Positions 1-61,781 of a DNA stretch of 61,781 nucleotides are shown piece after piece. The translations under genes and the position numbers were made by a program. The DNA comes from an uncultured Alphaproteobacteria bacterium. Lineage in GTDB: Bacteria; Pseudomonadota; Alphaproteobacteria; Bin95. A model generated the notes under the pieces. That model was not told the DNA's origin. It did not search any database and was given only the letters and a program-made list of their open reading frames with translations. The stretch spans positions 1-61,781 of the forward strand of contig CALLKY010000020.1 in assembly GCA_938083135.1 (NCBI GenBank), read 5' to 3'. How positions within the stretch are numbered: position 1 is the first letter of the stretch; each line of letters starts with the position of its first letter.

Positions 1-62
1 GCACCCTTCAAGGCAGCGATCTGATCTCTCTCGCTGGGCGTGAGATGCGTATAGTTCGACAT
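1..62 (-). CDS. IS30-family transposase, N-terminal fragment cut by window edge
   Basis: The reverse strand from the ATG at 62 reads MSNYTHLTPSERDQIAAL and runs off the window. This matches the start of IS30-family transposases, whose N-terminal helix-turn-helix begins with a T-H-L-T-x-x-E-R-x-x-I-x-x-L pattern. Only about 20 residues are visible, so it cannot be said whether the gene is intact. It lies beside the remains of an unrelated IS5-type transposase, so this is an insertion hot spot or a decaying mobile region. Confidence 0.7.
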   Translation of the reverse strand, partial: MSNYTHLTPSERDQIAALKG

Positions 63-109
63 GGCGACACCGTTTCACGTTGTGCATCAGACAGATACCA
101 AATCTGCCC

Positions 110-140
110 GCGGTGTTGCACTTCGCTCCGGAATTCACCG
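110..140. repeat. Possible terminal inverted repeat of the IS30 element
   Basis: Read on the reverse strand, the sequence GAAGTGCAACACC (around 113-125) resembles the terminal repeats seen at several IS30-family ends. It lies about 50-75 bases upstream of the transposase start, where such an end is expected. The other end is outside the window, so this cannot be confirmed by pairing. Confidence 0.3.
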
Positions 141-149
141 GGAGTTCCG

Positions 150-660
150 AAGCGGTCGGACAAGTCGAAGGGCACGCGTCCGCCTTACGATCCGGTGCTG
201 ATGTTCAAGGTTCTGGTCCTGCAGGCCTTGCATAACCTGTTGGAAGAGCAGGCCGACTATATGAGCAAGGACTGCCTGTCATCTTTGGAGATAAAACCCT
301 GTCTCCACCGACCGGCGGCATGACTTGATCCGCCAAGTGGGCCGTGACGTTCGCACCGGCCAATGATGGCGTGCGGCTACCAGAGCTTCTGGACAGGGCC
401 AACACGGCTGGTGACGTGTGGCCAACGGATACCACCTGTCGCTTAGAGAAGAATGCGGCGCTGCCGCAGTAGCGGGGCTTTGTCTCCCGCATCCATCGCC
501 GGAGGCCGAAGGGGCGCGCGCTTGTCGAGCATGTCCTCGCAGATCAGAAGCAGCCCATGGGCTTCTTCATCCGAACCATAGGGGTCGACCGAGCGCAGCC
601 GAAGATCGGTATGGTTAATCTGGCATGCGACATGCGCCAACGGATCTGGCTCACAGTCAG
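150..660 (+). pseudogene. IS5-family transposase remnant (deleted and frame-broken)
   Basis: Two pieces of a DUF772/DDE IS5-type transposase are recognisable. The N-terminal piece (171-281) reads GTRPPYDPVLMFKVLVLQAL followed by an E-Q-A-D-Y segment. The C-terminal piece (about 415-655) reads FVSRIHRRRPKGR, then VEHVLADQK and FIRTIGVDRAQPKIGM, the usual end of this family. The middle of the protein is missing between about 285 and 340. The two parts are in different frames, and a TAG interrupts the C-terminal part near 469-471. The element is therefore inactive. It abuts the IS30-type fragment and lies about 300 bases before a probable selenoprotein gene. Confidence 0.85.
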
Positions 661-923
661 CGAAGCGCCCGCGTAGACGAAATCAGCCCCAAAGGCACCA
701 AAAACGCGCTATAAACCGCTACAAATACGGACGTGAAATCAATGCTATCCACCCATACCCTGATATCAGCCCTGCCTTGGCCGCAAATCCACGTCCTTCG
801 AGGTATCCATCTGCAATCGACGCATAGCCCAATGTCAGACTGCGATCCGGCATCGGTTTTGGGCCGATCGGGCCATCAACCAAGCGGGGACAACACCCAG
901 AAGGTCCTGTAAAGTGCGGTTCT
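661..923. other. No supported gene in this gap
   Basis: Between the transposase remnant and the peroxiredoxin-like gene no forward-strand gene was recognised. On the reverse strand a frame stays open from 973 to the stop at 719-721. It reads rather protein-like (for example LTLGYASIADGYLEGRGF), but it has no clear start codon or ribosome binding site and no family I know. It may be the eroded end of a lost gene. Confidence 0.3.
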
Positions 924-924
924 T

Positions 925-943
925 TTTCGTCAAACGAAAGGAA
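925..943 (+). promoter_or_regulatory. Hairpin overlapping the ribosome binding site of the selenoprotein gene
   Basis: TTTCGT (925-930) and ACGAAA (934-939) form a perfect 6-bp stem with loop CAA. It can be extended by two U-G pairs (924-940, 923-941) that would cover the AAAGGA Shine-Dalgarno sequence at 937-942. This could limit translation initiation at the TTG start at 951. The pairing is seen; the regulatory role is inference. Confidence 0.35.
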
Positions 944-950
944 CTGCAGT

Positions 951-1430
951 TTGATTACAAGACTGGCCGCAGGTCAGACTTTTCCAGACACGACCATCAC
1001 GCTATCCGACGGCAGCACGATGAATCTGCCCGGCGATATGGGTGAAGGCTGGAAAGTCATCATTTTTTACCGAGGTATCTGGTGACCTTACTGTCGACGT
1101 CAGTTGGACGGCTTCAGTAAGATCAAAGCAGATCTCGACACGCACAATATCACGCTGGTAGCAGCCAGCTCCGACCCGCAGGATAAAGCGGCGGAGATGG
1201 CTGAAGAGATTGGCTTCCCGGTTGGCTATGGCGTTAGCCAGGCAGACATCGAAGCCTTGGGTGGTTATTGGGAAGCGAACCGCAAGTTCGCGCAGCCCTG
1301 CGAAGTGGTGCTCTCACCAGAGAACCAGATCGTTCAGCTATCCTACAGCGACGGACCGATTGCACGGACCGAAGCAGAGGACGTGCTGAAGCTTGTCGCC
1401 TTCCGCGAGAAGCAGCGGCAGGGCGGATAG
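951..1430 (+). CDS. Peroxiredoxin-like (AhpC/TSA family) protein with in-frame TGA, probable selenoprotein
   Basis: One frame runs from a TTG start at 951 (AAAGGA at 937-942) to a TAG at 1428-1430, 159 residues, interrupted only by a TGA at 1083-1085. The surroundings read VIIFYRGIW-TGA-PYCRRQLDGF. The TGA thus falls exactly on the first cysteine of the CPYC redox motif typical of redoxin/AhpC-TSA relatives, giving U45-x-x-C48. After the TGA the fold continues normally (ITLVAASSD, FPVGYGVSQADIEALG, FAQPCEVVLSPENQ). Marine alphaproteobacteria are known to carry peroxiredoxin-like UxxC selenoproteins. A SECIS-like hairpin begins 1 base after the TGA. The likely role is thiol-dependent peroxide reduction or disulfide exchange in the cytoplasm, since no signal peptide is seen. 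The alternative is a Cys-to-stop nonsense mutation in a gene next to dead transposons. No selA, selB or selD gene is in the window. Confidence 0.75.
1087..1121 (+). promoter_or_regulatory. Bacterial SECIS-like stem-loop downstream of the in-frame TGA
   Basis: CTTACTG (1087-1093) pairs perfectly with CAGTAAG (1115-1121). Inside it, CGTC (1098-1101) pairs with GACG (1107-1110) around a five-base loop AGTTG. The loop begins 16 nt after the TGA and has G at its second position. Both features agree with the published bacterial SECIS pattern: a small apical loop with G in its first two bases, 16-37 nt from the UGA. Its partner would be SelB. Confidence 0.65.
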
Positions 1431-1451
1431 CCGCAATTGCGATTGCTCGGG

Positions 1452-1477
1452 GGGGGTGGTGCCAGGGCATCACCCCC
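1452..1477. terminator. GC-rich hairpin after the selenoprotein gene
   Basis: GGGGGTGGTGCC (1452-1463) pairs with GGCATCACCCCC (1466-1477), one G-U pair, around a minimal loop. It starts about 20 bases after the stop codon. No T-run follows, so it may be a structural 3' end or a Rho-assisted terminator rather than a classic intrinsic one. Confidence 0.45.
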
Positions 1478-1482
1478 AACTT

Positions 1483-1538
1483 CGCTGGCCCTAAGCGCCG
1501 TGCGTCGCTTACGACACAGCTCGGCGCTTAGGGCAGCG
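1483..1538. terminator. Long perfect inverted repeat between convergent genes
   Basis: GCCCTAAGCGCCG (1488-1500) and CGGCGCTTAGGGC (1522-1534) are a perfect 13-bp inverted repeat around 21 bases. The stem can be lengthened by CGCT/AGCG with one bulged G. It sits between the convergent selenoprotein and cupin genes and could stop transcription from both sides. No poly-T follows on either strand. Confidence 0.45.
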
Positions 1539-1629
1539 CAATCGATCAAATGTCGGTCGTCCGAATAGCTTTCGATGCGCATCGTTTCTCGCGTGGTTTT
1601 CGGAATTGGGCGCTTAAAGCAGCTGGCTT

Positions 1630-2268
1630 TTAGGCGAGCGCACTGCTGAGACCGGCAGGTGTTAGATAATCTTGCGCCTGTTTGCGGTTTGGATCAGCAC
1701 CGCTTTGAAAGCCAACAAATCGACCACTGGCTTCATCCCACCGATTGCGCGGGATTGATTTAATATTCGCACCGTAGATGTGCAGGCTGGTCGCCGGTAT
1801 ATCGCCCAGGCACTCAACTTGGTGAAACGCATTGCGGGCCGGTGCGGCGACGCTGACTTCACCCGGGCCGTTGCGAACGACTTCAGTTTCGATGGGGCGG
1901 CCAGACAAGTCATCAGCAACCGTGTAGCGGCGCTCAAGCTCTTCGCCTTCCAGGCACACAAACACGCCCCAGCAGCAATGGTTATGGATAGGCGCAATCT
2001 GTCCCGGCGCGAAGATATCAATCACAATCGACAAGTCTTCCGCCGCATTGATGTAGAGCTGATAGGAGGAATAGGGCGCACCCGGCTGCAAGCGCCGAAA
2101 ATCCGGGTCCGACATTGTCCACTGACTGGCCAGGTCTTTTGTCAGCGCCGCAATAGCATCCCTGGTTTCCAGCGGCCCGTTCCGCGCCTGGACCAGCTTT
2201 TCGCAGGCCGCGACAAACTCGATAAAAGCGCTGTCGCCAGCTGCAATTGCAGGATCGATATCAGACAC
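1630..2268 (-). CDS. Cysteine-dioxygenase-like cupin, predicted metal-dependent enzyme (COG5553 type)
   Basis: The 212-residue protein has a double-stranded beta-helix core with the metal-binding signature HNHCCWGVFVCLEGEELERRY split over two strands, and a later histidine in FHQVE. This resembles cysteine/3-mercaptopropionate dioxygenases and the COG5553 predicted metal enzymes. The likely role is oxygenation of a small thiol or sulfonated compound, but the substrate is not readable. The GTG at 2268 was chosen because AAGGAAA lies 5 bases upstream and a longer frame would run into the preceding GST gene. It lies 52 bases behind that GST gene on the same strand, so the two probably form an operon for thiol or glutathione-conjugate metabolism. 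Confidence 0.7.
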   Translation of the reverse strand: MSDIDPAIAAGDSAFIEFVAACEKLVQARNGPLETRDAIAALTKDLASQWTMSDPDFRRLQPGAPYSSYQLYINAAEDLSIVIDIFAPGQIAPIHNHCCWGVFVCLEGEELERRYTVADDLSGRPIETEVVRNGPGEVSVAAPARNAFHQVECLGDIPATSLHIYGANIKSIPRNRWDEASGRFVGFQSGADPNRKQAQDYLTPAGLSSALA

Positions 2269-2320
2269 ATCATTTTCCTTTGCTAGAGAGCCTATTCGGT
2301 ATTCATCTGGCGTCTGCAGC

Positions 2321-3265
2321 TTAAGTGCGTTCGACCCGGTATCCAGCGCGCGGGAAATGCACGCACAGGGTTCCGATATCCCCCGCATTACGCTCGACGA
2401 CGATGGTTTCTGCATTTGCGAACCGCAACGTGCCTGCAACAGGCTGTTCACCGCCATCAACGTCTGGATGCACGGTCACGGATGCGCCAACAGCGAGGCC
2501 TTGCGGATCGTTCGGGGCGACGCCAGTCTCTGCGGTCGGCTCCAGGCCCCGGGCACGGGCGATGGCGTCCTCCGGGCTCATACTACTGGCGGCACCATGA
2601 CCAAGCGCGCGGACAGTGTCCTCCCAGCGAACAAGGTTCGGGAATTCGGACAACATAGTTGGACCCCCTTCCCACCGTCCACGGATGAACCAAACGACAT
2701 AGTAAATCTGTGCGTCGATAGCAGCCGGCGCTGGCCCCAGCAGAAACGCGCGCCCATCCTTCAATTGATCGTCCACCCAGGCCAGCGGCGCACGCATTTG
2801 CGCCACGAGATGGGGGAGTTGGGCATTGGCGCGTTTCAAGCCTTCAGCCCAATCCTCTCCCAAATAAAGACGGCCGCGGTCCTCAGCAAAATCCTTTGGC
2901 AGAGTGTCGCCGGCTGAGCCCAGCACCAGCTTCACTGCCAGATCGAACAACGCACCATCTGTCCAACGACTAAGGCACCACATTAATCCGGCTTCAGGTG
3001 TTGGCATGTACGAGGGCTCTGGATGGCGTCGCTCAAGCTCACGAATGATGCATTGGCTGTCGCAATAGATGTCCGCCCCAATCTGCATCACTGGCGTGCG
3101 CCGGTATCCGCCAGTCAGCGGCGTCAGCATTGGTTTTGGCGTTATGCGCGGGATCTCAACGTCACGCCAAGCGAGCCCTTTGATGCCAAACGCCACGCGC
3201 ACCTTTTCGGCCACGGGTGATTGCGGATAGTTATGGAGAATGATCTCCGAAGCGGGGTCAGTCAT
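2321..3265 (-). CDS. Glutathione S-transferase-like protein with C-terminal extension
   Basis: The 314-residue protein starts with a thioredoxin-fold GST domain: IILHNYPQSPVAEKVRVAF, then RRTPVMQIG and the CDSQCIIRELE segment that normally binds the gamma-glutamyl end of glutathione. A helical C-terminal GST domain follows to about residue 235. After it, roughly 80 residues (AVGASVTVHPDVDGGEQPVAG to the end) form a small beta-rich tail not found in ordinary GSTs of 200-230 residues. It probably conjugates or reduces a small substrate in the cytoplasm. It is divergent from the membrane protein gene at 3456 and precedes the cupin gene. Confidence 0.75.
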   Translation of the reverse strand: MTDPASEIILHNYPQSPVAEKVRVAFGIKGLAWRDVEIPRITPKPMLTPLTGGYRRTPVMQIGADIYCDSQCIIRELERRHPEPSYMPTPEAGLMWCLSRWTDGALFDLAVKLVLGSAGDTLPKDFAEDRGRLYLGEDWAEGLKRANAQLPHLVAQMRAPLAWVDDQLKDGRAFLLGPAPAAIDAQIYYVVWFIRGRWEGGPTMLSEFPNLVRWEDTVRALGHGAASSMSPEDAIARARGLEPTAETGVAPNDPQGLAVGASVTVHPDVDGGEQPVAGTLRFANAETIVVERNAGDIGTLCVHFPRAGYRVERT

Positions 3266-3282
3266 GTCACAATTCCTTTTGC

Positions 3283-3306
3283 CCCAAGGTCCTGACCTTA
3301 GGTTTT
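3283..3306. promoter_or_regulatory. Short inverted repeat in divergent promoter gap
   Basis: AAGGTCCTGACCTT is a 6-bp perfect inverted repeat with loop CT. It lies just upstream of the GST gene in the 190-base gap shared with the divergent membrane protein gene. It could be an operator for a dimeric repressor; nothing else supports this. Confidence 0.25.
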
Positions 3307-3455
3307 GATCCTAACACGAACGCATCGGGCAAGCATCAAAAGGAATGCACAAAGTCGAATATGCGCGGCACCGCAATATGCTTTTGGCACCGGACATCCA
3401 CTCGCATAAGGTGGATTCGCGATAACACCAGGGTTCAGAAATATTGATTGATATT

Positions 3456-3881
3456 ATGAGCAAATCACGCCCATCGCGCCTACGAGCCGCGGCACTGTTC
3501 GCAAGTGTTGGTTTGATAGCCGGCACCGCGCACGTGCTCACGAGCGATGCGGAGAATTTGCGGTTATGGCGGGAAGTCCTGCCGCTTGCTGCGCTTGTTG
3601 GCGGCGTATTGGGCGCGGTATTTCGACCGCTTGGTTGGCGCAAAGGCGCACATGCTGCGCTTCTGGCAGTATTCGCTTTTTCGATTGCCTATGGCGTCGC
3701 CGAAACGGCCATCTTGGCCAGCCGGAATGAGGTCTCTGGGTTGGCTGGATGGACCGTAAGCATCTTTCATTGGATGGGCGTGGTGCTTTCCAAGGCCGCC
3801 ATTGGCGCGGTCACTGCAACGCTTGCGGGAGGCTTTGTCGGCTTCTGGCTCCACCGCCGCAACGCTCACGACTTGGACTGA
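3456..3881 (+). CDS. Small multi-pass membrane protein of unknown function
   Basis: The product is 141 residues from the ATG at 3456 (an in-frame GTG/ATT region upstream could lengthen it slightly). Three or four hydrophobic segments are visible: AAALFASVGLIAGTAHVL, VLPLAALVGGVLGAVF, HAALLAVFAFSIAYGVAE and AAIGAVTATLAGGFVGFWL. The tail RRNAHDLD is hydrophilic. No known family was recognised. It stands alone, divergent from the GST gene and followed by a hairpin that looks like a terminator. Confidence 0.6.
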   Translation: MSKSRPSRLRAAALFASVGLIAGTAHVLTSDAENLRLWREVLPLAALVGGVLGAVFRPLGWRKGAHAALLAVFAFSIAYGVAETAILASRNEVSGLAGWTVSIFHWMGVVLSKAAIGAVTATLAGGFVGFWLHRRNAHDLD

Positions 3882-3894
3882 GGCTGACCACATC

Positions 3895-3922
3895 ATTTCA
3901 GCAGATGGCCCACTGCTGAAAT
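3895..3922 (+). terminator. Stem-loop terminator candidate
   Basis: ATTTCAGCAG (3895-3904) and CTGCTGAAAT (3913-3922) form a perfect 10-bp stem with an 8-base loop, followed by TTCCC. It lies 14 bases after the stop codon of the membrane protein gene and before the monooxygenase gene. Confidence 0.55.
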
Positions 3923-3968
3923 TTCCCATACAATTTGCGGCAAACGTAGCATTACAGCGGAAATTGTT

Positions 3969-5771
3969 ATGAATTATATGGACCCTACAGGCGCCGAAGC
4001 GCGGGACGCGATATTTGTGCGGGAGGCTGTCACCGCCTGGCTTGGCGCATTTGAACGCGCGCTGACGGGCGGGGATGCGGCAGATGTCGCAGCACTGATT
4101 GAGGACGATGGCAACTGGCGGGATGTGTTGGCGTTCACATGGCGCATCGTTCCGTATGTCGGCGCCCAGGATATCGCGGCGGCCATGGTTGCGCGCCAGC
4201 CGGTGGTTCAGGCCAAGAACTTTGAGATCAGCCCAACCCGCACGCCACCCCGCCGGGTCAAACGGCTTGGCCGGGACTGTATCGAAGCGATGTTTGCATT
4301 CGACACGGCGTTTGGCCACTGCGAGGGCGTGCTACGTATTGCACCCGCAGGCGACCCGGGGGATGCCTATAAAGCCTGGGTCGTCTCCACCTCCCTAGAA
4401 GCCTTAACCGGCTTTGAAGAACAGATCGGCGCAAACCGCCCATCGGGGGCCGCATATTCCCGTAACTTCGGCGGCGATAACTGGAATGGTGTGCGCGAGA
4501 AGGCACAGGCCTACGAGAACCGGGACCCGACTGTGCTGGTGGTCGGCGGCGCCCAGGCCGGTCTTTCAGCCGCCGCGCGCCTCAACCAGCTTGGGGTGGA
4601 TACGTTGGTCGTCGAGAAATGGCCGCGCATCGGTGATAGTTGGCGCAAACGCTACCATTCATTGGCGCTGCATAACTCTATCCACGTGAACAATCTGCCT
4701 TATCTGCCCTTCCCGCCAACCTGGCCGAACTACATTCCAAAAGACATGCTTGGCCTTTGGTTTGAAGTCTATGCCCAGGTGATGGAAATCAATCACTGGA
4801 CCAGTACAGAGTTCACCAAGGGCGAATGGGATGAAGCCGGGAAATGCTGGGTCGCCACGCTCAAAACCCAAGACGGCAGCGAGCGTATCATGCGGCCCCG
4901 GCACATCGTGTTCGCAAATGGCGTTAGCAGCTATCCGCTAGAGCCGAACATTCCGGGCATTGATACGTTCATAGGCGAGACCATCCATTCCGAAGGGTTT
5001 GATAGCGGCGCGCCCTATGCGGGCAAGCGGGCGCTGGTGATCGGCACCGGGTCCAGCGGTAATGACATCGCGCTCGACCTGCACAGCTTTGGCTGCGACA
5101 CGACAATCGTGCAGCGTGGCTCAACCACGGTCGTTTCCATCGATCCATCTGCCAAGCTGAACTATGCGCTTTATGATGAAGGCTTGCCGGTTGAGGATTG
5201 TGACCTGATCGGCACGTCCGCCACGCCGCCCATGACAGTCAAAGGCTATCAGCTCGCGGTGAAGCGCATGCTGGAGCTGGATAAGGACATGATCGAAGGC
5301 CTTGAAGGTATCGGCTTTAAGTTTGATGTGGGCGAGGACGGCACGGGCCACCAGATGAAATATCGCAGGCGCGGCGGTGGCTATAATCTGGACGCAGGCA
5401 GTTCAGAATTAATGATCAAAGGCGAGATAGGCCTGCTTCAGGACGACACGATTGAGCGCTATTGCGCAGAAGGCGCGCTGCTGAAGGACGGCACCATCGC
5501 CCCCGCCGATGTGATCGTGCTCGCCACCGGATACTACCCCCAGGGCGAGCTGGTGCGCCGGGCGCTCGGCCAGGAGATGGCGGATAAAATCGGCCCGATT
5601 TGGGGTGAGGATGCAGATGGGGAGCTTGCCAATATGTTCAAGCGCACACCCCAGGAGGGTGTGTGGTTCATTGCTGGCAGCCTGACCCAGGCCCGCGTCT
5701 ACTCCAAATATATGGCGCTACAGATCAAGGCGCTTGAAGAGGGCCTGATTGATACCGGCCCTATTGGCTAA
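3969..5771 (+). CDS. Flavin-dependent monooxygenase with N-terminal SnoaL/NTF2-like domain
   Basis: The 600-residue protein has two parts. Residues about 15-150 (VREAVTAWLGAFERAL ... DDGNWRDVLAFTW) look like a SnoaL/NTF2-type cone fold. From about 185 to the end is a class B flavoprotein monooxygenase. It has a FAD-binding glycine motif VLVVGGAQAGLSAAARL near residue 190 and an NADPH motif VIGTGSSGNDIALDL near 357. Between them is FIGETIHSEGF, a variant of the FxGxxxH signature of flavin monooxygenases and Baeyer-Villiger enzymes. ATGYYP near the C-terminus is the usual closing motif. The reaction is probably NADPH- and O2-dependent oxygenation of an N, S or carbonyl group; the substrate is unknown. 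It is convergent with the amidohydrolase gene, with 4 bases between their stops. Confidence 0.85.
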   Translation: MNYMDPTGAEARDAIFVREAVTAWLGAFERALTGGDAADVAALIEDDGNWRDVLAFTWRIVPYVGAQDIAAAMVARQPVVQAKNFEISPTRTPPRRVKRLGRDCIEAMFAFDTAFGHCEGVLRIAPAGDPGDAYKAWVVSTSLEALTGFEEQIGANRPSGAAYSRNFGGDNWNGVREKAQAYENRDPTVLVVGGAQAGLSAAARLNQLGVDTLVVEKWPRIGDSWRKRYHSLALHNSIHVNNLPYLPFPPTWPNYIPKDMLGLWFEVYAQVMEINHWTSTEFTKGEWDEAGKCWVATLKTQDGSERIMRPRHIVFANGVSSYPLEPNIPGIDTFIGETIHSEGFDSGAPYAGKRALVIGTGSSGNDIALDLHSFGCDTTIVQRGSTTVVSIDPSAKLNYALYDEGLPVEDCDLIGTSATPPMTVKGYQLAVKRMLELDKDMIEGLEGIGFKFDVGEDGTGHQMKYRRRGGGYNLDAGSSELMIKGEIGLLQDDTIERYCAEGALLKDGTIAPADVIVLATGYYPQGELVRRALGQEMADKIGPIWGEDADGELANMFKRTPQEGVWFIAGSLTQARVYSKYMALQIKALEEGLIDTGPIG

Positions 5772-5775
5772 CGGT

Positions 5776-6612
5776 TTAAGACGGCGACCAATTATAGGCC
5801 TTAGCGCAGGCACCGCCCATCAGCATGGCGCGTTCGTCTGCGGTCAGTCGGTCCGTTTCTACGAAAGGCTTCACACCCTGTTCGTAGTTCAGGACAGCGT
5901 AGGCGCGTGTCCAATCCGTGCCCCAAAGGCAACGGTCGATGCCCCAGGCGTCAAAGATGCGGGCGAGCGGGTCCCAGATATCGGGGTAGGGATACCCCGC
6001 CTTGGAAAGCGTGCACGCGCCACTGATTTTGATGACGGCGTTATCCCGCTTCGCCATTTCCAACACTTTGGGCAGATTTTCAAACGGCGCATCGGGGGCG
6101 GGCGGTGTGCGTGGCTGGACGATGCCCAGATGGTCAATCACGAAGCGCGTGTTCGGGTGCCGATCAATGATCGCCATGCCGAGATCCATGTTCCCCCAAC
6201 AAAGGAAATTCACCGGGAAATCATTGCGCGCCGCTTCGGTCAGGATGCGGTCAATGCCTGGGTCATCTGCTTTCCGGTCCGGGCCCCGGTCCAGCATAAT
6301 GCGCACACCGACAGTCCCCGGAACTGATTTCCATTCCGCCATGACGTCGGCTGTGTTCGGGTCCGTCGAATCAAACGGCTTCACCAGCCCAAACTTACCC
6401 GGATGCGCCTGCTGCACGATCCGCGCATAGCTATCGTCCCACTGATAGAGTGAGAAGGCGGAGACCAGAATGGCGCCATCAACGCCAACCGCATCCATAG
6501 CCGCCACCATCTCATCACCCGTTACATGGTCCGGCCAGTTTGGCACAGAATGCCAGGGCCGATTGGCTGTGTTGGCTTCGTAGGCGTGGACCTGTGAATC
6601 AATAACGGCCAT
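5776..6612 (-). CDS. Amidohydrolase family 2 (TIM-barrel) hydrolase
   Basis: The 278-residue protein starts AVIDSQVHAYEAN. The Q-V-H pattern is the first metal-site strand of the COG3618-type amidohydrolases related to 2-pyrone-4,6-dicarboxylate lactonase. FVIDHLGIVQPR and LWGTDWTRAY are the later active-site strands with conserved His and Asp. It likely hydrolyses a lactone or decarboxylates a small acid. It is the last gene of a reverse-strand run HAD - EthD-like - TauD - amidohydrolase, which together look like a catabolic route. Confidence 0.8.
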   Translation of the reverse strand: MAVIDSQVHAYEANTANRPWHSVPNWPDHVTGDEMVAAMDAVGVDGAILVSAFSLYQWDDSYARIVQQAHPGKFGLVKPFDSTDPNTADVMAEWKSVPGTVGVRIMLDRGPDRKADDPGIDRILTEAARNDFPVNFLCWGNMDLGMAIIDRHPNTRFVIDHLGIVQPRTPPAPDAPFENLPKVLEMAKRDNAVIKISGACTLSKAGYPYPDIWDPLARIFDAWGIDRCLWGTDWTRAYAVLNYEQGVKPFVETDRLTADERAMLMGGACAKAYNWSPS

Positions 6613-6657
6613 CGGCCATGCTCCTCTTTTGGACGGACATCAGGCTATGCCGCCCGT

Positions 6658-7542
6658 TTAGGCCGCCTGCTGCGCAATGGTGGGTTCATCGCCGACGATT
6701 GTGGTGCGGCGCATATCGCGGGGTTCATCTTCTGGGAACGGACGGGCGCGGTGCATGGTGCGCGGGTTATCCCAGATCACCAGGTCGTGCTTCTGCCAGA
6801 CATGGGTATAGACATATTCGCGCTGGGTCGCGTGTTCGGTCAAGTCTTTGAGCAGGAGCATCGCTTCTGCAAGCGGCATGCCCTCAATTTCACCGGCATG
6901 GGATGAAAGATAGAGCGACTTCCGGCCTGTTGATGGATGCTGGCGCACCAGCGTTTGTCGGACGGGTGCCATGCGGGCCCGTTCCTCCGCGTCAAACGCT
7001 TCGAAGCCAACAGATTTGCGGGAATAGAGCTGCGAATGCCTACAGACCAGATCAGCGACCTCGGCTTTGGTTTCATCATCCAAGTCATCATAGGCGGCGC
7101 GCATATCGGCGAATTGCGTGTTGCCGCCCTTGGACGGGATCGCGCGGGCGTGCAGCAGGGAATACTTGGCTGGAAGCGGCTTGAAAGAGCTGTCTGAATG
7201 CCAAAGCCGGTTGCCAATGCCAAATAACCGGCGCCGATCCTCCCGCGTGTAAACCTTATTGTCTTTATCCAAATTGGATACATCGGCGAATGTTGTCGGC
7301 AATCGGTATTCGTGGGGCTTGCGCAAGTTGGCGCCAATCGAATGCTCAATCTCACCAAGCCGTTCAGTGAACGCCACCTGGGTTTCATCTGTGAACGCCT
7401 GGCCACGGAAAACCAGAACGGCGAATTCGTCCATGCCGTCGTGAATATCCTGCACGTCCTGGTCAGAAATCGGCTTGGTCAGGTCAATGCCTGTAACCTC
7501 ACCGGCGAAACATGGACCGACTTGCTTGATTGATATCGACAT
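6658..7542 (-). CDS. TauD/TfdA-family Fe(II)/2-oxoglutarate dioxygenase
   Basis: The 294-residue protein carries the iron facial triad of the TauD/TfdA family: WHSDSSF with H115 and D117, and a distal His in TMHRARPF near the C-terminus. The 2-oxoglutarate-binding Arg follows in DMRRTTIVG. The N-terminal GEVTGIDLTKPISDQ and FRGQAFTDE are also typical. The reaction is oxidative cleavage or hydroxylation of a small acid coupled to 2-oxoglutarate decarboxylation. The ATG at 7542 has GGAGGAAGAATTC directly upstream, so it is preferred over one five codons earlier. The substrate is unknown; the neighbouring amidohydrolase and EthD-like genes suggest a shared degradation pathway. Confidence 0.85.
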   Translation of the reverse strand: MSISIKQVGPCFAGEVTGIDLTKPISDQDVQDIHDGMDEFAVLVFRGQAFTDETQVAFTERLGEIEHSIGANLRKPHEYRLPTTFADVSNLDKDNKVYTREDRRRLFGIGNRLWHSDSSFKPLPAKYSLLHARAIPSKGGNTQFADMRAAYDDLDDETKAEVADLVCRHSQLYSRKSVGFEAFDAEERARMAPVRQTLVRQHPSTGRKSLYLSSHAGEIEGMPLAEAMLLLKDLTEHATQREYVYTHVWQKHDLVIWDNPRTMHRARPFPEDEPRDMRRTTIVGDEPTIAQQAA

Positions 7543-7581
7543 GAATTCTTCCTCCAATTGTTGCGTGCAGGTGGCTCGCCG

Positions 7582-7725
7582 TTAGACCTCACCATATAAG
7601 AGGCGGCGATAAGCGCGGGATGGGATCAGATCACCCGTGTGAACATCCTAAAGCTTGGCAGCGTTGGCGCGTTCGTGTTCCGCAAAGAGTGCGGGAATAA
7701 TCGTTTCTTCGTTGAGAGAAACCAT
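7582..7725 (-). pseudogene. Short ORF (47 codons) interrupted by an in-frame TAG
   Basis: From the ATG at 7725 the reverse strand reads MVSLNEETIIPALFAEHE and on to AAKL, then TAG at 7650-7648. It then continues in the same frame as DVHTGDLIPSRAYRRLLYGEV and ends with TAA at 7582-7584. Both halves look like real protein, so this appears to be a small 47-residue gene with one nonsense change. It lies 40 bases ahead of the TauD gene on the same strand, inside a gap that is otherwise empty. No clear ribosome binding site is seen. I do not recognise a family. Confidence 0.35.
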
Positions 7726-7805
7726 GGGTGCGAAAGACCTGTCTGCCTAGAATTACAGCCGTAATCTTGAACGGCTTCACTGGCCCTCGCAATAGCTACA
7801 ATGCT

Positions 7806-8450
7806 CTAAACCGCCCGTTCGTACCGTTTGGCGAGTATCCGCAAGCGGTCCTGGAAACCCGGGCGAACGCGGGCGCTCCACGGTGTATCAACCGCTTTGG
7901 CCCATGCGTCTGAATAGGTTACGTGCGGCGATTCAAGATGATAGAGGGCCACATATTTCCGGCCTTCTGGAATAGCTGCCCCACCCACAAACCGGCGCGC
8001 GGAAAGGCACCCCGGCACGGCCGCGAGTGCGGGGATATGTTCCTCGTCATACCAGGCGTTGAAATCCGCCTCCATTTCAGGGGCCACATTCATGGCATTC
8101 ACCAGCAGACCGTCGGCACCCACCGGCGGTTCAGCACCGCCGGGCAGCGTCTGCTCTCCTTCAAAGCGAAGCAGCCGGGCGCACATGCCCGTCACGCGCT
8201 TGGACCATACGCTCAGGTTCTCATAGGCGATCGCCTTGTAAGCCTCGCCTTTCAGAACATCCGGTGCGGCCAGATCATATGTCGCCACGGCATGGCATGG
8301 ATTATCGACGCTGATCCAGCGCTCACAGGCGCCGAAGCCAGGCACGGCTTCACGCTCTGGAATGTGCTCCAGATCATACCAATCATGGAATTCGTCAGCA
8401 TGCGCATTCGCGAAATCAAAACCGACTGCAAGCAATCCACGGTTCATCAT
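7806..8450 (-). CDS. Tandem EthD/dimeric alpha-beta barrel-like protein
   Basis: The 214-residue protein consists of two similar halves. The first has FHDWYDLEHIPEREAVPGF near residue 20; the second has FNAWYDEEHIPALAAVPGC near residue 130. The W-Y-D-x-E-H-I-P motif is typical of small ferredoxin-like (EthD/Dabb-type) barrel proteins, which usually pair as dimers. Here one chain carries both halves. Relatives often act on or bind aromatic or terpenoid intermediates, or serve as accessory proteins in degradation operons. It sits between the HAD-like gene (31 bases upstream) and the TauD gene. Confidence 0.7.
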   Translation of the reverse strand: MMNRGLLAVGFDFANAHADEFHDWYDLEHIPEREAVPGFGACERWISVDNPCHAVATYDLAAPDVLKGEAYKAIAYENLSVWSKRVTGMCARLLRFEGEQTLPGGAEPPVGADGLLVNAMNVAPEMEADFNAWYDEEHIPALAAVPGCLSARRFVGGAAIPEGRKYVALYHLESPHVTYSDAWAKAVDTPWSARVRPGFQDRLRILAKRYERAV

Positions 8451-8481
8451 CGTTCTCCCAATCTAGGGTTAGGACCCAACG

Positions 8482-9204
8482 CTAAAGCTTCACGCCAAGC
8501 GCTGCCGCAAGCGCTGGGAAATCATCGACGATGATATCATGGGCTGGATTGGGTACGGGATCCGGCGATGCATCATCACCCCATTCACGCGGACGCTTGA
8601 CGAAGGCCGTTTTGAAACCCTGCTTCTTGGCCGCGTCCAGATCAAAATTATGACACGCCACCATGCAGATTTGGGATGGGTCTAACTGCAGATAGTGCGC
8701 AACCGTGTCGTAGGCTTCCGGCATCACCTTATATTTTCCAATCGCCTCACACGAAAATACAGCGTCCCAGGACAGGCCATTGCGGCGGGCTGTATCCATG
8801 ATGATGCGGAAGCTTAAAATCGTGAACGACGCGCACATGAAGTTTTCGCGAAGCTTGGGCAGCACGGCGGGAAAATCTGGCCAGCAGTCAAAATTATGGG
8901 GTGCCTCATAGGCGATGGCATGGCGTTCCGCTTCCGTGAACGCTTCCAGGCCATGCTCGGCGATCACCTCTTCCAGTGCCATACGGTGCGCGCCGTCAAA
9001 ATTATGTCCTGGCGGCGCGTCTTTGCCGAGGTTCAGCATTTTGCCGAGCCCCTGGCGGCGGATAGCGTTTGCCAGATCATGCCAATTCCGCTCCAAGCCG
9101 TGCTTGGCCCCAGTCTCACTGAGGATAGTTTTAAAGCCGGTGTGCCAGTCTAGAATCGTACCGCCGGTATCAAACGTAAGCGCACGGATATCAAATAAAC
9201 CCAT
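8482..9204 (-). CDS. HAD-superfamily hydrolase, haloacid dehalogenase type II-like
   Basis: The 240-residue protein opens with LTFDTGGTILDWHTGF, where the first Asp is the nucleophile of the HAD fold. KVMPEAYD holds the conserved Lys, and ACHNFDLDAAKKQGFKTAFV is the closing Asp loop. The arrangement and length fit subfamily IA enzymes related to 2-haloacid dehalogenase, although the usual F-D-x-F-G-T is F-D-T-G-G-T here. It may be a dehalogenase or a phosphatase. The ATG at 9204 follows GGAGTTCCA; a longer N-terminus would be low in complexity and cross the divergent promoter. It is first in the reverse-strand operon. Confidence 0.75.
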   Translation of the reverse strand: MGLFDIRALTFDTGGTILDWHTGFKTILSETGAKHGLERNWHDLANAIRRQGLGKMLNLGKDAPPGHNFDGAHRMALEEVIAEHGLEAFTEAERHAIAYEAPHNFDCWPDFPAVLPKLRENFMCASFTILSFRIIMDTARRNGLSWDAVFSCEAIGKYKVMPEAYDTVAHYLQLDPSQICMVACHNFDLDAAKKQGFKTAFVKRPREWGDDASPDPVPNPAHDIIVDDFPALAAALGVKL

Positions 9205-9279
9205 TGGAACTCCTTCAGACTGGCATTGGGCGAAAGGTGAGCATGAAGGCAGCGCCAAAGGTCTGGCAAGAGGGCATCT

Positions 9280-9308
9280 TTCGCAAGCGTTGCAGACTTC
9301 CATATAGT
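9280..9308 (+). promoter_or_regulatory. Sigma-70-like promoter candidate for the hydrolase / CoA-transferase pair
   Basis: TTCGCA (9280-9285) and TATAGT (9303-9308) are separated by 17 bases in the gap between divergent genes, about 30 bases upstream of the AGAGGAG ribosome binding site at 9327-9333. The -10 match is good, the -35 match weak. Confidence 0.35.
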
Positions 9309-9340
9309 ACCGGCCACAGGATCAAAGAGGAGCTGCCCCC

Positions 9341-10135
9341 ATGCCCATGGCGACCGTTGAAGGCGGCAATATTCACTATTCCATCAGCGGTGAAGGACCA
9401 CCGCTTGTTCTGCTCTTGCCGCAGAGTGCAGGGCCTGTCGGTGTTGGGCCGTTCATTGAAGGGCTCGCTCAATCTTGCATGGTTATCCGCTACGATCAGC
9501 GCGGCACGGGACAAAGCCAAGCCCCTGATGACCCTACCGCCATCGCCATGCCAGATCGCGCCAAGGAAGTTGCTGGGCTGCTGGATGCATTGGCGATCCC
9601 GCAAGCAAGCCTGTTCTGCCATTCGACCGGGTGCGGTATTGGCATGGCTTTCGCGGCAGCCTTTCCTGATCGGTTGACCACGCTAACGCTGGCATCCCCC
9701 TGGTCCCACGGCGACGAGCACCTGACAGGTATGCAGAACCTGCGGATTGCCGCCGCCAAGGCGCTTGGGCGGCAAGATTATGCCCACTTCAATGCCAGCC
9801 TGCTGTTCCCGCCAGACTATCGCCGCGCCCATGCCGCCGGATTCGCGCAGCAGGTCACGGACGCCCAGCCGCAGGATGCAGACCAGATCGCAGGCCGGCT
9901 CGGTGCCATCCTCGCGTTCGATAGCCGCCCCCTGACGCCAGCAATCAAGACCCCCACGCTCATCATCACAGGGGCTGACGATCAGCTGATGCCTGCGTGG
10001 TTCGGTCAAGAGATATCCGAACGCATCCCCGGTGCCCGCTATGCGCCACTGGATGGTGGTGGGCATATGTTGCCAGAAACCCGCACCGATCAGGTGGTTG
10101 CCCTAACCACAGCATTCTTGAACGGCGAGAATTGA
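9341..10135 (+). CDS. Alpha/beta hydrolase
   Basis: The 264-residue protein has the alpha/beta-hydrolase order: IHYSISGEGPPLVLLL, VIRYDQRGTGQSQAP, a nucleophile elbow CHSTGCGIG (catalytic Ser), the acid strand LIITGADDQLMP and the His in GGGHMLPE. It probably hydrolyses an ester, lactone or C-C bond, as in aromatic meta-cleavage or enol-lactone steps. It is followed after 8 bases by a class III CoA-transferase, so the pair is likely co-transcribed. AGAGGAG precedes the ATG by 7 bases. Confidence 0.85.
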   Translation: MPMATVEGGNIHYSISGEGPPLVLLLPQSAGPVGVGPFIEGLAQSCMVIRYDQRGTGQSQAPDDPTAIAMPDRAKEVAGLLDALAIPQASLFCHSTGCGIGMAFAAAFPDRLTTLTLASPWSHGDEHLTGMQNLRIAAAKALGRQDYAHFNASLLFPPDYRRAHAAGFAQQVTDAQPQDADQIAGRLGAILAFDSRPLTPAIKTPTLIITGADDQLMPAWFGQEISERIPGARYAPLDGGGHMLPETRTDQVVALTTAFLNGEN

Positions 10136-10143
10136 GGCCGATT

Positions 10144-11361
10144 ATGCAGAACCCGCCAGCCCCAATCCTGAATGATATCACTGTCATCGACATGACAGAG
10201 GGCGTGGCTGGACCTTGCGCCGCCATGACTCTCGCCGACATGGGTGCCAATGTCATTAAGGTGGAACGGCCAGCGGGTGATTGGTCCCGGCCCAATGATC
10301 ACTTCCATGTAGACAGGGAGGTGAATGCCCAGTTCATCGCGCTTAACCGGAACAAACGCGACATCGGGCTAGATGTGACGAGCCAGCAAGGCAAAGCCAT
10401 CCTGACGCAGATGGTTCGTGGCGCGGATGTACTGATCTCCAACTATCGCCCCGGCGTAATGGCCAAGTTGGGCTTTGGGTATGAAGATGCGAAAGTGATC
10501 AATGACGGGCTGATCTACTGCACGATTTCGGGCTTTGGTCAGGATGGCCCCTACGCCGCATCCCCGGCCAGCGACACAATCATTCAGGCAATGAGCGGTG
10601 TTATGAGCCTTGTTGGCGAGCCGGACGGACCGCCGCTCCGGGTTGGCTTTCCACTGATCGACATGGCCGCTGCTAACGCCGCCGTCCAAGGCATTCTGCT
10701 TTCACTCTACGGTCGGCAGAACGGCCAAGGCGGGGCGAACCTGGATATCAGCCTGATGGCGGCAGCGGCGGCAATGATGAGCGGCGGGTTCACGCGCTAT
10801 CTGGCGTCCGGCAAGGTCCCGAAGCGCCAAGGCAACCAGAATGCAACGCTGGCCCCTGCAGGTGCGTTCCAGGGTGCCGATGGGCGCTATCTCACAATTG
10901 CAATTCTGCGGGATTCCCATTGGCGGAAGTTCTGCAGCGCCATGGGCCTGGAGGACCTAACGGACGATCCGCGCTTTCAAACCAACGCCGTTCGTGTCGA
11001 AAACCGGGCGCTGCTGGATGATCTGATCACGCCGCTTTTCGCCTCCAAACCTGTTGCAGCATGGCTGGACCTGCTGCGGGAGGCCGATATTCTGTGCGGT
11101 CCCATCAATGATTTCGCAGATGTCGCCGCAGACCCGAACCTGACAGCCAGCCTCCCGCTGGTTGATCCGTTAGCGCCCAATGTACCCCAAGCCGTCGGCG
11201 TCCCGATCCGCCGCAATGGGGCCTATTCAACTACGCAACGCCCAGCACCTGCCAAGGGCGAACACACCACCGAAATTCTGCGCGAGTTTGGATTTAGCGG
11301 GGATGAGATTACGGCATTTCTCGCGAATGGCGCTGCATTCACGCCGCCAGCTACAGGCTAG
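10144..11361 (+). CDS. Class III (CaiB/BaiF family) acyl-CoA transferase
   Basis: The 405-residue protein starts [21 protein letters not shown] and [13 protein letters not shown], the usual nucleotide-fold opening of family III CoA transferases. [18 protein letters not shown] and [13 protein letters not shown] follow. The catalytic Asp is in [13 protein letters not shown] near residue 174. It moves CoA between an acyl-CoA donor and a free acid, typically activating an acid for breakdown. The ATG at 10144 has TGAGG upstream and avoids a long overlap with the hydrolase. Its 3' end overlaps the end of the convergent GMC oxidoreductase gene by 11 bases. Confidence 0.9.
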
Positions 11362-12967
11362 CCTTTGCGTCTTCCAAAATCATCGCCGCCGCCTTTTCAG
11401 CAATCATGATAACCGGCGCGTTCGTGTTTCCAGATACCAGCGTCGGCATAATCGATGCGTCCACCACGCGGAGGCCGCGCAGGCCATGCACCCGTAATCT
11501 TGGATCAACCACAGCCATCACATCACCATCCGGCCCCATCCGCGCCGTGCCAACGGGGTGAAATACGGTTGACCCATTTGCACGGGCGACGGCGAGCAGT
11601 TCGTCATCTGTCTCCGCCCCGGCTGCAGGTGCTAGCTCCTCTGCCATATAAGGGGCCAGCGCTGGTGCGGCGGCGATCTGGCGGGTGATGCGCATGCCCG
11701 CAATCAGGCATTGACGGTCAATCTCATCGGAAAGGAAATTCGGGCGGATGGCGGGCGGCGCACGCCTATCCGCCGATTTGATGTGGATGGAGCCCCGGCT
11801 TTCTGGCCGGCTTTGGTTTGGCGCAAAGGTGATGCCAGGGAAGTCATCCAGAATACGCTTCCGCACATCTTTGAACGATGCGTGGGTCGCGCGCAGTTGC
11901 AGGTCCGGGACTTCCAGATCTGGCCGGGTGCGCACAAACCCGTTGAGCAACCCCGCCGGTAGCGCCAATGCGCCCTTACGGGTGAACGCATATTTCAGCA
12001 CCTGGCCAGCCAGCGAAAGTCCGCGCGTTTCCTCATTCAACGTGCGTATGCCCTTAACCCGCCACACCATGCGCACCAGCAAATGGTCCCGATAATTTTC
12101 GCCAACGCCCATTAGGCGATGCTTTACCGGAATGCCCTGGTCGCCCAGCACATCTTCACGGCCAATGCCCGATAGTTCCAGGATCTGCGGGGACTGAACC
12201 GCACCAGCGGATAGCAACACTTCGCGCCCAGCCGTTGCCTGCTTCTCGACGCCGTTCTGCTCATAAGCGACACCGGTAACACGTTTGCCGTCCAGCATCA
12301 GCGCTGTCACATAGGCATGCGTTTCGATTCGCAGGTTGGGGCGGGATTTAGCAGGCTCCAAGAACGCCTTTGCTGTAGACCAGCGCCGGCCATTTTTCTG
12401 GGTGACCTGGTAATAGGACCAGCCTTCCTGATCGCCGCTATTGTAGTCCGGATTGCGCGGGTAACCGCATTCCTCCGCAGCGTCTAGCACCTTGTCCAGC
12501 ATCGGATAGGTCTGCGGGACATCGGCCACATTTAGCTCCCCGCCACGCCCACGCCACGGGGTTGCATCGGTGGCACCCTCGCGGTTTTCGGACTTAATGA
12601 ATTGCGGCAGCACATCATCCCAGGACCAGCCGCGATTGCCCATTTGCGCCCAGTCATCATAGTCCCGCGCCTGCCCGCGCACATAGACCATGCCGTTAAT
12701 GGACGAGGAGCCGCCAAGTGCCTTGCCCCGTGCAATCGGGATGGCGCGGTTATTGGTATTCGGCTCAGGCTCCGTCTGAAAGCCCCAATTGTAATCCGGG
12801 TTGTTCAGGGTTTTGATGAAACCTGCAGGAATATGGATCAGCGGACTTTTGTCCTTGCCGCCCGCTTCCAGCAACAACACCTGATTCTTGGGATCAGTCG
12901 AAAGCCGATTGGCCAGCACGCACCCGGCAGAGCCCGCACCAATGATGATGTAATCGAAAGTCTGCAT
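11351..12967 (-). CDS. GMC-family FAD oxidoreductase (choline/alcohol dehydrogenase-like)
   Basis: The 538-residue protein has the FAD motif [19 protein letters not shown] at the N-terminus, then LLLEAGG and the GMC signature [18 protein letters not shown] near residue 85. The second signature [15 protein letters not shown] is present, and catalytic residues sit in HPVGTARMG and SGNTNAP. The length fits choline/glucose/alcohol dehydrogenases of this family. It likely oxidises a primary alcohol, passing electrons to the respiratory chain. No betaine aldehyde dehydrogenase or choline transporter lies beside it, so betA is not assigned. It starts 5 bases after the upstream TauD gene and is probably co-transcribed with it. 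Confidence 0.9.
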
Positions 12968-12972
12968 GAGTT

Positions 12973-13821
12973 TCAGCCCGTTCCGCCAACTGTGATCCGC
13001 CACATCAGGCGGCGATGGTCCGGCCAAGTGTAGTCGAATGTGGCTTTGTGTTGGACCGCAGCATTGTCCCAAATCAGGACATCACCTTGCCGCCAGTCAT
13101 GCACATAGCGATAGTCCGGCTTCTGAATTTCAGCGGCGAGGTGCCTCACCAAAGCTACCGCCGCCGCATCATCCATTCCGGAGATTGAGACGCATTCGCC
13201 TTCGCTGACATAGATCGCCGTCCGTCCAGTTATCGGATGCACGCGCGCCACGGGATGAACCACATCCGGCTGTTTATCCCTAAGCGCATTGTCAGCAACG
13301 CCAGTCCCTGTTCGTTTCCGGCGCCCGGAAACCCGGTGCACAGCGGTTTGGCCCTGCATCAGCGCTTTTGTCGCCTCATCGAGCCCAGCAAAGGCAGCTT
13401 CCGCGCTCGCGAACGCAGTAGCGCCAAGGCTACGGCCATTAGCGACGGGGGTTTCGAGCACATATAGCAGCGTCGCGCGCGGTGGATGGACCGTGTAGGA
13501 CATATCGGTGTGCCATACGCGGCCAGCATCGGCATGGCCGATATCACGGCCATCTTCCTTGATATTTGAGACCAGCATGATGTCCGGCTGATCTGCGTGC
13601 GCATAATGCTGCAAGAACACACGATCCACCCGGCCCAAGCGGCGGGCGAAGGCAAGATATTGGTCCGCCGTCAGCGCCTGATCGCGAATACACAGAACGG
13701 AACGCTCGTTAAACGCCGCCTCAAGCGCATTAAACGTCGCCGCATCCATGGGCTTCGATAAGTCGACACCTGCGGCTTCTGCGCCAATACAGGCATCGCT
13801 ATTCAATATCTGGAGAGACAT
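12973..13821 (-). CDS. TauD/TfdA-family Fe(II)/2-oxoglutarate dioxygenase (second copy)
   Basis: The 282-residue protein (from the ATG at 13821; an ATG seven codons earlier is possible) has WHTDMSY with iron ligands H104 and D106. A distal His is in [10 protein letters not shown] and the closing Arg in [12 protein letters not shown]. The start [19 protein letters not shown] matches the family. It differs clearly in sequence from the dioxygenase at 6658-7542, so it is not a recent duplicate. With the GMC oxidoreductase directly downstream it suggests hydroxylation or demethylation followed by alcohol oxidation of one substrate. Confidence 0.85.
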
Positions 13822-13903
13822 AGGCAAGCCCCAATTGGACATCCGCCGTCAATCAGACCGCATTTCCCAGCGTCTGCAAAGCCCGAGGTGCGAGATGTCT
13901 GCC

Positions 13904-14689
13904 TTAAGCGAACTCGGCCAGGACCGGTGCGTGGTCGGATGGCTTCTCCCAACCGCGCACTTCTTTGATGACCGTCGCCGCTTTCATGCGGTCTGCAGCA
14001 GATGCTGTGGCCCAAATATGGTCGAGGCGGCGGCCCTTATTGGCGGCGGCCCAATCGCGGCTGCGGTAGCTCCACCACGTATAGAGCGGCACATCTGGCT
14101 GAATTGCTTCCCGCACAATATCCCGCCATCCGCCAGATTCCTGCACATGGTTCAGTGCGTCGACTTCAATCGGCGTGTGACTGACAACCTTGAGCAATTG
14201 CTTGTGGGACCAAACATCAGTTTCCAACGGCGCGATATTTAGGTCCCCAACCAGGATTGCAGGCGTTGCCTGGTCGCGCGCCGCACCCCATTCCGACATT
14301 TCGGCCAAGAAATCCAATTTGTGGCGGAATTTGTCGTTGACCTCTGGGTCCGGCTCATCACCGCCTGCGGGCACGTAGAAGTTATGGATTTCCGTACCGT
14401 CTTCCAGCTTTACCCCGATATAGCGCCCATCCTGCTTACCACAAAACGCTATTGGTTCCAGCTTTTCCAATGGTTGGCGGGCCAGCGTTGCAACACCGTG
14501 ATAGCCCTTGATCCCCTGGGTCTCGATGTGTTCGAAGCCGATCTCACGCAAGGCATCAAACGGGAACTTGCTGTCGTCCGCCTTAATCTCCTGCAAGCAC
14601 AGCACATCGGGAGCTGCAGAGGCCAAAAGCGCGGCGACGGCAGGCAGACGTAGGCGAACGGAATTCACATTCCAGGTGATCAAGCGCAT
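13904..14689 (-). CDS. xth: Exodeoxyribonuclease III
   Basis: The 261-residue protein shows the full exonuclease III / AP endonuclease pattern: LITWNVNSVRLRLP (metal Asn), CLQEIKADD (metal Glu), GYHGVATL, HNFYVPAGGDEPD, VGDLNIAPLETDVW (catalytic Asp/Asn), the WWSYRSR-RRLDHIW block and the final SDHAPVLAEF with the catalytic His. It cleaves abasic sites and degrades duplex DNA 3' to 5' in base excision repair. The leader upstream contains two strong hairpins and a promoter-like sequence described separately. Confidence 0.95.
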   Translation of the reverse strand: MRLITWNVNSVRLRLPAVAALLASAAPDVLCLQEIKADDSKFPFDALREIGFEHIETQGIKGYHGVATLARQPLEKLEPIAFCGKQDGRYIGVKLEDGTEIHNFYVPAGGDEPDPEVNDKFRHKLDFLAEMSEWGAARDQATPAILVGDLNIAPLETDVWSHKQLLKVVSHTPIEVDALNHVQESGGWRDIVREAIQPDVPLYTWWSYRSRDWAAANKGRRLDHIWATASAADRMKAATVIKEVRGWEKPSDHAPVLAEFA

Positions 14690-14722
14690 CAGAGGTGTTC
14701 CAGCAATTCAGGATATGGATGC

Positions 14723-14836
14723 CGAAAACGCGACGGCGCCCGGCCATGGGGGGATGACCGGGCGCCGCTTATGCGGTCCCGCGGCTCGGCGAGGGGGGAT
14801 TGTCGAGCCGCCGCAGCGCTTGAGCGCCGTCGACCT
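14723..14836 (-). ncRNA. Candidate small RNA or structured leader: two hairpins with CCCCCC loops
   Basis: Read on the reverse strand, a stem of GGCGCCCGG (14766-14758) with CCGGGCGCC (14743-14735) extends inward through UCAU/AUGG to a loop of six C. The U-G pair at the base of that extension works only for the reverse-strand RNA. Just before it a second stem (GCGGCTCG with CGAGCCGC, about 14813-14780) also exposes CCCCCC. A TTTT follows the last stem at 14728-14725. C-rich loops in alphaproteobacterial small RNAs can pair with Shine-Dalgarno sequences. It could equally be a 150-base leader of xth, the next gene downstream. Confidence 0.4.
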
Positions 14837-14843
14837 TGCTAGA

Positions 14844-14872
14844 TAAATGGGTTCGCAGCCAAAAGGTTTCAA
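14844..14872 (-). promoter_or_regulatory. Sigma-70-like promoter candidate upstream of hairpin RNA / xth
   Basis: On the reverse strand TTGAAA (14872-14867) and CATTTA (14849-14844) are spaced by 17 bases, directly after the stop of the upstream hydrolase gene. Transcription would start near 14836, just before the two C-loop hairpins. Confidence 0.4.
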
Positions 14873-14883
14873 TGAATCACTCA

Positions 14884-15858
14884 TCACGCAACCGCTATCG
14901 ATTCTGTTATTAGCGCCAACACTGCATCTGGCCGTTCAAACGGCATCATGTGACTGGTTTGATCAATCCGCGCGAGGCTGCCATTGGGCGCTTGTGCAGC
15001 CGACAAAGCCTGCACCCGTGTCGCCCAGCTAGGTGCAACACCCTGGATCGTCGGATCGCTTTCCACAAACAAAATCGGCCGCGTACACGCGCTAAGCGCT
15101 TTGAACGTCGAGCAGTCCATGGTGGTGCGATATACGGCAGCTTCAGCAGCCGGCTCGCAGCGGAGCGTCCATCCAGTCGTGTTAGCAGGATCAGCATCGG
15201 GACGGAGCGTTGCTTCAGCAAATGCTTGCAGCATATCGGGGCGCCAACGGGCGAAGGCGTCACGTTCTGCCAAGCTGGCGGCGAACGATGCGGGGTCCGG
15301 CAGATGCCGCTTCCGCTTTGTCGCCCGCCTGGACAGCACTTCCCCCAATACGCCAGCCGCGGCGTGCAGTGCGTGATCTGGCGTGGGTGCCATTGGTGGC
15401 TCGAACATTGTCATTGTATGAAACGGCGCATGGCCAAACGCGCCAGCCAACCTAAGTGCAGCCAGGCAGGAGGCGGAGTGCCCTGCGAAATGCAGTGGTT
15501 GGCGGAACGTATCCCGGCGGATTGAATCCACAACGGCCAGGAAATCCAGCGCCAGGCAATCGGTGGTCATCACGGCGTCATAGTCGCCATCCGGATCACT
15601 CACTGGATCTTCTGATCCGCCATGGCAGCGCATATCATAGGCGAATACATCCAGCTTTTCGGCCAGGACGTTCAGAATTGGCGTGTAGGCACCCGCTGAG
15701 AATCCGTTTGCGTGGCCCCAAACCAGGGCCGGTCGCTTGCCGGTATTCGTGCGCCAGCCATAGCAGCGAATGCCAACATCGCCATGGCCCATGGCAACCC
15801 AATCTTCCGCCACATCACCCGAAACTGACGGCGCGCGTTTAATCTCTGTCACGGTCAA
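14884..15858 (-). CDS. Alpha/beta hydrolase
   Basis: The 324-residue protein has the hydrolase fold: ALVWGHANGFSAGAY (oxyanion region), FAYDMRCHGGSEDP, the nucleophile elbow HFAGHSASCLAAL (Ser) and a C-terminal TSHMMPFERPD with the catalytic His. It is longer than average because of a cap of about 80 residues between residues 160 and 240. It begins 2 bases after the end of the glutamine-amidotransferase-like gene, so the two are transcribed together. The substrate is not readable. Confidence 0.8.
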   Translation of the reverse strand: MTVTEIKRAPSVSGDVAEDWVAMGHGDVGIRCYGWRTNTGKRPALVWGHANGFSAGAYTPILNVLAEKLDVFAYDMRCHGGSEDPVSDPDGDYDAVMTTDCLALDFLAVVDSIRRDTFRQPLHFAGHSASCLAALRLAGAFGHAPFHTMTMFEPPMAPTPDHALHAAAGVLGEVLSRRATKRKRHLPDPASFAASLAERDAFARWRPDMLQAFAEATLRPDADPANTTGWTLRCEPAAEAAVYRTTMDCSTFKALSACTRPILFVESDPTIQGVAPSWATRVQALSAAQAPNGSLARIDQTSHMMPFERPDAVLALITESIAVA

Positions 15859-15860
15859 AC

Positions 15861-16658
15861 CTACTCTGCCGCGACGGCCAATTGGCCCTGGCGGGATGCA
15901 TAGTCCCGAACCGCCACGCCAAATGCTTCAAACAGCTTGCGAGACGGCTCATCCTTTTTGAAAACGGCTTCCGGGTGCCATTGCACGCCAAGCACCCAGC
16001 CCGGCGCATCTGGCGCGGACAGGCCTTCGATGCAGCCGTCCTCCGCCGTCGCTTCGACAATCAAGCCAGGTGCGGGCTTGGCAACCGCTTGGGCATGCAG
16101 CGAATTCACCATCACGCTCTCAGCGCCTAGAATCTGCCGGAGCTTGCCATTGCCGGACAGCATCACGGCATGGGCAAGATCGCCGCGCTGTTCCGGTGGT
16201 TTGGACCGATCGGCCCGGTGGTCGCCCTTACCCGGCAGTAGATGGACAAACTGATGCAGTGTTCCGCCAAGCGCCACATTCAATTCCTGCATGCCACGGC
16301 AAATCGCGAAAACGGGAATGCCCCGTTCAACGGCGGCGCGGATCATTGGCAGCGTCGTGGCGTCCCGCTGTGGATCAACGGTGATTTCGGGTGCTGCCAA
16401 CTCATCCCCATAGTTATCGGGATGCACATTGGAGGGGCTGCCTGTCAGCATGAGGCCGGAAATATGGTCCAACAATGCACTGGGGTCTGCGCGCTGGCCA
16501 ATCGACGGCATGATGATGGGGAAACAGCCGGAATGCGCCGCGACTGCGTCCAAGTTTCGCTGGTTCGTCGCGTGAAACTGGTGCGCCATGATTTGTTTGA
16601 CGCAGGCAGAGATGGCGACAATAGGCGTAGGCAGCGGAAGGCGGGCATCGGTCGGCAT
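15861..16658 (-). CDS. Class I glutamine amidotransferase-like gamma-glutamyl hydrolase (peptidase C26, PuuD-like)
   Basis: The 265-residue protein has the class I amidotransferase triad: the nucleophile in VFAICRGMQELNVALGG (Cys), and WHPE near the C-terminus (His and Glu). SGLMLTGSPSNVHPDNY is typical of gamma-glutamyl-GABA hydrolases such as PuuD and relatives. It likely cleaves a gamma-glutamyl amide in polyamine or amine breakdown. The ATG at 16658 is preferred over a TTG two codons earlier. No other puu genes are adjacent; only an alpha/beta hydrolase follows. Confidence 0.8.
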   Translation of the reverse strand: MPTDARLPLPTPIVAISACVKQIMAHQFHATNQRNLDAVAAHSGCFPIIMPSIGQRADPSALLDHISGLMLTGSPSNVHPDNYGDELAAPEITVDPQRDATTLPMIRAAVERGIPVFAICRGMQELNVALGGTLHQFVHLLPGKGDHRADRSKPPEQRGDLAHAVMLSGNGKLRQILGAESVMVNSLHAQAVAKPAPGLIVEATAEDGCIEGLSAPDAPGWVLGVQWHPEAVFKKDEPSRKLFEAFGVAVRDYASRQGQLAVAAE

Positions 16659-16741
16659 GAACAATCCGTTTCGTCAGGTGCAGCCCGTGTATAGCACAAG
16701 CATTGCAAAAATGCCGCTGGTCGAACGATATGTGAAAGGGA

Positions 16742-17488
16742 TTAAGGCCGCCCACCCGATATTCTAAGATATGCCCCGGCAACGTATGAGGCCTTGGCGG
16801 ATAGTAGCCATACGATCCCCTCCGCGACTTCCTCCGCCTCACCAACGCGGCCAAGCGGGATTGATGGGCCAGCGCTATCAAGTTTGTCCTGGGGCGGCAT
16901 ATCCGTTGCGGTAAGACCCGGCGAGACCGTGTTTACCCGAATGCCTGCCGGCCCAAATTCCTGGGACAGGCCAATCGTCAGCGAGTTCACGGCACCCTTG
17001 GACGCCGCGTAGAGGATCTGTTCGCCGCCGCCGCCTTGTTGCGCACTGCCGGACGACACATTGATGATCCCGCCGCCCTTGCCGCCAGCCTTGGTGGACA
17101 TTCGGCTGACAGCCTGCTGCGCACACAGCATATAGCCCGTGACGTTCACCGACAGCACATGCTGGATATCTGCCGCTGTCACTTTGCCGAACGGGCCGCG
17201 TGGGCCGACGACGCCAGCATTGTTCACCAGCGCATCCAGCCTGCCCCATTCCACATCCACCGCCTCGAACATGCGGATGACATCGGCTTCAACGCCTGTA
17301 TCCGCCTGGATAATCATCGCTGCACCACCTGCGGCTTCAACAGCTTTGGCGGTGGCCTCCGCGGCTGTCTTATCAGCCCGGTAGTTGATCGCGACCGCCC
17401 AGCCTTCCGCTGCAAGCAGTTTTGCCGCTGCAGCCCCTATGCCCCGGCTGCCGCCCGTTATCAGTGCTACGTTTCTGTCCATCACCAT
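16742..17488 (-). CDS. Short-chain dehydrogenase/reductase
   Basis: The 248-residue protein has the classical SDR features: cofactor motif ALITGGSRGIGAAAAKLL, NNAGVVGPRGPF, active-site Ser in INVSSGSAQQGGGG, the YAASK catalytic pair, and the closing VNTVSPGLTATDM and YLRISGG. The INYRAD after the second strand, with no acidic residue at its end, favours NADP(H). Of three clustered ATGs the one at 17488 has AGGG at proper distance. It stands alone; the substrate is unknown. It is divergent from the DsbA-like gene. Confidence 0.85.
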   Translation of the reverse strand: MVMDRNVALITGGSRGIGAAAAKLLAAEGWAVAINYRADKTAAEATAKAVEAAGGAAMIIQADTGVEADVIRMFEAVDVEWGRLDALVNNAGVVGPRGPFGKVTAADIQHVLSVNVTGYMLCAQQAVSRMSTKAGGKGGGIINVSSGSAQQGGGGEQILYAASKGAVNSLTIGLSQEFGPAGIRVNTVSPGLTATDMPPQDKLDSAGPSIPLGRVGEAEEVAEGIVWLLSAKASYVAGAYLRISGGRP

Positions 17489-17635
17489 GATCATCCCTAC
17501 TTTGATGTCTCGCTGTTACCCAATCATAAGCATTGGCGCGTCTATCGTCACATACGCGTTAGACCGGCTTGCGCAAACGGGCGCTGGCGGGCAAAACTCA
17601 ACGCCACATTTTCCAGGAAAGTAGGGCTCATCGTT

Positions 17636-18478
17636 ATGCGGATGCTTCATGTCATTGTCAGCGCCGTTGTCGGCGGCGCAATTGGGTTCGCAGCGAGCCA
17701 CACCGTCAGCCAGCGGGATGATCCGGCACCCATGGTGGCGGCGGCTGTCGATAAAGCCGTAAAGAAGGCTGTGGATGCACGCCTGACCGCACTTGGCGTC
17801 GAGACCGCCGCTGACCTGGACGGTAAAATCTCCGGCGGCGTCGCGCAGTTTCTAGCTGACAGCCCCGAAGCCGTCGTCGCCGCCTTGGAAAAATACCAGG
17901 CGAATGAGCAGGCTAAGGAAGCCCAAAAGCGCAAAGAGTCTGTCCGTAACCTAAGCAGCGTCCTGACGGAACAACCGGCGGACCCAGTGCTTGGCGCAGA
18001 CGCAGCCACCGCTGACATCACCGTTGTTGAGTTCTTCGATTACCGCTGCGGCTACTGCAAGCGCGCATTGGATGGCGTGGTGGCGCTGGCTGACGAAGAT
18101 AAGAAAATCCGGGTCGTGCTGAAAGAATTCCCAATCCTTGGGCCAGATTCCGTCACCGCAGCCAGGGTTTCATTGGCTGCCAACAAAATTGATCCGTCAA
18201 TGCATTTCCCTCTGCACGAAGCGTTGATGCGCCACCGGGGTTCGTTCGATGAAACCACCCTGCTCGGCCTCGCCGCGGCCACGGGGTACGATCCGCTGAA
18301 AGTGGCAGAAATGATGAAATCTGACGAAATCAGCGCCCATATCCGCCAGACCTATGAAGCGGCTGAGGCGCTTGGCATTCGCGGCACGCCGGCCTTCGTG
18401 ATTGGTGATGAGATCATTCCAGGTGCGATCAGCAAATCCGCCATGCAGGATGCTGTCCGCGCAGCCCGGGCCGGATAG
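17636..18478 (+). CDS. DsbA/Com1-like thiol:disulfide oxidoreductase, membrane-anchored or exported
   Basis: The 280-residue protein begins with a hydrophobic segment LHVIVSAVVGGAIGFAASH that should act as a signal anchor. A helical stretch rich in Ala, Lys and Glu (about 30-110) follows. The thioredoxin-fold domain starts at ITVVEFFDYRCGYCKRA with redox cysteines C138 and C141, and ends with IRGTPAFVIGDEIIPG, which holds the cis-proline. This is the layout of alphaproteobacterial DsbA-like periplasmic proteins that oxidise or shuffle disulfides. It ends 5 bases from the convergent sarcosine-oxidase-like gene. Confidence 0.85.
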   Translation: MRMLHVIVSAVVGGAIGFAASHTVSQRDDPAPMVAAAVDKAVKKAVDARLTALGVETAADLDGKISGGVAQFLADSPEAVVAALEKYQANEQAKEAQKRKESVRNLSSVLTEQPADPVLGADAATADITVVEFFDYRCGYCKRALDGVVALADEDKKIRVVLKEFPILGPDSVTAARVSLAANKIDPSMHFPLHEALMRHRGSFDETTLLGLAAATGYDPLKVAEMMKSDEISAHIRQTYEAAEALGIRGTPAFVIGDEIIPGAISKSAMQDAVRAARAG

Positions 18479-18483
18479 GAACG

Positions 18484-19770
18484 TTAGTGCGCCACCGCTG
18501 CCGCGCCATGTTCATCAACCAGCGCGCCGGTCGTAAATCGATCTAGCGCGAATGGCGCGTTTAGGGCGTGCGGCGCGCCATGGGCGAGGGTATGCGCCAA
18601 GGTCCAGCCAGATGATGGCGTTGCCTTGAAGCCACCCGTGCCCCAGCCGCAGTTGATATAAAGGTTCGGCACCGGCGTTTCGCCGATAATGGGCGATGCA
18701 TCCGGGCAAACATCAACGATACCGGCCCAGGTGCGCATGACACGCAGGCGGCTGAACATCGGGAAGAGTTCTATCGCAGACGCCATCTGGTCTTCTATGA
18801 TGTGGAAGGCACCGCGCTGGGTGTAGCTGGTGTGTGCATCAATGCCCGCCCCCATGACCAGCTCCCCCTTGTCCGATTGGCTGACATAGACATGCACCTG
18901 GTTGGACATCACCACACAATCAAGCAGCGGCTTTAATGGCTCTGACACCAGCGCCTGCAGGGGATGGCTTTCGATTGGCAACCGGAACCCAGCCATATCT
19001 GCCAACACGCTGGAATGACCGGCAGCGACGAAGGCCCCTTTGTCCGCCCGAATGGTTCCCCGCGTCGTCTCAACGCCTTCGAATGCGCCATCGGCACCGC
19101 GCAGTACGCTCGTCACTTCAGCGTTCTCAATGATATCAACGCCCAGCCTGTCCGCCGCCCGGGCATAACCCCACACGACTGCGTCATGACGTGCTGTGCC
19201 GCCGCGGCGCTGCAGAGTCGCACCCAATACAGGCCAGCGCTTCTTTGTGGAGATATCAATTAAGGGGCAGAAGTCCTGCACGCCCTCAGGGTCCAGCCAT
19301 TCAGCGTCAACACCGTTGAGCTGGTTGGCATTCACCCGGCGGATGCTTTCGCGCACATCATGCAGGGTGTGCGCCAGGTTCAGCACACCGCGCTGGCTGA
19401 ACATCACATTGACGTTGAGGTCCTGGCTCAAGCCCTCCCAGAGCTTCAGGCCATGCTCATAGATCGCCGCACTCTCATCCCAGAGATAATTGGAGCGGAC
19501 AATCGTGGTGTTGCGGCCTGCATTGCCACCACCGATCCAGCCTTTCTCTACCACCGCAACATTGGTGATCCCGTGCAGCTTGGCGAGATAATATGCGGTC
19601 GCCAGTCCATGCCCACCGCCGCCGACAATAATCACGTCATAGCGGGGCTTGGGTTCAGGGTTGCGCCGCCAGGGCTTCCATCCGGTATTGCCGCCAAGCG
19701 CTTCTTTGAAGACGCGCCAGGCGGAAAACCGGCCAGATGCCGTTTTGTCAGCCGATGTGTCTGCGGCCAT
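18484..19770 (-). CDS. Sarcosine oxidase beta subunit-like FAD oxidoreductase (stand-alone)
   Basis: The 428-residue protein has the N-terminal [34 protein letters not shown] and [20 protein letters not shown] blocks characteristic of SoxB, the beta subunit of heterotetrameric sarcosine oxidase. The conserved region [20 protein letters not shown] carries the His that binds FMN covalently in that family. The soxD, soxA and soxG genes expected next to it are absent. It closes a reverse-strand operon with a TRAP transporter 15 bases upstream, so it probably oxidises an N-methyl or imino compound that the transporter brings in. Symbol soxB is withheld because the partner subunits are missing. Confidence 0.85.
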
Positions 19771-19785
19771 TGCGAACCATCAATC

Positions 19786-21081
19786 CTAGAAGAACTGGTT
19801 AGGCAGATATGTGGCGACACCTGGGAAGGCGATCAAAATGCCGATCATCACCAACATCGCGATCATGAAGGGCACAGCGCCAATCGCAACATCGTTGAAC
19901 TTACCACCGCGCGCCCGGATGCCTTGCACAACATACAAGTTCACACCAATTGGCGGCGTAATCAGTGCCGCTTCCATAAGGATCGTGATCAGGATGCCGA
20001 ACCAAACGTCCGAGAACGCTTCCACGTTTAGGCTCATGACAATAGGGAACACGACCGGGATCGTCGTAAGCATCATGGACAGCGTTTCCATGAACATGCC
20101 CAGGATCAGGTAGAACACCACGATCAACAGGATGGTTTCTGTTGGCGTCAGGCCAAGTTCAGCGATGAAGTTCAGCATCGCCTGGGTGATGCCCATGAAG
20201 CCCAGCACGAAGTTCAGGAAGATCGCGGAAAACACGATCAACATAATCATCGCCGTGGTGCGCATGGTGCCTTCAAAGGCTTCCAGCAGCATCCGCACAT
20301 TCAGCGACTTGAAATAGGCGGCGATGAACAAGGCCATCACAACGCCAATAGACGCAGCCTCTGTCGGTGTTGCAACGCCGCCGTAGATTGAGCCGACAAC
20401 GGCTGCAAACAGCAAAACTGGCGGCAGCAAATGCGGCAGCGTGCGCACACGCTCGCCCCAGCTCGTCTTGACGCGATCGCCGCCCCAGCTTCTGCGATAG
20501 AGGCAGGCACCGATGATGACCAGCATGAACAACAAAGCGAGTGAGGCACCTGGGATAATGCCAGCCAGATAGAGTTCTGGGACAGATGTATCTGTCAGCA
20601 AGCCATAAATGATGAGATTGATCGACGGTGGCACCAAAATGCCCAGCGTGCCACCGGCCGCTAGGGAGCCTAAGAACAGGCTCTCATTATATTTGTGCTT
20701 CTCAATTTCAGGATATGCCACCGTACCGACGGTGGCCGCTGTCGCGACGCTGGAGCCAGATGTTGCCGCGAAAATCGTGCAAGAGCCGATATTGGCATGC
20801 ATCAATCCGCCGGGCAGCCAGGAAACCCATTGCACAACCGCGCTATACATGCGCCGTGCAATGCCTGCGCGAAGCATGATTTCACCCAACAGGATGAACA
20901 TTGGGATGGCAACCAGGATGAACTCTTTGCTCTTGTCCCAGATAATTTCGCCAATGCCAAACGTCAGCCGTCCGTCCATCGTAATCTCATCGAGTACGAA
21001 GCTCAGTATACCGAGAACCGCAGCAACGGGGACGGCTGCAACAACCAGAACAAGCAGGCCTGTGAGAATCCATACAGCCAT
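19786..21081 (-). CDS. dctM: TRAP transporter large permease (DctM-like)
   Basis: The 431-residue, highly hydrophobic protein has about 12 membrane segments and typical DctM motifs: AIPMFILLGEIMLRAGIARRMY, GSCTIFAATSGSSVATAATVG, GGTLGILVPPSINLIIYG and ALITPPIGVNLYVVQGI. It forms the sodium-driven translocation channel of a tripartite ATP-independent transporter. It begins 3 bases after the small permease gene and is followed by the SoxB-like gene. Confidence 0.95.
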   Translation of the reverse strand: MAVWILTGLLVLVVAAVPVAAVLGILSFVLDEITMDGRLTFGIGEIIWDKSKEFILVAIPMFILLGEIMLRAGIARRMYSAVVQWVSWLPGGLMHANIGSCTIFAATSGSSVATAATVGTVAYPEIEKHKYNESLFLGSLAAGGTLGILVPPSINLIIYGLLTDTSVPELYLAGIIPGASLALLFMLVIIGACLYRRSWGGDRVKTSWGERVRTLPHLLPPVLLFAAVVGSIYGGVATPTEAASIGVVMALFIAAYFKSLNVRMLLEAFEGTMRTTAMIMLIVFSAIFLNFVLGFMGITQAMLNFIAELGLTPTETILLIVVFYLILGMFMETLSMMLTTIPVVFPIVMSLNVEAFSDVWFGILITILMEAALITPPIGVNLYVVQGIRARGGKFNDVAIGAVPFMIAMLVMIGILIAFPGVATYLPNQFF

Positions 21082-21084
21082 TGA

Positions 21085-21699
21085 TCAGACCTCCCGCCCA
21101 GCGGCGGCTTCATCCATGACGTCTTCGACATGGGTTTCTTCTTCAATTACGTCCGCGATGGATGGGATGCCAGCGATCTTAGCGACCAGATCCCAGTTCC
21201 GTTGCAGCAGTGCGATCAGCGAATACAGCGTGACGAAGACCAGGGTGCAGAAGAACAGCACGATCCCTGCCATCCAGAAAAACTGCGGAATCCACTGGGG
21301 CGTTTCTAGGGTGGTGATGGAGACTGAGTTCAAATCCCAGCTTTCCAGGAACGCAGCGATGGCAGCGTTCGTCATGACCCACATGTAGTAAAGCAGCAAT
21401 GAGAGGCCGATTACGTCCAAAGTGGCGGTGAAGGGCTTGGGCAAGAGATTGTAAAGCGCATCAATCCGCACATTTGAACGATGCAAAAGACAATAGGAAT
21501 ATGCCAATGTCGTCGAGGCCGCGAACACATAACCCGAAATTTCGTCAGAGCCGCTCATGGTGACGCCGATGAATTTCCGGCAAAGCACATCCACCGTCAC
21601 AATGATCGCGGAAATCAAAAGTGCAACGCCGCCTAACCATACAAGCCAGCGGGACGCTAACTGCAAGGCACTATGGACTTGCGCAAACTTTTCCATCAT
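21085..21699 (-). CDS. dctQ: TRAP transporter small permease (DctQ-like)
   Basis: The 204-residue protein has four hydrophobic segments, including RWLVWLGGVALLISAIIVTV and ATLDVIGLSLLLYYMWVM, and the DctQ pattern DVLCRKFIGVTMSGSDEISG. It binds the large permease in the inner membrane. The double ATG at 21699/21696 was chosen because the upstream in-frame extension is short and not typical. A charged tail (about 185-204, rich in Glu) ends the protein. Confidence 0.9.
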   Translation of the reverse strand: MMEKFAQVHSALQLASRWLVWLGGVALLISAIIVTVDVLCRKFIGVTMSGSDEISGYVFAASTTLAYSYCLLHRSNVRIDALYNLLPKPFTATLDVIGLSLLLYYMWVMTNAAIAAFLESWDLNSVSITTLETPQWIPQFFWMAGIVLFFCTLVFVTLYSLIALLQRNWDLVAKIAGIPSIADVIEEETHVEDVMDEAAAGREV

Positions 21700-21796
21700 G
21701 GCCGAAAGCCCTAAAATACTGAAAAGATAACGTAAAAAGCGGAAACCGGGCACCGCTATAGGCGCAGCGCCCGGTTCCAGACTTTAGCTTAGACGC

Positions 21797-22867
21797 TTAG
21801 AGGGACGCCTTCAGACCGGACAACTTGCCGACTGTTGCATTCCACTCATCGATGCACGTCTGCGTGCCGCAGCGCTTAGCCCAACGCTTCACAACGACGT
21901 TTTCTGCAACGTCTTTGAGCTTCGCTTTGTCTGCTGCATTTGGCTCAATCGGGGTCATGTTGCCCGGCTCACCAATGTCGCAAGGACCCTGCGCGTTGCA
22001 GTTCATGCCACGTGCATCATTCGCACGGGTCGCAACCCACATAGCTTCGGTCAGAGGCTGCATTTGGCCCATGATCGCTGCCTGGCCTTCTTTATCGAGG
22101 CCATTCCAGGTCTTGTTGTTCATCGCCAAGAACGAGGAAGCGTAGCCAAGACGCACGCGCACGTTATGGGTCACAACCTGCCACCACTTAGCGTTATACG
22201 CTGGCATGGTGCCGGTGATGCCACAATCCGCGACGCCCTTTTGCAGAGCAGGTACGACTTCGGCGAATGCGATCGTTACGGCAGAACCGTTGATGCCTTC
22301 GATGAAATCACCCAGCGTCGTGGAGTAAGTGCGGATCTTCTTGCCGGCAAGGTCGGCGAGGGAGACGTTCGTGTTAGAGCGGTCACCCAAGTTGCACCAA
22401 AGCTGCTGGCTCGGCCATGCATAGAGCATAAGGAGCTTCGCGTTATACTTCTGTGCGAATTCACGCTTGATGATAGGCTCATAGGATTCGAGCGCTTTAC
22501 GATACACATCGATGTCCTGGATGACGCCAGCAAGATCAGCGCCTTCAATGGCTGGGCTGTCCTGGGCGACATACGTGGTCACACCATGAACGGCATCATA
22601 GGTGCCAAGCTTCAGAAGCTTCATGATTTCAAAGCCAGACAGGCCAACTTCGGTCTGTGATTTGGCGTTGGCGGTGTATGCGCCATTGGTAACTTTTGGC
22701 AGGGTCTCGTTCCAGAACGGGCCTTCACGCTCTTTCCAGTGATCCAGGAAGCCCCAGGTCCCGACGACCGTGAACTTCTTCGGCTTAATGTCAGCGCTGG
22801 CAGCGCCTGCGCCGAATGCCAAGCCGGCGGCGAGCGCCCCGGCAAGGGCAAATTTAAGGGATTTCAT
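21797..22867 (-). CDS. dctP: TRAP transporter periplasmic substrate-binding protein (DctP-like)
   Basis: The 356-residue protein begins with a signal peptide, MKSLKFALAGALAAGLAFGA, cut near ASA-DI. The mature part has TRAP solute-receptor features: VGLSGFEIMKLLKLGTYDAV, LYAWPSQQLWC, LADLAGKKIRTY and the central GVADCGITGTMPAYNAKWWQV. Four cysteines in the last third (MNCNAQGPCD, RCGTQTCID) may form two disulfides, which is unusual for DctP. The TRAP substrate is not readable; linkage to the SoxB-like enzyme and the DUF1445 protein suggests an amino-acid-like or N-methyl compound. A perfect GGAGG lies 9 bases before the ATG. Confidence 0.93.
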   Translation of the reverse strand: MKSLKFALAGALAAGLAFGAGAASADIKPKKFTVVGTWGFLDHWKEREGPFWNETLPKVTNGAYTANAKSQTEVGLSGFEIMKLLKLGTYDAVHGVTTYVAQDSPAIEGADLAGVIQDIDVYRKALESYEPIIKREFAQKYNAKLLMLYAWPSQQLWCNLGDRSNTNVSLADLAGKKIRTYSTTLGDFIEGINGSAVTIAFAEVVPALQKGVADCGITGTMPAYNAKWWQVVTHNVRVRLGYASSFLAMNNKTWNGLDKEGQAAIMGQMQPLTEAMWVATRANDARGMNCNAQGPCDIGEPGNMTPIEPNAADKAKLKDVAENVVVKRWAKRCGTQTCIDEWNATVGKLSGLKASL

Positions 22868-22923
22868 AGTAACTTACCTCCTGTTGAAAGTGACGCCCCA
22901 TCTAACTGGGTGCGCATTAAACA

Positions 22924-22941
22924 GCGCTTCTCGAGAGGCGC
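22924..22941. promoter_or_regulatory. 18-bp imperfect palindrome upstream of TRAP operon genes
   Basis: GCGCTTCTCGAGAGGCGC is a palindrome apart from one pair. It lies 3 bases past the stop codon of the DUF1445 gene and 57 bases upstream of dctP. It could be an operator for a dimeric regulator of dctPQM, or a hairpin ending or stabilising the DUF1445 message. Confidence 0.3.
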
Positions 22942-22943
22942 CC

Positions 22944-23804
22944 TCACGCGGACCAGCGCATGCTGACCGCATCACTAGCCTGGTCGCCAATAAGCATGGC
23001 CCCAGGTGTATGCGTAATACAAATCGGCGGTTTCGCCGTTTGCAGAACCAATTGCGGCGTTACTCCGCACGCCCAAAAGACTGGAATTTCACCCGGCTTG
23101 ATATCGACAGCGTCGCCCCAATCGGGCGCCATCACGTCTGTAATGCCAATCTCCGCCGGGTCGCCAAAGTGTAGTGGCGCGCCGTGGGCGGCTGGGAACC
23201 GTGACGTGACCTCAATGGCGCGCAGCGCGTCCTTCGGCGTCATGGGTCGCATGGAACATACAGTATTGCCTTGGAATGGCCCGACCGGGCGGCATGCGAT
23301 GTTGGTCGCATACATTGGCACGGTCACTTCCATCTCATGGTGCCTAAGGCCAATGCCAGCCTTGACCAGCGCATCTTCAAAGCTGAAGGAGCAGCCAAGC
23401 ACAAATCCAACAAAATCATCCTGCCAAAGATCATTCAGATCCGTGACTTGCGCATCTAGCTCACCATGCCGATATACATTGTATTGCGGCGCATCCGTGC
23501 GGATGTCCACGTCGGCACCAATATCCGGCAGCATCGGGTCCCCCGGGGCCGTCATTGCGACGACGGGACATGGCTTTGGATTGCGGTGGCAGAAAATCGC
23601 GAATTCCAGCGCCAGGTCCTTCGGTAGGATTGCCAGATTGCCCTGCAATCGGCCCATCGCCATGCCCGCCGTGTGGCCGGTGTGAACGCCGGAACGGATT
23701 AAGCGCCGCGCCGCCAAGGGCGAGACGCGCGGGTCGTCCGCCCCATCACGCAGGAGCGGCTGTACCATTTCAGAACGTTCGGCGCCGGTGTTGGCAGGCG
23801 TCAT
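22944..23804 (-). CDS. DUF1445 / D-glutamate cyclase-like putative hydro-lyase
   Basis: The 286-residue protein shows the conserved blocks of the DUF1445 family: GRLQGNLAILPKDLALEFA, FVGFVLGCSFSFEDALVKAG, a CRPVGPF segment and FWACGVTPQLVLQTAKPP with ITHTPGAMLIGD. The length is usual for the family. Family members were called putative hydro-lyases, and the mitochondrial relative is a D-glutamate cyclase, so a cyclisation or dehydration of an amino-acid-like substrate is plausible. It is the first gene of the run DUF1445-dctP-dctQ-dctM-SoxB-like and probably acts on the transported compound. Confidence 0.85.
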   Translation of the reverse strand: MTPANTGAERSEMVQPLLRDGADDPRVSPLAARRLIRSGVHTGHTAGMAMGRLQGNLAILPKDLALEFAIFCHRNPKPCPVVAMTAPGDPMLPDIGADVDIRTDAPQYNVYRHGELDAQVTDLNDLWQDDFVGFVLGCSFSFEDALVKAGIGLRHHEMEVTVPMYATNIACRPVGPFQGNTVCSMRPMTPKDALRAIEVTSRFPAAHGAPLHFGDPAEIGITDVMAPDWGDAVDIKPGEIPVFWACGVTPQLVLQTAKPPICITHTPGAMLIGDQASDAVSMRWSA

Positions 23805-23912
23805 AAGCGTCTCTTATGCTGGTGCGGATGCATTAACGTTTCAATTCTGCCGTGATATGCGTTGATTAGCAACAGTCTCACCAGAAATTTACGAACCCTA
23901 GGAGCTTAAAAA

Positions 23913-24821
23913 ATGGGCGAAACAATCGGATTTATTGGGCTTGGCGCAATGGGTGCACCAATGGCGCGCCGTCTCCTGGGGGCTGGGCATACTGTAATTG
24001 CCTGTGACGCGAACCCAGCAGCGCTGGACGCCATGGTTGCGTCCGGCGCACAAGCCGCCACCAGCGCCCGCGCCCTGGCTGATCAAGTTGAAACCATCAT
24101 GGTCAGCCTGCCAACGCCCGCTGTCGTACAGGCCGTCGCGGCGGAGGTCGCCGAGGGGTCCAAGGCAAAGCTCTTTATTGACCTTTCAACAACCGGCCCG
24201 CGCGTTGCCCAAGATGTGGGCGCCATGCTCAACAAAAAAGGCCTGGAAATGCTGGATTCGCCTGTTTCAGGCGGTGTGGGCGGGGCGGAAAAAGGCACGC
24301 TCGCCGTTATGGTATCTGGCCCGGAAGCACAGTGGACCCGTTGGAAGCCCGTGCTGGAAGCAATTGGCCATAACGCCTATTTCGTCGGTGAAGGCCAGGG
24401 CCAAGGCCAGATGATGAAGCTCATCAACAATATGTTGAGCGCCACCGCCATGGTCGCCAGCGCAGAAGCGTTCGCGCTTGGTGCCAAAGCGGGCCTTGAC
24501 CCGGACATCATGGTGCAAGTGATTAACGCCGGCTCCGGTGCGAATACCGCCGTCCGCGACAAGTTCCCGAAATCTGTACTGACCCGCACGTTCGACTACG
24601 GTTTCCGCACGGAGCTTATGTACAAAGACGTCCGCCTCTGCCTCGAAGAAGCCGAAGCGCTTGGCTCACCCATGTGGGTTGGCCAGCCGGTCAAACAATG
24701 GTGGTCCCTGGCGCTCGCCCGCGGCGGCGTAGAAGAAGATTTCTCCCACATCATGCGCTACGTTGAAGAACAGGCAGGCGTAGAAGTCCGCAGCCGCAAG
24801 AACGACCCTAAGCCGGAATGA
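23913..24821 (+). CDS. NAD(P)-dependent 3-hydroxyisobutyrate dehydrogenase-like protein
   Basis: The 302-residue protein has the beta-hydroxyacid dehydrogenase signature FIGLGAMGAPMARRLLGAGH at the N-terminus. A substrate-binding DSPVSGGVGGAEKGTLAVM near residue 120 and the catalytic Lys region MMKLINNMLSA near 170 follow. AGGAGCTTAAAAA precedes the ATG. It oxidises a beta-hydroxy acid (hydroxyisobutyrate, tartronate semialdehyde or similar) with NAD(P). The gene is alone, divergent from the DUF1445 gene, so it may serve the same pathway. Confidence 0.9.
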   Translation: MGETIGFIGLGAMGAPMARRLLGAGHTVIACDANPAALDAMVASGAQAATSARALADQVETIMVSLPTPAVVQAVAAEVAEGSKAKLFIDLSTTGPRVAQDVGAMLNKKGLEMLDSPVSGGVGGAEKGTLAVMVSGPEAQWTRWKPVLEAIGHNAYFVGEGQGQGQMMKLINNMLSATAMVASAEAFALGAKAGLDPDIMVQVINAGSGANTAVRDKFPKSVLTRTFDYGFRTELMYKDVRLCLEEAEALGSPMWVGQPVKQWWSLALARGGVEEDFSHIMRYVEEQAGVEVRSRKNDPKPE

Positions 24822-24872
24822 GCATTCCCTTGGGTTCGGCGTTTGCGCTCAGACAATTGGATTGAGCGCGGA

Positions 24873-25607
24873 CTAAACGTAAGAATTCCGATACGCGAAA
24901 ATAAAATCGTCGTATATGACGCCCTTCGGGTCTGTGTTGGTGATGGAACATCCCTTAATATCGCGTTGGCCGTTGGAACGCACGTAGGCGATGTCCTGCA
25001 GCGTGTTCCATCGGAGGCGGTCAAAAACGACATCGCCGACACGGGCTCCTCCGGCATTGAAGCAGACGATCTGAATAACGCCGAGGCCATACGCTGACCC
25101 GTCTGCTTTTGATGCTTTGACCCGAAAGCCGAAACCAAATTGCGGCTCTGCGAAAAAAATGGAAACAGCGCCCTCACCGCCTGCATCGCCGCGGGGAAAG
25201 CCCTTCCACGCCTCTCCGAACAAGCCGATACCGCCAAGGCTTGGACTTCTCCGCAAGCTCAAATTTTGCCGCGGCCGGCCCGCCTGAATAACGAGCGGCG
25301 CTGCGGCGGTATTCGAAAGAACGTCGAAATCAGCAAGGCTTGAATTGGGCGCCCCTTTGGTCAGCGCCTGCCCTCGAAACCGCTCCCCTAACGTCGCACC
25401 CTCGACCCTGTACAAACCGTCGACACGGCGGCTGTAGTCGGGGAAAACCTCTTCCTCGAAGGTGATTTTAACATTCAAGCGTGTTTGGAGCTCGTTATAG
25501 TCGGCAAAGGTCAGGCCGTTATTTGCGAGCGCCAGAGTCGGGACAAGAACCATGAAAAGCGCCCAAAAAGGCCAATAAATTAATCCACGTTCTGTGCATA
25601 ACAGCAT
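24873..25607 (-). CDS. Exported protein of unknown function
   Basis: The 244-residue protein starts with a signal peptide (hydrophobic core LIYWPFWALFMVLVPTLALA, likely cut after ALA). The mature part is beta-rich with recognisable repeats of Gly, Phe and Asp: ITFEEEVFPDYSRRVDG, SLRRSPSLGGIGLFGEAW, FAEPQFGFGFRVKASKADG and VIYDDFIFAYRNSYV. This layout resembles carbohydrate-binding or extracellular-matrix beta-sandwich domains seen near PEP-CTERM proteins, but no sorting tail is present. I do not recognise the family. Two cysteines late in the chain could form a disulfide. The gene overlaps nothing and stands alone. Confidence 0.65.
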   Translation of the reverse strand: MLLCTERGLIYWPFWALFMVLVPTLALANNGLTFADYNELQTRLNVKITFEEEVFPDYSRRVDGLYRVEGATLGERFRGQALTKGAPNSSLADFDVLSNTAAAPLVIQAGRPRQNLSLRRSPSLGGIGLFGEAWKGFPRGDAGGEGAVSIFFAEPQFGFGFRVKASKADGSAYGLGVIQIVCFNAGGARVGDVVFDRLRWNTLQDIAYVRSNGQRDIKGCSITNTDPKGVIYDDFIFAYRNSYV

Positions 25608-25622
25608 CCAGCGGGAATCCCA

Positions 25623-26375
25623 TCACCCACTCATCGTCAATCCGCCGGAGATGCTTAGGACCTGGCCGGTGACGTAGTTGGCGCGGGGGCTGGCGAAGTA
25701 GAGGATGCCGTCGGCGACATCCTGGGGGGTGGCTAGGCGGCGGAAGGGGATGGCGCGGAGCAGGGCTTCCTTGATGCGCTCGCTCTGGCCTTCAAACAGT
25801 GGCGTGTCCGTTGGGCCGGGGCAGACGACATTCACACAGATATTGTGCCGCGCCATTTCCCGCGCCAATGACTTCGAGAACGCCATGACACCGCCCTTGG
25901 CACCCGCATAAACCGTTTCGCCCATGGAGCCGACGCGGCCTGCGTCACTGGACACATTGACGATCTTCGCACCGGCACCGGATTCCATCATCGGCTTCAC
26001 AAAGGCCTGACACACGCGGACTTGGCCCAGATAGTTCAGCTGCACGATCTTTTCGATGAACTCTGGTGAGTTCTCAACAAACGGCTCCGTCCGATCCCAG
26101 CCTGCGACATTCACCAGAATGTTCATAGCACCGTGCCGGCCCGTCACATCATCACAGCAGGCGAGGATGGCGGCGGGATCAGTGACGTCCAGCGCTACAA
26201 ACTCACCGCCGCCTTTTTGCGCAGCCAGTTCCGCCGTCACTGCATCAGCTTTGTCGGCAGCGATATCGCACGCGATGACATAGGCCCCTGCTTCAGCCAG
26301 CGTGTTGGCGGTTGCGCGGCCAATGCCCGATGCAGCGCCGGTAACAAAGGCCTTCTGGCCGGACAGATCAATCAT
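25623..26375 (-). CDS. Short-chain dehydrogenase (2-hydroxycyclohexanecarboxyl-CoA dehydrogenase-like)
   Basis: The 250-residue SDR has AFVTGAASGIGRATANTLAE, an Asp after the second strand (YVIACDIAAD, favouring NAD), NVAGWDRTEPFVENSPEF, the catalytic Ser in VNVSSDAGRVGSMG, YAGAKGG and the closing PTDTPLFE. The NVAGWD segment is characteristic of BadH-type enzymes that oxidise alicyclic or 3-hydroxyacyl-CoA substrates. It follows the DUF2948 gene by 12 bases and may be read with dcd-murA. Two enoyl-CoA hydratase-like genes lie 5 kb away. Confidence 0.85.
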   Translation of the reverse strand: MIDLSGQKAFVTGAASGIGRATANTLAEAGAYVIACDIAADKADAVTAELAAQKGGGEFVALDVTDPAAILACCDDVTGRHGAMNILVNVAGWDRTEPFVENSPEFIEKIVQLNYLGQVRVCQAFVKPMMESGAGAKIVNVSSDAGRVGSMGETVYAGAKGGVMAFSKSLAREMARHNICVNVVCPGPTDTPLFEGQSERIKEALLRAIPFRRLATPQDVADGILYFASPRANYVTGQVLSISGGLTMSG

Positions 26376-26387
26376 GGGAGGTCTCGC

Positions 26388-26855
26388 TTATTCTGCTGAA
26401 TCGGGGGCAATGCTATCAAGGTCGTGGTCGGGCTTCCAACGGGTCGGCCAGGCATCACCTTGGTCCGCAAGGGCGGCGGCGATGTCATTGGTCTCGACGC
26501 GAATTTGGATGTCTTCGGCGAAGATAAGATCGATGCCACCATCCACAGGCCGCAGGCTCATGAAGGATAGCATGCGGTCGCTCTCATTCAGGCTGAAGCC
26601 CCGGGACCGAACACGCTCAACACCCGCAATCGAAAGCACCGAATGGATGCGGTAGTAGATCAACTCACCACCGGACTCTTCGCCACCCTGCTCCCACATA
26701 AAACGGTTGAAGGCGATGACCACGCGCTGCTCACCCTTAAGCCAGGTGATATCGCCTACGGGTGACAGCGCATCCTGCAGGCAGGCGCTCATGACGGTCA
26801 GGTCCGCGCCGTCCTTCGCCAGGAGCTTCAAAGGTTTGGGTTCGGCGCTGGTCAT
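26388..26855 (-). CDS. DUF2948 family protein
   Basis: The 155-residue protein shows the DUF2948 layout: LKLLAKDGADLTVMSACLQD at the start, then DITWLKGEQRVVIAFNRFMW and RIHSVLSIAGVERVRSRG, and an acidic-aromatic end DDxDxxWPTxxKPDHDLD-like. In alphaproteobacteria this small gene is commonly found directly after murA, as here, where its ATG overlaps the murA stop by one base. Its function is not known. Confidence 0.85.
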   Translation of the reverse strand: MTSAEPKPLKLLAKDGADLTVMSACLQDALSPVGDITWLKGEQRVVIAFNRFMWEQGGEESGGELIYYRIHSVLSIAGVERVRSRGFSLNESDRMLSFMSLRPVDGGIDLIFAEDIQIRVETNDIAAALADQGDAWPTRWKPDHDLDSIAPDSAE

Positions 26856-28114
26856 CAGGCGCGCTCCCGCACGATTTCTGCCCCGCAGGCGTTTAGCTTG
26901 GCTTCAACCCGTTCATAACCGCGATCCAGATGGTAAATGCGGTTGACCAGAGTTTCCCCCTCCGCCGCCAATCCAGCCAGCACGAGGCTGACGGATGCCC
27001 GCAAATCTGTTGCCATCACGGGCGCGCCCTTCAGGCGTTCAACGCCACGGATCATCGCGGAGGCGCCATGGACATTAATATTCGCCCCCATGCGCGTCAG
27101 TTCCGGCACATGCATGAAGCGGTTTTCAAAGATCGTTTCTGTCACCATCGATGCGCCCTTGGCCGTCGCCATAGCGGCCATGAACTGGGCTTGCAGGTCT
27201 GTCGGGAAGCCTGGATGCGGCTCCGTCATCATATCCACACCTTCAAGCGGCCCATTGGCGCGGGCAACGCGGAACCCACGCGCCGTTTCTGTGAATACAA
27301 CACCCGCATCTTCCAGCTTCGCGGCAGCGGCGGCGATCAGGTCAAGCTGTCCGCCGATAATTTCAACATCACCGCCGGTGAGCGCCGCGGCCATGGCGAA
27401 GGTGCCAGTTTCGATCCTGTCCGGGACGACGGAATGAGTTGCATGGTGCAGGCTGGTGACGCCAGTGATCCGCAGCGTATCCGTGCCAACGCCCTCAATC
27501 TTAGCGCCCATGGCGATCAGGCAATTGGCAAGGTCTATGATTTCAGGCTCGCGCGCGGCGTTGATCAGCACGCTTTCGCCATCAGCCAAGCTTGCGGCCA
27601 TCATCGCGTTTTCGGTGGCACCGACGGAAACCATAGGGAACGCAACGCGCCCGCCCTTCAGGCCATTCGGCGCTTTCGCCTGGATGTAGCCGGATTCCAA
27701 GATGATCTCGGCACCCATTTCTTCCAGTGCCATTAAATGCAGATCGACTGGCCTATTGCCAATGGCGCAACCGCCGGGCAGTGACACCGTCGCCTCACCA
27801 GCGCGCGCGACAAGTGGCCCCAACACCAGCACAGATGCACGCATTTTACGGACAACGTCATAGGGCGCTTCGGTGCTGGAGAATGTCTTCGCCTGAATTT
27901 TGGCAGCCCCCGTAGTCCGGTCCACCGCAGCGCCAAGGCCTTCCAGCAGTTCGGCCATGGACGCGATATCTGCCAGATCAGGCAGGTTCTCGAGCGTCAG
28001 CCCCTCGGCGGATAAGAGGCCAGCAGCCATCAGTGGCAGCGCCGCGTTCTTGGCGCCGCTGATCTTGATTTCGCCGTGGAGCGGAGCGCCGCCCCGGATG
28101 CGCAGGCGGTCCAT
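26855..28114 (-). CDS. murA: UDP-N-acetylglucosamine 1-carboxyvinyltransferase
   Basis: The 419-residue protein has the EPSP-synthase-type double fold of Mur[19 protein letters not shown] with the catalytic Lys-Asn pair, [18 protein letters not shown], the catalytic Cys in [31 protein letters not shown] (catalytic Asp) and the closing [16 protein letters not shown]. It transfers enolpyruvate from PEP to UDP-GlcNAc, the first committed step of peptidoglycan synthesis. It starts 10 bases after dcd and overlaps DUF2948; hisD, often next in this cluster, is not present. Confidence 0.97.
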
Positions 28115-28124
28115 CAGCGGTTCC

Positions 28125-28679
28125 TCAAAGCTTCGGCAGCGTTACGCCGCGCTGGCCCATATATTTGCCCGCCCGGTCTGCATATGACGTTTCGCATTCA
28201 CTCTCCGCGCGCAGGAACAGAAACTGGCACGCACCTTCATTGGCGTAGACCTTGGCAGGCAGCGGCGTGGTATTGGAGAATTCCAACGTCACATGGCCTT
28301 CCCATTCGGGTTCCAGCGGCGTCACGTTCACGATGATACCGCAACGGGCATAGGTGGATTTGCCAAGGCAGATCACCAGCACATCACGAGGAATGCGGAA
28401 ATATTCGACCGTGCGGGCAAGCGCGAAAGAATTTGGCGGGATGATGCAAACATCCGTATCCCGCTCCACGAAGCTCTGGTCAGAGAACGCTTTGGGATCC
28501 ACCGTGACCGAGTCCACATTGGTGAACACCCGGAATTCCGGTGCCACCCGCGCATCATAGCCATATGAGGAGCAGCCGTAAGAAATCACGCCGTCCCGTT
28601 TCAAGCCGTCATGATACGGCTCGATCATGTTTTTGGTCTCCGACATTTCGCGGATCCAGGTATCCGGCAACACACCCAT
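28125..28679 (-). CDS. dcd: dCTP deaminase
   Basis: The 184-residue protein begins [12 protein letters not shown] and has the trimeric dUTPase-like motifs of Dcd: [53 protein letters not shown] (with the catalytic Glu) and a C-terminal [13 protein letters not shown]. It deaminates dCTP to dUTP for thymidylate synthesis. The ATG at 28679 has GGAG six bases upstream and gives the usual family length. Confidence 0.95.
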
Positions 28680-28750
28680 CAGCTTCTCCACCAGCGGCAA
28701 TACACTGCCCTGGCCCATTCACCCCAACAAAACACATTGTTTCTATCGAA

Positions 28751-28782
28751 CCCAACGGCGCCCCTCAAGCGGCAGGGTTGGG
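28751..28782 (-). terminator. Weak hairpin between rhuM and dcd
   Basis: CCCAAC (28751-28756) and GTTGGG (28777-28782) form a 6-bp perfect stem about 20 bases past the rhuM stop. It may end the rhuM message; the run of T after it is short. Nothing else was seen in the 121-base gap. Confidence 0.3.
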
Positions 28783-28800
28783 GAGAAGTTTGGGCGATGG

Positions 28801-29859
28801 CTAGTCCACGTCATCTGACGCAGCTTGAATAGCGGCACGGCGCGCACTTGCGAACGTGTCGTAGACGGATTTCACGTATACATCGGCGTCGGCTTTGGAA
28901 ACACCGCCCTTGTCCTGCAGAAGGGGGCGGTCGTTGTTGCGTATGAACTGGTCCAGCTTAGTCTCGGCATCCAGCATCGTGACCAACCGCATAAGGTCGG
29001 TTTCTTGTTCAAAGTAATCGAGGAGCATACCGGTGAAGCGGTTGAGGTCACGAACTTCCGCATCGCCAAGATAATTCTTGGCCGTTAGCGTATCGCGTTG
29101 GGTTATCTGCCTGCCAGGCCAGCTTGCCAGCCCCATATTCGGCAAACTGGCGTCTGCGCGCTGCATACGAAGTTCCGCGCCTGTCATCTGAGTGACCGCA
29201 TAATGCAGCTTGTTCTGCACGGTGGCGAAGAACGCCCGGCGGCGTTGTTCGGGAATGGCGGCGTAGTCACTGCATAGGGAACATATGCGCCGCACCTCCT
29301 TGTAGACATTCGCCTCAGATGCCCGAATATCGCGAATAATCTCGCGAAGTTCACGAAAATGGTCCGAAGCCTCAGACTCTTTCAGCCGCTCGGCATCAAC
29401 CACAAAGCCTTTGGTTGCAAACTGCACGAGCTTATCCGTCGCCCAGCGCCGGAATACCGTGCCTTGCCGCGACGATACACGGTAGCCAACTGAGATTACC
29501 ATATCCAGGCTATAGAGCGTCGCGGGACGACCATGACTTGTTTGCGCTTTCCGCAAAGAAGTCGTTTCGTCTAACTCTCCCTCTTCAAGGACGTTCGTTA
29601 TATGGCGGGATATTCTGGAAGTATCTCTACCGAATAAATCCGCAATCTGAGCCTGCGTCATCCAGAGTGAGTCGCCGCTATATTGCAATTGGACAGACGC
29701 GCCAGCATCCGTGGTGTAAAGCAAGAACCTATCGCCAGTCGCCTCATCCTCTATAAGCCGAACAGGCTCGATGGCTGGTGTGGATGCGGGGGCGGTGATG
29801 CTTTCAAGCGCATCATTCGGAGACTTTGGGTTCACCGATTGGCCTTTTGGTCTGGTCAA
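28801..29859 (-). CDS. RhuM family protein (virulence/accessory protein)
   Basis: The 352-residue protein has the RhuM family pattern: SLWMTQAQIADLFGRDTSRI and RHITNVLEEGELDE (a winged-helix-like N-terminus), then ATLYSLDMVISVGYRVSSRQG and FRRWATDKLVQFATKGF, and a C-terminal helical half. RhuM is found on pathogenicity and genomic islands and its role is unknown; the N-terminal half resembles phage-type DNA-binding regulators. The TTG start at 29859 has GGAGG upstream at proper spacing. An AT-rich promoter tract lies directly upstream, unlike its surroundings, which supports recent transfer. Confidence 0.85.
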   Translation of the reverse strand: MTRPKGQSVNPKSPNDALESITAPASTPAIEPVRLIEDEATGDRFLLYTTDAGASVQLQYSGDSLWMTQAQIADLFGRDTSRISRHITNVLEEGELDETTSLRKAQTSHGRPATLYSLDMVISVGYRVSSRQGTVFRRWATDKLVQFATKGFVVDAERLKESEASDHFRELREIIRDIRASEANVYKEVRRICSLCSDYAAIPEQRRRAFFATVQNKLHYAVTQMTGAELRMQRADASLPNMGLASWPGRQITQRDTLTAKNYLGDAEVRDLNRFTGMLLDYFEQETDLMRLVTMLDAETKLDQFIRNNDRPLLQDKGGVSKADADVYVKSVYDTFASARRAAIQAASDDVD

Positions 29860-29909
29860 GAAACGCCCTCCAGTGAAAATTGCGCGGCCGGATTTAGACG
29901 AAGCGGTAA

Positions 29910-29976
29910 AAACGCTCTATCGTACTTGAACTACATATTAAAATATATACTATAGTTAGAATATATTCATGCACAC
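29910..29976. promoter_or_regulatory. Very AT-rich tract upstream of rhuM
   Basis: About 60 bases consisting almost only of A and T (around ATATTAAAATATATACTATA) lie between the RhuM and GNAT genes in an otherwise GC-rich window. AATATAT and ATATATT form an inverted repeat inside it. Several TATA-like -10 sequences exist on the reverse strand, so it probably carries the rhuM promoter and may be a site for silencing proteins. Confidence 0.45.
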
Positions 29977-29984
29977 TCCCAATT

Positions 29985-30845
29985 CTACCCCAACTCCATC
30001 GTTGTGATCCCGAACGTCTCCTGCAGTGGCAAATTGGGCTCGGGGCCGTTGTACATTCGGGCCGCGCCAAAGCTGGGTTTGAGGCCAAGCCGCAACGCGA
30101 GCGCTGTGGCCGCGGTGTTGCGGGCCGGTGTGTCAAACGCGATGGAGGCACCTGGGTCTAGATCGGCGGAGAGGGTGACGATCAAAGCTTCTGCCAGATC
30201 TTCTGATTCCGCAAACAGCGGACCGATTTTGTAGCCTTCGCGGCATTGGCGGATGGTGGCGTAGCCGGTGATGGTGCCATCTCGGAGTGCAAGCTGTGTA
30301 CGGCGGCGGTTTCCAGTGGGCGGCAAAGTCCATGCGCGGGTAAAATCCGTGCGCGGGCCTGGATAAAATCGCGCGTCATAGTCTACGAGGGCGTCCAGTT
30401 TATCCGCCGTAAGATCAACCACGCTGGGGGAAAGCAGCGCTTTCGGCAAGACCGGGACCCCAGAATGGCGCACGGTTTCATCCGCTAACACGAAGCCCGA
30501 CTTTTGATAATTCGCCTGTTGGTCCGGCACGCCATCCAGCCCGACCGTCCGATCGCCCAGATGCGCCATACCAGCGTTCCAGATGGCAATGCCCGTCCCC
30601 GTGCCGCGCTGGTCTGGACGGACGATGTAGAAACCCAGAAAGCCGTATTCTGGGCCGTAGCGCACGACAGCGATGGAGGCGACGGGCTCACCATTGCGCC
30701 AGCCCATCAGGAAACCTTTAGGGTCTGCCGTAAAGAACGCCGCCAGATCATCCAGCCCCGGGTTCCAGCCCTCTGCCGCCGCCCAATCGACGGCAGTTTG
30801 GTATTCGACCAGGGTTGCGGGGCGGATGATCAGGTCAGCAGTCAT
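29985..30845 (-). CDS. GNAT-family N-acetyltransferase
   Basis: The 286-residue protein carries an N-terminal GNAT domain: SIAVVRYGPEYGFLGFYIVR, then PDQRGTGTGIAIWNAGM, the acetyl-CoA pyrophosphate loop, and ANYQKSGFV. The C-terminal half (about 150-286) looks like a second, degenerate GNAT-type lobe with GYATIRQCREGYKIGPLFAE and ALALRLGLKPSF. Similar two-lobe proteins acetylate small amines or amino acids; the substrate here is unknown. It ends 12 bases before the enoyl-CoA hydratase gene starts transcribing in the same direction, so these genes may form one unit. Confidence 0.8.
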   Translation of the reverse strand: MTADLIIRPATLVEYQTAVDWAAAEGWNPGLDDLAAFFTADPKGFLMGWRNGEPVASIAVVRYGPEYGFLGFYIVRPDQRGTGTGIAIWNAGMAHLGDRTVGLDGVPDQQANYQKSGFVLADETVRHSGVPVLPKALLSPSVVDLTADKLDALVDYDARFYPGPRTDFTRAWTLPPTGNRRRTQLALRDGTITGYATIRQCREGYKIGPLFAESEDLAEALIVTLSADLDPGASIAFDTPARNTAATALALRLGLKPSFGAARMYNGPEPNLPLQETFGITTMELG

Positions 30846-30857
30846 GTCTGGGCGGCC

Positions 30858-31649
30858 TTAAGCACCCTTGAAATTGCCCGTGCGTTTTTCGCGCCATGCG
30901 GCGATGGCCTCTACATGGTCATCGGAAAGCCGCGCCAGCGTCATGTGTGAGGACACCATGTCGAGGCTGGAGCGCAGGTCCATTGTTTGGTTCTGCTGCA
31001 CCAAGCGCTTGATCAGGCGGACGGAAATCGGGGCACCTGCAGCGATTTTGGCGGCGATGGCAAGCACTTCATCCAGCATCTTGTCATCATCGAACACATC
31101 GCAAACGAGCCCGATATCCTTGGCTTCATCCGCATTCAGGAACTTGGACGTCCACAACAGCTCCAGCGCCTTTTGCACGCCAACAATGCGCGGCAGGAAC
31201 CAGCAGGCGCCGTTGCCGGGCACCAGGCCCATGCGCACATAGGTTTCGGCGAAACGGGCGGATTTCGCCGCATAGCGAAGGTCTGCATGCAGCGCCATGT
31301 CCATGCCTGCACCCACGGCGACACCGTTGACGGCCGCGAGCACCGGCTTATCCAGGGCCGCCACAGCTTGCGGAATTTTCTGAATGCGATCCCAAAGGCC
31401 AGACTTCACATCCTTCGTGCGCGGCACTTCGCCGGCACCCATACCACCCGTATCACCGCCGGAGCAGAAGCCCTTGCCCGCACCGGTCACGACAACCGCG
31501 CGCACATCGTCCCGCTCACCGCATTCCTGCAGGCGCGCCAAGTAAGCATCCAGCATGTCGTTGGAGAAGGCGTTCAGCTTTTCGGGATTGTTGAACGTAA
31601 TCAGCGCCACTTTGTCGGGGCGCACTTCAAATTTCAGTTTCTCAGTCAT
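30858..31649 (-). CDS. Enoyl-CoA hydratase/isomerase family protein
   Basis: The 263-residue crotonase-fold protein has VALITFNNPEKLNAFSNDML, the oxyanion-hole strand GAGKGFCSGGDTGGMG, and PVLAAVNGVAVGAGMDMALHADLRYAAKSA split around the second oxyanion Gly. The GLVPGNGACWFLPRIVG loop follows. At the two usual catalytic Glu positions it has one Gly/Asn-rich loop, so isomerase or other crotonase chemistry is possible. GGAGAG precedes the ATG at 31649. It lies 19 bases after the second crotonase gene, so they are co-transcribed. Confidence 0.9.
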   Translation of the reverse strand: MTEKLKFEVRPDKVALITFNNPEKLNAFSNDMLDAYLARLQECGERDDVRAVVVTGAGKGFCSGGDTGGMGAGEVPRTKDVKSGLWDRIQKIPQAVAALDKPVLAAVNGVAVGAGMDMALHADLRYAAKSARFAETYVRMGLVPGNGACWFLPRIVGVQKALELLWTSKFLNADEAKDIGLVCDVFDDDKMLDEVLAIAAKIAAGAPISVRLIKRLVQQNQTMDLRSSLDMVSSHMTLARLSDDHVEAIAAWREKRTGNFKGA

Positions 31650-31668
31650 GGTTCTCTCCGTTAGGTCC

Positions 31669-32451
31669 TTAAATGCCCGACCAATCGGGCGCACGTTTTT
31701 CGTTGAATGCGGCAATGCCTTCCTGGGCGTCTTCTGATGTGCCCATAAGGCCGCCATTACTTTCAGCCAGCACCAAGGCTTGATGCATCGTCATGTCCTG
31801 CATGGCTTTGTAAACATACAAACCACGACGGACGGCGGCAGGGCTGCTTTTCAGAATACGATCCAGCAGCCAATCGGTTTTGGCGTCAAGCTCTGCTGCG
31901 GGCACCACATGGTTCACGAGGCCAGCTTCCACCGCTTCATCGGCGGTCATTGGCTCGCCTGTCACCATCAGTTCCAGTAGCTTGCGTTTCGGCATGAGGC
32001 GCATGAGCTGGGTCATGATCATCATAGGCCAAACGCCAATACGGGTTTCAGGTGCCCCGAACTTCGCTGTATCAGTGGAGACCGCCATATCGCACATCGC
32101 CACCAGGCCTAGCCCACCCGCGACGGCGTGGCCGTTCACCCGTGCGATCATGGGCAAAGGGCAACGATCGACGAGACGGAACAGGTCTCCGATTTTCTGT
32201 GAAGGGTCCGAATGGTCGATCTGAAAGGGCCGGTCATCTCCGGTGCGCTTCAAGTCTGCTCCAGCGCAAAAAGCTTTATCACCAACGCCCGTCAGCACGA
32301 TTACCCGCACGTCCGGCATAGCGACCATGGCTTGATTGATGCCATCCATCATGCCGTCGACCACAGCGTCATTGATGGAATTCCGCCGTTCTTCGCGGTT
32401 GATGGTCATCCGCAACACGGGGCCGTCGCGCTCGATTAGTAGCTCGCTCAT
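31669..32451 (-). CDS. Enoyl-CoA hydratase/isomerase family protein
   Basis: The 260-residue crotonase-fold protein has PVLRMTINREERRNSINDAV, VGDKAFCAGADLKR (first oxyanion strand), PMIARVNGHAVAGGLGLVAM and TRIGVWPMMIMTQLMRLMP. The last loop lacks the usual Glu found in 2-enoyl-CoA hydratases. It probably works with the downstream crotonase on an acyl-CoA breakdown route. It is the first gene of the pair and is divergent from the YceI-GGT gene. Confidence 0.9.
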   Translation of the reverse strand: MSELLIERDGPVLRMTINREERRNSINDAVVDGMMDGINQAMVAMPDVRVIVLTGVGDKAFCAGADLKRTGDDRPFQIDHSDPSQKIGDLFRLVDRCPLPMIARVNGHAVAGGLGLVAMCDMAVSTDTAKFGAPETRIGVWPMMIMTQLMRLMPKRKLLELMVTGEPMTADEAVEAGLVNHVVPAAELDAKTDWLLDRILKSSPAAVRRGLYVYKAMQDMTMHQALVLAESNGGLMGTSEDAQEGIAAFNEKRAPDWSGI

Positions 32452-32538
32452 TTGTGATGTTCCGCCGTTTCACCATTCGCGTCCGAAGCCTATGCTGCCT
32501 GCGAATGGCCTGAACCGTAAAGAGGGAGTTCTCGGCAC

Positions 32539-34797
32539 ATGCTGCGCTTAATCACCTGCTTCGCGATCCTGGCGCTCGCCAATATTTCAACGACCGCCGC
32601 GGCTGACCCACCCCGCTGGGCGATAGATCACGCAAAGAGCCACCTGCATTTTATTTCGAAATGGCAGGGTGCCCCCGTCAAAGGCGTATTCAAAACCTGG
32701 AGCGGCGATATCCGTTTTGATCCAGCGGACCTGGCCGCCAGCAGCGTCGCCATCGAAATCGACACTGCCAGCCTGGACACCGCCTATAAGGACCGGGATG
32801 ACGGCCTGCGCGGTAGCGATGGCTTCAAGAGTGACGCATTCCCAACCGCAACCTACAAAGCCGCGACCTTCCGCGACCTGGGCGACGGCAAATTTGAAGC
32901 TGACGGTATTCTGAAGATCAAAGATCTGGAAGCCCCGGTCACGCTGCCTTTCATGCTGGAAATCAGCGGCGATACAGCCGTGATGACGGCATCCGTCGGC
33001 CTGTCCCGCATCGCACTCGGCCTTGGCAAAGGCCAATGGAAAGACACCAGCATCATCAAGGATGAAGTGTCCGTCGAAATCCGCGTGGAAGCGGTGCGCG
33101 AAAAGCAAGCTGCTGCAACCCCGACCGAGCCAGAGCCAGAAGAAGCTTCCGGGCGGATTGGCCAAGCGCGCCCGACGCTCGGCACAAAGCAGATGGCGGT
33201 CGCGGCGAACAATCACGCGACCGAGGCAGCCTATAAAGCGCTCCGGGCGGGCGGGACGGCAGCAGATGCGGCCATCGCCGCACAGTTCGTGCTGAACCTG
33301 GTTGAGCCGCAATCCTCCGGCATCGGCGGCGGCGCATTCCTGCTCTATTGGGACCCCACCACGAAACAGATGGCTGCGCTGGATGGTCGTGAGACGGCAC
33401 CTGCTGCGGCAGACCCGGATTATTTCCTGAACGCAAGCGGCAAGCCGATGAAGTTCTGGGAAGCCGTGGTTGGTGGCCGCGCTGTCGGAACGCCAGGAAC
33501 TCTGGCGCTGCTGGCCGAAATGCATCAACGCTACGGCAAGCTGCCCTGGGCCGATTTACTGGAGCCAGCGATCCGATTGGCCGAGACTGGGTTCGCGATC
33601 TCACCCCGCCTTGCTGGCGCTATCGCCAAGGCGCAGGCCAAGGGCCTGGATAGGTTTCCGGCAACGCGGGCCTATTTCTTCCAGGCGGATGGGCAACCGA
33701 AGCCATCCGGCACCCGGCTGAATAACCCCGCCTTCGCCCAGACCCTCCGCCAGATTGCGAAGGATGGCGCAAAAGCGTTTTATGATGGCCCTATCGGTCA
33801 AGAAATCATTGCCAAAGTGCAGGCTGCGAGCAATCCAGGCCTGCTCTCCGCCAGTGATCTAAAGGCCTATCGCGTAAGGGACAGGCAAGCTATTTGCGCG
33901 CCATATCGGGGCTATGATGTTTGCGGGTTTCCGCCACCAACGTCCGGTGGAGTCGGTGTCCTTCAAGCCCTGACGATGTTGGGGCAGCATGACCTGAAGG
34001 CTATCGGCCCAGGTGCCCAGGCGGCGCATCTTTTCGCCGCCGCAATGAAACGCGTTTATGCGGACCGGGCGCGCTATCTGGCAGATCCAGACTTTATCGA
34101 CGTCCCGACCAAAGGCCTGATTGACGCTGGATATCTGCAGCAACGGGGTGCCGAGATTGATCCCGCAAAGGCAGGCGGCAAAGCGAAAGCCGGTGAGCCG
34201 CCGAGCGCGCCAGCCCCCATGGCCGCACCGATTCAGCCCCCGGAGAAAGGCACCAGTCATATCGTTGTGCGCGATCAATGGGGGGCAGCGCTTTCTATGA
34301 CTACAACGATTGAAACGGGGTTTGGCAGCCGCTTAATGGCAGGCGGGTTTCTGCTCAATAACGAATTGACGGATTTCTCCCGCGCGCCCGTCCGCAAGGG
34401 TTTGCTCGTCGCAAACCGCGTTGAGGGCGGGAAGCGTCCGCGCTCTACCATGTCGCCGGTGATTGTGATGAAGGATGGCGCGCCGGCGCTGCTGGTCGGA
34501 TCGCCCGGCGGGTCGCGGATTATCGGCTATGTGGCAGGTGCCATCATCAATATGATTGATTTCGATATGCCGGTCGCCACAGCATTGGCAGCAGGCCATG
34601 TCAGCAATCGCAACGGCCCGACAGACTTGGAGGCGGGAACCAGTGCCGAAACGCTGGCTGCGGCGCTGACTGCAATGAGCCACAAGACCCGCATCCGCGA
34701 TCTCAACAGCGGCCTCGCCGCCATCCGTGTTCATGGTGACGGCAAGCTAGAGGGTGCCGCGGACCCCCGCCGCGAGGGTTTCGCACTGGGTGACTGA
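32539..34797 (+). CDS. Exported YceI domain / gamma-glutamyltransferase fusion protein
   Basis: One 752-residue chain joins two domains normally encoded apart. A signal peptide (MLRLITCFAILALANISTTA, cut near AAA-DP) is followed by a YceI-like lipocalin-type domain (about 25-190). Its markers are WAIDHAKSHLHFISKWQGA, SSVAIEIDTASLDT and DGLRGSDGFKSDAFPTATY. A charged linker (QAAATPTEPEPEEASGR) leads to a full gamma-glutamyltransferase from about 207. This has GTAADAAIAAQFVLNLVEP, SSGIGGGAFLLYWD, GFPPPTSGGVGV, the autoprocessing and catalytic Thr T572 in KGTSHIVVRD, and NNELTDFS and GSPGGSRI. GGT cleaves glutathione or other gamma-glutamyl compounds in the periplasm; YceI proteins bind isoprenoid-like lipids. 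Confidence 0.9.
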   Translation: MLRLITCFAILALANISTTAAADPPRWAIDHAKSHLHFISKWQGAPVKGVFKTWSGDIRFDPADLAASSVAIEIDTASLDTAYKDRDDGLRGSDGFKSDAFPTATYKAATFRDLGDGKFEADGILKIKDLEAPVTLPFMLEISGDTAVMTASVGLSRIALGLGKGQWKDTSIIKDEVSVEIRVEAVREKQAAATPTEPEPEEASGRIGQARPTLGTKQMAVAANNHATEAAYKALRAGGTAADAAIAAQFVLNLVEPQSSGIGGGAFLLYWDPTTKQMAALDGRETAPAAADPDYFLNASGKPMKFWEAVVGGRAVGTPGTLALLAEMHQRYGKLPWADLLEPAIRLAETGFAISPRLAGAIAKAQAKGLDRFPATRAYFFQADGQPKPSGTRLNNPAFAQTLRQIAKDGAKAFYDGPIGQEIIAKVQAASNPGLLSASDLKAYRVRDRQAICAPYRGYDVCGFPPPTSGGVGVLQALTMLGQHDLKAIGPGAQAAHLFAAAMKRVYADRARYLADPDFIDVPTKGLIDAGYLQQRGAEIDPAKAGGKAKAGEPPSAPAPMAAPIQPPEKGTSHIVVRDQWGAALSMTTTIETGFGSRLMAGGFLLNNELTDFSRAPVRKGLLVANRVEGGKRPRSTMSPVIVMKDGAPALLVGSPGGSRIIGYVAGAIINMIDFDMPVATALAAGHVSNRNGPTDLEAGTSAETLAAALTAMSHKTRIRDLNSGLAAIRVHGDGKLEGAADPRREGFALGD

Positions 34798-34815
34798 GGC
34801 TAGAGCATATTCGGC

Positions 34816-35388
34816 TTAGGAGGTCAGCGCGCCTGCCCGTTTCAGCGCCTTATCCAATGCGGCCATTGTGTCCGCAAGATCAGGCGAATCATCCTTGAGC
34901 CAGGCGCGAACAGCGGCGGCGTAGATCAGGCTGAGTGCATGGGTGCGGGCAATACCAGCAAGCCCTTCCGCCGGAATGCCGGCCGCGCGCAGCATCCATT
35001 TGCAGGAGCCCAGCAAGCGCGGTGCCGCCACCAGAAGCGTCAACGGGTCCCGCGCGCTGCCACAGGCCATGGATTTGAGCGCGGGCTTATGCATCCGCAT
35101 GGCTTCCAAGCGGCGCATGATCACATCAAACAGCCGGTCTCTGCGGGATTCATCCGCCAGTGACGGATCATCGCCAGCCAGCATGGCCGCATCATTGCGC
35201 GCGATCACAGCGGTGACGATGCCAGCACGCTCCGGAAAAGCGTTGTAGGCATCCTGCAGCGATACGCCAGCAGCGCTTGCGATAGCGTCCATGCCAATCT
35301 GGTTCCAGGGCTGTTCAGCCGCCAGCGCCAGTGCAGCATCCACCAGCTTATCTTCGGTCGTGCGTTTCGGCGTTGCTTTCCGGGCCAT
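34816..35388 (-). CDS. TetR-like transcriptional regulator
   Basis: The 190-residue protein starts with a TetR-type helix-turn-helix: TEDKLVDAALALAAEQPWNQ, then IGMDAIASAAGVSLQDAYNAF and PERAGIVTAVIARND. The RDRLFDVIMRRLEAMRMHKPAL segment is common in an alphaproteobacterial TetR-like group distantly related to COQ9. The rest is helical ligand-binding domain. GGGAGAG lies upstream of the ATG at 35388. It is convergent with the YceI-GGT gene and divergent from the broken metallo-hydrolase gene, which it might regulate. Confidence 0.75.
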   Translation of the reverse strand: MARKATPKRTTEDKLVDAALALAAEQPWNQIGMDAIASAAGVSLQDAYNAFPERAGIVTAVIARNDAAMLAGDDPSLADESRRDRLFDVIMRRLEAMRMHKPALKSMACGSARDPLTLLVAAPRLLGSCKWMLRAAGIPAEGLAGIARTHALSLIYAAAVRAWLKDDSPDLADTMAALDKALKRAGALTS

Positions 35389-35577
35389 AACGTTCTCTCC
35401 CAATCTCAGCAGCGTTTCAGCCATCAGATATAGGCTGGAACCATGCCATTGCACAGGCGGCAGCGACGATCTGGAGCAGCACCTATGCATTTTCCAATAA
35501 CGCCACTGTGATTGTCAGGGGCTGACACACGGGTTTACGCTCCCCCTGCATCTTCAACCCCCAGGAGACGAACACCG

Positions 35578-36420
35578 ATGAGAATTCTCATGAAAAGTGC
35601 GATTGTGGCGGTAGCCCTCGCGGTCAGTCTTGGCAGCGCTTCAGCCCAGGACATCAAGCGATCCATCACCAAAGTTTCGGGCGATGTTTATCGCTTCCAA
35701 AACAATTTCCACTTCTCCCTGGTCACCGTAACCAGTGCAGGCGTTGTGGTCGTCGATCCGATCCATGCGGAAGCTGCAACATGGCTCAAAGCCAATTTGA
35801 GCCAGATCACCGACAAGCCCATCACCCACCTGATCTACAGCCACAGCCATGGAGACCATGCGTCCGGCGGTACTGTCTTACAGAAGGGCGGCGCTTTAGT
35901 GATCGCGCAGTAAAACGCGCCTGATGCCATTGACGGCGTGGCACCAGACATCCGCTTCAGTGAGGAGATGGATATCCGTGTCGGCGGCAAGACGTTCGAA
36001 CTTACCTGGCTTGGCGAAGGCCATGGCCAAGACTTGATTGCCGTGGTCGTCCGCCCGGAAAACGTGGCGTTCATTACCGATGCCGCAGCGCCAAAACGCC
36101 TGCCTTATCGCGATTTCCCACGCTCCGATATCGACGGCTGGATCAGCCAGATTGAGACGATCGAAAGCCTGGACTTCGACATCATGGCACCGGCCCACGG
36201 CAATGTTGGCACAAAGCTGGATGCGACCGACGCCCGGGTCTACATGCTGCAGCTGCGCGATCAGGTGCTGCGTGGTCTCCGCGCTGGAAAAACCACAGAC
36301 GAATTGGCGGTTTCTGTCACCATGGACGCCTACAAAGACTGGGGCTCCTACGCCAATTGGCGCGAATTGAACGTGCGCGGCATGGCAAAATATCTGATTG
36401 AAACCGGCCAGGTAAATTAG
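35578..36420 (+). pseudogene. Exported metallo-beta-lactamase-fold hydrolase interrupted by a TAA codon
   Basis: One frame codes for a signal peptide (SAIVAVALAVSLGSASAQ) and then a full metallo-beta-lactamase fold: the metal motif YSHSHGDHASGG, then GEGHGQDLIAVVV and PAHGNVGTKLD carrying further His ligands. After GGALVIAQ the frame meets TAA (35911-35913) and continues as NAPDAIDGVAPDIRF without any shift. Relatives have Glu there, so one base change from GAA would explain it. The product is about 280 residues if whole. TAA is not known to be recoded, so this is a recent nonsense mutation or a sequencing error. The final stop overlaps the convergent tyrC stop. Confidence 0.85.
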
Positions 36421-37304
36421 GCCTGCTTGGCTTCAATCAGCGCACGGCGAATTTCGCGGGCACGGATGATGAGAGCCTCTATCTCCTCACCGTCGCCCCA
36501 GCGGATCGCCCGTTGCAGGCGTGCCAAATCTTCTGACAGCCGGGCAGCGCAATCCAAAAGCGCTTCCCGGTTGTTCAGGAACACATCGCGCCACATCACA
36601 GGATCAGACGCCGCTATCCGGGTGAAATCCCGGAACCCGGAGGCTGAAAACTTGATGACCTCCTGGGTGAGCTGATCTTCCATATCCGTCGCTGTGCCGA
36701 CAATGGCGAAGGCGATCAGATGTGGCAGGTGCGATGTGACCGCCAAAACCTGGTCGTGATGCGCCGGTTCCATGATTTCGATCATTGAGCCTGTAGCGCG
36801 CCAGAAATCCCCAACCCGCTGAACCGCAGCCTCATTCGCACCCGGCGGCGGTGTCAGGATGCACCAACGACCGTCGAACAGCTCTTTGACCCCAGCGTCA
36901 GGCCCAGAATGCTCCGTCCCGGCGATCGGGTGTGCCGGTACGAAATGCACACCAGATGGAATATTTGGCCCCAAATCCCGGATCACGGATTTCTTCGTGG
37001 ACCCCGTATCCGTAACGATAGCGCCAAGCTTCAGCGCTGGGCCAATGACTTCGCCAACGGCGGCAAATGCGCCCAAAGGCACGGCCACAAACACGCAATC
37101 CGCGTTAGCGACAGCCTCGGCCAAGTTCGTTGTTGCGTGCTGACCAAGGTTCAATTCCAGCGCGCGGGCGCAATTCTCGGCAGAGATATCGCCGATGACG
37201 ATCCGCTTGGCCAAACCCCGGTCGCGCGCATTAATCGCAATAGACGCACCCTGCAGGCCAATGCCGATGATCGCGATCTCATCGAACGGTTCAAAATCCG
37301 CCAT
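36417..37304 (-). CDS. tyrC: Prephenate/arogenate dehydrogenase
   Basis: The 295-residue protein has the NAD-binding motif IAIIGIGLQGASIAIN, VPLGAFAAVGEVIGP, TDTGSTKKSVI and the substrate block HFVPAHPIAGTEHSGPDAG with the catalytic His. HHDQVLAVTSHLPHLIAFA completes the pattern of monofunctional TyrA/TyrC enzymes. It oxidatively decarboxylates prephenate or arogenate for tyrosine synthesis. The ATG at 37304 follows the hisC stop by 4 bases; GAGG lies upstream. It forms an operon with chorismate mutase and hisC. Confidence 0.93.
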   Translation of the reverse strand: MADFEPFDEIAIIGIGLQGASIAINARDRGLAKRIVIGDISAENCARALELNLGQHATTNLAEAVANADCVFVAVPLGAFAAVGEVIGPALKLGAIVTDTGSTKKSVIRDLGPNIPSGVHFVPAHPIAGTEHSGPDAGVKELFDGRWCILTPPPGANEAAVQRVGDFWRATGSMIEIMEPAHHDQVLAVTSHLPHLIAFAIVGTATDMEDQLTQEVIKFSASGFRDFTRIAASDPVMWRDVFLNNREALLDCAARLSEDLARLQRAIRWGDGEEIEALIIRAREIRRALIEAKQA

Positions 37305-37308
37305 CACA

Positions 37309-38418
37309 TCATGCCTCGCCGACAAATTCGGTCAGCGCCTGTACTACAGCGTCATTCTCTTCCGCCGTGCCGACAGTCACTCGCAGGCTTTCCGGCAGGC
37401 CATAGCCTGCAACCCGGCGCGGAATGACGCCGCCCGCATTCATAGCCTGCAAAGCGGCTTCAGCTTGGTCGCCATCCGCAAACCGGATCAGAATGAAATT
37501 TCCGTGGCTCTCCGGCGTGTTCAGCCCAAGCTGGCGCAACCGGTCCTGCAAGCGCTTGCGTTCAGCAACGTTATGCGCCCGGGACCGTTCGATATGGCCC
37601 GTATCCCCAATCGCTGCGACACCGGCAGCGATGCTTGGTGCACCCACATTAAAGGGACCGCGCAGCCGGTTCAAAACAGCCGCGACGCTGGCCGGGCAAT
37701 AGCACCAACCAAGGCGGAGCGCGGCCAGCCCGTGGATCTTCGAGAAGGTCCGCGTCATGACAGTATTCTCGCCCTCGTCTACCAGCGCGGCACCGGCGTC
37801 ATAATCCGGGTGGTCAACATATTCGGCATAGGCTGCATCAATCACGAGCAGAATATCATCCCGAAGACCTGCCCGGAGGCGGCGCAGCTCACGCACCGGC
37901 AGCAACGTGCCCGTTGGGTTATTCGGGTTGGCCAGGAAGAGAATGCGCGTCTTCGGCGTCACGGCAGCCAGGAGCGCATCGACGCTTGCTGTCAGGTCCG
38001 CCGTTTCCGGCGCTGCGACAGGTGTGGCCCCGACGGTTAGCGTGATGATCGGGTACATTAGGAAACCGTGGGCCGAATACAGCACTTCGTCGCCAGGGCC
38101 AGCATAGGAGCGACCCAGGAAGGACAGGATTTCGTCTGACCCCGCACCGCAAATAATGCGGTCCGCATCAAGCCCGTGCGCATCCGCAATGGCGTTGCGG
38201 AGCACTGTCGCCGCGCCATCTGGGTAGCGATGCAGGCTGGCACCCGCATCTGTGTATGCCGCCATGGCAGACTTCGCCGGACCAAGCGCATTTTCATTGG
38301 CGGCGAGCTGCATTGGCTCTGCACGTCCAGCAAGCTTCGCCTCGCCGGGGACATATGCGGCGATGTCCATAATTCCAGGGCGCGGCGTGATCGGGGGTGT
38401 TAACGGCGGATTGGCCAT
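37309..38418 (-). CDS. hisC: Histidinol-phosphate / aromatic aminotransferase
   Basis: The 369-residue class I/II PLP aminotransferase shows LAANENALGPAKSAM, LHRYPDGAATVLRNAIA, ICGAGSDEILSFLGR, FLANPNNPTGTLLP, AYAEYVDH and the PLP-binding Lys in TFSKIHGLAALRLGW, with GVIPRRVAGYGLPESLRV near the C-terminus. Placement between chorismate mutase and tyrC is usual in alphaproteobacteria, where the enzyme may serve both histidine and aromatic amino acid synthesis. It starts 86 bases after the chorismate mutase gene. Confidence 0.94.
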   Translation of the reverse strand: MANPPLTPPITPRPGIMDIAAYVPGEAKLAGRAEPMQLAANENALGPAKSAMAAYTDAGASLHRYPDGAATVLRNAIADAHGLDADRIICGAGSDEILSFLGRSYAGPGDEVLYSAHGFLMYPIITLTVGATPVAAPETADLTASVDALLAAVTPKTRILFLANPNNPTGTLLPVRELRRLRAGLRDDILLVIDAAYAEYVDHPDYDAGAALVDEGENTVMTRTFSKIHGLAALRLGWCYCPASVAAVLNRLRGPFNVGAPSIAAGVAAIGDTGHIERSRAHNVAERKRLQDRLRQLGLNTPESHGNFILIRFADGDQAEAALQAMNAGGVIPRRVAGYGLPESLRVTVGTAEENDAVVQALTEFVGEA

Positions 38419-38504
38419 CGCGCAAATTCCCTTATGCGAGCGGTCGCGAGATCAATTTGGAAGGGTAGAAAGGCCGAATAACGGCCAAAGTCAATTACAG
38501 CGGA

Positions 38505-39344
38505 TCAATCGCAATCAAGCGGCATCGGATAGCCGCCGATGGGCGTGACGTGACGGATGCCCGTGTCTTCAATGGCACCAGCCCAGCCACTTTCAACTTC
38601 CGCCAGATATAAGCCCGGCGTTGCCATGGCTGTCAGCAGTGGTTTTGAAGCGACACCTCCTGCCTTTAACGCATCCGCCACGCGCTCTCTCGACACGCCG
38701 GATGCGGCTTCGACGGCCAGATAGATTGCGTCCGCGACCTCAGGCTCCGGGCCAGCGAGAGCGACGGCAACATATTCCCGTTCAACCGGCTGGGAGGCCG
38801 GACGGGCGAAAGGGAGTTTCAGGATGATGCGGGGGAGGTCGGGATCATTTGCTGCGACCGCCGGCCACCAGGGCTCCTCGCCATCTTCCTGGCCAGGTGC
38901 AGGCACAACGCCAATATGGGCCTGACCATCCCGGACGGCGACGATGACATCCCGCGCGCGCCGCATGGGCAGGAACTGTGCGGCGGTGCCGAAGTGGTCC
39001 CGCGCGGCATCCCATCCACCAGCATCACCTTTTTCTGGGCGATATGCGGCCACGACGATTTGTTCCTGCATCTTGGTCATGCCGGAAATGATCTCTCGCC
39101 AAATCCGCACCAGGGATTGTTCCGGGAACGGGCCTTTATGATTGCCGATCAAGCGGCGCATCATTGAGGCTTCGCGCCCTGGCCGGAACGCAGGGCTTGG
39201 CGCGCCACCGGATGCCGCAGCCTTCGCCGCAGCCACGTGGCTGACGACCTCAGCCCGCGCCCGAAGCAGCGCATGCAGCTTCCCGTCGATCTTGTCGATT
39301 TCAACGCGGAGCGCATCTAGGGTCGGCGGCGTCGCCTCTGGCAT
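38505..39344 (-). CDS. Chorismate mutase with degenerate prephenate-dehydratase-like C-terminal domain
   Basis: The N-terminal 95 residues are an AroQ-type chorismate mutase (LDALRVEIDKIDGKLHALL, REASMMRRLIGNHKGPFP). They are followed by about 180 residues that resemble a prephenate dehydratase plus ACT-like tail in order and size (AARDHFGTAAQFLP, DGQAHIGVVPAPGQ, ADAIYLAVEAASGVSRE), but lack the TRF/TRD dehydratase motif. It converts chorismate to prephenate; the extra part may be regulatory. It opens the operon with hisC and tyrC. The name pheA is not given because dehydratase activity looks unlikely. Confidence 0.8.
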   Translation of the reverse strand: MPEATPPTLDALRVEIDKIDGKLHALLRARAEVVSHVAAAKAAASGGAPSPAFRPGREASMMRRLIGNHKGPFPEQSLVRIWREIISGMTKMQEQIVVAAYRPEKGDAGGWDAARDHFGTAAQFLPMRRARDVIVAVRDGQAHIGVVPAPGQEDGEEPWWPAVAANDPDLPRIILKLPFARPASQPVEREYVAVALAGPEPEVADAIYLAVEAASGVSRERVADALKAGGVASKPLLTAMATPGLYLAEVESGWAGAIEDTGIRHVTPIGGYPMPLDCD

Positions 39345-39428
39345 GGCTGGGATCTCAGAAAAAGAGGTGATTGGTCAAAACGCGAAGCGTCTAGTTTTAG
39401 ACCGGGCGCGCCAAAATGCAAAACGGCC

Positions 39429-40223
39429 TCAGTCCTTACCCTCGTCACCTTCCAACACCCGCGCTGGCGTTTGGGGTAAAGGCGGCGCATCAGAACGGTT
39501 CAATCCGCCAGACTCCGCCACTACAGCACCTGATCGAACCTTGGCGCCGCCAGCAGGTGCGGCACCATAAAGGCTTTTCGCAGCGTCGATCATCACGACG
39601 CCGCCAAACCTTGGCGCCCAGCGTTGGCCGAACCGCTCCGCTGCATCAGACGACCACAGCGACAGCGCCTTGGCCGAAGGCGGCGCATACAGTGCCCGGG
39701 CTTCAGCTTCCGGCGCGAACATCGCCTGCTGCAAGACGCCTCGCAGCTGGCGCATTGTATATGGGCGGCCATGGCCGAACGGCGTCGCATCCGTTCGACA
39801 CCAGAGCCCCCGCCTGCTGGCCGTGATGGCAAGGACCCGGCCTGAATCTGTCAGCACACGCCATATCTCGCGCAAGAGCGGCCGCAATGCCTCGGCGTCT
39901 TCCAGGGCATGCAGCAGCAACACCCGGTCTACAGATCGATCCGCCAGGGGCAGCTCGTCTTCGGCGATTAGGGTCGTCAGGCTCTGGGCGTCCTTCGGCC
40001 AGCGCCAGGCACCCTGCGGGCCGGGCATCAACGCTGCGACCCGTTCTGCGCCAGCGGCAGCAGCAATTGACTCAAGAACAGGCGTTGGATAGCCGATGCC
40101 GATCACCGTTTGGCCCGTCAGGTTTGGCCACAGCTCCGCCGCGCGCCGGCTGATCTGCCGTGCAGCAACATCGCCAAGGGGCGAGGCGTAAAACGCCTTC
40201 AACGCATCCACTTCAGTTCGCAT
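39429..40223 (-). CDS. SAM-dependent methyltransferase
   Basis: The 264-residue protein has a class I methyltransferase core: TVIGIGYPTPVLESIAAAA (SAM loop, with GIGYP in place of the usual GxGxG), DRSVDRVLLLHALEDAEAL and EIWRVLTDSGRVLAI. The C-terminal tail is Pro/Ala-rich and probably disordered. In alphaproteobacteria this gene lies divergent from gloB, as here with 76 bases between the starts. The methyl acceptor is unknown. Confidence 0.85.
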   Translation of the reverse strand: MRTEVDALKAFYASPLGDVAARQISRRAAELWPNLTGQTVIGIGYPTPVLESIAAAAGAERVAALMPGPQGAWRWPKDAQSLTTLIAEDELPLADRSVDRVLLLHALEDAEALRPLLREIWRVLTDSGRVLAITASRRGLWCRTDATPFGHGRPYTMRQLRGVLQQAMFAPEAEARALYAPPSAKALSLWSSDAAERFGQRWAPRFGGVVMIDAAKSLYGAAPAGGAKVRSGAVVAESGGLNRSDAPPLPQTPARVLEGDEGKD

Positions 40224-40299
40224 GGCCTATCATCTATCTCAGCCGACGGGCTGGTGCTACCTTGCGCGTTCACAAGACTCTGTTGATGGAGATAAGCCC

Positions 40300-41064
40300 A
40301 TGCCGCTCGAAATCGAGCTCGTTCCCGCCCTTAGCGACAATTATGTCTATCTGATCCGTGAGCCCGTAAGCGGCGCTGTCGCCGTTGTTGATCCCGCTGA
40401 AGCAGGGCCGGTTGATGCAGCACTGATGGCAAAAGGCTGGAAACCAAGCCTCATCATCAACACCCATCATCATGGCGACCACATTGATGGCAATGCTGAG
40501 CTGATCGCCAAATATGGCTGCAAACTGGTCGGCCCAACCTCGGAAAAAGCCCGCATCCCAGGCATGGACCAAACCGTCAGCGAGGGCGACGAAATCACAA
40601 TTGGCAACGAGAAAGGCGTCGTGTTTGAAACGCCAGGCCACACCAAGGGCCACATTTCTGTGCATTTCCCCGGCGGCGATGCGTTGTTTGCTGGCGATAC
40701 ATTGTTTGTGCTGGGCTGCGGGCGGATGTTCGAAGGGACGCCGGAAGAGTTCTGGACGTCGCTACAGAAACTGCGCGCCCTGCCTGACGACACGATGATC
40801 TATTGCGGCCACGAATACACGCAATCAAACGCCAAATTCGCGCTCTCCGTCGATCCGAACAATCCAGAGCTGAAGGCACAGGCGGCAGAGATTGACCGCA
40901 AACGGGCCCAGGGCCTGCCGACGGTGCCAGCCCGCCTTGGCGATGATCGCAAAGCCAACCCCTTCCTCCGCGCTGACGACCCAAGCCTTGCAGCCCATGT
41001 TGGCCAGCCAGACAATGCCGTCGCGGCGTTTGCGGAAATCCGCAAGCGCAAAGACAACTTCTAA
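40300..41064 (+). CDS. gloB: Hydroxyacylglutathione hydrolase (glyoxalase II)
   Basis: The 254-residue protein has the glyoxalase II metal centre THHHGDHIDGN (binuclear site), GHTKGHISVHFP, LFAGDTLFVLGCGRMFEG and YCGHEYTQSNAKFAL, followed by the C-terminal substrate-binding helices with GLPTVPARLGDDRKANPFLR. It hydrolyses S-lactoylglutathione to lactate and glutathione, the second step of methylglyoxal detoxification. The ATG at 40300 has GGAG nine bases upstream. Two further genes (GST, DUF985) follow on the same strand. Confidence 0.96.
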   Translation: MPLEIELVPALSDNYVYLIREPVSGAVAVVDPAEAGPVDAALMAKGWKPSLIINTHHHGDHIDGNAELIAKYGCKLVGPTSEKARIPGMDQTVSEGDEITIGNEKGVVFETPGHTKGHISVHFPGGDALFAGDTLFVLGCGRMFEGTPEEFWTSLQKLRALPDDTMIYCGHEYTQSNAKFALSVDPNNPELKAQAAEIDRKRAQGLPTVPARLGDDRKANPFLRADDPSLAAHVGQPDNAVAAFAEIRKRKDNF

Positions 41065-41087
41065 ATCGAGCAGGACACATCAATTCC

Positions 41088-41696
41088 ATGGCTATGCAAT
41101 TCTTCTCCTCCCCCGCTTCCCCGTTCGTGCGCAAAGTTCTGGTCGTCGCTGATGAGACCGGCCAGCTAGCTGACCTTGACCAGGTCCGTGCGGATCCGCG
41201 TTCGCTTGATCCGGCGCTAGTCGCCGTCAATCCAATCTCCAAGATCCCAGCGCTCGTGACGGCTGAAGGCATAAACCTGGCTGAATCGGATATGATCTGC
41301 ATGTATCTGGATGAGCGCCATTCCGGCCAAAAAATGATCCCCGAAAGCGGCCCAGCCCGCTGGCAGGCGCTGGCGGCTGAAGCCATTGCTGACGGTTTCA
41401 TGGACGCTGCCGTCAACCGGCGCGGCGAAGATTCCCGCCCCGATGGCGCGCGTAGCCAAGCCGATGTCGACAAGCTGATGGGCCGGATGATGCGCTGCAT
41501 GGATATGATGGACGCCCAAGCCAAAGACGCAGGCGATGCCGTCAACATTGGCACAATCGCAATGGCTGTCGCCTGCGGCTACGCCAATTTCCGCTATGCC
41601 GATCTGGACTGGCGCACAGGCCGCCCGAACCTGGCGGCTCTTTATGATCAGATGATGCAACGCCCATCCATGAAGGCAACACAGCCGGACGGTTAA
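41088..41696 (+). CDS. Glutathione S-transferase family protein
   Basis: The 202-residue protein starts MQFFSSPASPFVRKVLVVAD, a GST thioredoxin-fold domain with SPF-R contact, followed by VNPISKIPALVTAEG (the cis-Pro loop) and LAESDMICMYLDE. The helical C-terminal domain follows. It starts 24 bases after gloB and is probably co-transcribed, matching a glutathione-based detoxification role. A single TAA separates it in frame from the next gene. Confidence 0.88.
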   Translation: MAMQFFSSPASPFVRKVLVVADETGQLADLDQVRADPRSLDPALVAVNPISKIPALVTAEGINLAESDMICMYLDERHSGQKMIPESGPARWQALAAEAIADGFMDAAVNRRGEDSRPDGARSQADVDKLMGRMMRCMDMMDAQAKDAGDAVNIGTIAMAVACGYANFRYADLDWRTGRPNLAALYDQMMQRPSMKATQPDG

Positions 41697-42158
41697 TTGC
41701 TGCTAAACAACATAAATCCTGAAGCGCGGGCGCTCGTTAAGGCGCTCGCGCTGCAGCCGCATCCAGAAGGCGGGTGGTATCGGGAAACCTGGCGGGCACA
41801 GCCGGGTGCCGAAGGCGCGCGCCCAGCGTCGACCGCGATCCTCTTTCTATTGCCGGAAGGCGCGCGCTCGCACTGGCACCGGGTTGATGCGGATGAAATC
41901 TGGATCCATCAGTCCGGTGGGCCATTGCTTTTGGAAATAGCGGGTCCAGACGGTGAAATCTCAGAGACGCGACTCGGTGGCAACATTCTGGGCGGTGATG
42001 TGTTGCAGGCCGTTGTGCCGGCAGGGCGGCCGCAAGCCGCGCGACCGCTTGGCGCATGGGCCCTTGTCGCTTGTGTCGTCGCTCCCGGATTCGATTTTGC
42101 CGGATTCGAACTCGCCGCACCAAATTGGACCCCAGGCCAGCCCTGGGGAAATTCATAA
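41697..42158 (+). CDS. DUF985 cupin protein
   Basis: The 153-residue protein matches the DUF985 (cupin_5) family: ALALQPHPEGGWYRETWRA, ARSHWHRVDADEIWIHQSGGP and RLGGNILGGDVLQAVVPAG, a compact beta-barrel with two conserved His regions. It lies in the same frame as the GST gene, directly after its TAA stop. The only possible starts are TTG (41697) or CTG (41700) in the first codons, so translation is probably coupled to the GST. The function of the family is unknown. Confidence 0.8.
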   Translation: MLLNNINPEARALVKALALQPHPEGGWYRETWRAQPGAEGARPASTAILFLLPEGARSHWHRVDADEIWIHQSGGPLLLEIAGPDGEISETRLGGNILGGDVLQAVVPAGRPQAARPLGAWALVACVVAPGFDFAGFELAAPNWTPGQPWGNS

Positions 42159-42383
42159 TTCTTTAATATATTTGAAGGGCTTGGCGGACTTACTATACAC
42201 ACGCTCTCGCCGACCGCTGAATCGGCTTTGTCAAACCCTTTGGCATAAGAGTATCAGGATTGTAGAAACTGTTTTCACGCATTACCTCAATCACTTAAGC
42301 AGTGTGTACAGAAATGCGACGCTTGCAGGATCGCAAACAGGACTCGTTGAAAACATTAGGATTGAGCATAGTTTTCCGCAATT

Positions 42384-42392
42384 TTATCCACA
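42384..42392 (+). promoter_or_regulatory. DnaA-box-like sequence
   Basis: TTATCCACA equals the strong consensus DnaA box. Only this one was found in the gap, so it more likely marks DnaA-linked control of rpsB than an origin. Chance occurrence of a 9-mer cannot be excluded. Confidence 0.4.
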
Positions 42393-42494
42393 GGCCCAGC
42401 TATCTTTCATGCTGTTAACTTTTTGCTAACAATTTTCTCTTATGCGGCGCGCGCACCTGCCGTGGGCCAGTTACGGAAATCGCCGCGAATATCC

Positions 42495-42523
42495 TTGCAA
42501 TCTCGCCCAATCAGTCGTATTCC
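42495..42523 (+). promoter_or_regulatory. Promoter candidate for rpsB
   Basis: TTGCAA (42495-42500) and TATTCC (42518-42523) are spaced by 17 bases, 125 bases ahead of the rpsB ATG. The -10 match is weak. Confidence 0.3.
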
Positions 42524-42647
42524 CCGCTCCATCACACACGCGGGCCATGCCCGAGGGCGGCGTTAAAGGCTGCCTTCAATCCGGTGTCTGGCATTTGCTG
42601 GACGTCCGGCCCGCGGAGGTCTAACCGGAATCGGGAGTAACGATCCA

Positions 42648-43532
42648 ATGGCTATGCCGACGTTCACTATGCGTCAGCTTCTTGAAGCTGGCGTTCACTT
42701 CGGGCACCACACCCGTCGCTGGGACCCCAAGATGAAGCCTTTCATCTTTGGCGTTCGTAACAACACCCACATCATTGATCTACAACAGTCTGTGCCAATG
42801 CTGCACCATGCGCTGCAGGCGATGCGGGACACCGCTGCAAGCGGCGGTCGCATTCTGTTTGTTGGCACCAAGCGCCAAGCGCGCGATCTGGTTGCCCAGC
42901 ATGCAGAACGCTGCGGCCAGTATTACGTCAATGATCGTTGGCTCGGCGGCATGCTGACTAACTGGACGACGATTTCCAAGTCCATCAAGCGCCTGAAAGA
43001 CCTGACGGCCGAACTGGACAATGGCAGCGCCGAAACGGCCCGCACCAAGCGCGAGCTGCTTGAGCGCACCCGTAGCCGCGACAAGCTGGAGCGGACACTT
43101 GGCGGCATTAAAGACATGGCGGGCCTGCCCAACATGATCTTCGTCGTCGATACCGTGAAAGAACATCTGGCAATCGCTGAAGCCAAGACACTTGGCATTC
43201 CGGTCGTTGCAATCGTGGACAGCAATTCAAACCCGGAAGACATCACTTACCCGATCCCGGGCAATGATGATGCCATCCGCGCTGTGAACCTGTATTGCGA
43301 GCTAGCGGGCAATGCTGTGCTCGACGGGCTGCAGGCTGAAATGGTCGAAGCGGGCGTTGATATTGGTGCTTCCGAAGACATGCCTCCCGCTGAAGAGATT
43401 GGCGTGGCACCAGACATTGATGCCCCAGCCCTTGAAGCTGAGATGACTGCAGCGCCAGAAGCTGCTGTTGAAGCGGCACCAGAAGCTCCGGTTGAAGCAG
43501 CACCTGCTGCTGAGGAAAAACCCGCCTCCTAA
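42648..43532 (+). CDS. rpsB: 30S ribosomal protein S2
   Basis: The 294-residue protein starts [20 protein letters not shown] and [20 protein letters not shown], and has [19 protein letters not shown] and [20 protein letters not shown], all standard S2 blocks. It assembles in the 30S subunit. About 50 residues at the C-terminus are an extra acidic Ala/Pro/Glu-rich tail ([17 protein letters not shown]), a common alphaproteobacterial extension. GGGAG lies 9 bases before the ATG. First gene of the translation cluster. Confidence 0.97.
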
Positions 43533-43552
43533 AGGCGATCTGACACTAAGCG

Positions 43553-43572
43553 GGCGCAAAGTCGCGCCTTTG
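43553..43572 (+). terminator. Hairpin in the rpsB-tsf gap
   Basis: GGCGC (43553-43557) and GCGCC (43564-43568) pair around AAAGTC, followed by TTTG. It sits just before the GGAG ribosome binding site of tsf and may act as a partial terminator that sets the S2 to EF-Ts ratio. Confidence 0.35.
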
Positions 43573-43585
43573 AAGGAGACCTACG

Positions 43586-44509
43586 ATGGCGGCGATCACA
43601 GCAAGCCTCGTTAAAGAACTGCGCGAGAAAACTGGCGCAGGCATGATGGACTGCAAAAAGGCCCTGACCGAAACCGATGGCGACGTCGAAGGTGCGGTTG
43701 ATTGGCTTCGCGCCAAAGGCCTGTCGGCAGTTGAAAAGAAATCCGGGCGCGTGGCTGCTGAAGGCCTCGTTGCTGTTGCGGTTGATGGTGCCCAGGGTGC
43801 CCTCGTCGAAATCAATTCAGAAACTGATTTCGTAGCGCGCAACGAAGACTTCCAGGCCCTCGTCGCGGAAGCGGCTGATCTTGGGCTGAAAGCTGGCGGC
43901 GATCTGGAAGCCCTTAAGGCGACCACCACTGCTGGCGGCAAGACGGTCGTAGAGGCCGTCAACAACGCCATCGCCACCATCGGCGAGAACATGAACCTGC
44001 GTCGCTACGAAATCGCCAGTGTCTCCAGCGGCGTGATTGCGAGCTATGTGCATGGTGCCGTGAAGCCAGGCATGGGTCGGATCGGCGTCCTCGTCGCTCT
44101 CGAATCCACGGGCGATGCAGCGAAACTCGCCGAGATTGGCAAGCAGGTTGCGATGCATGTCGCTGCCGCAGCGCCAAAAGCAACGAGCCGGGATGAAGTC
44201 GACCCCGCGGACATTCAGCGCGAACGTGAAGTGCTGACCGCCCAGGCGAAAGAATCTGGCCGCCCAGACAACATCATCCAAAAGATGGTTGAAGGCCGCC
44301 TGCGCAAATTCTACGAAGAATCTGTGCTGACGGAGCAAGCCTTCGTGATCGACCCGGATAAAACGGTCGGCGCGGCAGTGGAAGAAGTTGCGAAGGAAAT
44401 CGGTGCGCCGATTACCGTCAAAGGCTTCGTCCGCATGGCGATTGGCGAAGGTGTCGAAAAAGAAGAAAGCGACTTCGCCGCAGAAGTCGCAGCCGCCGCA
44501 AAGGGCTAA
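43586..44509 (+). CDS. tsf: Elongation factor Ts
   Basis: The 307-residue protein opens [20 protein letters not shown], the helical EF-Tu-binding domain. [14 protein letters not shown] contains the TDFVxR core that contacts EF-Tu. The dimerisation domain with the [10 protein letters not shown] and [19 protein letters not shown] segments follows. It exchanges GDP for GTP on EF-Tu during translation. It follows rpsB by 53 bases, the usual arrangement. Confidence 0.97.
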
Positions 44510-44547
44510 TCCAGCCCCAAGCGGGGGTTCAATAGGAGCGATCTAAA

Positions 44548-45276
44548 ATGGCCGTAAAGCCGCTCTATCGTCGGGTTCTTCTCAAAGTCTCCGGCGAAGC
44601 CCTCATGGGGGAGCAGCCTTACGGCATTGATCCCGCCGTGATCGACAGGATCGCTGCGGACGTGCTTACGGTCCGCGAGCTTGGCGTGGAGGTTGCCCTC
44701 GTCGTTGGCGGTGGGAATATCTTCCGCGGCGTCTCCGGCGCTGCGGATGGCATTGAGCGCGCAACTGCTGACTATATGGGCATGTTGGCGACGGTAATGA
44801 ACGCCCTCGCCATGCAGGCCGCGCTTGAACGGCTCGAGGTGCCCACCCGCGTCCTATCTGCAATCCCAATGTCTGCCGTCTGCGAACCCTATGTGCGGCG
44901 AAGGGCGGAGCGGCACCTGGAACGCGGCAGAGTCGTGATTTTCGCTGCCGGTACTGGCAATCCCTTCTTTACGACAGATACCGCCGCTGCACTGCGCGCA
45001 TCCGAAATGAACTGTGAGGCCTTGATGAAAGGCACCCAGGTGGATGGCGTCTATTCCGCTGATCCTAATGTGGATCCGAACGCGGAACGCTATAGCCGCC
45101 TGAATTATCTTGAAGTTCTGGCACGCGATCTCAATGTTATGGACGCATCTGCAGTTTCGCTCGCCCGGGAAAATAAAATTCCGATCATCGTATTCTCAAT
45201 CCATGAGTCTGGCGGATTCGCAGATGTCGTTTCTGGCAAAGGCGCCTATACTATCGTGACGGATGCGCCTGCCTAA
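44548..45276 (+). CDS. pyrH: UMP kinase
   Basis: The 242-residue amino-acid-kinase fold protein has [20 protein letters not shown] (phosphate loop), [45 protein letters not shown] and [14 protein letters not shown]-type segments (here [17 protein letters not shown]). It phosphorylates UMP to UDP. It follows tsf by 38 bases and precedes frr, as is typical. Confidence 0.97.
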
Positions 45277-45321
45277 AGCGAGCGCCAGCGAAGACTGCAC
45301 AACGGAAACGGACCAAGCGCC

Positions 45322-45882
45322 ATGGCTGAAGACATTGATTTGGACGACATCGAACGCCGCATGGCCGGTGCCATAGACGCGCTGAAGCGGGAGTTCCAGG
45401 GCCTCCGTACCGGCCGCGCCTCAACAGCACTACTGGAGCCGATTACGGTCGAAGCCTACGGGGCCCAGATGCCCATCAGCCAGGTTGGCACCATTGGGGC
45501 ACCGGAACCTCGCATGTTGACCGTGAATGTCTGGGACAAGGGCATGATAAACGCGGTGGATAAAGCGATCCGTGAATCTAATCTTGGCCTGAACCCAATG
45601 GCGGATGGCCAACTGATCCGCATTCCAATCCCTGAGCTTTCCGGCGAGCGACGCCAGGAATTGACGAAGGTCGCATCCAAATATGCCGAGGGCGCCAAGA
45701 TCGCCGTTCGAAATGTGCGCAAAGATGGCATGGATGGCCTTAAAAAAGCCGAGAAAGACGGCGATATCTCCGAAGACGATCAAAAACTGTACGCGGGCGA
45801 GATTCAGGAACTGACCGATAAATATGTCAGCCAGATTGACGAAGCCGCGAAGCAGAAAGAAGCGGAGATACTTCAAGTTTGA
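45322..45882 (+). CDS. frr: Ribosome recycling factor
   Basis: The 186-residue protein has the RRF pattern: [47 protein letters not shown] and the C-terminal block [20 protein letters not shown] with [20 protein letters not shown]. It splits post-termination ribosomes together with EF-G. Its TGA overlaps the TTG start of uppS. Confidence 0.97.
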
Positions 45883-46595
45883 GCCAAGATAACGCTGCAC
45901 CAGCCCCGCCCCAGCACATCGCAATTACTATGGACGGTAATGGCCGCTGGGCTTCAGCCCGCGGCCTACCGCGCGCTGAAGGTCATAGACGCGGCGCTGA
46001 CGCTGCCCGGCGGGTTGTTGAGGCGGCGGCGAAATTTGGCGTTAAACACCTCACGTTATTCAGTTTTTCCTCTGAGAACTGGTCCCGCCCCAAGGACGAA
46101 GTGCAGGACCTGATGGGTATTCTTCGCTGGCGACTGCGGTCCGAAGTGGCAGATATGCACAAACAAGGTGTGCGCCTGCGGGTCATCGGCGACCGGGCGC
46201 GCTTGCCGACAGATATCGCGAAACTGATTGATGATGCTGAGGCAATGACGGATGCCAATCGCCGGATCACCGTCACCATGGCCTTGAGCTATGGCGGCCG
46301 GAATGATCTGGTGCAGGCCGCCCGGCGCATGGCGGCTGATGGCCTGACGCCGGATCAAATAGATGAGGCGGCAATTACTGAACGCCTTTCCACCGCCGGC
46401 TCACCACCGCCGGATCTGATGATCCGCACGGGCGGCGAAATGCGCATTTCGAACTTCCTGCTATGGGAATGCGCCTATGCTGAGTTTTTGTTCTCAGATG
46501 TGATGTGGCCCGATTTCGGGGCGGACGAACTCGCCGCCGCTATCGAGTCTTTCCAGGGCCGCGAGCGACGCTATGGCGGCCTTAGAGCAGGATAG
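45879..46595 (+). CDS. uppS: Undecaprenyl diphosphate synthase (di-trans,poly-cis)
   Basis: The 238-residue protein has [20 protein letters not shown] with the catalytic Asp, [49 protein letters not shown] and [12 protein letters not shown]. It makes the C55 lipid carrier for peptidoglycan. It begins at a TTG that overlaps the frr stop, and its last 23 bases overlap cdsA, so translation is coupled. Confidence 0.95.
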
Positions 46596-47532
46596 TCCCC
46601 CCACCGGTCCGTCAGACTCGCAGCCACAGGACCAACCGCCTGCGCCGACTGCAGCCCTGCCACGCCGCGGTTTTCGTGACCTGACAAAGCGCGCGCTGAC
46701 CGCCGCTGTCCTTCTCGGCATCGCGCTGGCCGCTGTATGGGCAGGTGGTTTGATTTTCACATTGCTGGTTTTTGCGGCACTCGCATTGTTGCTCTGGGAA
46801 TGGGCGGATATGGCCCTGCCGTTTCCAGACCGCACAGATAAGATCGTTGGCACGGTCGGGATGACTGCTCTCCTCGCGGGAGCGCTCTTGTTTATGCTGC
46901 CCGGTATTCTGGGGCTTGGGGCCTTGCCAAATGCGCCGCTTTGGGTCTTCGGACTTGGTGTTGCCACTGCATGGGCCGCCAGCTTCCGTCTCCGCTGGCC
47001 GCGCACCCTCACGCCCGGTGCTGAGCAAGTGCATGCGTCTATCGGCGACCTGCTGAACTATTACAAATGGGCAACCTGGTTTGCGCCCGCCATTGTCGCT
47101 GTACTCTGGCTGCGTCACGGCCACGGCGCGGAACTGGTGATTTGGCTATTCATTGTGATCTGGGCGACGGACATCGGTGCCTATGTCGTTGGCCGCGTGA
47201 TTGGCGGGCCAAAGCTAGCACCCGCAATTAGCCCTGGGAAAACCTGGAGTGGCGCTGTTGGAGGGTTAGCGATCGCGACAGCTGCGGGCGTTCTGGCAGG
47301 CATAGCGCTGGGCAGCCCAGACATCGCGCAAACCGCCTGGATCGCCCTGCTGCTGGCTGTGATCGGCATGATCGGCGATTTGGCGCAATCAGCCTTTAAG
47401 CGTGCTGCTGGCGTCAAAGACAGCGGGTCGTTGCTGCCGGGCCATGGTGGTGTGTTTGATAGGCTGGATAGCCTGCTGGCGGCCTTACCGCTTTATGCGG
47501 TCCTCATATGGGCCGGGAAATCACCGTTATGA
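46573..47532 (+). CDS. cdsA: Phosphatidate cytidylyltransferase
   Basis: The 319-residue membrane protein has about eight hydrophobic segments. Its C-terminal signature is KTWSGAVGGLAIATAAGVLA (conserved S-P/S-G-K-T-W-x-G), DLAQSAFKRAAGVKDSGSLL and PGHGGVFDRLDSLL. It makes CDP-diacylglycerol for phospholipid synthesis. The N-terminal 30 residues are Pro/Gln-rich and cytoplasmic. Its stop TGA overlaps the dxr start (ATGA). Confidence 0.95.
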   Translation: MAALEQDSPPTGPSDSQPQDQPPAPTAALPRRGFRDLTKRALTAAVLLGIALAAVWAGGLIFTLLVFAALALLLWEWADMALPFPDRTDKIVGTVGMTALLAGALLFMLPGILGLGALPNAPLWVFGLGVATAWAASFRLRWPRTLTPGAEQVHASIGDLLNYYKWATWFAPAIVAVLWLRHGHGAELVIWLFIVIWATDIGAYVVGRVIGGPKLAPAISPGKTWSGAVGGLAIATAAGVLAGIALGSPDIAQTAWIALLLAVIGMIGDLAQSAFKRAAGVKDSGSLLPGHGGVFDRLDSLLAALPLYAVLIWAGKSPL

Positions 47533-48695
47533 GCATTCGCCGCGTTTCCATCCTTGGTGCAACGGGATCTGTCGGTGCCGCCGCCGCCATTCTTGTCGCC
47601 AATGCCCCAGAACGCTTTGAAGCCGTTGCCATTGCTGGTGGGCGCGATGCGGAGGCGCTGGCTAAAACGGCCAAACTCGTCAATGCAAAGTTCGTCGCTA
47701 TTGCTGATACCAAGCAGTATGCACCGCTAAGACACCTTCTTGCAGATACAGACGCCGAAGTGGCAGCCGGTGATGATGCTGTTGTCGAAGCGGCCAAACG
47801 CCCTGCGGATGTCATCGTTTCCGCCATTGTAGGGGCAGCTGGACTGGCGCCGACATTGGCAGCTTGCGATCAAGGCACCGTGGTCGCACTGGCCAATAAG
47901 GAATCACTTGTCTGTGCCGGTGAAGTCGCCTTAGCCCGCGCCAGGACCGCAGGTGCCACGCTGATGCCGGTCGATTCCGAACATTCCGCCATCTTCCAGT
48001 GCTTTGAGGTTGACCGTGCCCACGCCGTCGAGCGCATCACACTGACAGCCTCTGGCGGGCCGTTCCGCACATTGACCCTGGCCGAAATGGCCCATGTCCA
48101 CCTGGAAGATGCGCTCAAGCATCCAAACTGGGATATGGGTGCCAAAATCACGATTGATTCCGCCACGATGATGAACAAAGGCCTGGAGCTGATCGAAGCC
48201 GCCCGCCTGTTCCCCGTGCCGGAAGATCAGATTGACGTGCTGGTGCATCCCCAATCGATCATTCACAGCATGGTCTCCTACCGCGATGGCTCCGTTCTGG
48301 CCCAATTGGGTGCGCCGGACATGCAAACCCCCATCGCCGTGGCCCTTGCTTGGCCAGACCGTATGGAGACACCAACCGACCGGCTCGACCTCGCAGCCCT
48401 TGGTCAATTGACGTTTGAAGCACCCGACCCTATCCGCTTCCCCGCACTCCGTCTGGCCCGCGAAGCGCTCCGCGCAGGCGGCGACCGCCCCGCCGTACTG
48501 AACGCTGCCAATGAAGTCGCTGTTGCGGCTTTCCTGGCGCGGCGCATCGGCTATTTGGACATCGCGGGCGTTGTCGAAGACACCTTGAACATCCTTGCGA
48601 CCGCCCCGGCTGACACACTGGATCGTGTCCAGGCGGCAGATTCTGCGGCGCGCACAGCAGCGACTGCGGCAATTGAGCGGTTAGAGGCTGCATAA
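47529..48695 (+). CDS. dxr: 1-deoxy-D-xylulose 5-phosphate reductoisomerase
   Basis: The 388-residue protein has the NADPH motif RVSILGATGSVGAAAAILV, ALANKESLVCAGEVAL, MPVDSEHSAIFQC, TASGGPFRTLTLAEM and DMGAKITIDSATMMNKGLEL with metal and substrate ligands, and VLVHPQSIIHSMVSYRDGSV. It converts DXP to MEP in isoprenoid synthesis. The ATG at 47529 makes the classical ATGA overlap with cdsA. Confidence 0.96.
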   Translation: MSIRRVSILGATGSVGAAAAILVANAPERFEAVAIAGGRDAEALAKTAKLVNAKFVAIADTKQYAPLRHLLADTDAEVAAGDDAVVEAAKRPADVIVSAIVGAAGLAPTLAACDQGTVVALANKESLVCAGEVALARARTAGATLMPVDSEHSAIFQCFEVDRAHAVERITLTASGGPFRTLTLAEMAHVHLEDALKHPNWDMGAKITIDSATMMNKGLELIEAARLFPVPEDQIDVLVHPQSIIHSMVSYRDGSVLAQLGAPDMQTPIAVALAWPDRMETPTDRLDLAALGQLTFEAPDPIRFPALRLAREALRAGGDRPAVLNAANEVAVAAFLARRIGYLDIAGVVEDTLNILATAPADTLDRVQAADSAARTAATAAIERLEAA

Positions 48696-48771
48696 TGCTG
48701 CAAAACCGCCTATATAACCGCTATCCGTTCTCCGCCTTGGTCGTTGGATCAGGCGCGCACCCGGAGCGCAT

Positions 48772-50151
48772 ATGTCTGTAATTCTAGATTACGGCCCCTG
48801 GTTTCTGGGGCTTCTAACCATTTTGGTATTCGTCCATGAGCTTGGCCACTATCTAGCGGCCAGGTTTGTTGGCGTGCATGCCAGCGCCTTTTCCATCGGG
48901 TTCGGGCCTGAATTATTCGGCTGGACAGACAAGCGTGGCTGCCGCTGGCGGTTCGCGCTGATCCCGCTTGGCGGCTATGTGAAAATGCAGGGCGATGCTG
49001 ACGCCGCAAGCGCCGGGCACGACGAAACAGCGGAACAGCCGGGCGGGTTGCTCTCAGCCTCAATCGGCGGGCGGGCGCTGATTTTTGTTGCTGGCCCTGC
49101 AGCGAACTTCATCCTAGCCGCCGTCGTCTCCGCGATTGTGTTCATGACCGCGGGCCAGCAGATCACGCCGCCTATCGTCGGCGGCATTGCACCGAACAGC
49201 CCCGCAGAGGCCGTGGGCTTCCAACCTGGCGACCGGATTTTAAGCATCAACGGCAGCCGCATTCGCCAGTTCGAGCAAGTGGCAGACATTGAATTCACCG
49301 CTGCCGGAACGCCGTTGGCGCTAGAGGTTGAGCGGAATGGCGAACGGCTAACACTCACCGCAACACCAGATATCTCCAAATTCGAAGACCGCTTCGGTAA
49401 CGCCTATGAACGCGGACGCCTTGGCTTGTACGCCGCGGTCCCCGCCAAAATTGGCCGGATAATGCCGGATAGCGCCGCACAATCTGCAGGCCTGCAGCCC
49501 GGCGACCAAATTATCAGCCTGAACGGCGTAGCGGTGCCGACCTTCCGTGAGTTCGCCGTATTTGTCCGCGCGCGACCGGCACAAGTGATTGCGGCCGAAA
49601 TAGAGCGTGATGGCCAGCGCATGGTGCTGGACCTAACGCCCGCTCCCACAACGGCAACGGTTAATGGCAAGGAACAAGTGATTGGCCGGATCGGCGTCAA
49701 CGCTGCCGCACGGGAGCGAGTACAGCTAGATCCACTGACAGCATCCGGCGCTGGTGCCGTATATGTTTGGGACATGTCTGGCCGCATTCTGGATTACATG
49801 TGGCAGATTGTGATTGGCTTACGTCCTGTCAACGAGATCGGTGGCGTTCTTAGAATTGCGCAGATTGCAGGTGATACTGCAAAAATCAGCCTGCTGGCGC
49901 TCATCACCTTCGGCGTGCTGTTGTCCATTAATCTTGGCCTCATCAACCTCTTTCCTGTACCAATGTTGGATGGTGGCCATCTGGCGTTTTTGGCCATTGA
50001 ATGGGCGCGTGGACGGCGGATGAGTGAGCGGGCGGAGGAAATGGGGTACAGGGTCGGGTTTGCCATGGTCATAGGGCTAATGCTATTTGCGACATGGAAT
50101 GACTTGGCGCATTTTCAGGTTTTCGACCGGCTACAAACCTGGCTTGGCTGA
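48772..50151 (+). CDS. rseP: Site-2 protease, RseP/MmpA-type membrane metalloprotease
   Basis: The 459-residue protein has the zinc motif FVHELGHYLAARF with H22, E23 and H26 in the first membrane segment, and the second active-site motif NLFPVPMLDGGHLAFL near residue 400. Two PDZ domains lie between them: GIAPNSPAEAVGFQPGDRIL and IMPDSAAQSAGLQPGDQIIS. It cuts membrane-spanning regulators, for example anti-sigma factors. The position before bamA is conserved in alphaproteobacteria. Confidence 0.95.
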   Translation: MSVILDYGPWFLGLLTILVFVHELGHYLAARFVGVHASAFSIGFGPELFGWTDKRGCRWRFALIPLGGYVKMQGDADAASAGHDETAEQPGGLLSASIGGRALIFVAGPAANFILAAVVSAIVFMTAGQQITPPIVGGIAPNSPAEAVGFQPGDRILSINGSRIRQFEQVADIEFTAAGTPLALEVERNGERLTLTATPDISKFEDRFGNAYERGRLGLYAAVPAKIGRIMPDSAAQSAGLQPGDQIISLNGVAVPTFREFAVFVRARPAQVIAAEIERDGQRMVLDLTPAPTTATVNGKEQVIGRIGVNAAARERVQLDPLTASGAGAVYVWDMSGRILDYMWQIVIGLRPVNEIGGVLRIAQIAGDTAKISLLALITFGVLLSINLGLINLFPVPMLDGGHLAFLAIEWARGRRMSERAEEMGYRVGFAMVIGLMLFATWNDLAHFQVFDRLQTWLG

Positions 50152-50157
50152 TTTGAA

Positions 50158-52773
50158 ATGAGAACTCTTATGTTGGCTCCCAGGCAAGCGATGAATTTGA
50201 GCATAGCAGCGCTCGTGGCGCTGCTGGCCGCAAGCGCGATAGCGCCTGGCCACGCATCAGCTCAAACACAGATGCCGCGCGCATTACTGGCGGAAGCAGG
50301 GCGACCGTCTTCGGAGCCTGGCCAAGGCCTGTCCCGCCGCCCGACTTTACCACCGCCTGCATTCATGGCCCCGGCGGCGTCCACACGGATTGCGCCGCCA
50401 ATGCCGCCGCAACCCACAGAAGCCATCAGGCAGATAGCGGAGGCTGAACCACAAGCAGTCCAACAAGCACTGCCAATGCCTCTACCGCCCGTGCGCCAGA
50501 TCGCACAAACACCTTTTATTTCACCCTCTCCAACGGCCTCCCCCTTTAACAGACCACCGGCAGGCGTGGTCCGCGCCAGCGCGCAAGGTATTGTCAGTGA
50601 TGTAAAGGTGATCGGCAGCCAGCGTGTCGATCCGGGCACTGTGCTCTCCTATATGAAGATCAAATCTGGTGACCGGTTTGATCGTCAGCGGTTGGATGAC
50701 TCGCTCAAATCCCTATACGGCACCGGCTATTTCCAGGACGTGAAACTGCGCCGCGAAGGCAGTGTGCTGCTGGTTGAGGTGAAAGAAAACCCGGTCATCA
50801 ACCGCATTGCCTTCGAAGGCAATAAGCGCATTGATGACGACATTCTATCTGCCGAAGTGCAGCTGAAACCACGCCTCGTGTACACCCTCAGTCGTGCCCA
50901 GGCTGACGCACAGCGGATTGTTGACGTATATCGGCGGAGCGGACGTTTCTCAGCGACGGTCGAGCCAAAGCTTATTGAGCTTGAGCAAAACCGCGTTGAT
51001 CTCGTGTTTGAGATACTTGAGGGCGAACCAACAGAGATCGACAGGATTGTCTTTATTGGCAACAAGCATTTTTCTGACGGTCAATTGCGCTCCGTCATCA
51101 ATACGGCAGAGACGCGCTGGTACAAATTCCTGTCATCGGACGATGTTTATGATCCAGACCGCCTAGCGTTCGACCAAGAACTCCTCAGGAAATACTACCT
51201 GAGGAATGGCTATGTCGATTTCCAGGTCCTTTCCGCTGTCGCAGAATTGCAGCCAGACAAATCAGGCTTTCTGATCACGTTCACAATTGAAGAAGGCGCA
51301 CGCTATTCAGTTGGCTCCGTCTCGATTGAAAGCGCACTTGAAGATTTGCCAGCAGACGTACTGCAACCGCTGCTCACCATTGACGAAGGTGACTATTACG
51401 ACATTGACGAAGTCGATGACGTATCTAAAGAAATTTCCGACGAGGTCGCCCGCTATGGCTACGCTTTCGTAGATGTCCGCCCGAAGGTAGACCGGCGCCG
51501 CGAAGAGAAACTGGTCGACATCGTGTTTCAGGTTGGCGAAGGACCGCGCGTTTACGTAGATCGGATTGATGTTGTAGGTAATGTGCGGACGCTGGATGGG
51601 GTTATCCGCCGCGAAATGCAGCTTGCCGAAGGCGACGCTTTCAGTTCAGCAAAGATCCGCGAGTCTGAGCGACGCATCCGCAATCTGGGGTTTTTCGAAT
51701 CAGTCAAAATCAGCAACGCCCCAACAGACGCACCGGATCGAACCCGGGTTACGGTTGAAGTGGTTGAGCAATCAACAGGTGAACTTTCCATTGGCGCGGG
51801 TGTGTCTTCGGATGCCGGGTTGCTGGCCAATATGTCTATCCGCGAACGGAACCTGCTTGGCCGCGGGCAAGACCTTCTCCTCTCATTCGCATTATCATTC
51901 GACGATCAGCAGCTTGATCTATCGTTTACTGAACCATACTTTCTTAATCGCCCACTTGCCGCTGGCATCGATCTATTTGCCTCAGAGCAAGATAACGATG
52001 ACGAGAGCAATTTTAGTCAGGAATCAATCGGCGCTGGCGTCCGGCTCGGCTACCGGCTCTCCCGCAACTGGCGGCAGACCTGGGGCTACCAACTCCGTCA
52101 GGATGATATTCAAGCGGACGCAAACGCCTCAAGATTTATTCTGGCGCAGGATGGCCTTTCGGTAACATCAAGGGTGTCACATAGGCTCTCTTACGACGTG
52201 ACCAACAATCGGTTCCAACCATCTGAAGGCATTCGCCTAACGATGGACAATGCCGTTGCCGGCCTGGGCGGCGATGTCAGTTATTTTTCAACCGAAGTCA
52301 AAGCCGCCACATATTATCCCGTAATGGAAGATGTTGTTCTGGAAATCTCTGGCAGGGCTGGGGGCATCTATGGCTTGGATGATGATGTTCGCCTGAATGA
52401 TCGCTTCTTCCTTGGCGGTACCAGCTTCCGTGGCTTCGCACCGTCTGGTATCGGCGCGCGTGATGCGGCAACGGGCGATGCCCTTGGCGGCAATTATTTC
52501 TACCTAGGAACAACTGAATTGACGTTCCCTCTCGGCTTGCCGGAGGAAGTTGGGTTGGCTGGGCGGTTGTTTGCTGAAGGCGGTGCATTATTCGATGTCG
52601 ATGACAATGGCGCTGGCATTCAGAATAGCAAAAACCCGCGTCTGACAGTCGGCGCTGGCGTAACTTGGGCATCACCTTTCGGCCCTCTCCGGATCGACTT
52701 CGGCTATGCGCTCATTGAAGAAGACTTCGATGAGACCGAGATCATTTCCTTCACATTCGGCACACGGTTCTAA
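50158..52773 (+). CDS. bamA: Outer membrane protein assembly factor BamA
   Basis: The 871-residue protein has a signal peptide ([20 protein letters not shown]). About 100 Pro- and Ala-rich residues follow to residue 142, and then five POTRA domains starting at [16 protein letters not shown]. The rest is the 16-strand barrel, with [18 protein letters not shown] near residue 758 (the conserved VRGF/Y loop has a Phe here) and a C-terminal signature FSFTFGTRF. It folds and inserts outer membrane proteins. The Pro-rich spacer is unusually long; ordinary members begin POTRA1 right after the signal peptide. It begins 6 bases after rseP. Confidence 0.95.
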
Positions 52774-52778
52774 AATCG

Positions 52779-53225
52779 ATGAGTGACGCTCAAACCTTCG
52801 ACATCCAACGGATCATGGAATTGATCCCACACCGTTATCCCCTGCTGCTGGTTGACCGGCTGGAGGAGATAAATCTTGGCGAGAGCGCTATTGGAGTGAA
52901 GAACGTCACGTTCAACGAACCGCATTTTCAGGGACATTTCCCCGGAGCGCCCGTCATGCCCGGCGTCCTGATCGTCGAGGCCATGGCGCAGACAGCAGCC
53001 GCCCTGGTGATCGCGACCCTTGGCGCGGATGCCGAGGGCAAGCTGGTCTACTTCATGACGATTGATAATGCCCGCTTCCGCCGCCAGGTCACCCCAGGTG
53101 ATCAATTGCGCATGCATGTAACAAAAACCCGCTCCCGGGCTACCGTCTGGAAGTTTGATGGCAAAGCCTATGTCGGTGACAAGCTCGCGGCTGAGGCCTC
53201 ATTCGGAGCAATGATCGCGAGTTGA
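52779..53225 (+). CDS. fabZ: 3-hydroxyacyl-ACP dehydratase FabZ
   Basis: The 148-residue hotdog-fold protein has [40 protein letters not shown] with catalytic H53, and [12 protein letters not shown] with E67. It dehydrates beta-hydroxyacyl-ACP in fatty acid synthesis. It begins 5 bases after bamA. The usual neighbours lpxD (before) and lpxA (after) are missing; an oxidoreductase gene overlaps its stop. Confidence 0.96.
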
Positions 53226-54583
53226 TGACCATGGCGATGACGATCCAAGAACCCGCACGGGATATCCCTGTTGTCGCGGAAGCGGAAGTTGTCGTGCTTG
53301 GGGGCGGACCAGCCGGGATCGCCGCCGCAACGGCGGCAGCTCAAACGGGCGCTTCAACTTTATTGCTGGAACGCTACGGCTTTCTGGGCGGCATGGGCAC
53401 AGCCGCCATGGTCACCAATTTCTGTGGATTGCACGCGGGCTCAAACGGTGCTGTCAGCCAAGTCGTTCACGGTATTGCCGATGATATTCTGAACCGGCTA
53501 CAGGCGATTGATGGCCTGGCAGAACCCCATATGGTTCAGGGACCGGATGGCCTTGTGACTGGCGCTCAGGCCTATGATACAGCCGCGTTCAAGGAAGTTG
53601 CCGACGCCGTGGTGACAGGTGCGGGCGCGAAAATCCGGTTTCACACATTCGCTTGTGGCGCGATCACTGAAGCGGGCCGAATCCAAGCGCTGCTGATTGA
53701 AACCAAGTCCGGCCGGGGTGCCATTCGTGGCGGGACCTTCATTGATTGCTCAGGCGACGCTGACTTGGCCCAATGGGCTGGCGCGCCAACCGCGACGGGT
53801 GACGACAAAGGCTTCATTGCCTACCCGACCCTGATGTTCCGCATCGCTGGCGTAGATGACGACCGGGCGATGAATGAGGCCCGCCCAAACCTCCGCGCCC
53901 TGATTGCTGAGGCCAATGACAGCGGGCAGTTCACCCTACCCCGCAAAGCCGGGATCATGCGGACACAAGCCCATGCCGGCGAATGGCGCGCGAACCTGAC
54001 GCAAATCAGTCGCAATGGTCAGCCGCTCAATGGTGCCGACGCCGATGACCTATCCTTTGCCGAACAAGAAGGCCGCAAGCAGGTCCGGGAATATTTCCGC
54101 TTCTTGAAGGAAATGGCACCTGGATTTGAGGACGCCTACCTTTTGGAAACTGCGCCGCAGATTGGGATCCGCGAAACCCGCCGCATTTTGGGGAACGTCC
54201 AGCTTTCAGGCGATGACGTTCTATCCTGCCGCGATTTTGATGACGCCGTCGGCGTGAACGGCTGGCCGCTGGAGACCCATGAATTTGGTGATGTGTCCTG
54301 GCGCTTCATTCCTGGGCGCGGCTATTGCCAGATTCCCTTCTCCACAACGATTCCGCAGGGCGTCGATAACCTGCTGGTCGCAGGGCGCTGCGCCTCCACA
54401 ACGCCGGAAGGGCAAGCCTCGCTGCGGGTGAGTGGACCATGCTTTGTGATGGGCCAAGCTGCGGGAACGGCTGCTGCACTCGGCCTTAAATCCGGCGCTG
54501 ACGCCAAGGACGTGCCGATCCGCGACCTGCAACGCCAGCTTGTCAGCGATGGTGTATATTTAGGCCATGTGCCGGGCCTATAG
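53225..54583 (+). CDS. FAD-dependent oxidoreductase (FAD_oxidored family)
   Basis: The 452-residue protein opens AEVVVLGGGPAGIAAATAAA, a Rossmann FAD loop, then LLERYGFLGGMGTAAMV. Late in the chain, GRGYCQIPFSTTIPQGVDNL and LLVAGRCASTTPEGQASLRV with the GPCFVMGQAAGTAAAL block are typical of the FAD-dependent oxidoreductases annotated as FAD_oxidored / glucose-inhibited-like. The electron acceptor and substrate are not readable. Its ATG overlaps the fabZ stop, so it is cotranslated with fabZ at the point where lpxA is usually found. Confidence 0.85.
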   Translation: MTMAMTIQEPARDIPVVAEAEVVVLGGGPAGIAAATAAAQTGASTLLLERYGFLGGMGTAAMVTNFCGLHAGSNGAVSQVVHGIADDILNRLQAIDGLAEPHMVQGPDGLVTGAQAYDTAAFKEVADAVVTGAGAKIRFHTFACGAITEAGRIQALLIETKSGRGAIRGGTFIDCSGDADLAQWAGAPTATGDDKGFIAYPTLMFRIAGVDDDRAMNEARPNLRALIAEANDSGQFTLPRKAGIMRTQAHAGEWRANLTQISRNGQPLNGADADDLSFAEQEGRKQVREYFRFLKEMAPGFEDAYLLETAPQIGIRETRRILGNVQLSGDDVLSCRDFDDAVGVNGWPLETHEFGDVSWRFIPGRGYCQIPFSTTIPQGVDNLLVAGRCASTTPEGQASLRVSGPCFVMGQAAGTAAALGLKSGADAKDVPIRDLQRQLVSDGVYLGHVPGL

Positions 54584-54588
54584 GTGCT

Positions 54589-55602
54589 TTAGCCGCCCCA
54601 GATTTCGCCGAGCACCCGTTTAAAATTCCCGCCGAGATATGCGCGCACGTCATCATCAGACCATCCGCGCGCCAGCAATGCATCCGTGATGCGTGGCATT
54701 TCGGCATGGCTGCCAAAGCCATCGATATAGCGGGCCGGGATATCGCGCCCAAAGACGGCCATGTAATTTTCGATCACATCCCAGCGCCTTGGCGTTTCAC
54801 GATCATAGGCCATGCGGGCGTTATCCGCGCCAGCAGCCAGGTCCGTGCCGAATCCCACATGCTGAATGCCGACAAGGTCCACCAAATAATCAAGGTGGCG
54901 GATGAAGTCGTCGAGTACGGGCTTGCGGGCAGGGTCACCCGTCCAGCACATCGGGCCATAGCTGCTGGCACCGATCATCCCGCCTTTGGCCGCTACAGCC
55001 TTGATTAAGGCATCCGATTTATTCCGCGCGAGCGGCGTTACGGCATGGGCGTTAGCATGGGTTAAAAGGCAGGGCAGCGTCGACCGCTCGACCGTCATCA
55101 TGCCAGTGCGCTCACCGACATGGGACAAGTCTATCGCGATCCGGTGGCGGTTCAGTGCGTCCACGGCCTCGTGGCCAATGGCCGAAAGGCCGCCATCTTC
55201 CGGCTCCATGCAGCCATCGCCCAGCATGTTCCGGTAATTATAGGTGAGCTGCATGATGCGGAGGCCGGCGCGATGAAAGAACGCCAGGCGGTCCACATCC
55301 TCATCCAGTGCCCGGCCATTCTGCCAGCCCATCACAATGCCGACCTTACCGGCGGCTTGTGCCCTGTCAAAATCCGCAGCGCGCTCGATGATCACCCAGG
55401 GTGAATCTGGCGCAGAGACACGCGCATGCCATCCGGCCATCTGCTTACAGGCTGTCATGAAGTCAGCCTCAAAATGCGCAACGGTCAGATTGATCGCATT
55501 GATACCACCAGCCTTTAGCGCTGCGGTGTCACCATCTGAATGATAGACCAGCCCGTCCATAACGAACGCAGTGTGATGCAGGCTTGTTTCCGGCAACGTC
55601 AT
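54589..55602 (-). CDS. Membrane dipeptidase-like (peptidase M19) hydrolase
   Basis: The 337-residue protein has the M19 TIM-barrel pattern: HSDGD (the HxD metal pair, slightly displaced from the usual DGHND), LRIMQLTYNYRNMLGDG, IDLSHVGERTGM, LLTHANAHAVTPLARNKSD and HVGFGTDLAAG with further metal His and Asp. At the bridging Glu position the sequence reads GWQNGRAL, so Gln or Asn replaces it. It may hydrolyse dipeptides or D-amino-acid amides. It starts 13 bases after the MORN protein gene on the same strand and is convergent with the FAD oxidoreductase gene. Confidence 0.85.
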   Translation of the reverse strand: MTLPETSLHHTAFVMDGLVYHSDGDTAALKAGGINAINLTVAHFEADFMTACKQMAGWHARVSAPDSPWVIIERAADFDRAQAAGKVGIVMGWQNGRALDEDVDRLAFFHRAGLRIMQLTYNYRNMLGDGCMEPEDGGLSAIGHEAVDALNRHRIAIDLSHVGERTGMMTVERSTLPCLLTHANAHAVTPLARNKSDALIKAVAAKGGMIGASSYGPMCWTGDPARKPVLDDFIRHLDYLVDLVGIQHVGFGTDLAAGADNARMAYDRETPRRWDVIENYMAVFGRDIPARYIDGFGSHAEMPRITDALLARGWSDDDVRAYLGGNFKRVLGEIWGG

Positions 55603-55615
55603 GGATTGAGAAGAC

Positions 55616-57901
55616 CTAACCAGCCGGTTGGCCGTTTGACCAAAGCCCAGTGCGCACCTGGCCATCGGCATAGGTCATCGTGCCTTGGCCTTCGATCCGC
55701 CCTTCCTGGAAATCGCCTTCATAGCGCTGACCATTCGGCCATTGGTATACGCCCCGACCATTGGGTTGTCCGTCAGCCATGGCACCCTGATAGCTTTCAC
55801 CCGTGGGCAGCGTCAGGACGCCTTGACCCGTACGGCGGCCATTCTGGAATTCGCCTTCGTAGCGCTCACCATCGGCAGACGTGAACACACCCGGGCCAAC
55901 GATCACGCCATCATCGAAGCGGCCTTCATAACGCGAGCCCGATGGCCATTGGTATACGCCCTGGCCGGTGCGCTTACCGTTGATGAAGTCACCGGTATAG
56001 ATGGCACCGTCAGGCCATGTGAGGCGCCCTTGGCCATTGATCGAGTCCTGCTCAAACGCGCCATCGTAGATAAGCCCATCTGTCAGCGCCATTTGGCCCT
56101 GTCCATCACGTAGCCCATCGCGGAACTGGCCCGTGTAACGAGAGCCATCGGCATAGGTCATTTCGCCTTGGCCATTCGGTTGGCCATTCTGCACGTCGCC
56201 TACATAGCGGGCACCATCCTGGAATGAGATCTCATTGCCGCCAGCAGCCGGTCCACCAGGCGGAAGTGACGCCAGTGGCGGCGGTGCTTGGTCGAGCGGC
56301 GGCAAAGGTGGTGCCCCACCATCAAGCGGCGGCAAGAGTGGCGGCGGCGCACTCGACAATGGCGGTAAATCAGGGGCCGCCATCGCTGGAGCGGCAGGTG
56401 CGCCGAGCGGCGGCAGTAAGGGCGGTGGCCCACCGACGTCCACATTGGCCATGGGTGGTGGCGCGATCGGTGGGGGGCCAGCATCCGTCATGACTGGCGC
56501 TGGGGGTGCCAATTGGGGCGCGGCCTCAAGCGGTGGCGGGGCGGCAGGCTGCGCTGCCGGTGCTGGCGGTGGTGTAAACCGAGGGGCCGGTTGGTCCGCA
56601 AAGGTGCCAACACGCCCCACGCCAGCGCCGCCAAATCCAACGGATGGGCCGCGAACACGTGTGCGACCGCCGTTTGCAACGATACCGCTTTGCGCAACAC
56701 GGACGAGCGCTGGGCTCCGGGCAGGCTGAGCGGCGGCTGCTTTGGCGCGGCGCGCATCCCGGGCTTTGCGCTTCTCACCGCGCTTGATGGAGGCCATGAT
56801 TTCAGCCCCTTCACTGCCCTTGAAGATTTCTTCGATCGTGCGGACACGGGGGCGGCGCTTGCGAATGGGGCGGACGAAGTCTTTATCTGCCTGCGTCACG
56901 GCAGGCCTTGGCGCAAAGCCATCCACCATTTCATTCATGCGGGACGCAGCACGGAGGCCGTGTTCCGTATTTGGCCAGCCATCCGCAACACGGCGGTATT
57001 GAATAGCGGCATAGTCTGTGCGGCCAAGGCGCTCATAAGCGACGCCAAGATAATAGTGCGCAAGGCCATCGCTTGGATCGATCTGCAAGCCGCGGACGAA
57101 CTGCAGGGCACTGGCGGACGGGTCGCCATTGTTCAGATCATCAAAGGCGATCTTGAAAAGCGCCTGGGCGTCGCTATTGACGGCGGCAGGCGCAATCGGC
57201 GGCAATTCCCGCGGCAACGCCATCGGTGCATTGGCCATCGGGGCGCTAGCCATTGGTGCATCCGCCATTGGAACATCAGCCGCAGGAAGCGCTTGCGCGT
57301 AATTCGGCAGCGCCTGAGGAGCCGGAGCTAACGGCGGTGGCGCGTTCATTATCGGCGCATTCATCGGGGCGGGTGCCAGCGGTGGCGGCGCGTCAAAGCC
57401 GCCTTGAGCAAGAGGTGGCGGGCCAAGCGGCGGGGGTGCCGGGGAGCCTATCGGCGGCAGCGGCGGCGGCGCACCATTATTCTGCAATGGCGGCAATGGC
57501 GGTGGAGCCGAAGCAAACGTCGAATCGCCGCCAGTCGCATTCAGCGCCAACCCCAAGCCGTCAGCGTCCGCCATCACACCATTCACATCATTCGCATCAA
57601 CCAGTGCCGCGTGGCAGAGATTGATCTGAAGCGCACGGGCGACTTCTGAAACGGGCGGGTGCAGGTAGCTAAATCCATCTGGCAGTCCGCCAATAGGCGG
57701 CGCACAAATGCGCAGCGGCTCACCCGGGCTGGCAAGGTCAGACGCATTTGGCGGCGCGAGCAAGGTGTAACCAGGCACACTAAGGCTGCCGAGCGACTGT
57801 GCCGTCGCCGCCGTTCCGAAGGCCAAAGCGCCAACCATTAAAGCTGCGCCCGTTAACCATCGCCCGCGTGCAATCTCGCGAGAACTCAATAAAACGCCCA
57901 T
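55616..57901 (-). CDS. Exported TPR / Pro-rich / MORN-repeat protein
   Basis: The 761-residue protein has a signal peptide (WLTGAALMVGALAFGTAATA). Pro-rich linkers follow (many PPPL repeats), then a TPR-like region near residues 235-325 (AHYYLGVAYERLGRTDYAAI), a basic central stretch (KRGEKRKARDARRAK) and a second long Pro-rich part. At the C-terminus are eight to nine MORN repeats of 23 residues, such as SRYEGRFDDGVIVGPGVF and QRYEGDFQEGRIEGQGTM. MORN repeats bind lipids or partners; the whole may be an envelope scaffold. GGAGGG lies upstream of the ATG at 57901. The Pro-rich arms and repeat count are unlike any family I recognise. Confidence 0.85.
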   Translation of the reverse strand: MGVLLSSREIARGRWLTGAALMVGALAFGTAATAQSLGSLSVPGYTLLAPPNASDLASPGEPLRICAPPIGGLPDGFSYLHPPVSEVARALQINLCHAALVDANDVNGVMADADGLGLALNATGGDSTFASAPPPLPPLQNNGAPPPLPPIGSPAPPPLGPPPLAQGGFDAPPPLAPAPMNAPIMNAPPPLAPAPQALPNYAQALPAADVPMADAPMASAPMANAPMALPRELPPIAPAAVNSDAQALFKIAFDDLNNGDPSASALQFVRGLQIDPSDGLAHYYLGVAYERLGRTDYAAIQYRRVADGWPNTEHGLRAASRMNEMVDGFAPRPAVTQADKDFVRPIRKRRPRVRTIEEIFKGSEGAEIMASIKRGEKRKARDARRAKAAAAQPARSPALVRVAQSGIVANGGRTRVRGPSVGFGGAGVGRVGTFADQPAPRFTPPPAPAAQPAAPPPLEAAPQLAPPAPVMTDAGPPPIAPPPMANVDVGGPPPLLPPLGAPAAPAMAAPDLPPLSSAPPPLLPPLDGGAPPLPPLDQAPPPLASLPPGGPAAGGNEISFQDGARYVGDVQNGQPNGQGEMTYADGSRYTGQFRDGLRDGQGQMALTDGLIYDGAFEQDSINGQGRLTWPDGAIYTGDFINGKRTGQGVYQWPSGSRYEGRFDDGVIVGPGVFTSADGERYEGEFQNGRRTGQGVLTLPTGESYQGAMADGQPNGRGVYQWPNGQRYEGDFQEGRIEGQGTMTYADGQVRTGLWSNGQPAG

Positions 57902-58001
57902 AGATTCTTCCCTCCGCCCTGCATGCGGATACGCCGCACACAGCAATCGCCAATGGTCGCCGCTGCCAAAGCGCGGCGCTGCATCCCCCATATGCTTTAG
58001 A

Positions 58002-58023
58002 GTAGTCTGTATTTACGTAGTCT
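58002..58023. promoter_or_regulatory. Direct repeat GTAGTCT in the divergent promoter gap
   Basis: GTAGTCT at 58002-58008 recurs exactly at 58017-58023, with starts 15 bases apart. It lies in the 269-base gap between the divergent MORN-protein and HPt-like genes. The spacing fits a binding site for a response regulator or similar dimer. No other structure was recognised in this gap. Confidence 0.3.
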
Positions 58024-58170
58024 TTAAGGCCCCCTTTTACACTGATTACGAAGGATTGGGAGGCAAAGTTGCGAGAAACCCTATTGATCGCAACGGCATT
58101 CGATCCAAACGACACTTTTTACGCCAGTTGCAGCCCCACACTTTCGGGCCAGAAAGTCAGAGACACCTCC

Positions 58171-58662
58171 ATGTCAGCAGCCGCTCCAGCTCAAATCACC
58201 ACCCCGCCGAACCGCGCCAAGCTAAAGGCGCAACCGCTTGCTGAGCAAGACTTTCAGGCCCTGCTATCAATGGCAGAAGGGGCAGCCCAACAGCTTGGCG
58301 TGAAATATAATGATACCGTCAACACATCAGCGCTTAAGCTCGCACGGCTAGCGGCATCCGCCCGCAAAGTCCCCGCCCAAAGAGCAGCTACGCTTCAGAA
58401 AATTCAAGATATGGCCTTCGAAATGCGCGGCGAAGGGGCATCGTTCGGCTTCGATGTTGTCAGCCATGTTGCCGATTCGCTTTATAAAGTCATTGACGAT
58501 TTGCCAGACCAATCCAACAAGCTCGGCCTCAAAATCATCGAGATGCACGCGCTGGCATTGAACGCCCTACTCGCTGGCGGCATTCGCGCATCGGATGAAG
58601 ACGAAATCGCCCGCCAGATCATCGCCGCCCTGGGTGCCGCCCGCAAAAAGGCGGCCGCCTAG
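58171..58662 (+). CDS. HPt-like helical bundle protein
   Basis: The 163-residue protein is all-helical. QKIQDMAFEMRGEGASFGFD has the shape of a histidine phosphotransfer (HPt) helix, and FDVVSHVADSLYKVIDDLPD follows it, as in alphaproteobacterial HPt-like proteins that end in KGQxxxFGFxL. The phospho-acceptor His expected in that helix is absent (Phe-Glu-Met instead). It may be a phosphorelay relative that lost phosphotransfer. A longer form from a TTG at 58069 has a strong GGGAGG upstream and cannot be excluded; the ATG at 58171 fits better with how such proteins begin. Confidence 0.55.
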   Translation: MSAAAPAQITTPPNRAKLKAQPLAEQDFQALLSMAEGAAQQLGVKYNDTVNTSALKLARLAASARKVPAQRAATLQKIQDMAFEMRGEGASFGFDVVSHVADSLYKVIDDLPDQSNKLGLKIIEMHALALNALLAGGIRASDEDEIARQIIAALGAARKKAAA

Positions 58663-58669
58663 CCCAGAC

Positions 58670-59533
58670 CTATCCGCCCGGTGCCGCCGACCACGCCATT
58701 TCCTGATGGCCCGGCGCATAGGAGCGATTGGTGATCGCTGGATCACGGTTCAACAGCGGACGGGCATACATGGGGTGCCGCATGCTGCGCACTTCATGTT
58801 CCAACCGCACCAACGCCTTGCCGTTATCAGGGTCCACAACATCCAGGAACCGATATTGGTGCTGGTCGCTTTCTTCGCTGATCAAGCCGCGCTCTAGCAA
58901 GCGATTATACGGGCCGGAAAAATCGGCGAGATAGACCGCAATATGGTGGCCGTCATAGTCCGGCTGCGCGGCGTCCGTTTCCTTATAAATCAACGTCTGG
59001 CCATCACCGACAGACACATGGGCCTCCCCTTCCTTGGCGCGGGCTGCGGTGTGGATGATCTCATTATAGAAGCGGACAATACCGTCCACTGCGCCCACGG
59101 GCGTATCAACCTCCACATAGGGCATGCCAAGCCGCATTGGACCAAACCGGTCTGACGGCTCATGCACGCGGATGCGATTGCCCCAGGGACAGGTCACGGC
59201 GATGTGGTCTGGGCGTTCTTTGAAGCTGAACGCGCTGCCCGTCAGCGCATCCGTCGCCGCGTGCAGCCGCTGCAACAGTGCCTCCCGGCCAGGAATGACC
59301 AGGCCCGTGGTCCCGCGCAGAACCTGCGCAGCCCCTGTGGGCAGGTGGAACTGGCTGCGCCCGGCATTGATCCACATATTCGTTGTGCCGGTCATCAGGT
59401 AGGGATCGCGGGTGAGGCCAAGGGCCGTCACATAGAACGTAATGCCAAGCTGTTGGTCTGGCACACGAACGTTCACGTGCTCCATGGTCACGATATTGCC
59501 GATATCCTCGACCGTGCGTTCAAAGTCCGCCAT
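58670..59533 (-). CDS. Vicinal-oxygen-chelate (glyoxalase/bleomycin-resistance/extradiol dioxygenase) protein
   Basis: The 287-residue protein shows two VOC beta-alpha-beta modules: TMEHVNVRVPDQQLGITFYV with a metal His in the first, and DGHHIAVYLADFSGPYNRLL in the second, plus LGMPYVEVDTPVGAVDGIV. Metal-binding His and Glu positions are recognisable, but the substrate is not. The ATG at 59533 has GGAG six bases upstream. It overlaps the TauE gene end within about 12 bases, so the two are coupled. Confidence 0.8.
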   Translation of the reverse strand: MADFERTVEDIGNIVTMEHVNVRVPDQQLGITFYVTALGLTRDPYLMTGTTNMWINAGRSQFHLPTGAAQVLRGTTGLVIPGREALLQRLHAATDALTGSAFSFKERPDHIAVTCPWGNRIRVHEPSDRFGPMRLGMPYVEVDTPVGAVDGIVRFYNEIIHTAARAKEGEAHVSVGDGQTLIYKETDAAQPDYDGHHIAVYLADFSGPYNRLLERGLISEESDQHQYRFLDVVDPDNGKALVRLEHEVRSMRHPMYARPLLNRDPAITNRSYAPGHQEMAWSAAPGG

Positions 59534-59544
59534 TTTGCTCTCCA

Positions 59545-60330
59545 TCAATACAAGATGCTGCGGGCAACGAGCAGCGCTGCGCCCGCCAACAACATGAAAC
59601 TCAGCGCCTGGAAGAATCCAGCCGGGTCCGCCGATTTGAACCAACGCCCACCAACGATGTTGCCCAGGATCACCACCGGCATCAACAGCATGCCTTCAAC
59701 AATCACTGTCAGGTCAACCAACCCCGCCAGCGCCACGAAGCCTGCCCGCCCAAACATGAAGATGCCGGAGAGCGCAATATTCGTCGCACGGAATGTCACC
59801 GGTTCTGGGCACATGTGGCGCAGGAACGGTGCTAGGAAATAAATCCCACCGCCGCCAGACACCGTGCCAACAAAGCCGGATATCAGGGACAGCACGGCAA
59901 CCAAAGGCTTGGCCCGCAGATCAATAATGCGGGCGAGGCGGGGGATCGCATCGAACCGGTCCATCAGCACGACGGTCATGATCAACGCGCCCAAGATTGG
60001 CGCCAGCGAATCCGCATCCAGCGACACGAACACATAGGTCCCGATGCCAATGCCGATATAAACGCCGAGCGTGAGGGCGGCGGCAAGGCGCCAGTTAGCA
60101 TGGCCAAAGCTTTGTGGAAACAAATGCACCTGCGCCATCGATGCCGTCATAATCACCAGCAGAATCGCGTGGTGTGGCCCCAGCAGCCACGTCGTCGCAA
60201 TGATGATAGGCAGGTTGGACCCAAACCCAAACGCACCCCGGATCAAGAACCCACAAAAATGCGCCACCGCGACCGCCGCCAGCATCCAAAGCGGAATATC
60301 CGCAAACGGCGTCACACCCAATACAGTCAT
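59545..60330 (-). CDS. TauE/SafE-family anion permease
   Basis: The 261-residue hydrophobic protein has seven to eight membrane segments and the TauE/SafE motifs RGAFGFGSNLPIII and LISGFVGTVSGGGGIYFLAP. Family members export sulfite or sulfonate-derived anions. It is read together with the VOC protein gene directly downstream. The ATG at 60330 was preferred to a GTG seven codons upstream. Confidence 0.85.
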   Translation of the reverse strand: MTVLGVTPFADIPLWMLAAVAVAHFCGFLIRGAFGFGSNLPIIIATTWLLGPHHAILLVIMTASMAQVHLFPQSFGHANWRLAAALTLGVYIGIGIGTYVFVSLDADSLAPILGALIMTVVLMDRFDAIPRLARIIDLRAKPLVAVLSLISGFVGTVSGGGGIYFLAPFLRHMCPEPVTFRATNIALSGIFMFGRAGFVALAGLVDLTVIVEGMLLMPVVILGNIVGGRWFKSADPAGFFQALSFMLLAGAALLVARSILY

Positions 60331-60351
60331 ACCGCCGCCACTCTTCCCCAC

Positions 60352-60523
60352 CAGCCAAGGCCTGACGGAGGTTCATTGCAAAAGGGGAGGTTAACTGATC
60401 TCTCGGGACGAGACGATGCTTCTTATCAAAAGGCAAATTTCGAGCCTAGATCCAGGCACCAAATCCCATGCGAGTGAACTGTAGGCAATGACAAAGAGGC
60501 TGGTCGGCGCGCTATAAACAGCG
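60352..60523. other. Gap with no supported gene
   Basis: Between the TauE and Sel1-repeat genes (both on the reverse strand) nothing was recognised. The gap should hold the promoter of the TauE-VOC pair. Confidence 0.4.
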
Positions 60524-61762
60524 TCATTCATGATATTTTCGGTAAAGCGCACCGACCAGTTTCTTCGAAGGCCGTTCACAGGAAACGATCAGCGTTTCAG
60601 CAAAATCCGCCGAATCAACTGCCGAGGAAAAGCCTCTGGATGCATCCCAATAGACGAATCTGTTGCTTTGCGTGAGCATGCCAGGTTCCCAGGATTCCGC
60701 CACCTTAGACAATGCCTGGATCCGATCTGCGGCAACTATAGCACCGCGCTCGTCGCTATAGCGGAGCGTAGCGTATATCGTAAGCAACTCTTCAAGATAT
60801 GCTTCATATTGCGTTGCATCTACGGTCCTGGCAGCACGCCTACTCGCTAGCGACGCCCATACTTTCGCATCGGCGAAGTCGGCGACGAGGCCGCGACCGG
60901 TAGCGGTTAAGAGCGCCATCACATAGGCCGCCTCCGGATCGCCAAACCGGGCGGCGCGCTCCATCCAAAGCGCGCCGTGGCAGGTATTGGGCGGTGCGGT
61001 GCGGCCATATATAAGCATGTCGGCGAATAGACGTTGGGCATCTGGAATATCGGACACCGCCTTCAGCACAAGGCCCTTCATCAGCGCAAGCTCCAGCCGA
61101 TCAGACGGCTGCGCGCGCGGCGCTTTAGCTGGACGACCGTCACACGGCGCCAAACCGCGTTCCAGAAGGCCAGCGGCGACGTCCGGATCATTCCAGAGGA
61201 AGCTGGGAACAAAGTATATCTCTGCAAGCGGTAGGTCTGACGGCGCGCCATTTTCCGCGACCGCATTGATCACTTTCTGATGCAAATGACGGGCAGCGTT
61301 CACAGGCGTTTCAGCTTCCGCCAGCGGGTTTGCCAATACCGGCGGCGCGCCCACATGCTCCGCGAATTGGGCCCAAAGCACGGCCATCCGCTCATCCCGT
61401 TTGACGCCACAGCCCCGGCGATACGCCCTGGCCATCCGTCGCATCGCCAAACCATCGCCCATCCGTGCGGCCTGGTCATACCAAACCAGGGCCGCGCATT
61501 CGTCACGACCATCCGGGCCACCGGACCCGGGCTTGCCACCGCTAGAGTAAATTTCCCCCAGCATCCGGTGCGCCGCCACATCACCGCCAAGCGCAGCTTC
61601 TACAAGCAGTGGCCCGGCTTTGCCAAAATCCCTCACCGCGAAGGCAGCACGACCATCAGCGCCCGGATTGTTGGTTTTCGGTTCGGCCTGCGCGTCCACC
61701 AACACGCCGCCAGTCATGCCGAATAGAAGCAGCCAGGCCAGAACAGTCGATCTCAGCAACAA
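60524..61762 (-). CDS. Exported Sel1-repeat protein
   Basis: The 412-residue protein starts at a TTG with AAGGA upstream and has a signal peptide (VLAWLLLFGMTGGVLVDAQA). The mature part carries Sel1-like repeats: GKAGPLLVEAALGGDVAAHR (first), ALVWYDQAARMGDGLAMRRM (second) and HGALWMERAARFGDPEAAYV (later). Several Cys (DECAAL, CGVKRDE, APCDGRPAK, NTCHGAL) could form disulfides. Sel1 repeats mediate protein contacts, often in envelope or secretion systems. No partner is visible in the window, which ends just beyond its start. Confidence 0.8.
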   Translation of the reverse strand: MLLRSTVLAWLLLFGMTGGVLVDAQAEPKTNNPGADGRAAFAVRDFGKAGPLLVEAALGGDVAAHRMLGEIYSSGGKPGSGGPDGRDECAALVWYDQAARMGDGLAMRRMARAYRRGCGVKRDERMAVLWAQFAEHVGAPPVLANPLAEAETPVNAARHLHQKVINAVAENGAPSDLPLAEIYFVPSFLWNDPDVAAGLLERGLAPCDGRPAKAPRAQPSDRLELALMKGLVLKAVSDIPDAQRLFADMLIYGRTAPPNTCHGALWMERAARFGDPEAAYVMALLTATGRGLVADFADAKVWASLASRRAARTVDATQYEAYLEELLTIYATLRYSDERGAIVAADRIQALSKVAESWEPGMLTQSNRFVYWDASRGFSSAVDSADFAETLIVSCERPSKKLVGALYRKYHE

Positions 61763-61781
61763 GCGCCTATTCCTTCAAAGC

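Follow-up and report, generated by a model that had tools for sequence, protein, structure and literature searches.

A conserved in-frame TGA as a probable selenocysteine codon in an alphaproteobacterial peroxiredoxin-like gene

Does a TGA codon lying in the middle of an AhpC/TSA-type gene end translation, betray a defect, or encode selenocysteine (Sec)? This question is raised by a locus of the window, i.e. the whole stretch of 61,781 nucleotides from an uncultured alphaproteobacterium that was analysed. Our results support, with a probability of about 0.94, a selenoprotein gene in which Sec insertion would be directed by SelB and a hairpin, Sec45 being the likely attacking residue and Cys48 the resolving one. 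The original prediction of a probable selenoprotein is strengthened by a conserved TGA, by machinery genes and by a covarying hairpin, from which we infer the insertion of Sec itself.

Reading frame, predicted fold and chemistry

The frame at 951..1430 (+) contains a sole internal TGA at 1083..1085 (+) and ends with TAG at 1428-1430. Reading the TGA as Sec gives a peroxiredoxin-like (Prx-like) protein of 159 residues (...VIIFYRGIWUPYCRRQLDGF...) with the motif W-U-P-Y-C; this coding sequence is delimited by frame translation, Pfam matches and alignment with relatives. Two Pfam families flank the TGA on both sides, AhpC-TSA (PF00578; 4e-15, 56.3 bits for a cut-off of 26, residues 8-128) and Redoxin (PF08534; 1.3e-12, 48 bits, above the gathering score, residues 7-145), in agreement with the original prediction of a single open frame with AhpC/TSA-type family sequence before and after this codon. 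The TTG at 951..953 (+) is the likely start of the gene, since the ATG starts of relatives fall in the same column and an AGGA lies 8 nt upstream, within a Shine-Dalgarno-like GAAAGGAA picked out by eye (936..943, +). On the 5' side of the gene, window positions 1-700 carry short broken frames that resemble, by eye, transposase remains.

The structure model built from the alignment reached a pLDDT of 93.8, and its best Foldseek matches were peroxiredoxins; compared with 3hjp, the predicted model gave a Z of 20.8 and an rmsd of 2.2 over 152 residues. In profile alignments, Sec45 is the counterpart of the Thr in the TxxC motif of peroxiredoxins and of the leading Cys in the CxxC of ResA. Its partner in the U-x-x-C motif, Cys48 (TGT, 1092..1094, +), occupies the place of the peroxidatic Cys. 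In the CxxC sites of the thioredoxin superfamily, the N-terminal residue attacks and the second one resolves; attack by Sec45 with resolution by Cys48 is therefore the most likely chemistry. The TGA had been assigned to the resolving-motif cysteine, an assignment that has to be revised, as the profile alignment puts Sec where a CxxC-type site has its attacking, N-terminal residue.

For Sec insertion, the catalytic cycle, the substrate and the reductant, we infer the following scheme. SelB with Sec-tRNA-Sec would bind the hairpin that starts just 3' of UGA 1083, and insertion of Sec at this codon would yield a 159-aa protein of peroxiredoxin fold with a Sec-Pro-Tyr-Cys active site. The selenolate of Sec45, as the likely attacking nucleophile, would reduce a disulfide or a peroxide; Cys48 would resolve it through an intramolecular Se-S bond, which a thiol reductant, e.g. 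thioredoxin or glutathione, would reopen.

It is possible, with the odds rather against it, that the selenoprotein is a true peroxiredoxin-type peroxidase, in which Sec45 or Cys48 attacks peroxide, and that it does not act as a thiol:disulfide oxidoreductase. Only the chemistry separates this possibility from the preferred reading, and the two are not mutually exclusive. The predicted fold is clearly that of a peroxiredoxin, the alignment of Cys48 with the peroxidatic Cys points the same way, and peroxiredoxins with Sec (TxxU) are known (PMC13188914). Nevertheless, the canonical PxxxTxxC is absent, Arg41 standing for the motif Pro and U45 for the Thr in the profile alignment to 6q5v. Moreover, Pro116 aligns with the catalytic Arg of SiPrx (6q5v). 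With attack by Sec45 as the preferred reading, the hybrid peroxiredoxin/thioredoxin-like site raises a testable question, namely which residue attacks.

Relation to known selenoprotein families

The window gene files best as a convincing addition to the known UxxC Prx-like selenoproteins and not as a new kind of system; this placement was made by PF00578, the motif and the family description. The Prx-like thiol:disulfide oxidoreductases (PF00578, UxxC; reference member WP_010940744.1) are a selenoprotein family listed in the literature as predicted with high confidence (PMC13188914 Table 1); Global Ocean Sampling data contain them as 'Prx-like 1' (PMC2398784), and a Prx-like UXXC family was described in the Sargasso Sea (PMC1088965). 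The window protein shares with the Prx-like UxxC selenoproteins the AhpC-TSA domain, a peroxiredoxin-related fold, a SECIS element directly after the UGA and Cys homologues in other bacteria, whereas the site G-x-W-U-P-[YF]-C-R-x-Q-L (S-F-C in one relative) and a family-wide AGUUR loop are features of its own clade, found here in Alphaproteobacteria. One might go further and regard this clade as a yet-unnamed, Sec-only alphaproteobacterial subfamily with a hybrid site in which either residue could attack peroxide, leaving the other to resolve, and with its own fixed AGUUR loop; we consider this doubtful.

Other families come close to a lesser degree. The redoxin family protein (PF08534, UxxC; PMC13188914 Table 1), which is 'Prx-like 3' of PMC2398784, also has the UxxC of the window protein, which scores above the gathering score there, but PF00578 scores better (56 vs 48 bits). 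With ResA/TlpA, the CxxC position and the preceding W are shared, and ResA is the best PDB profile match (1e-10); however, in the window protein no membrane anchor precedes the domain, which begins right at the N-terminus, and the overall shape of the predicted model is nearer to peroxiredoxins. Similarity to the SelL-related redox proteins (NF040769) is weak and covers residues 9-87, at 25 bits for a cut-off of 120, and no NCBIfam model takes the window protein above its cut-off. The list of selenoprotein families has become much longer since 2006. In a survey of that year, formate dehydrogenase was the only selenoprotein known in Alphaproteobacteria (PMC1794560).

Conservation of the TGA and selenocysteine machinery

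In the class search, TGA stood at the identical codon in all 25 Sec-type genes, i.e. the gene of the window and 24 relatives of 38-75% identity, and no Cys form was found among the site-spanning relatives in this identity range. Across the 385 genomes of this search, the TGA was present in every match with an E-value of 1.5e-24 or better (38-49% identity when the own genome is set aside), and the internal stop was absent from the weaker matches (30-36% identity). In the own family, eight genomes, the own one included, had a site-spanning form, all with TGA, the family search and the order search drawing on the same 14 genomes. Since 24 relatives share the codon, a sequencing error hiding TGC or TGT at 1083-1085 is excluded in practice. 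Residues R41, G42 and W44 before the TGA, and C48, Q51 and L52 after it, were all invariant in the alignment.

The Cys homologues (L057-L119; Actinobacteria, Bradyrhizobium, Ktedonobacteria and others), named 'peroxiredoxin(-like) family protein', are 31-38% identical over most of the length and have the same RG-x-WCPYC site, with TGC or TGT for the TGA of the window. Their alignment supports the claim that the TGA lies exactly at the first Cys of CPYC. The motif sites were Cys codons in 80 of 80 cases (60 TGC and 20 TGT), a count to be read in the knowledge that the peptide pattern used to scan genome contigs specified Cys at this position, which limited the hits to Cys forms; one Cys form recovered without a Cys-requiring pattern (L048) also has a Cys codon there. 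A phylum search with a strict cut-off added a single relative, which has Cys, and is of little use for judging how widespread the gene is; the relatives in plasmid records were all distant. One genome of the same class encodes a protein identical to one from an uncultured Bradyrhizobium, which lends indirect support to the alphaproteobacterial setting of the original prediction.

These comparisons make it very improbable that UGA is a true stop and that the gene yields a short peptide from its N-terminal part, a 108-aa protein from TTG 1104, or both: a mechanical frame does exist from this TTG, but the conserved frame crosses the TGA with active-site residues on both sides, and the Cys homologues read straight through the site.

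When the Sec and Cys forms were placed in one tree, the Sec rows formed one stretch between two long-branched Cys groups, with 2 label changes; because of these long branches, the direction of the Sec/Cys change is unreadable from the tree. The window protein (L007) groups with those of genomes G009 and G011, and the form carried by five further genomes of this family (genus g2; L025-L029) is only ~40% identical and lies elsewhere in the tree. This split suggests a transfer or an old duplication.

The assembly that carries the window (4.15 Mb, 99.99% complete) contains one tRNA-Sec (67 bits, above the Rfam cut-off), which ARAGORN also calls, with anticodon TCA, together with selA (531 bits), selB (452 bits) and selD (289 bits), all above curated cut-offs. 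The Sec machinery on which the original prediction depended is thus present in the same assembly as the gene. selA and selB adjoin on contig C138. In this genome, selD is fused behind a pyridine-nucleotide oxidoreductase domain (L019:235-2400, +), an Ndh-SelD fusion of a type known from marine metagenomes (PMC2398784).

Among the genomes with the Sec form, selA was above the cut-off in 25 of 25, against 1 of 20 genomes with a Cys-form relative only and 1 of 19 listed without a relative (2/39 combined). The clade represents a clean natural experiment in Sec/Cys exchange, with the Sec machinery accompanying the Sec forms but not the Cys forms. In three genomes (G310, G125 and G020), no more than about 5 kb separates the Prx-like gene from selA; in G310 and G125 this cluster also includes selB and tRNA-Sec, and in G020 it includes tRNA-Sec. 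The genus mates G010 and G013 have selA without the Prx-like gene at the cut-off used, which indicates that the gene is dispensable. In G003, a fragment of the Prx-like gene was found that does not span the site, and selA was not found in this fragmented assembly.

Equally improbable is that UGA, through suppression or an altered genetic code, specifies Trp or Cys and no Sec is involved. Read-through of the codon is needed in any case, but UGA is an ordinary stop elsewhere (of the window's 56 open frames with 250 codons or more, 20 terminate in TGA), all genomes with the UGA form have selA, and, as regards Trp, homologues carry Cys and not Trp at the site.

The hairpin downstream of the TGA and other candidates

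Under the preferred reading of the TGA as a Sec codon, the signal for insertion would be a predicted SECIS hairpin at 1087..1121 (+), with a lower stem (1087-1093/1115-1121), an upper stem (1098-1101/1107-1110) and an AGUUG loop (1102-1106, +). The bacterial SECIS (bSECIS) rules ask for a loop of 3-9 nt with a G within its first two positions, an upper stem of 4-16 bp, a spacing of 16-37 nt and an MFE <= -7.5 (PMC13188914). The hairpin of the window falls within them, with 5 nt in the AGUUG loop, G2-U3, 4 bp, -14 to -16 kcal/mol and 16 nt from UGA to loop, the latter being the lower limit of the model. Positions 1083-1125 fold at an MFE of -15.5 kcal/mol, and none of 200 dinucleotide shuffles was equally stable. 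Relative to codon-choice randomisation, stability gave z = -2.7 in the window and mixed results family-wide (mean z -1.1), so that stability alone was not taken as proof. Likewise, of all the TGAs that the window contains, 29% get through a bSECIS-like filter (11% with the G-G/U loop rule), and a lone bSECIS match was therefore rejected as stand-alone evidence. It is conservation in the relatives that lifts the hairpin above chance.

The conserved SECIS core (1096..1112, +) consists of a stem of up to 6 bp and an AGUUR loop, with compensatory changes across the family; in the window, the inner 4 pairs form and the fifth is an A/G mismatch. Over the 25 genes, 94.7% of the cells of the six-pair apical stem were paired, and two-sided changes took G-C to A-U and U-A to G-U or A-U. 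The covariation score of this stem was 0.299, compared with 0.159 +/- 0.024 in shuffles (0/500 as high, a count that is not a probability because the sequences are related) and with at most 0.118 for slid stem partners. Thus, the hairpin of bacterial SECIS geometry that had been proposed right after the TGA obeys the bSECIS rules and covaries in its upper stem. The codons tell a similar story: Gln at +6 is CAG and Leu at +7 is TTR in 25 of 25 Sec-type genes, although TTR accounts for 16% of Leu codons in the remainder of these genes; the AGUUR loop freezes the Leu codon as TTR. In the Cys homologues, the Gln-Leu codons after the site are mostly CAG-CTN. The long lower stem of the window occurs only in its nearest relatives and is not common to most of the family. 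RNAalifold, run on the SECIS alignment, preferred a slightly shifted pairing, without two-sided changes, and an Rfam search of the window gave no match.

That the gene is simply broken, by a nonsense change or by a miscall of TGC/TGT, has a negligible probability: only short frames occur upstream, some of them decayed-transposase-like by eye, so that the region has seen decay, but 24 relatives in other genomes, whose frames are otherwise intact, have TGA at the same codon, the hairpin covaries, and the 25/25 conservation refutes this explanation.

Automatic annotation tends to cut or drop UGA genes, and the enzyme may therefore be missing or truncated in annotations. Further Prx-like frames were seen in the genome of the window. 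On contig C4, a second Prx-like protein of 219 aa (L008:1360-2016, +) has FRGVW-U-PYC, with its Sec codon at 1618-1620 followed by a strong hairpin (-20.3 kcal/mol); this genome thus very probably encodes a second protein with Sec. A third Prx-like protein, on contig C1 (L009:1219-1818, -), has FYRGGW-U-PYC and a hairpin after the TGA. In two relatives, deiodinase-like frames recognised by eye, with SYT-U-PPF (L137:6020-6388, -, with an upstream extension, and L138:1582-2448, -), adjoin selA/selB/tRNA-Sec and the Prx-like gene, forming small selenoprotein clusters.
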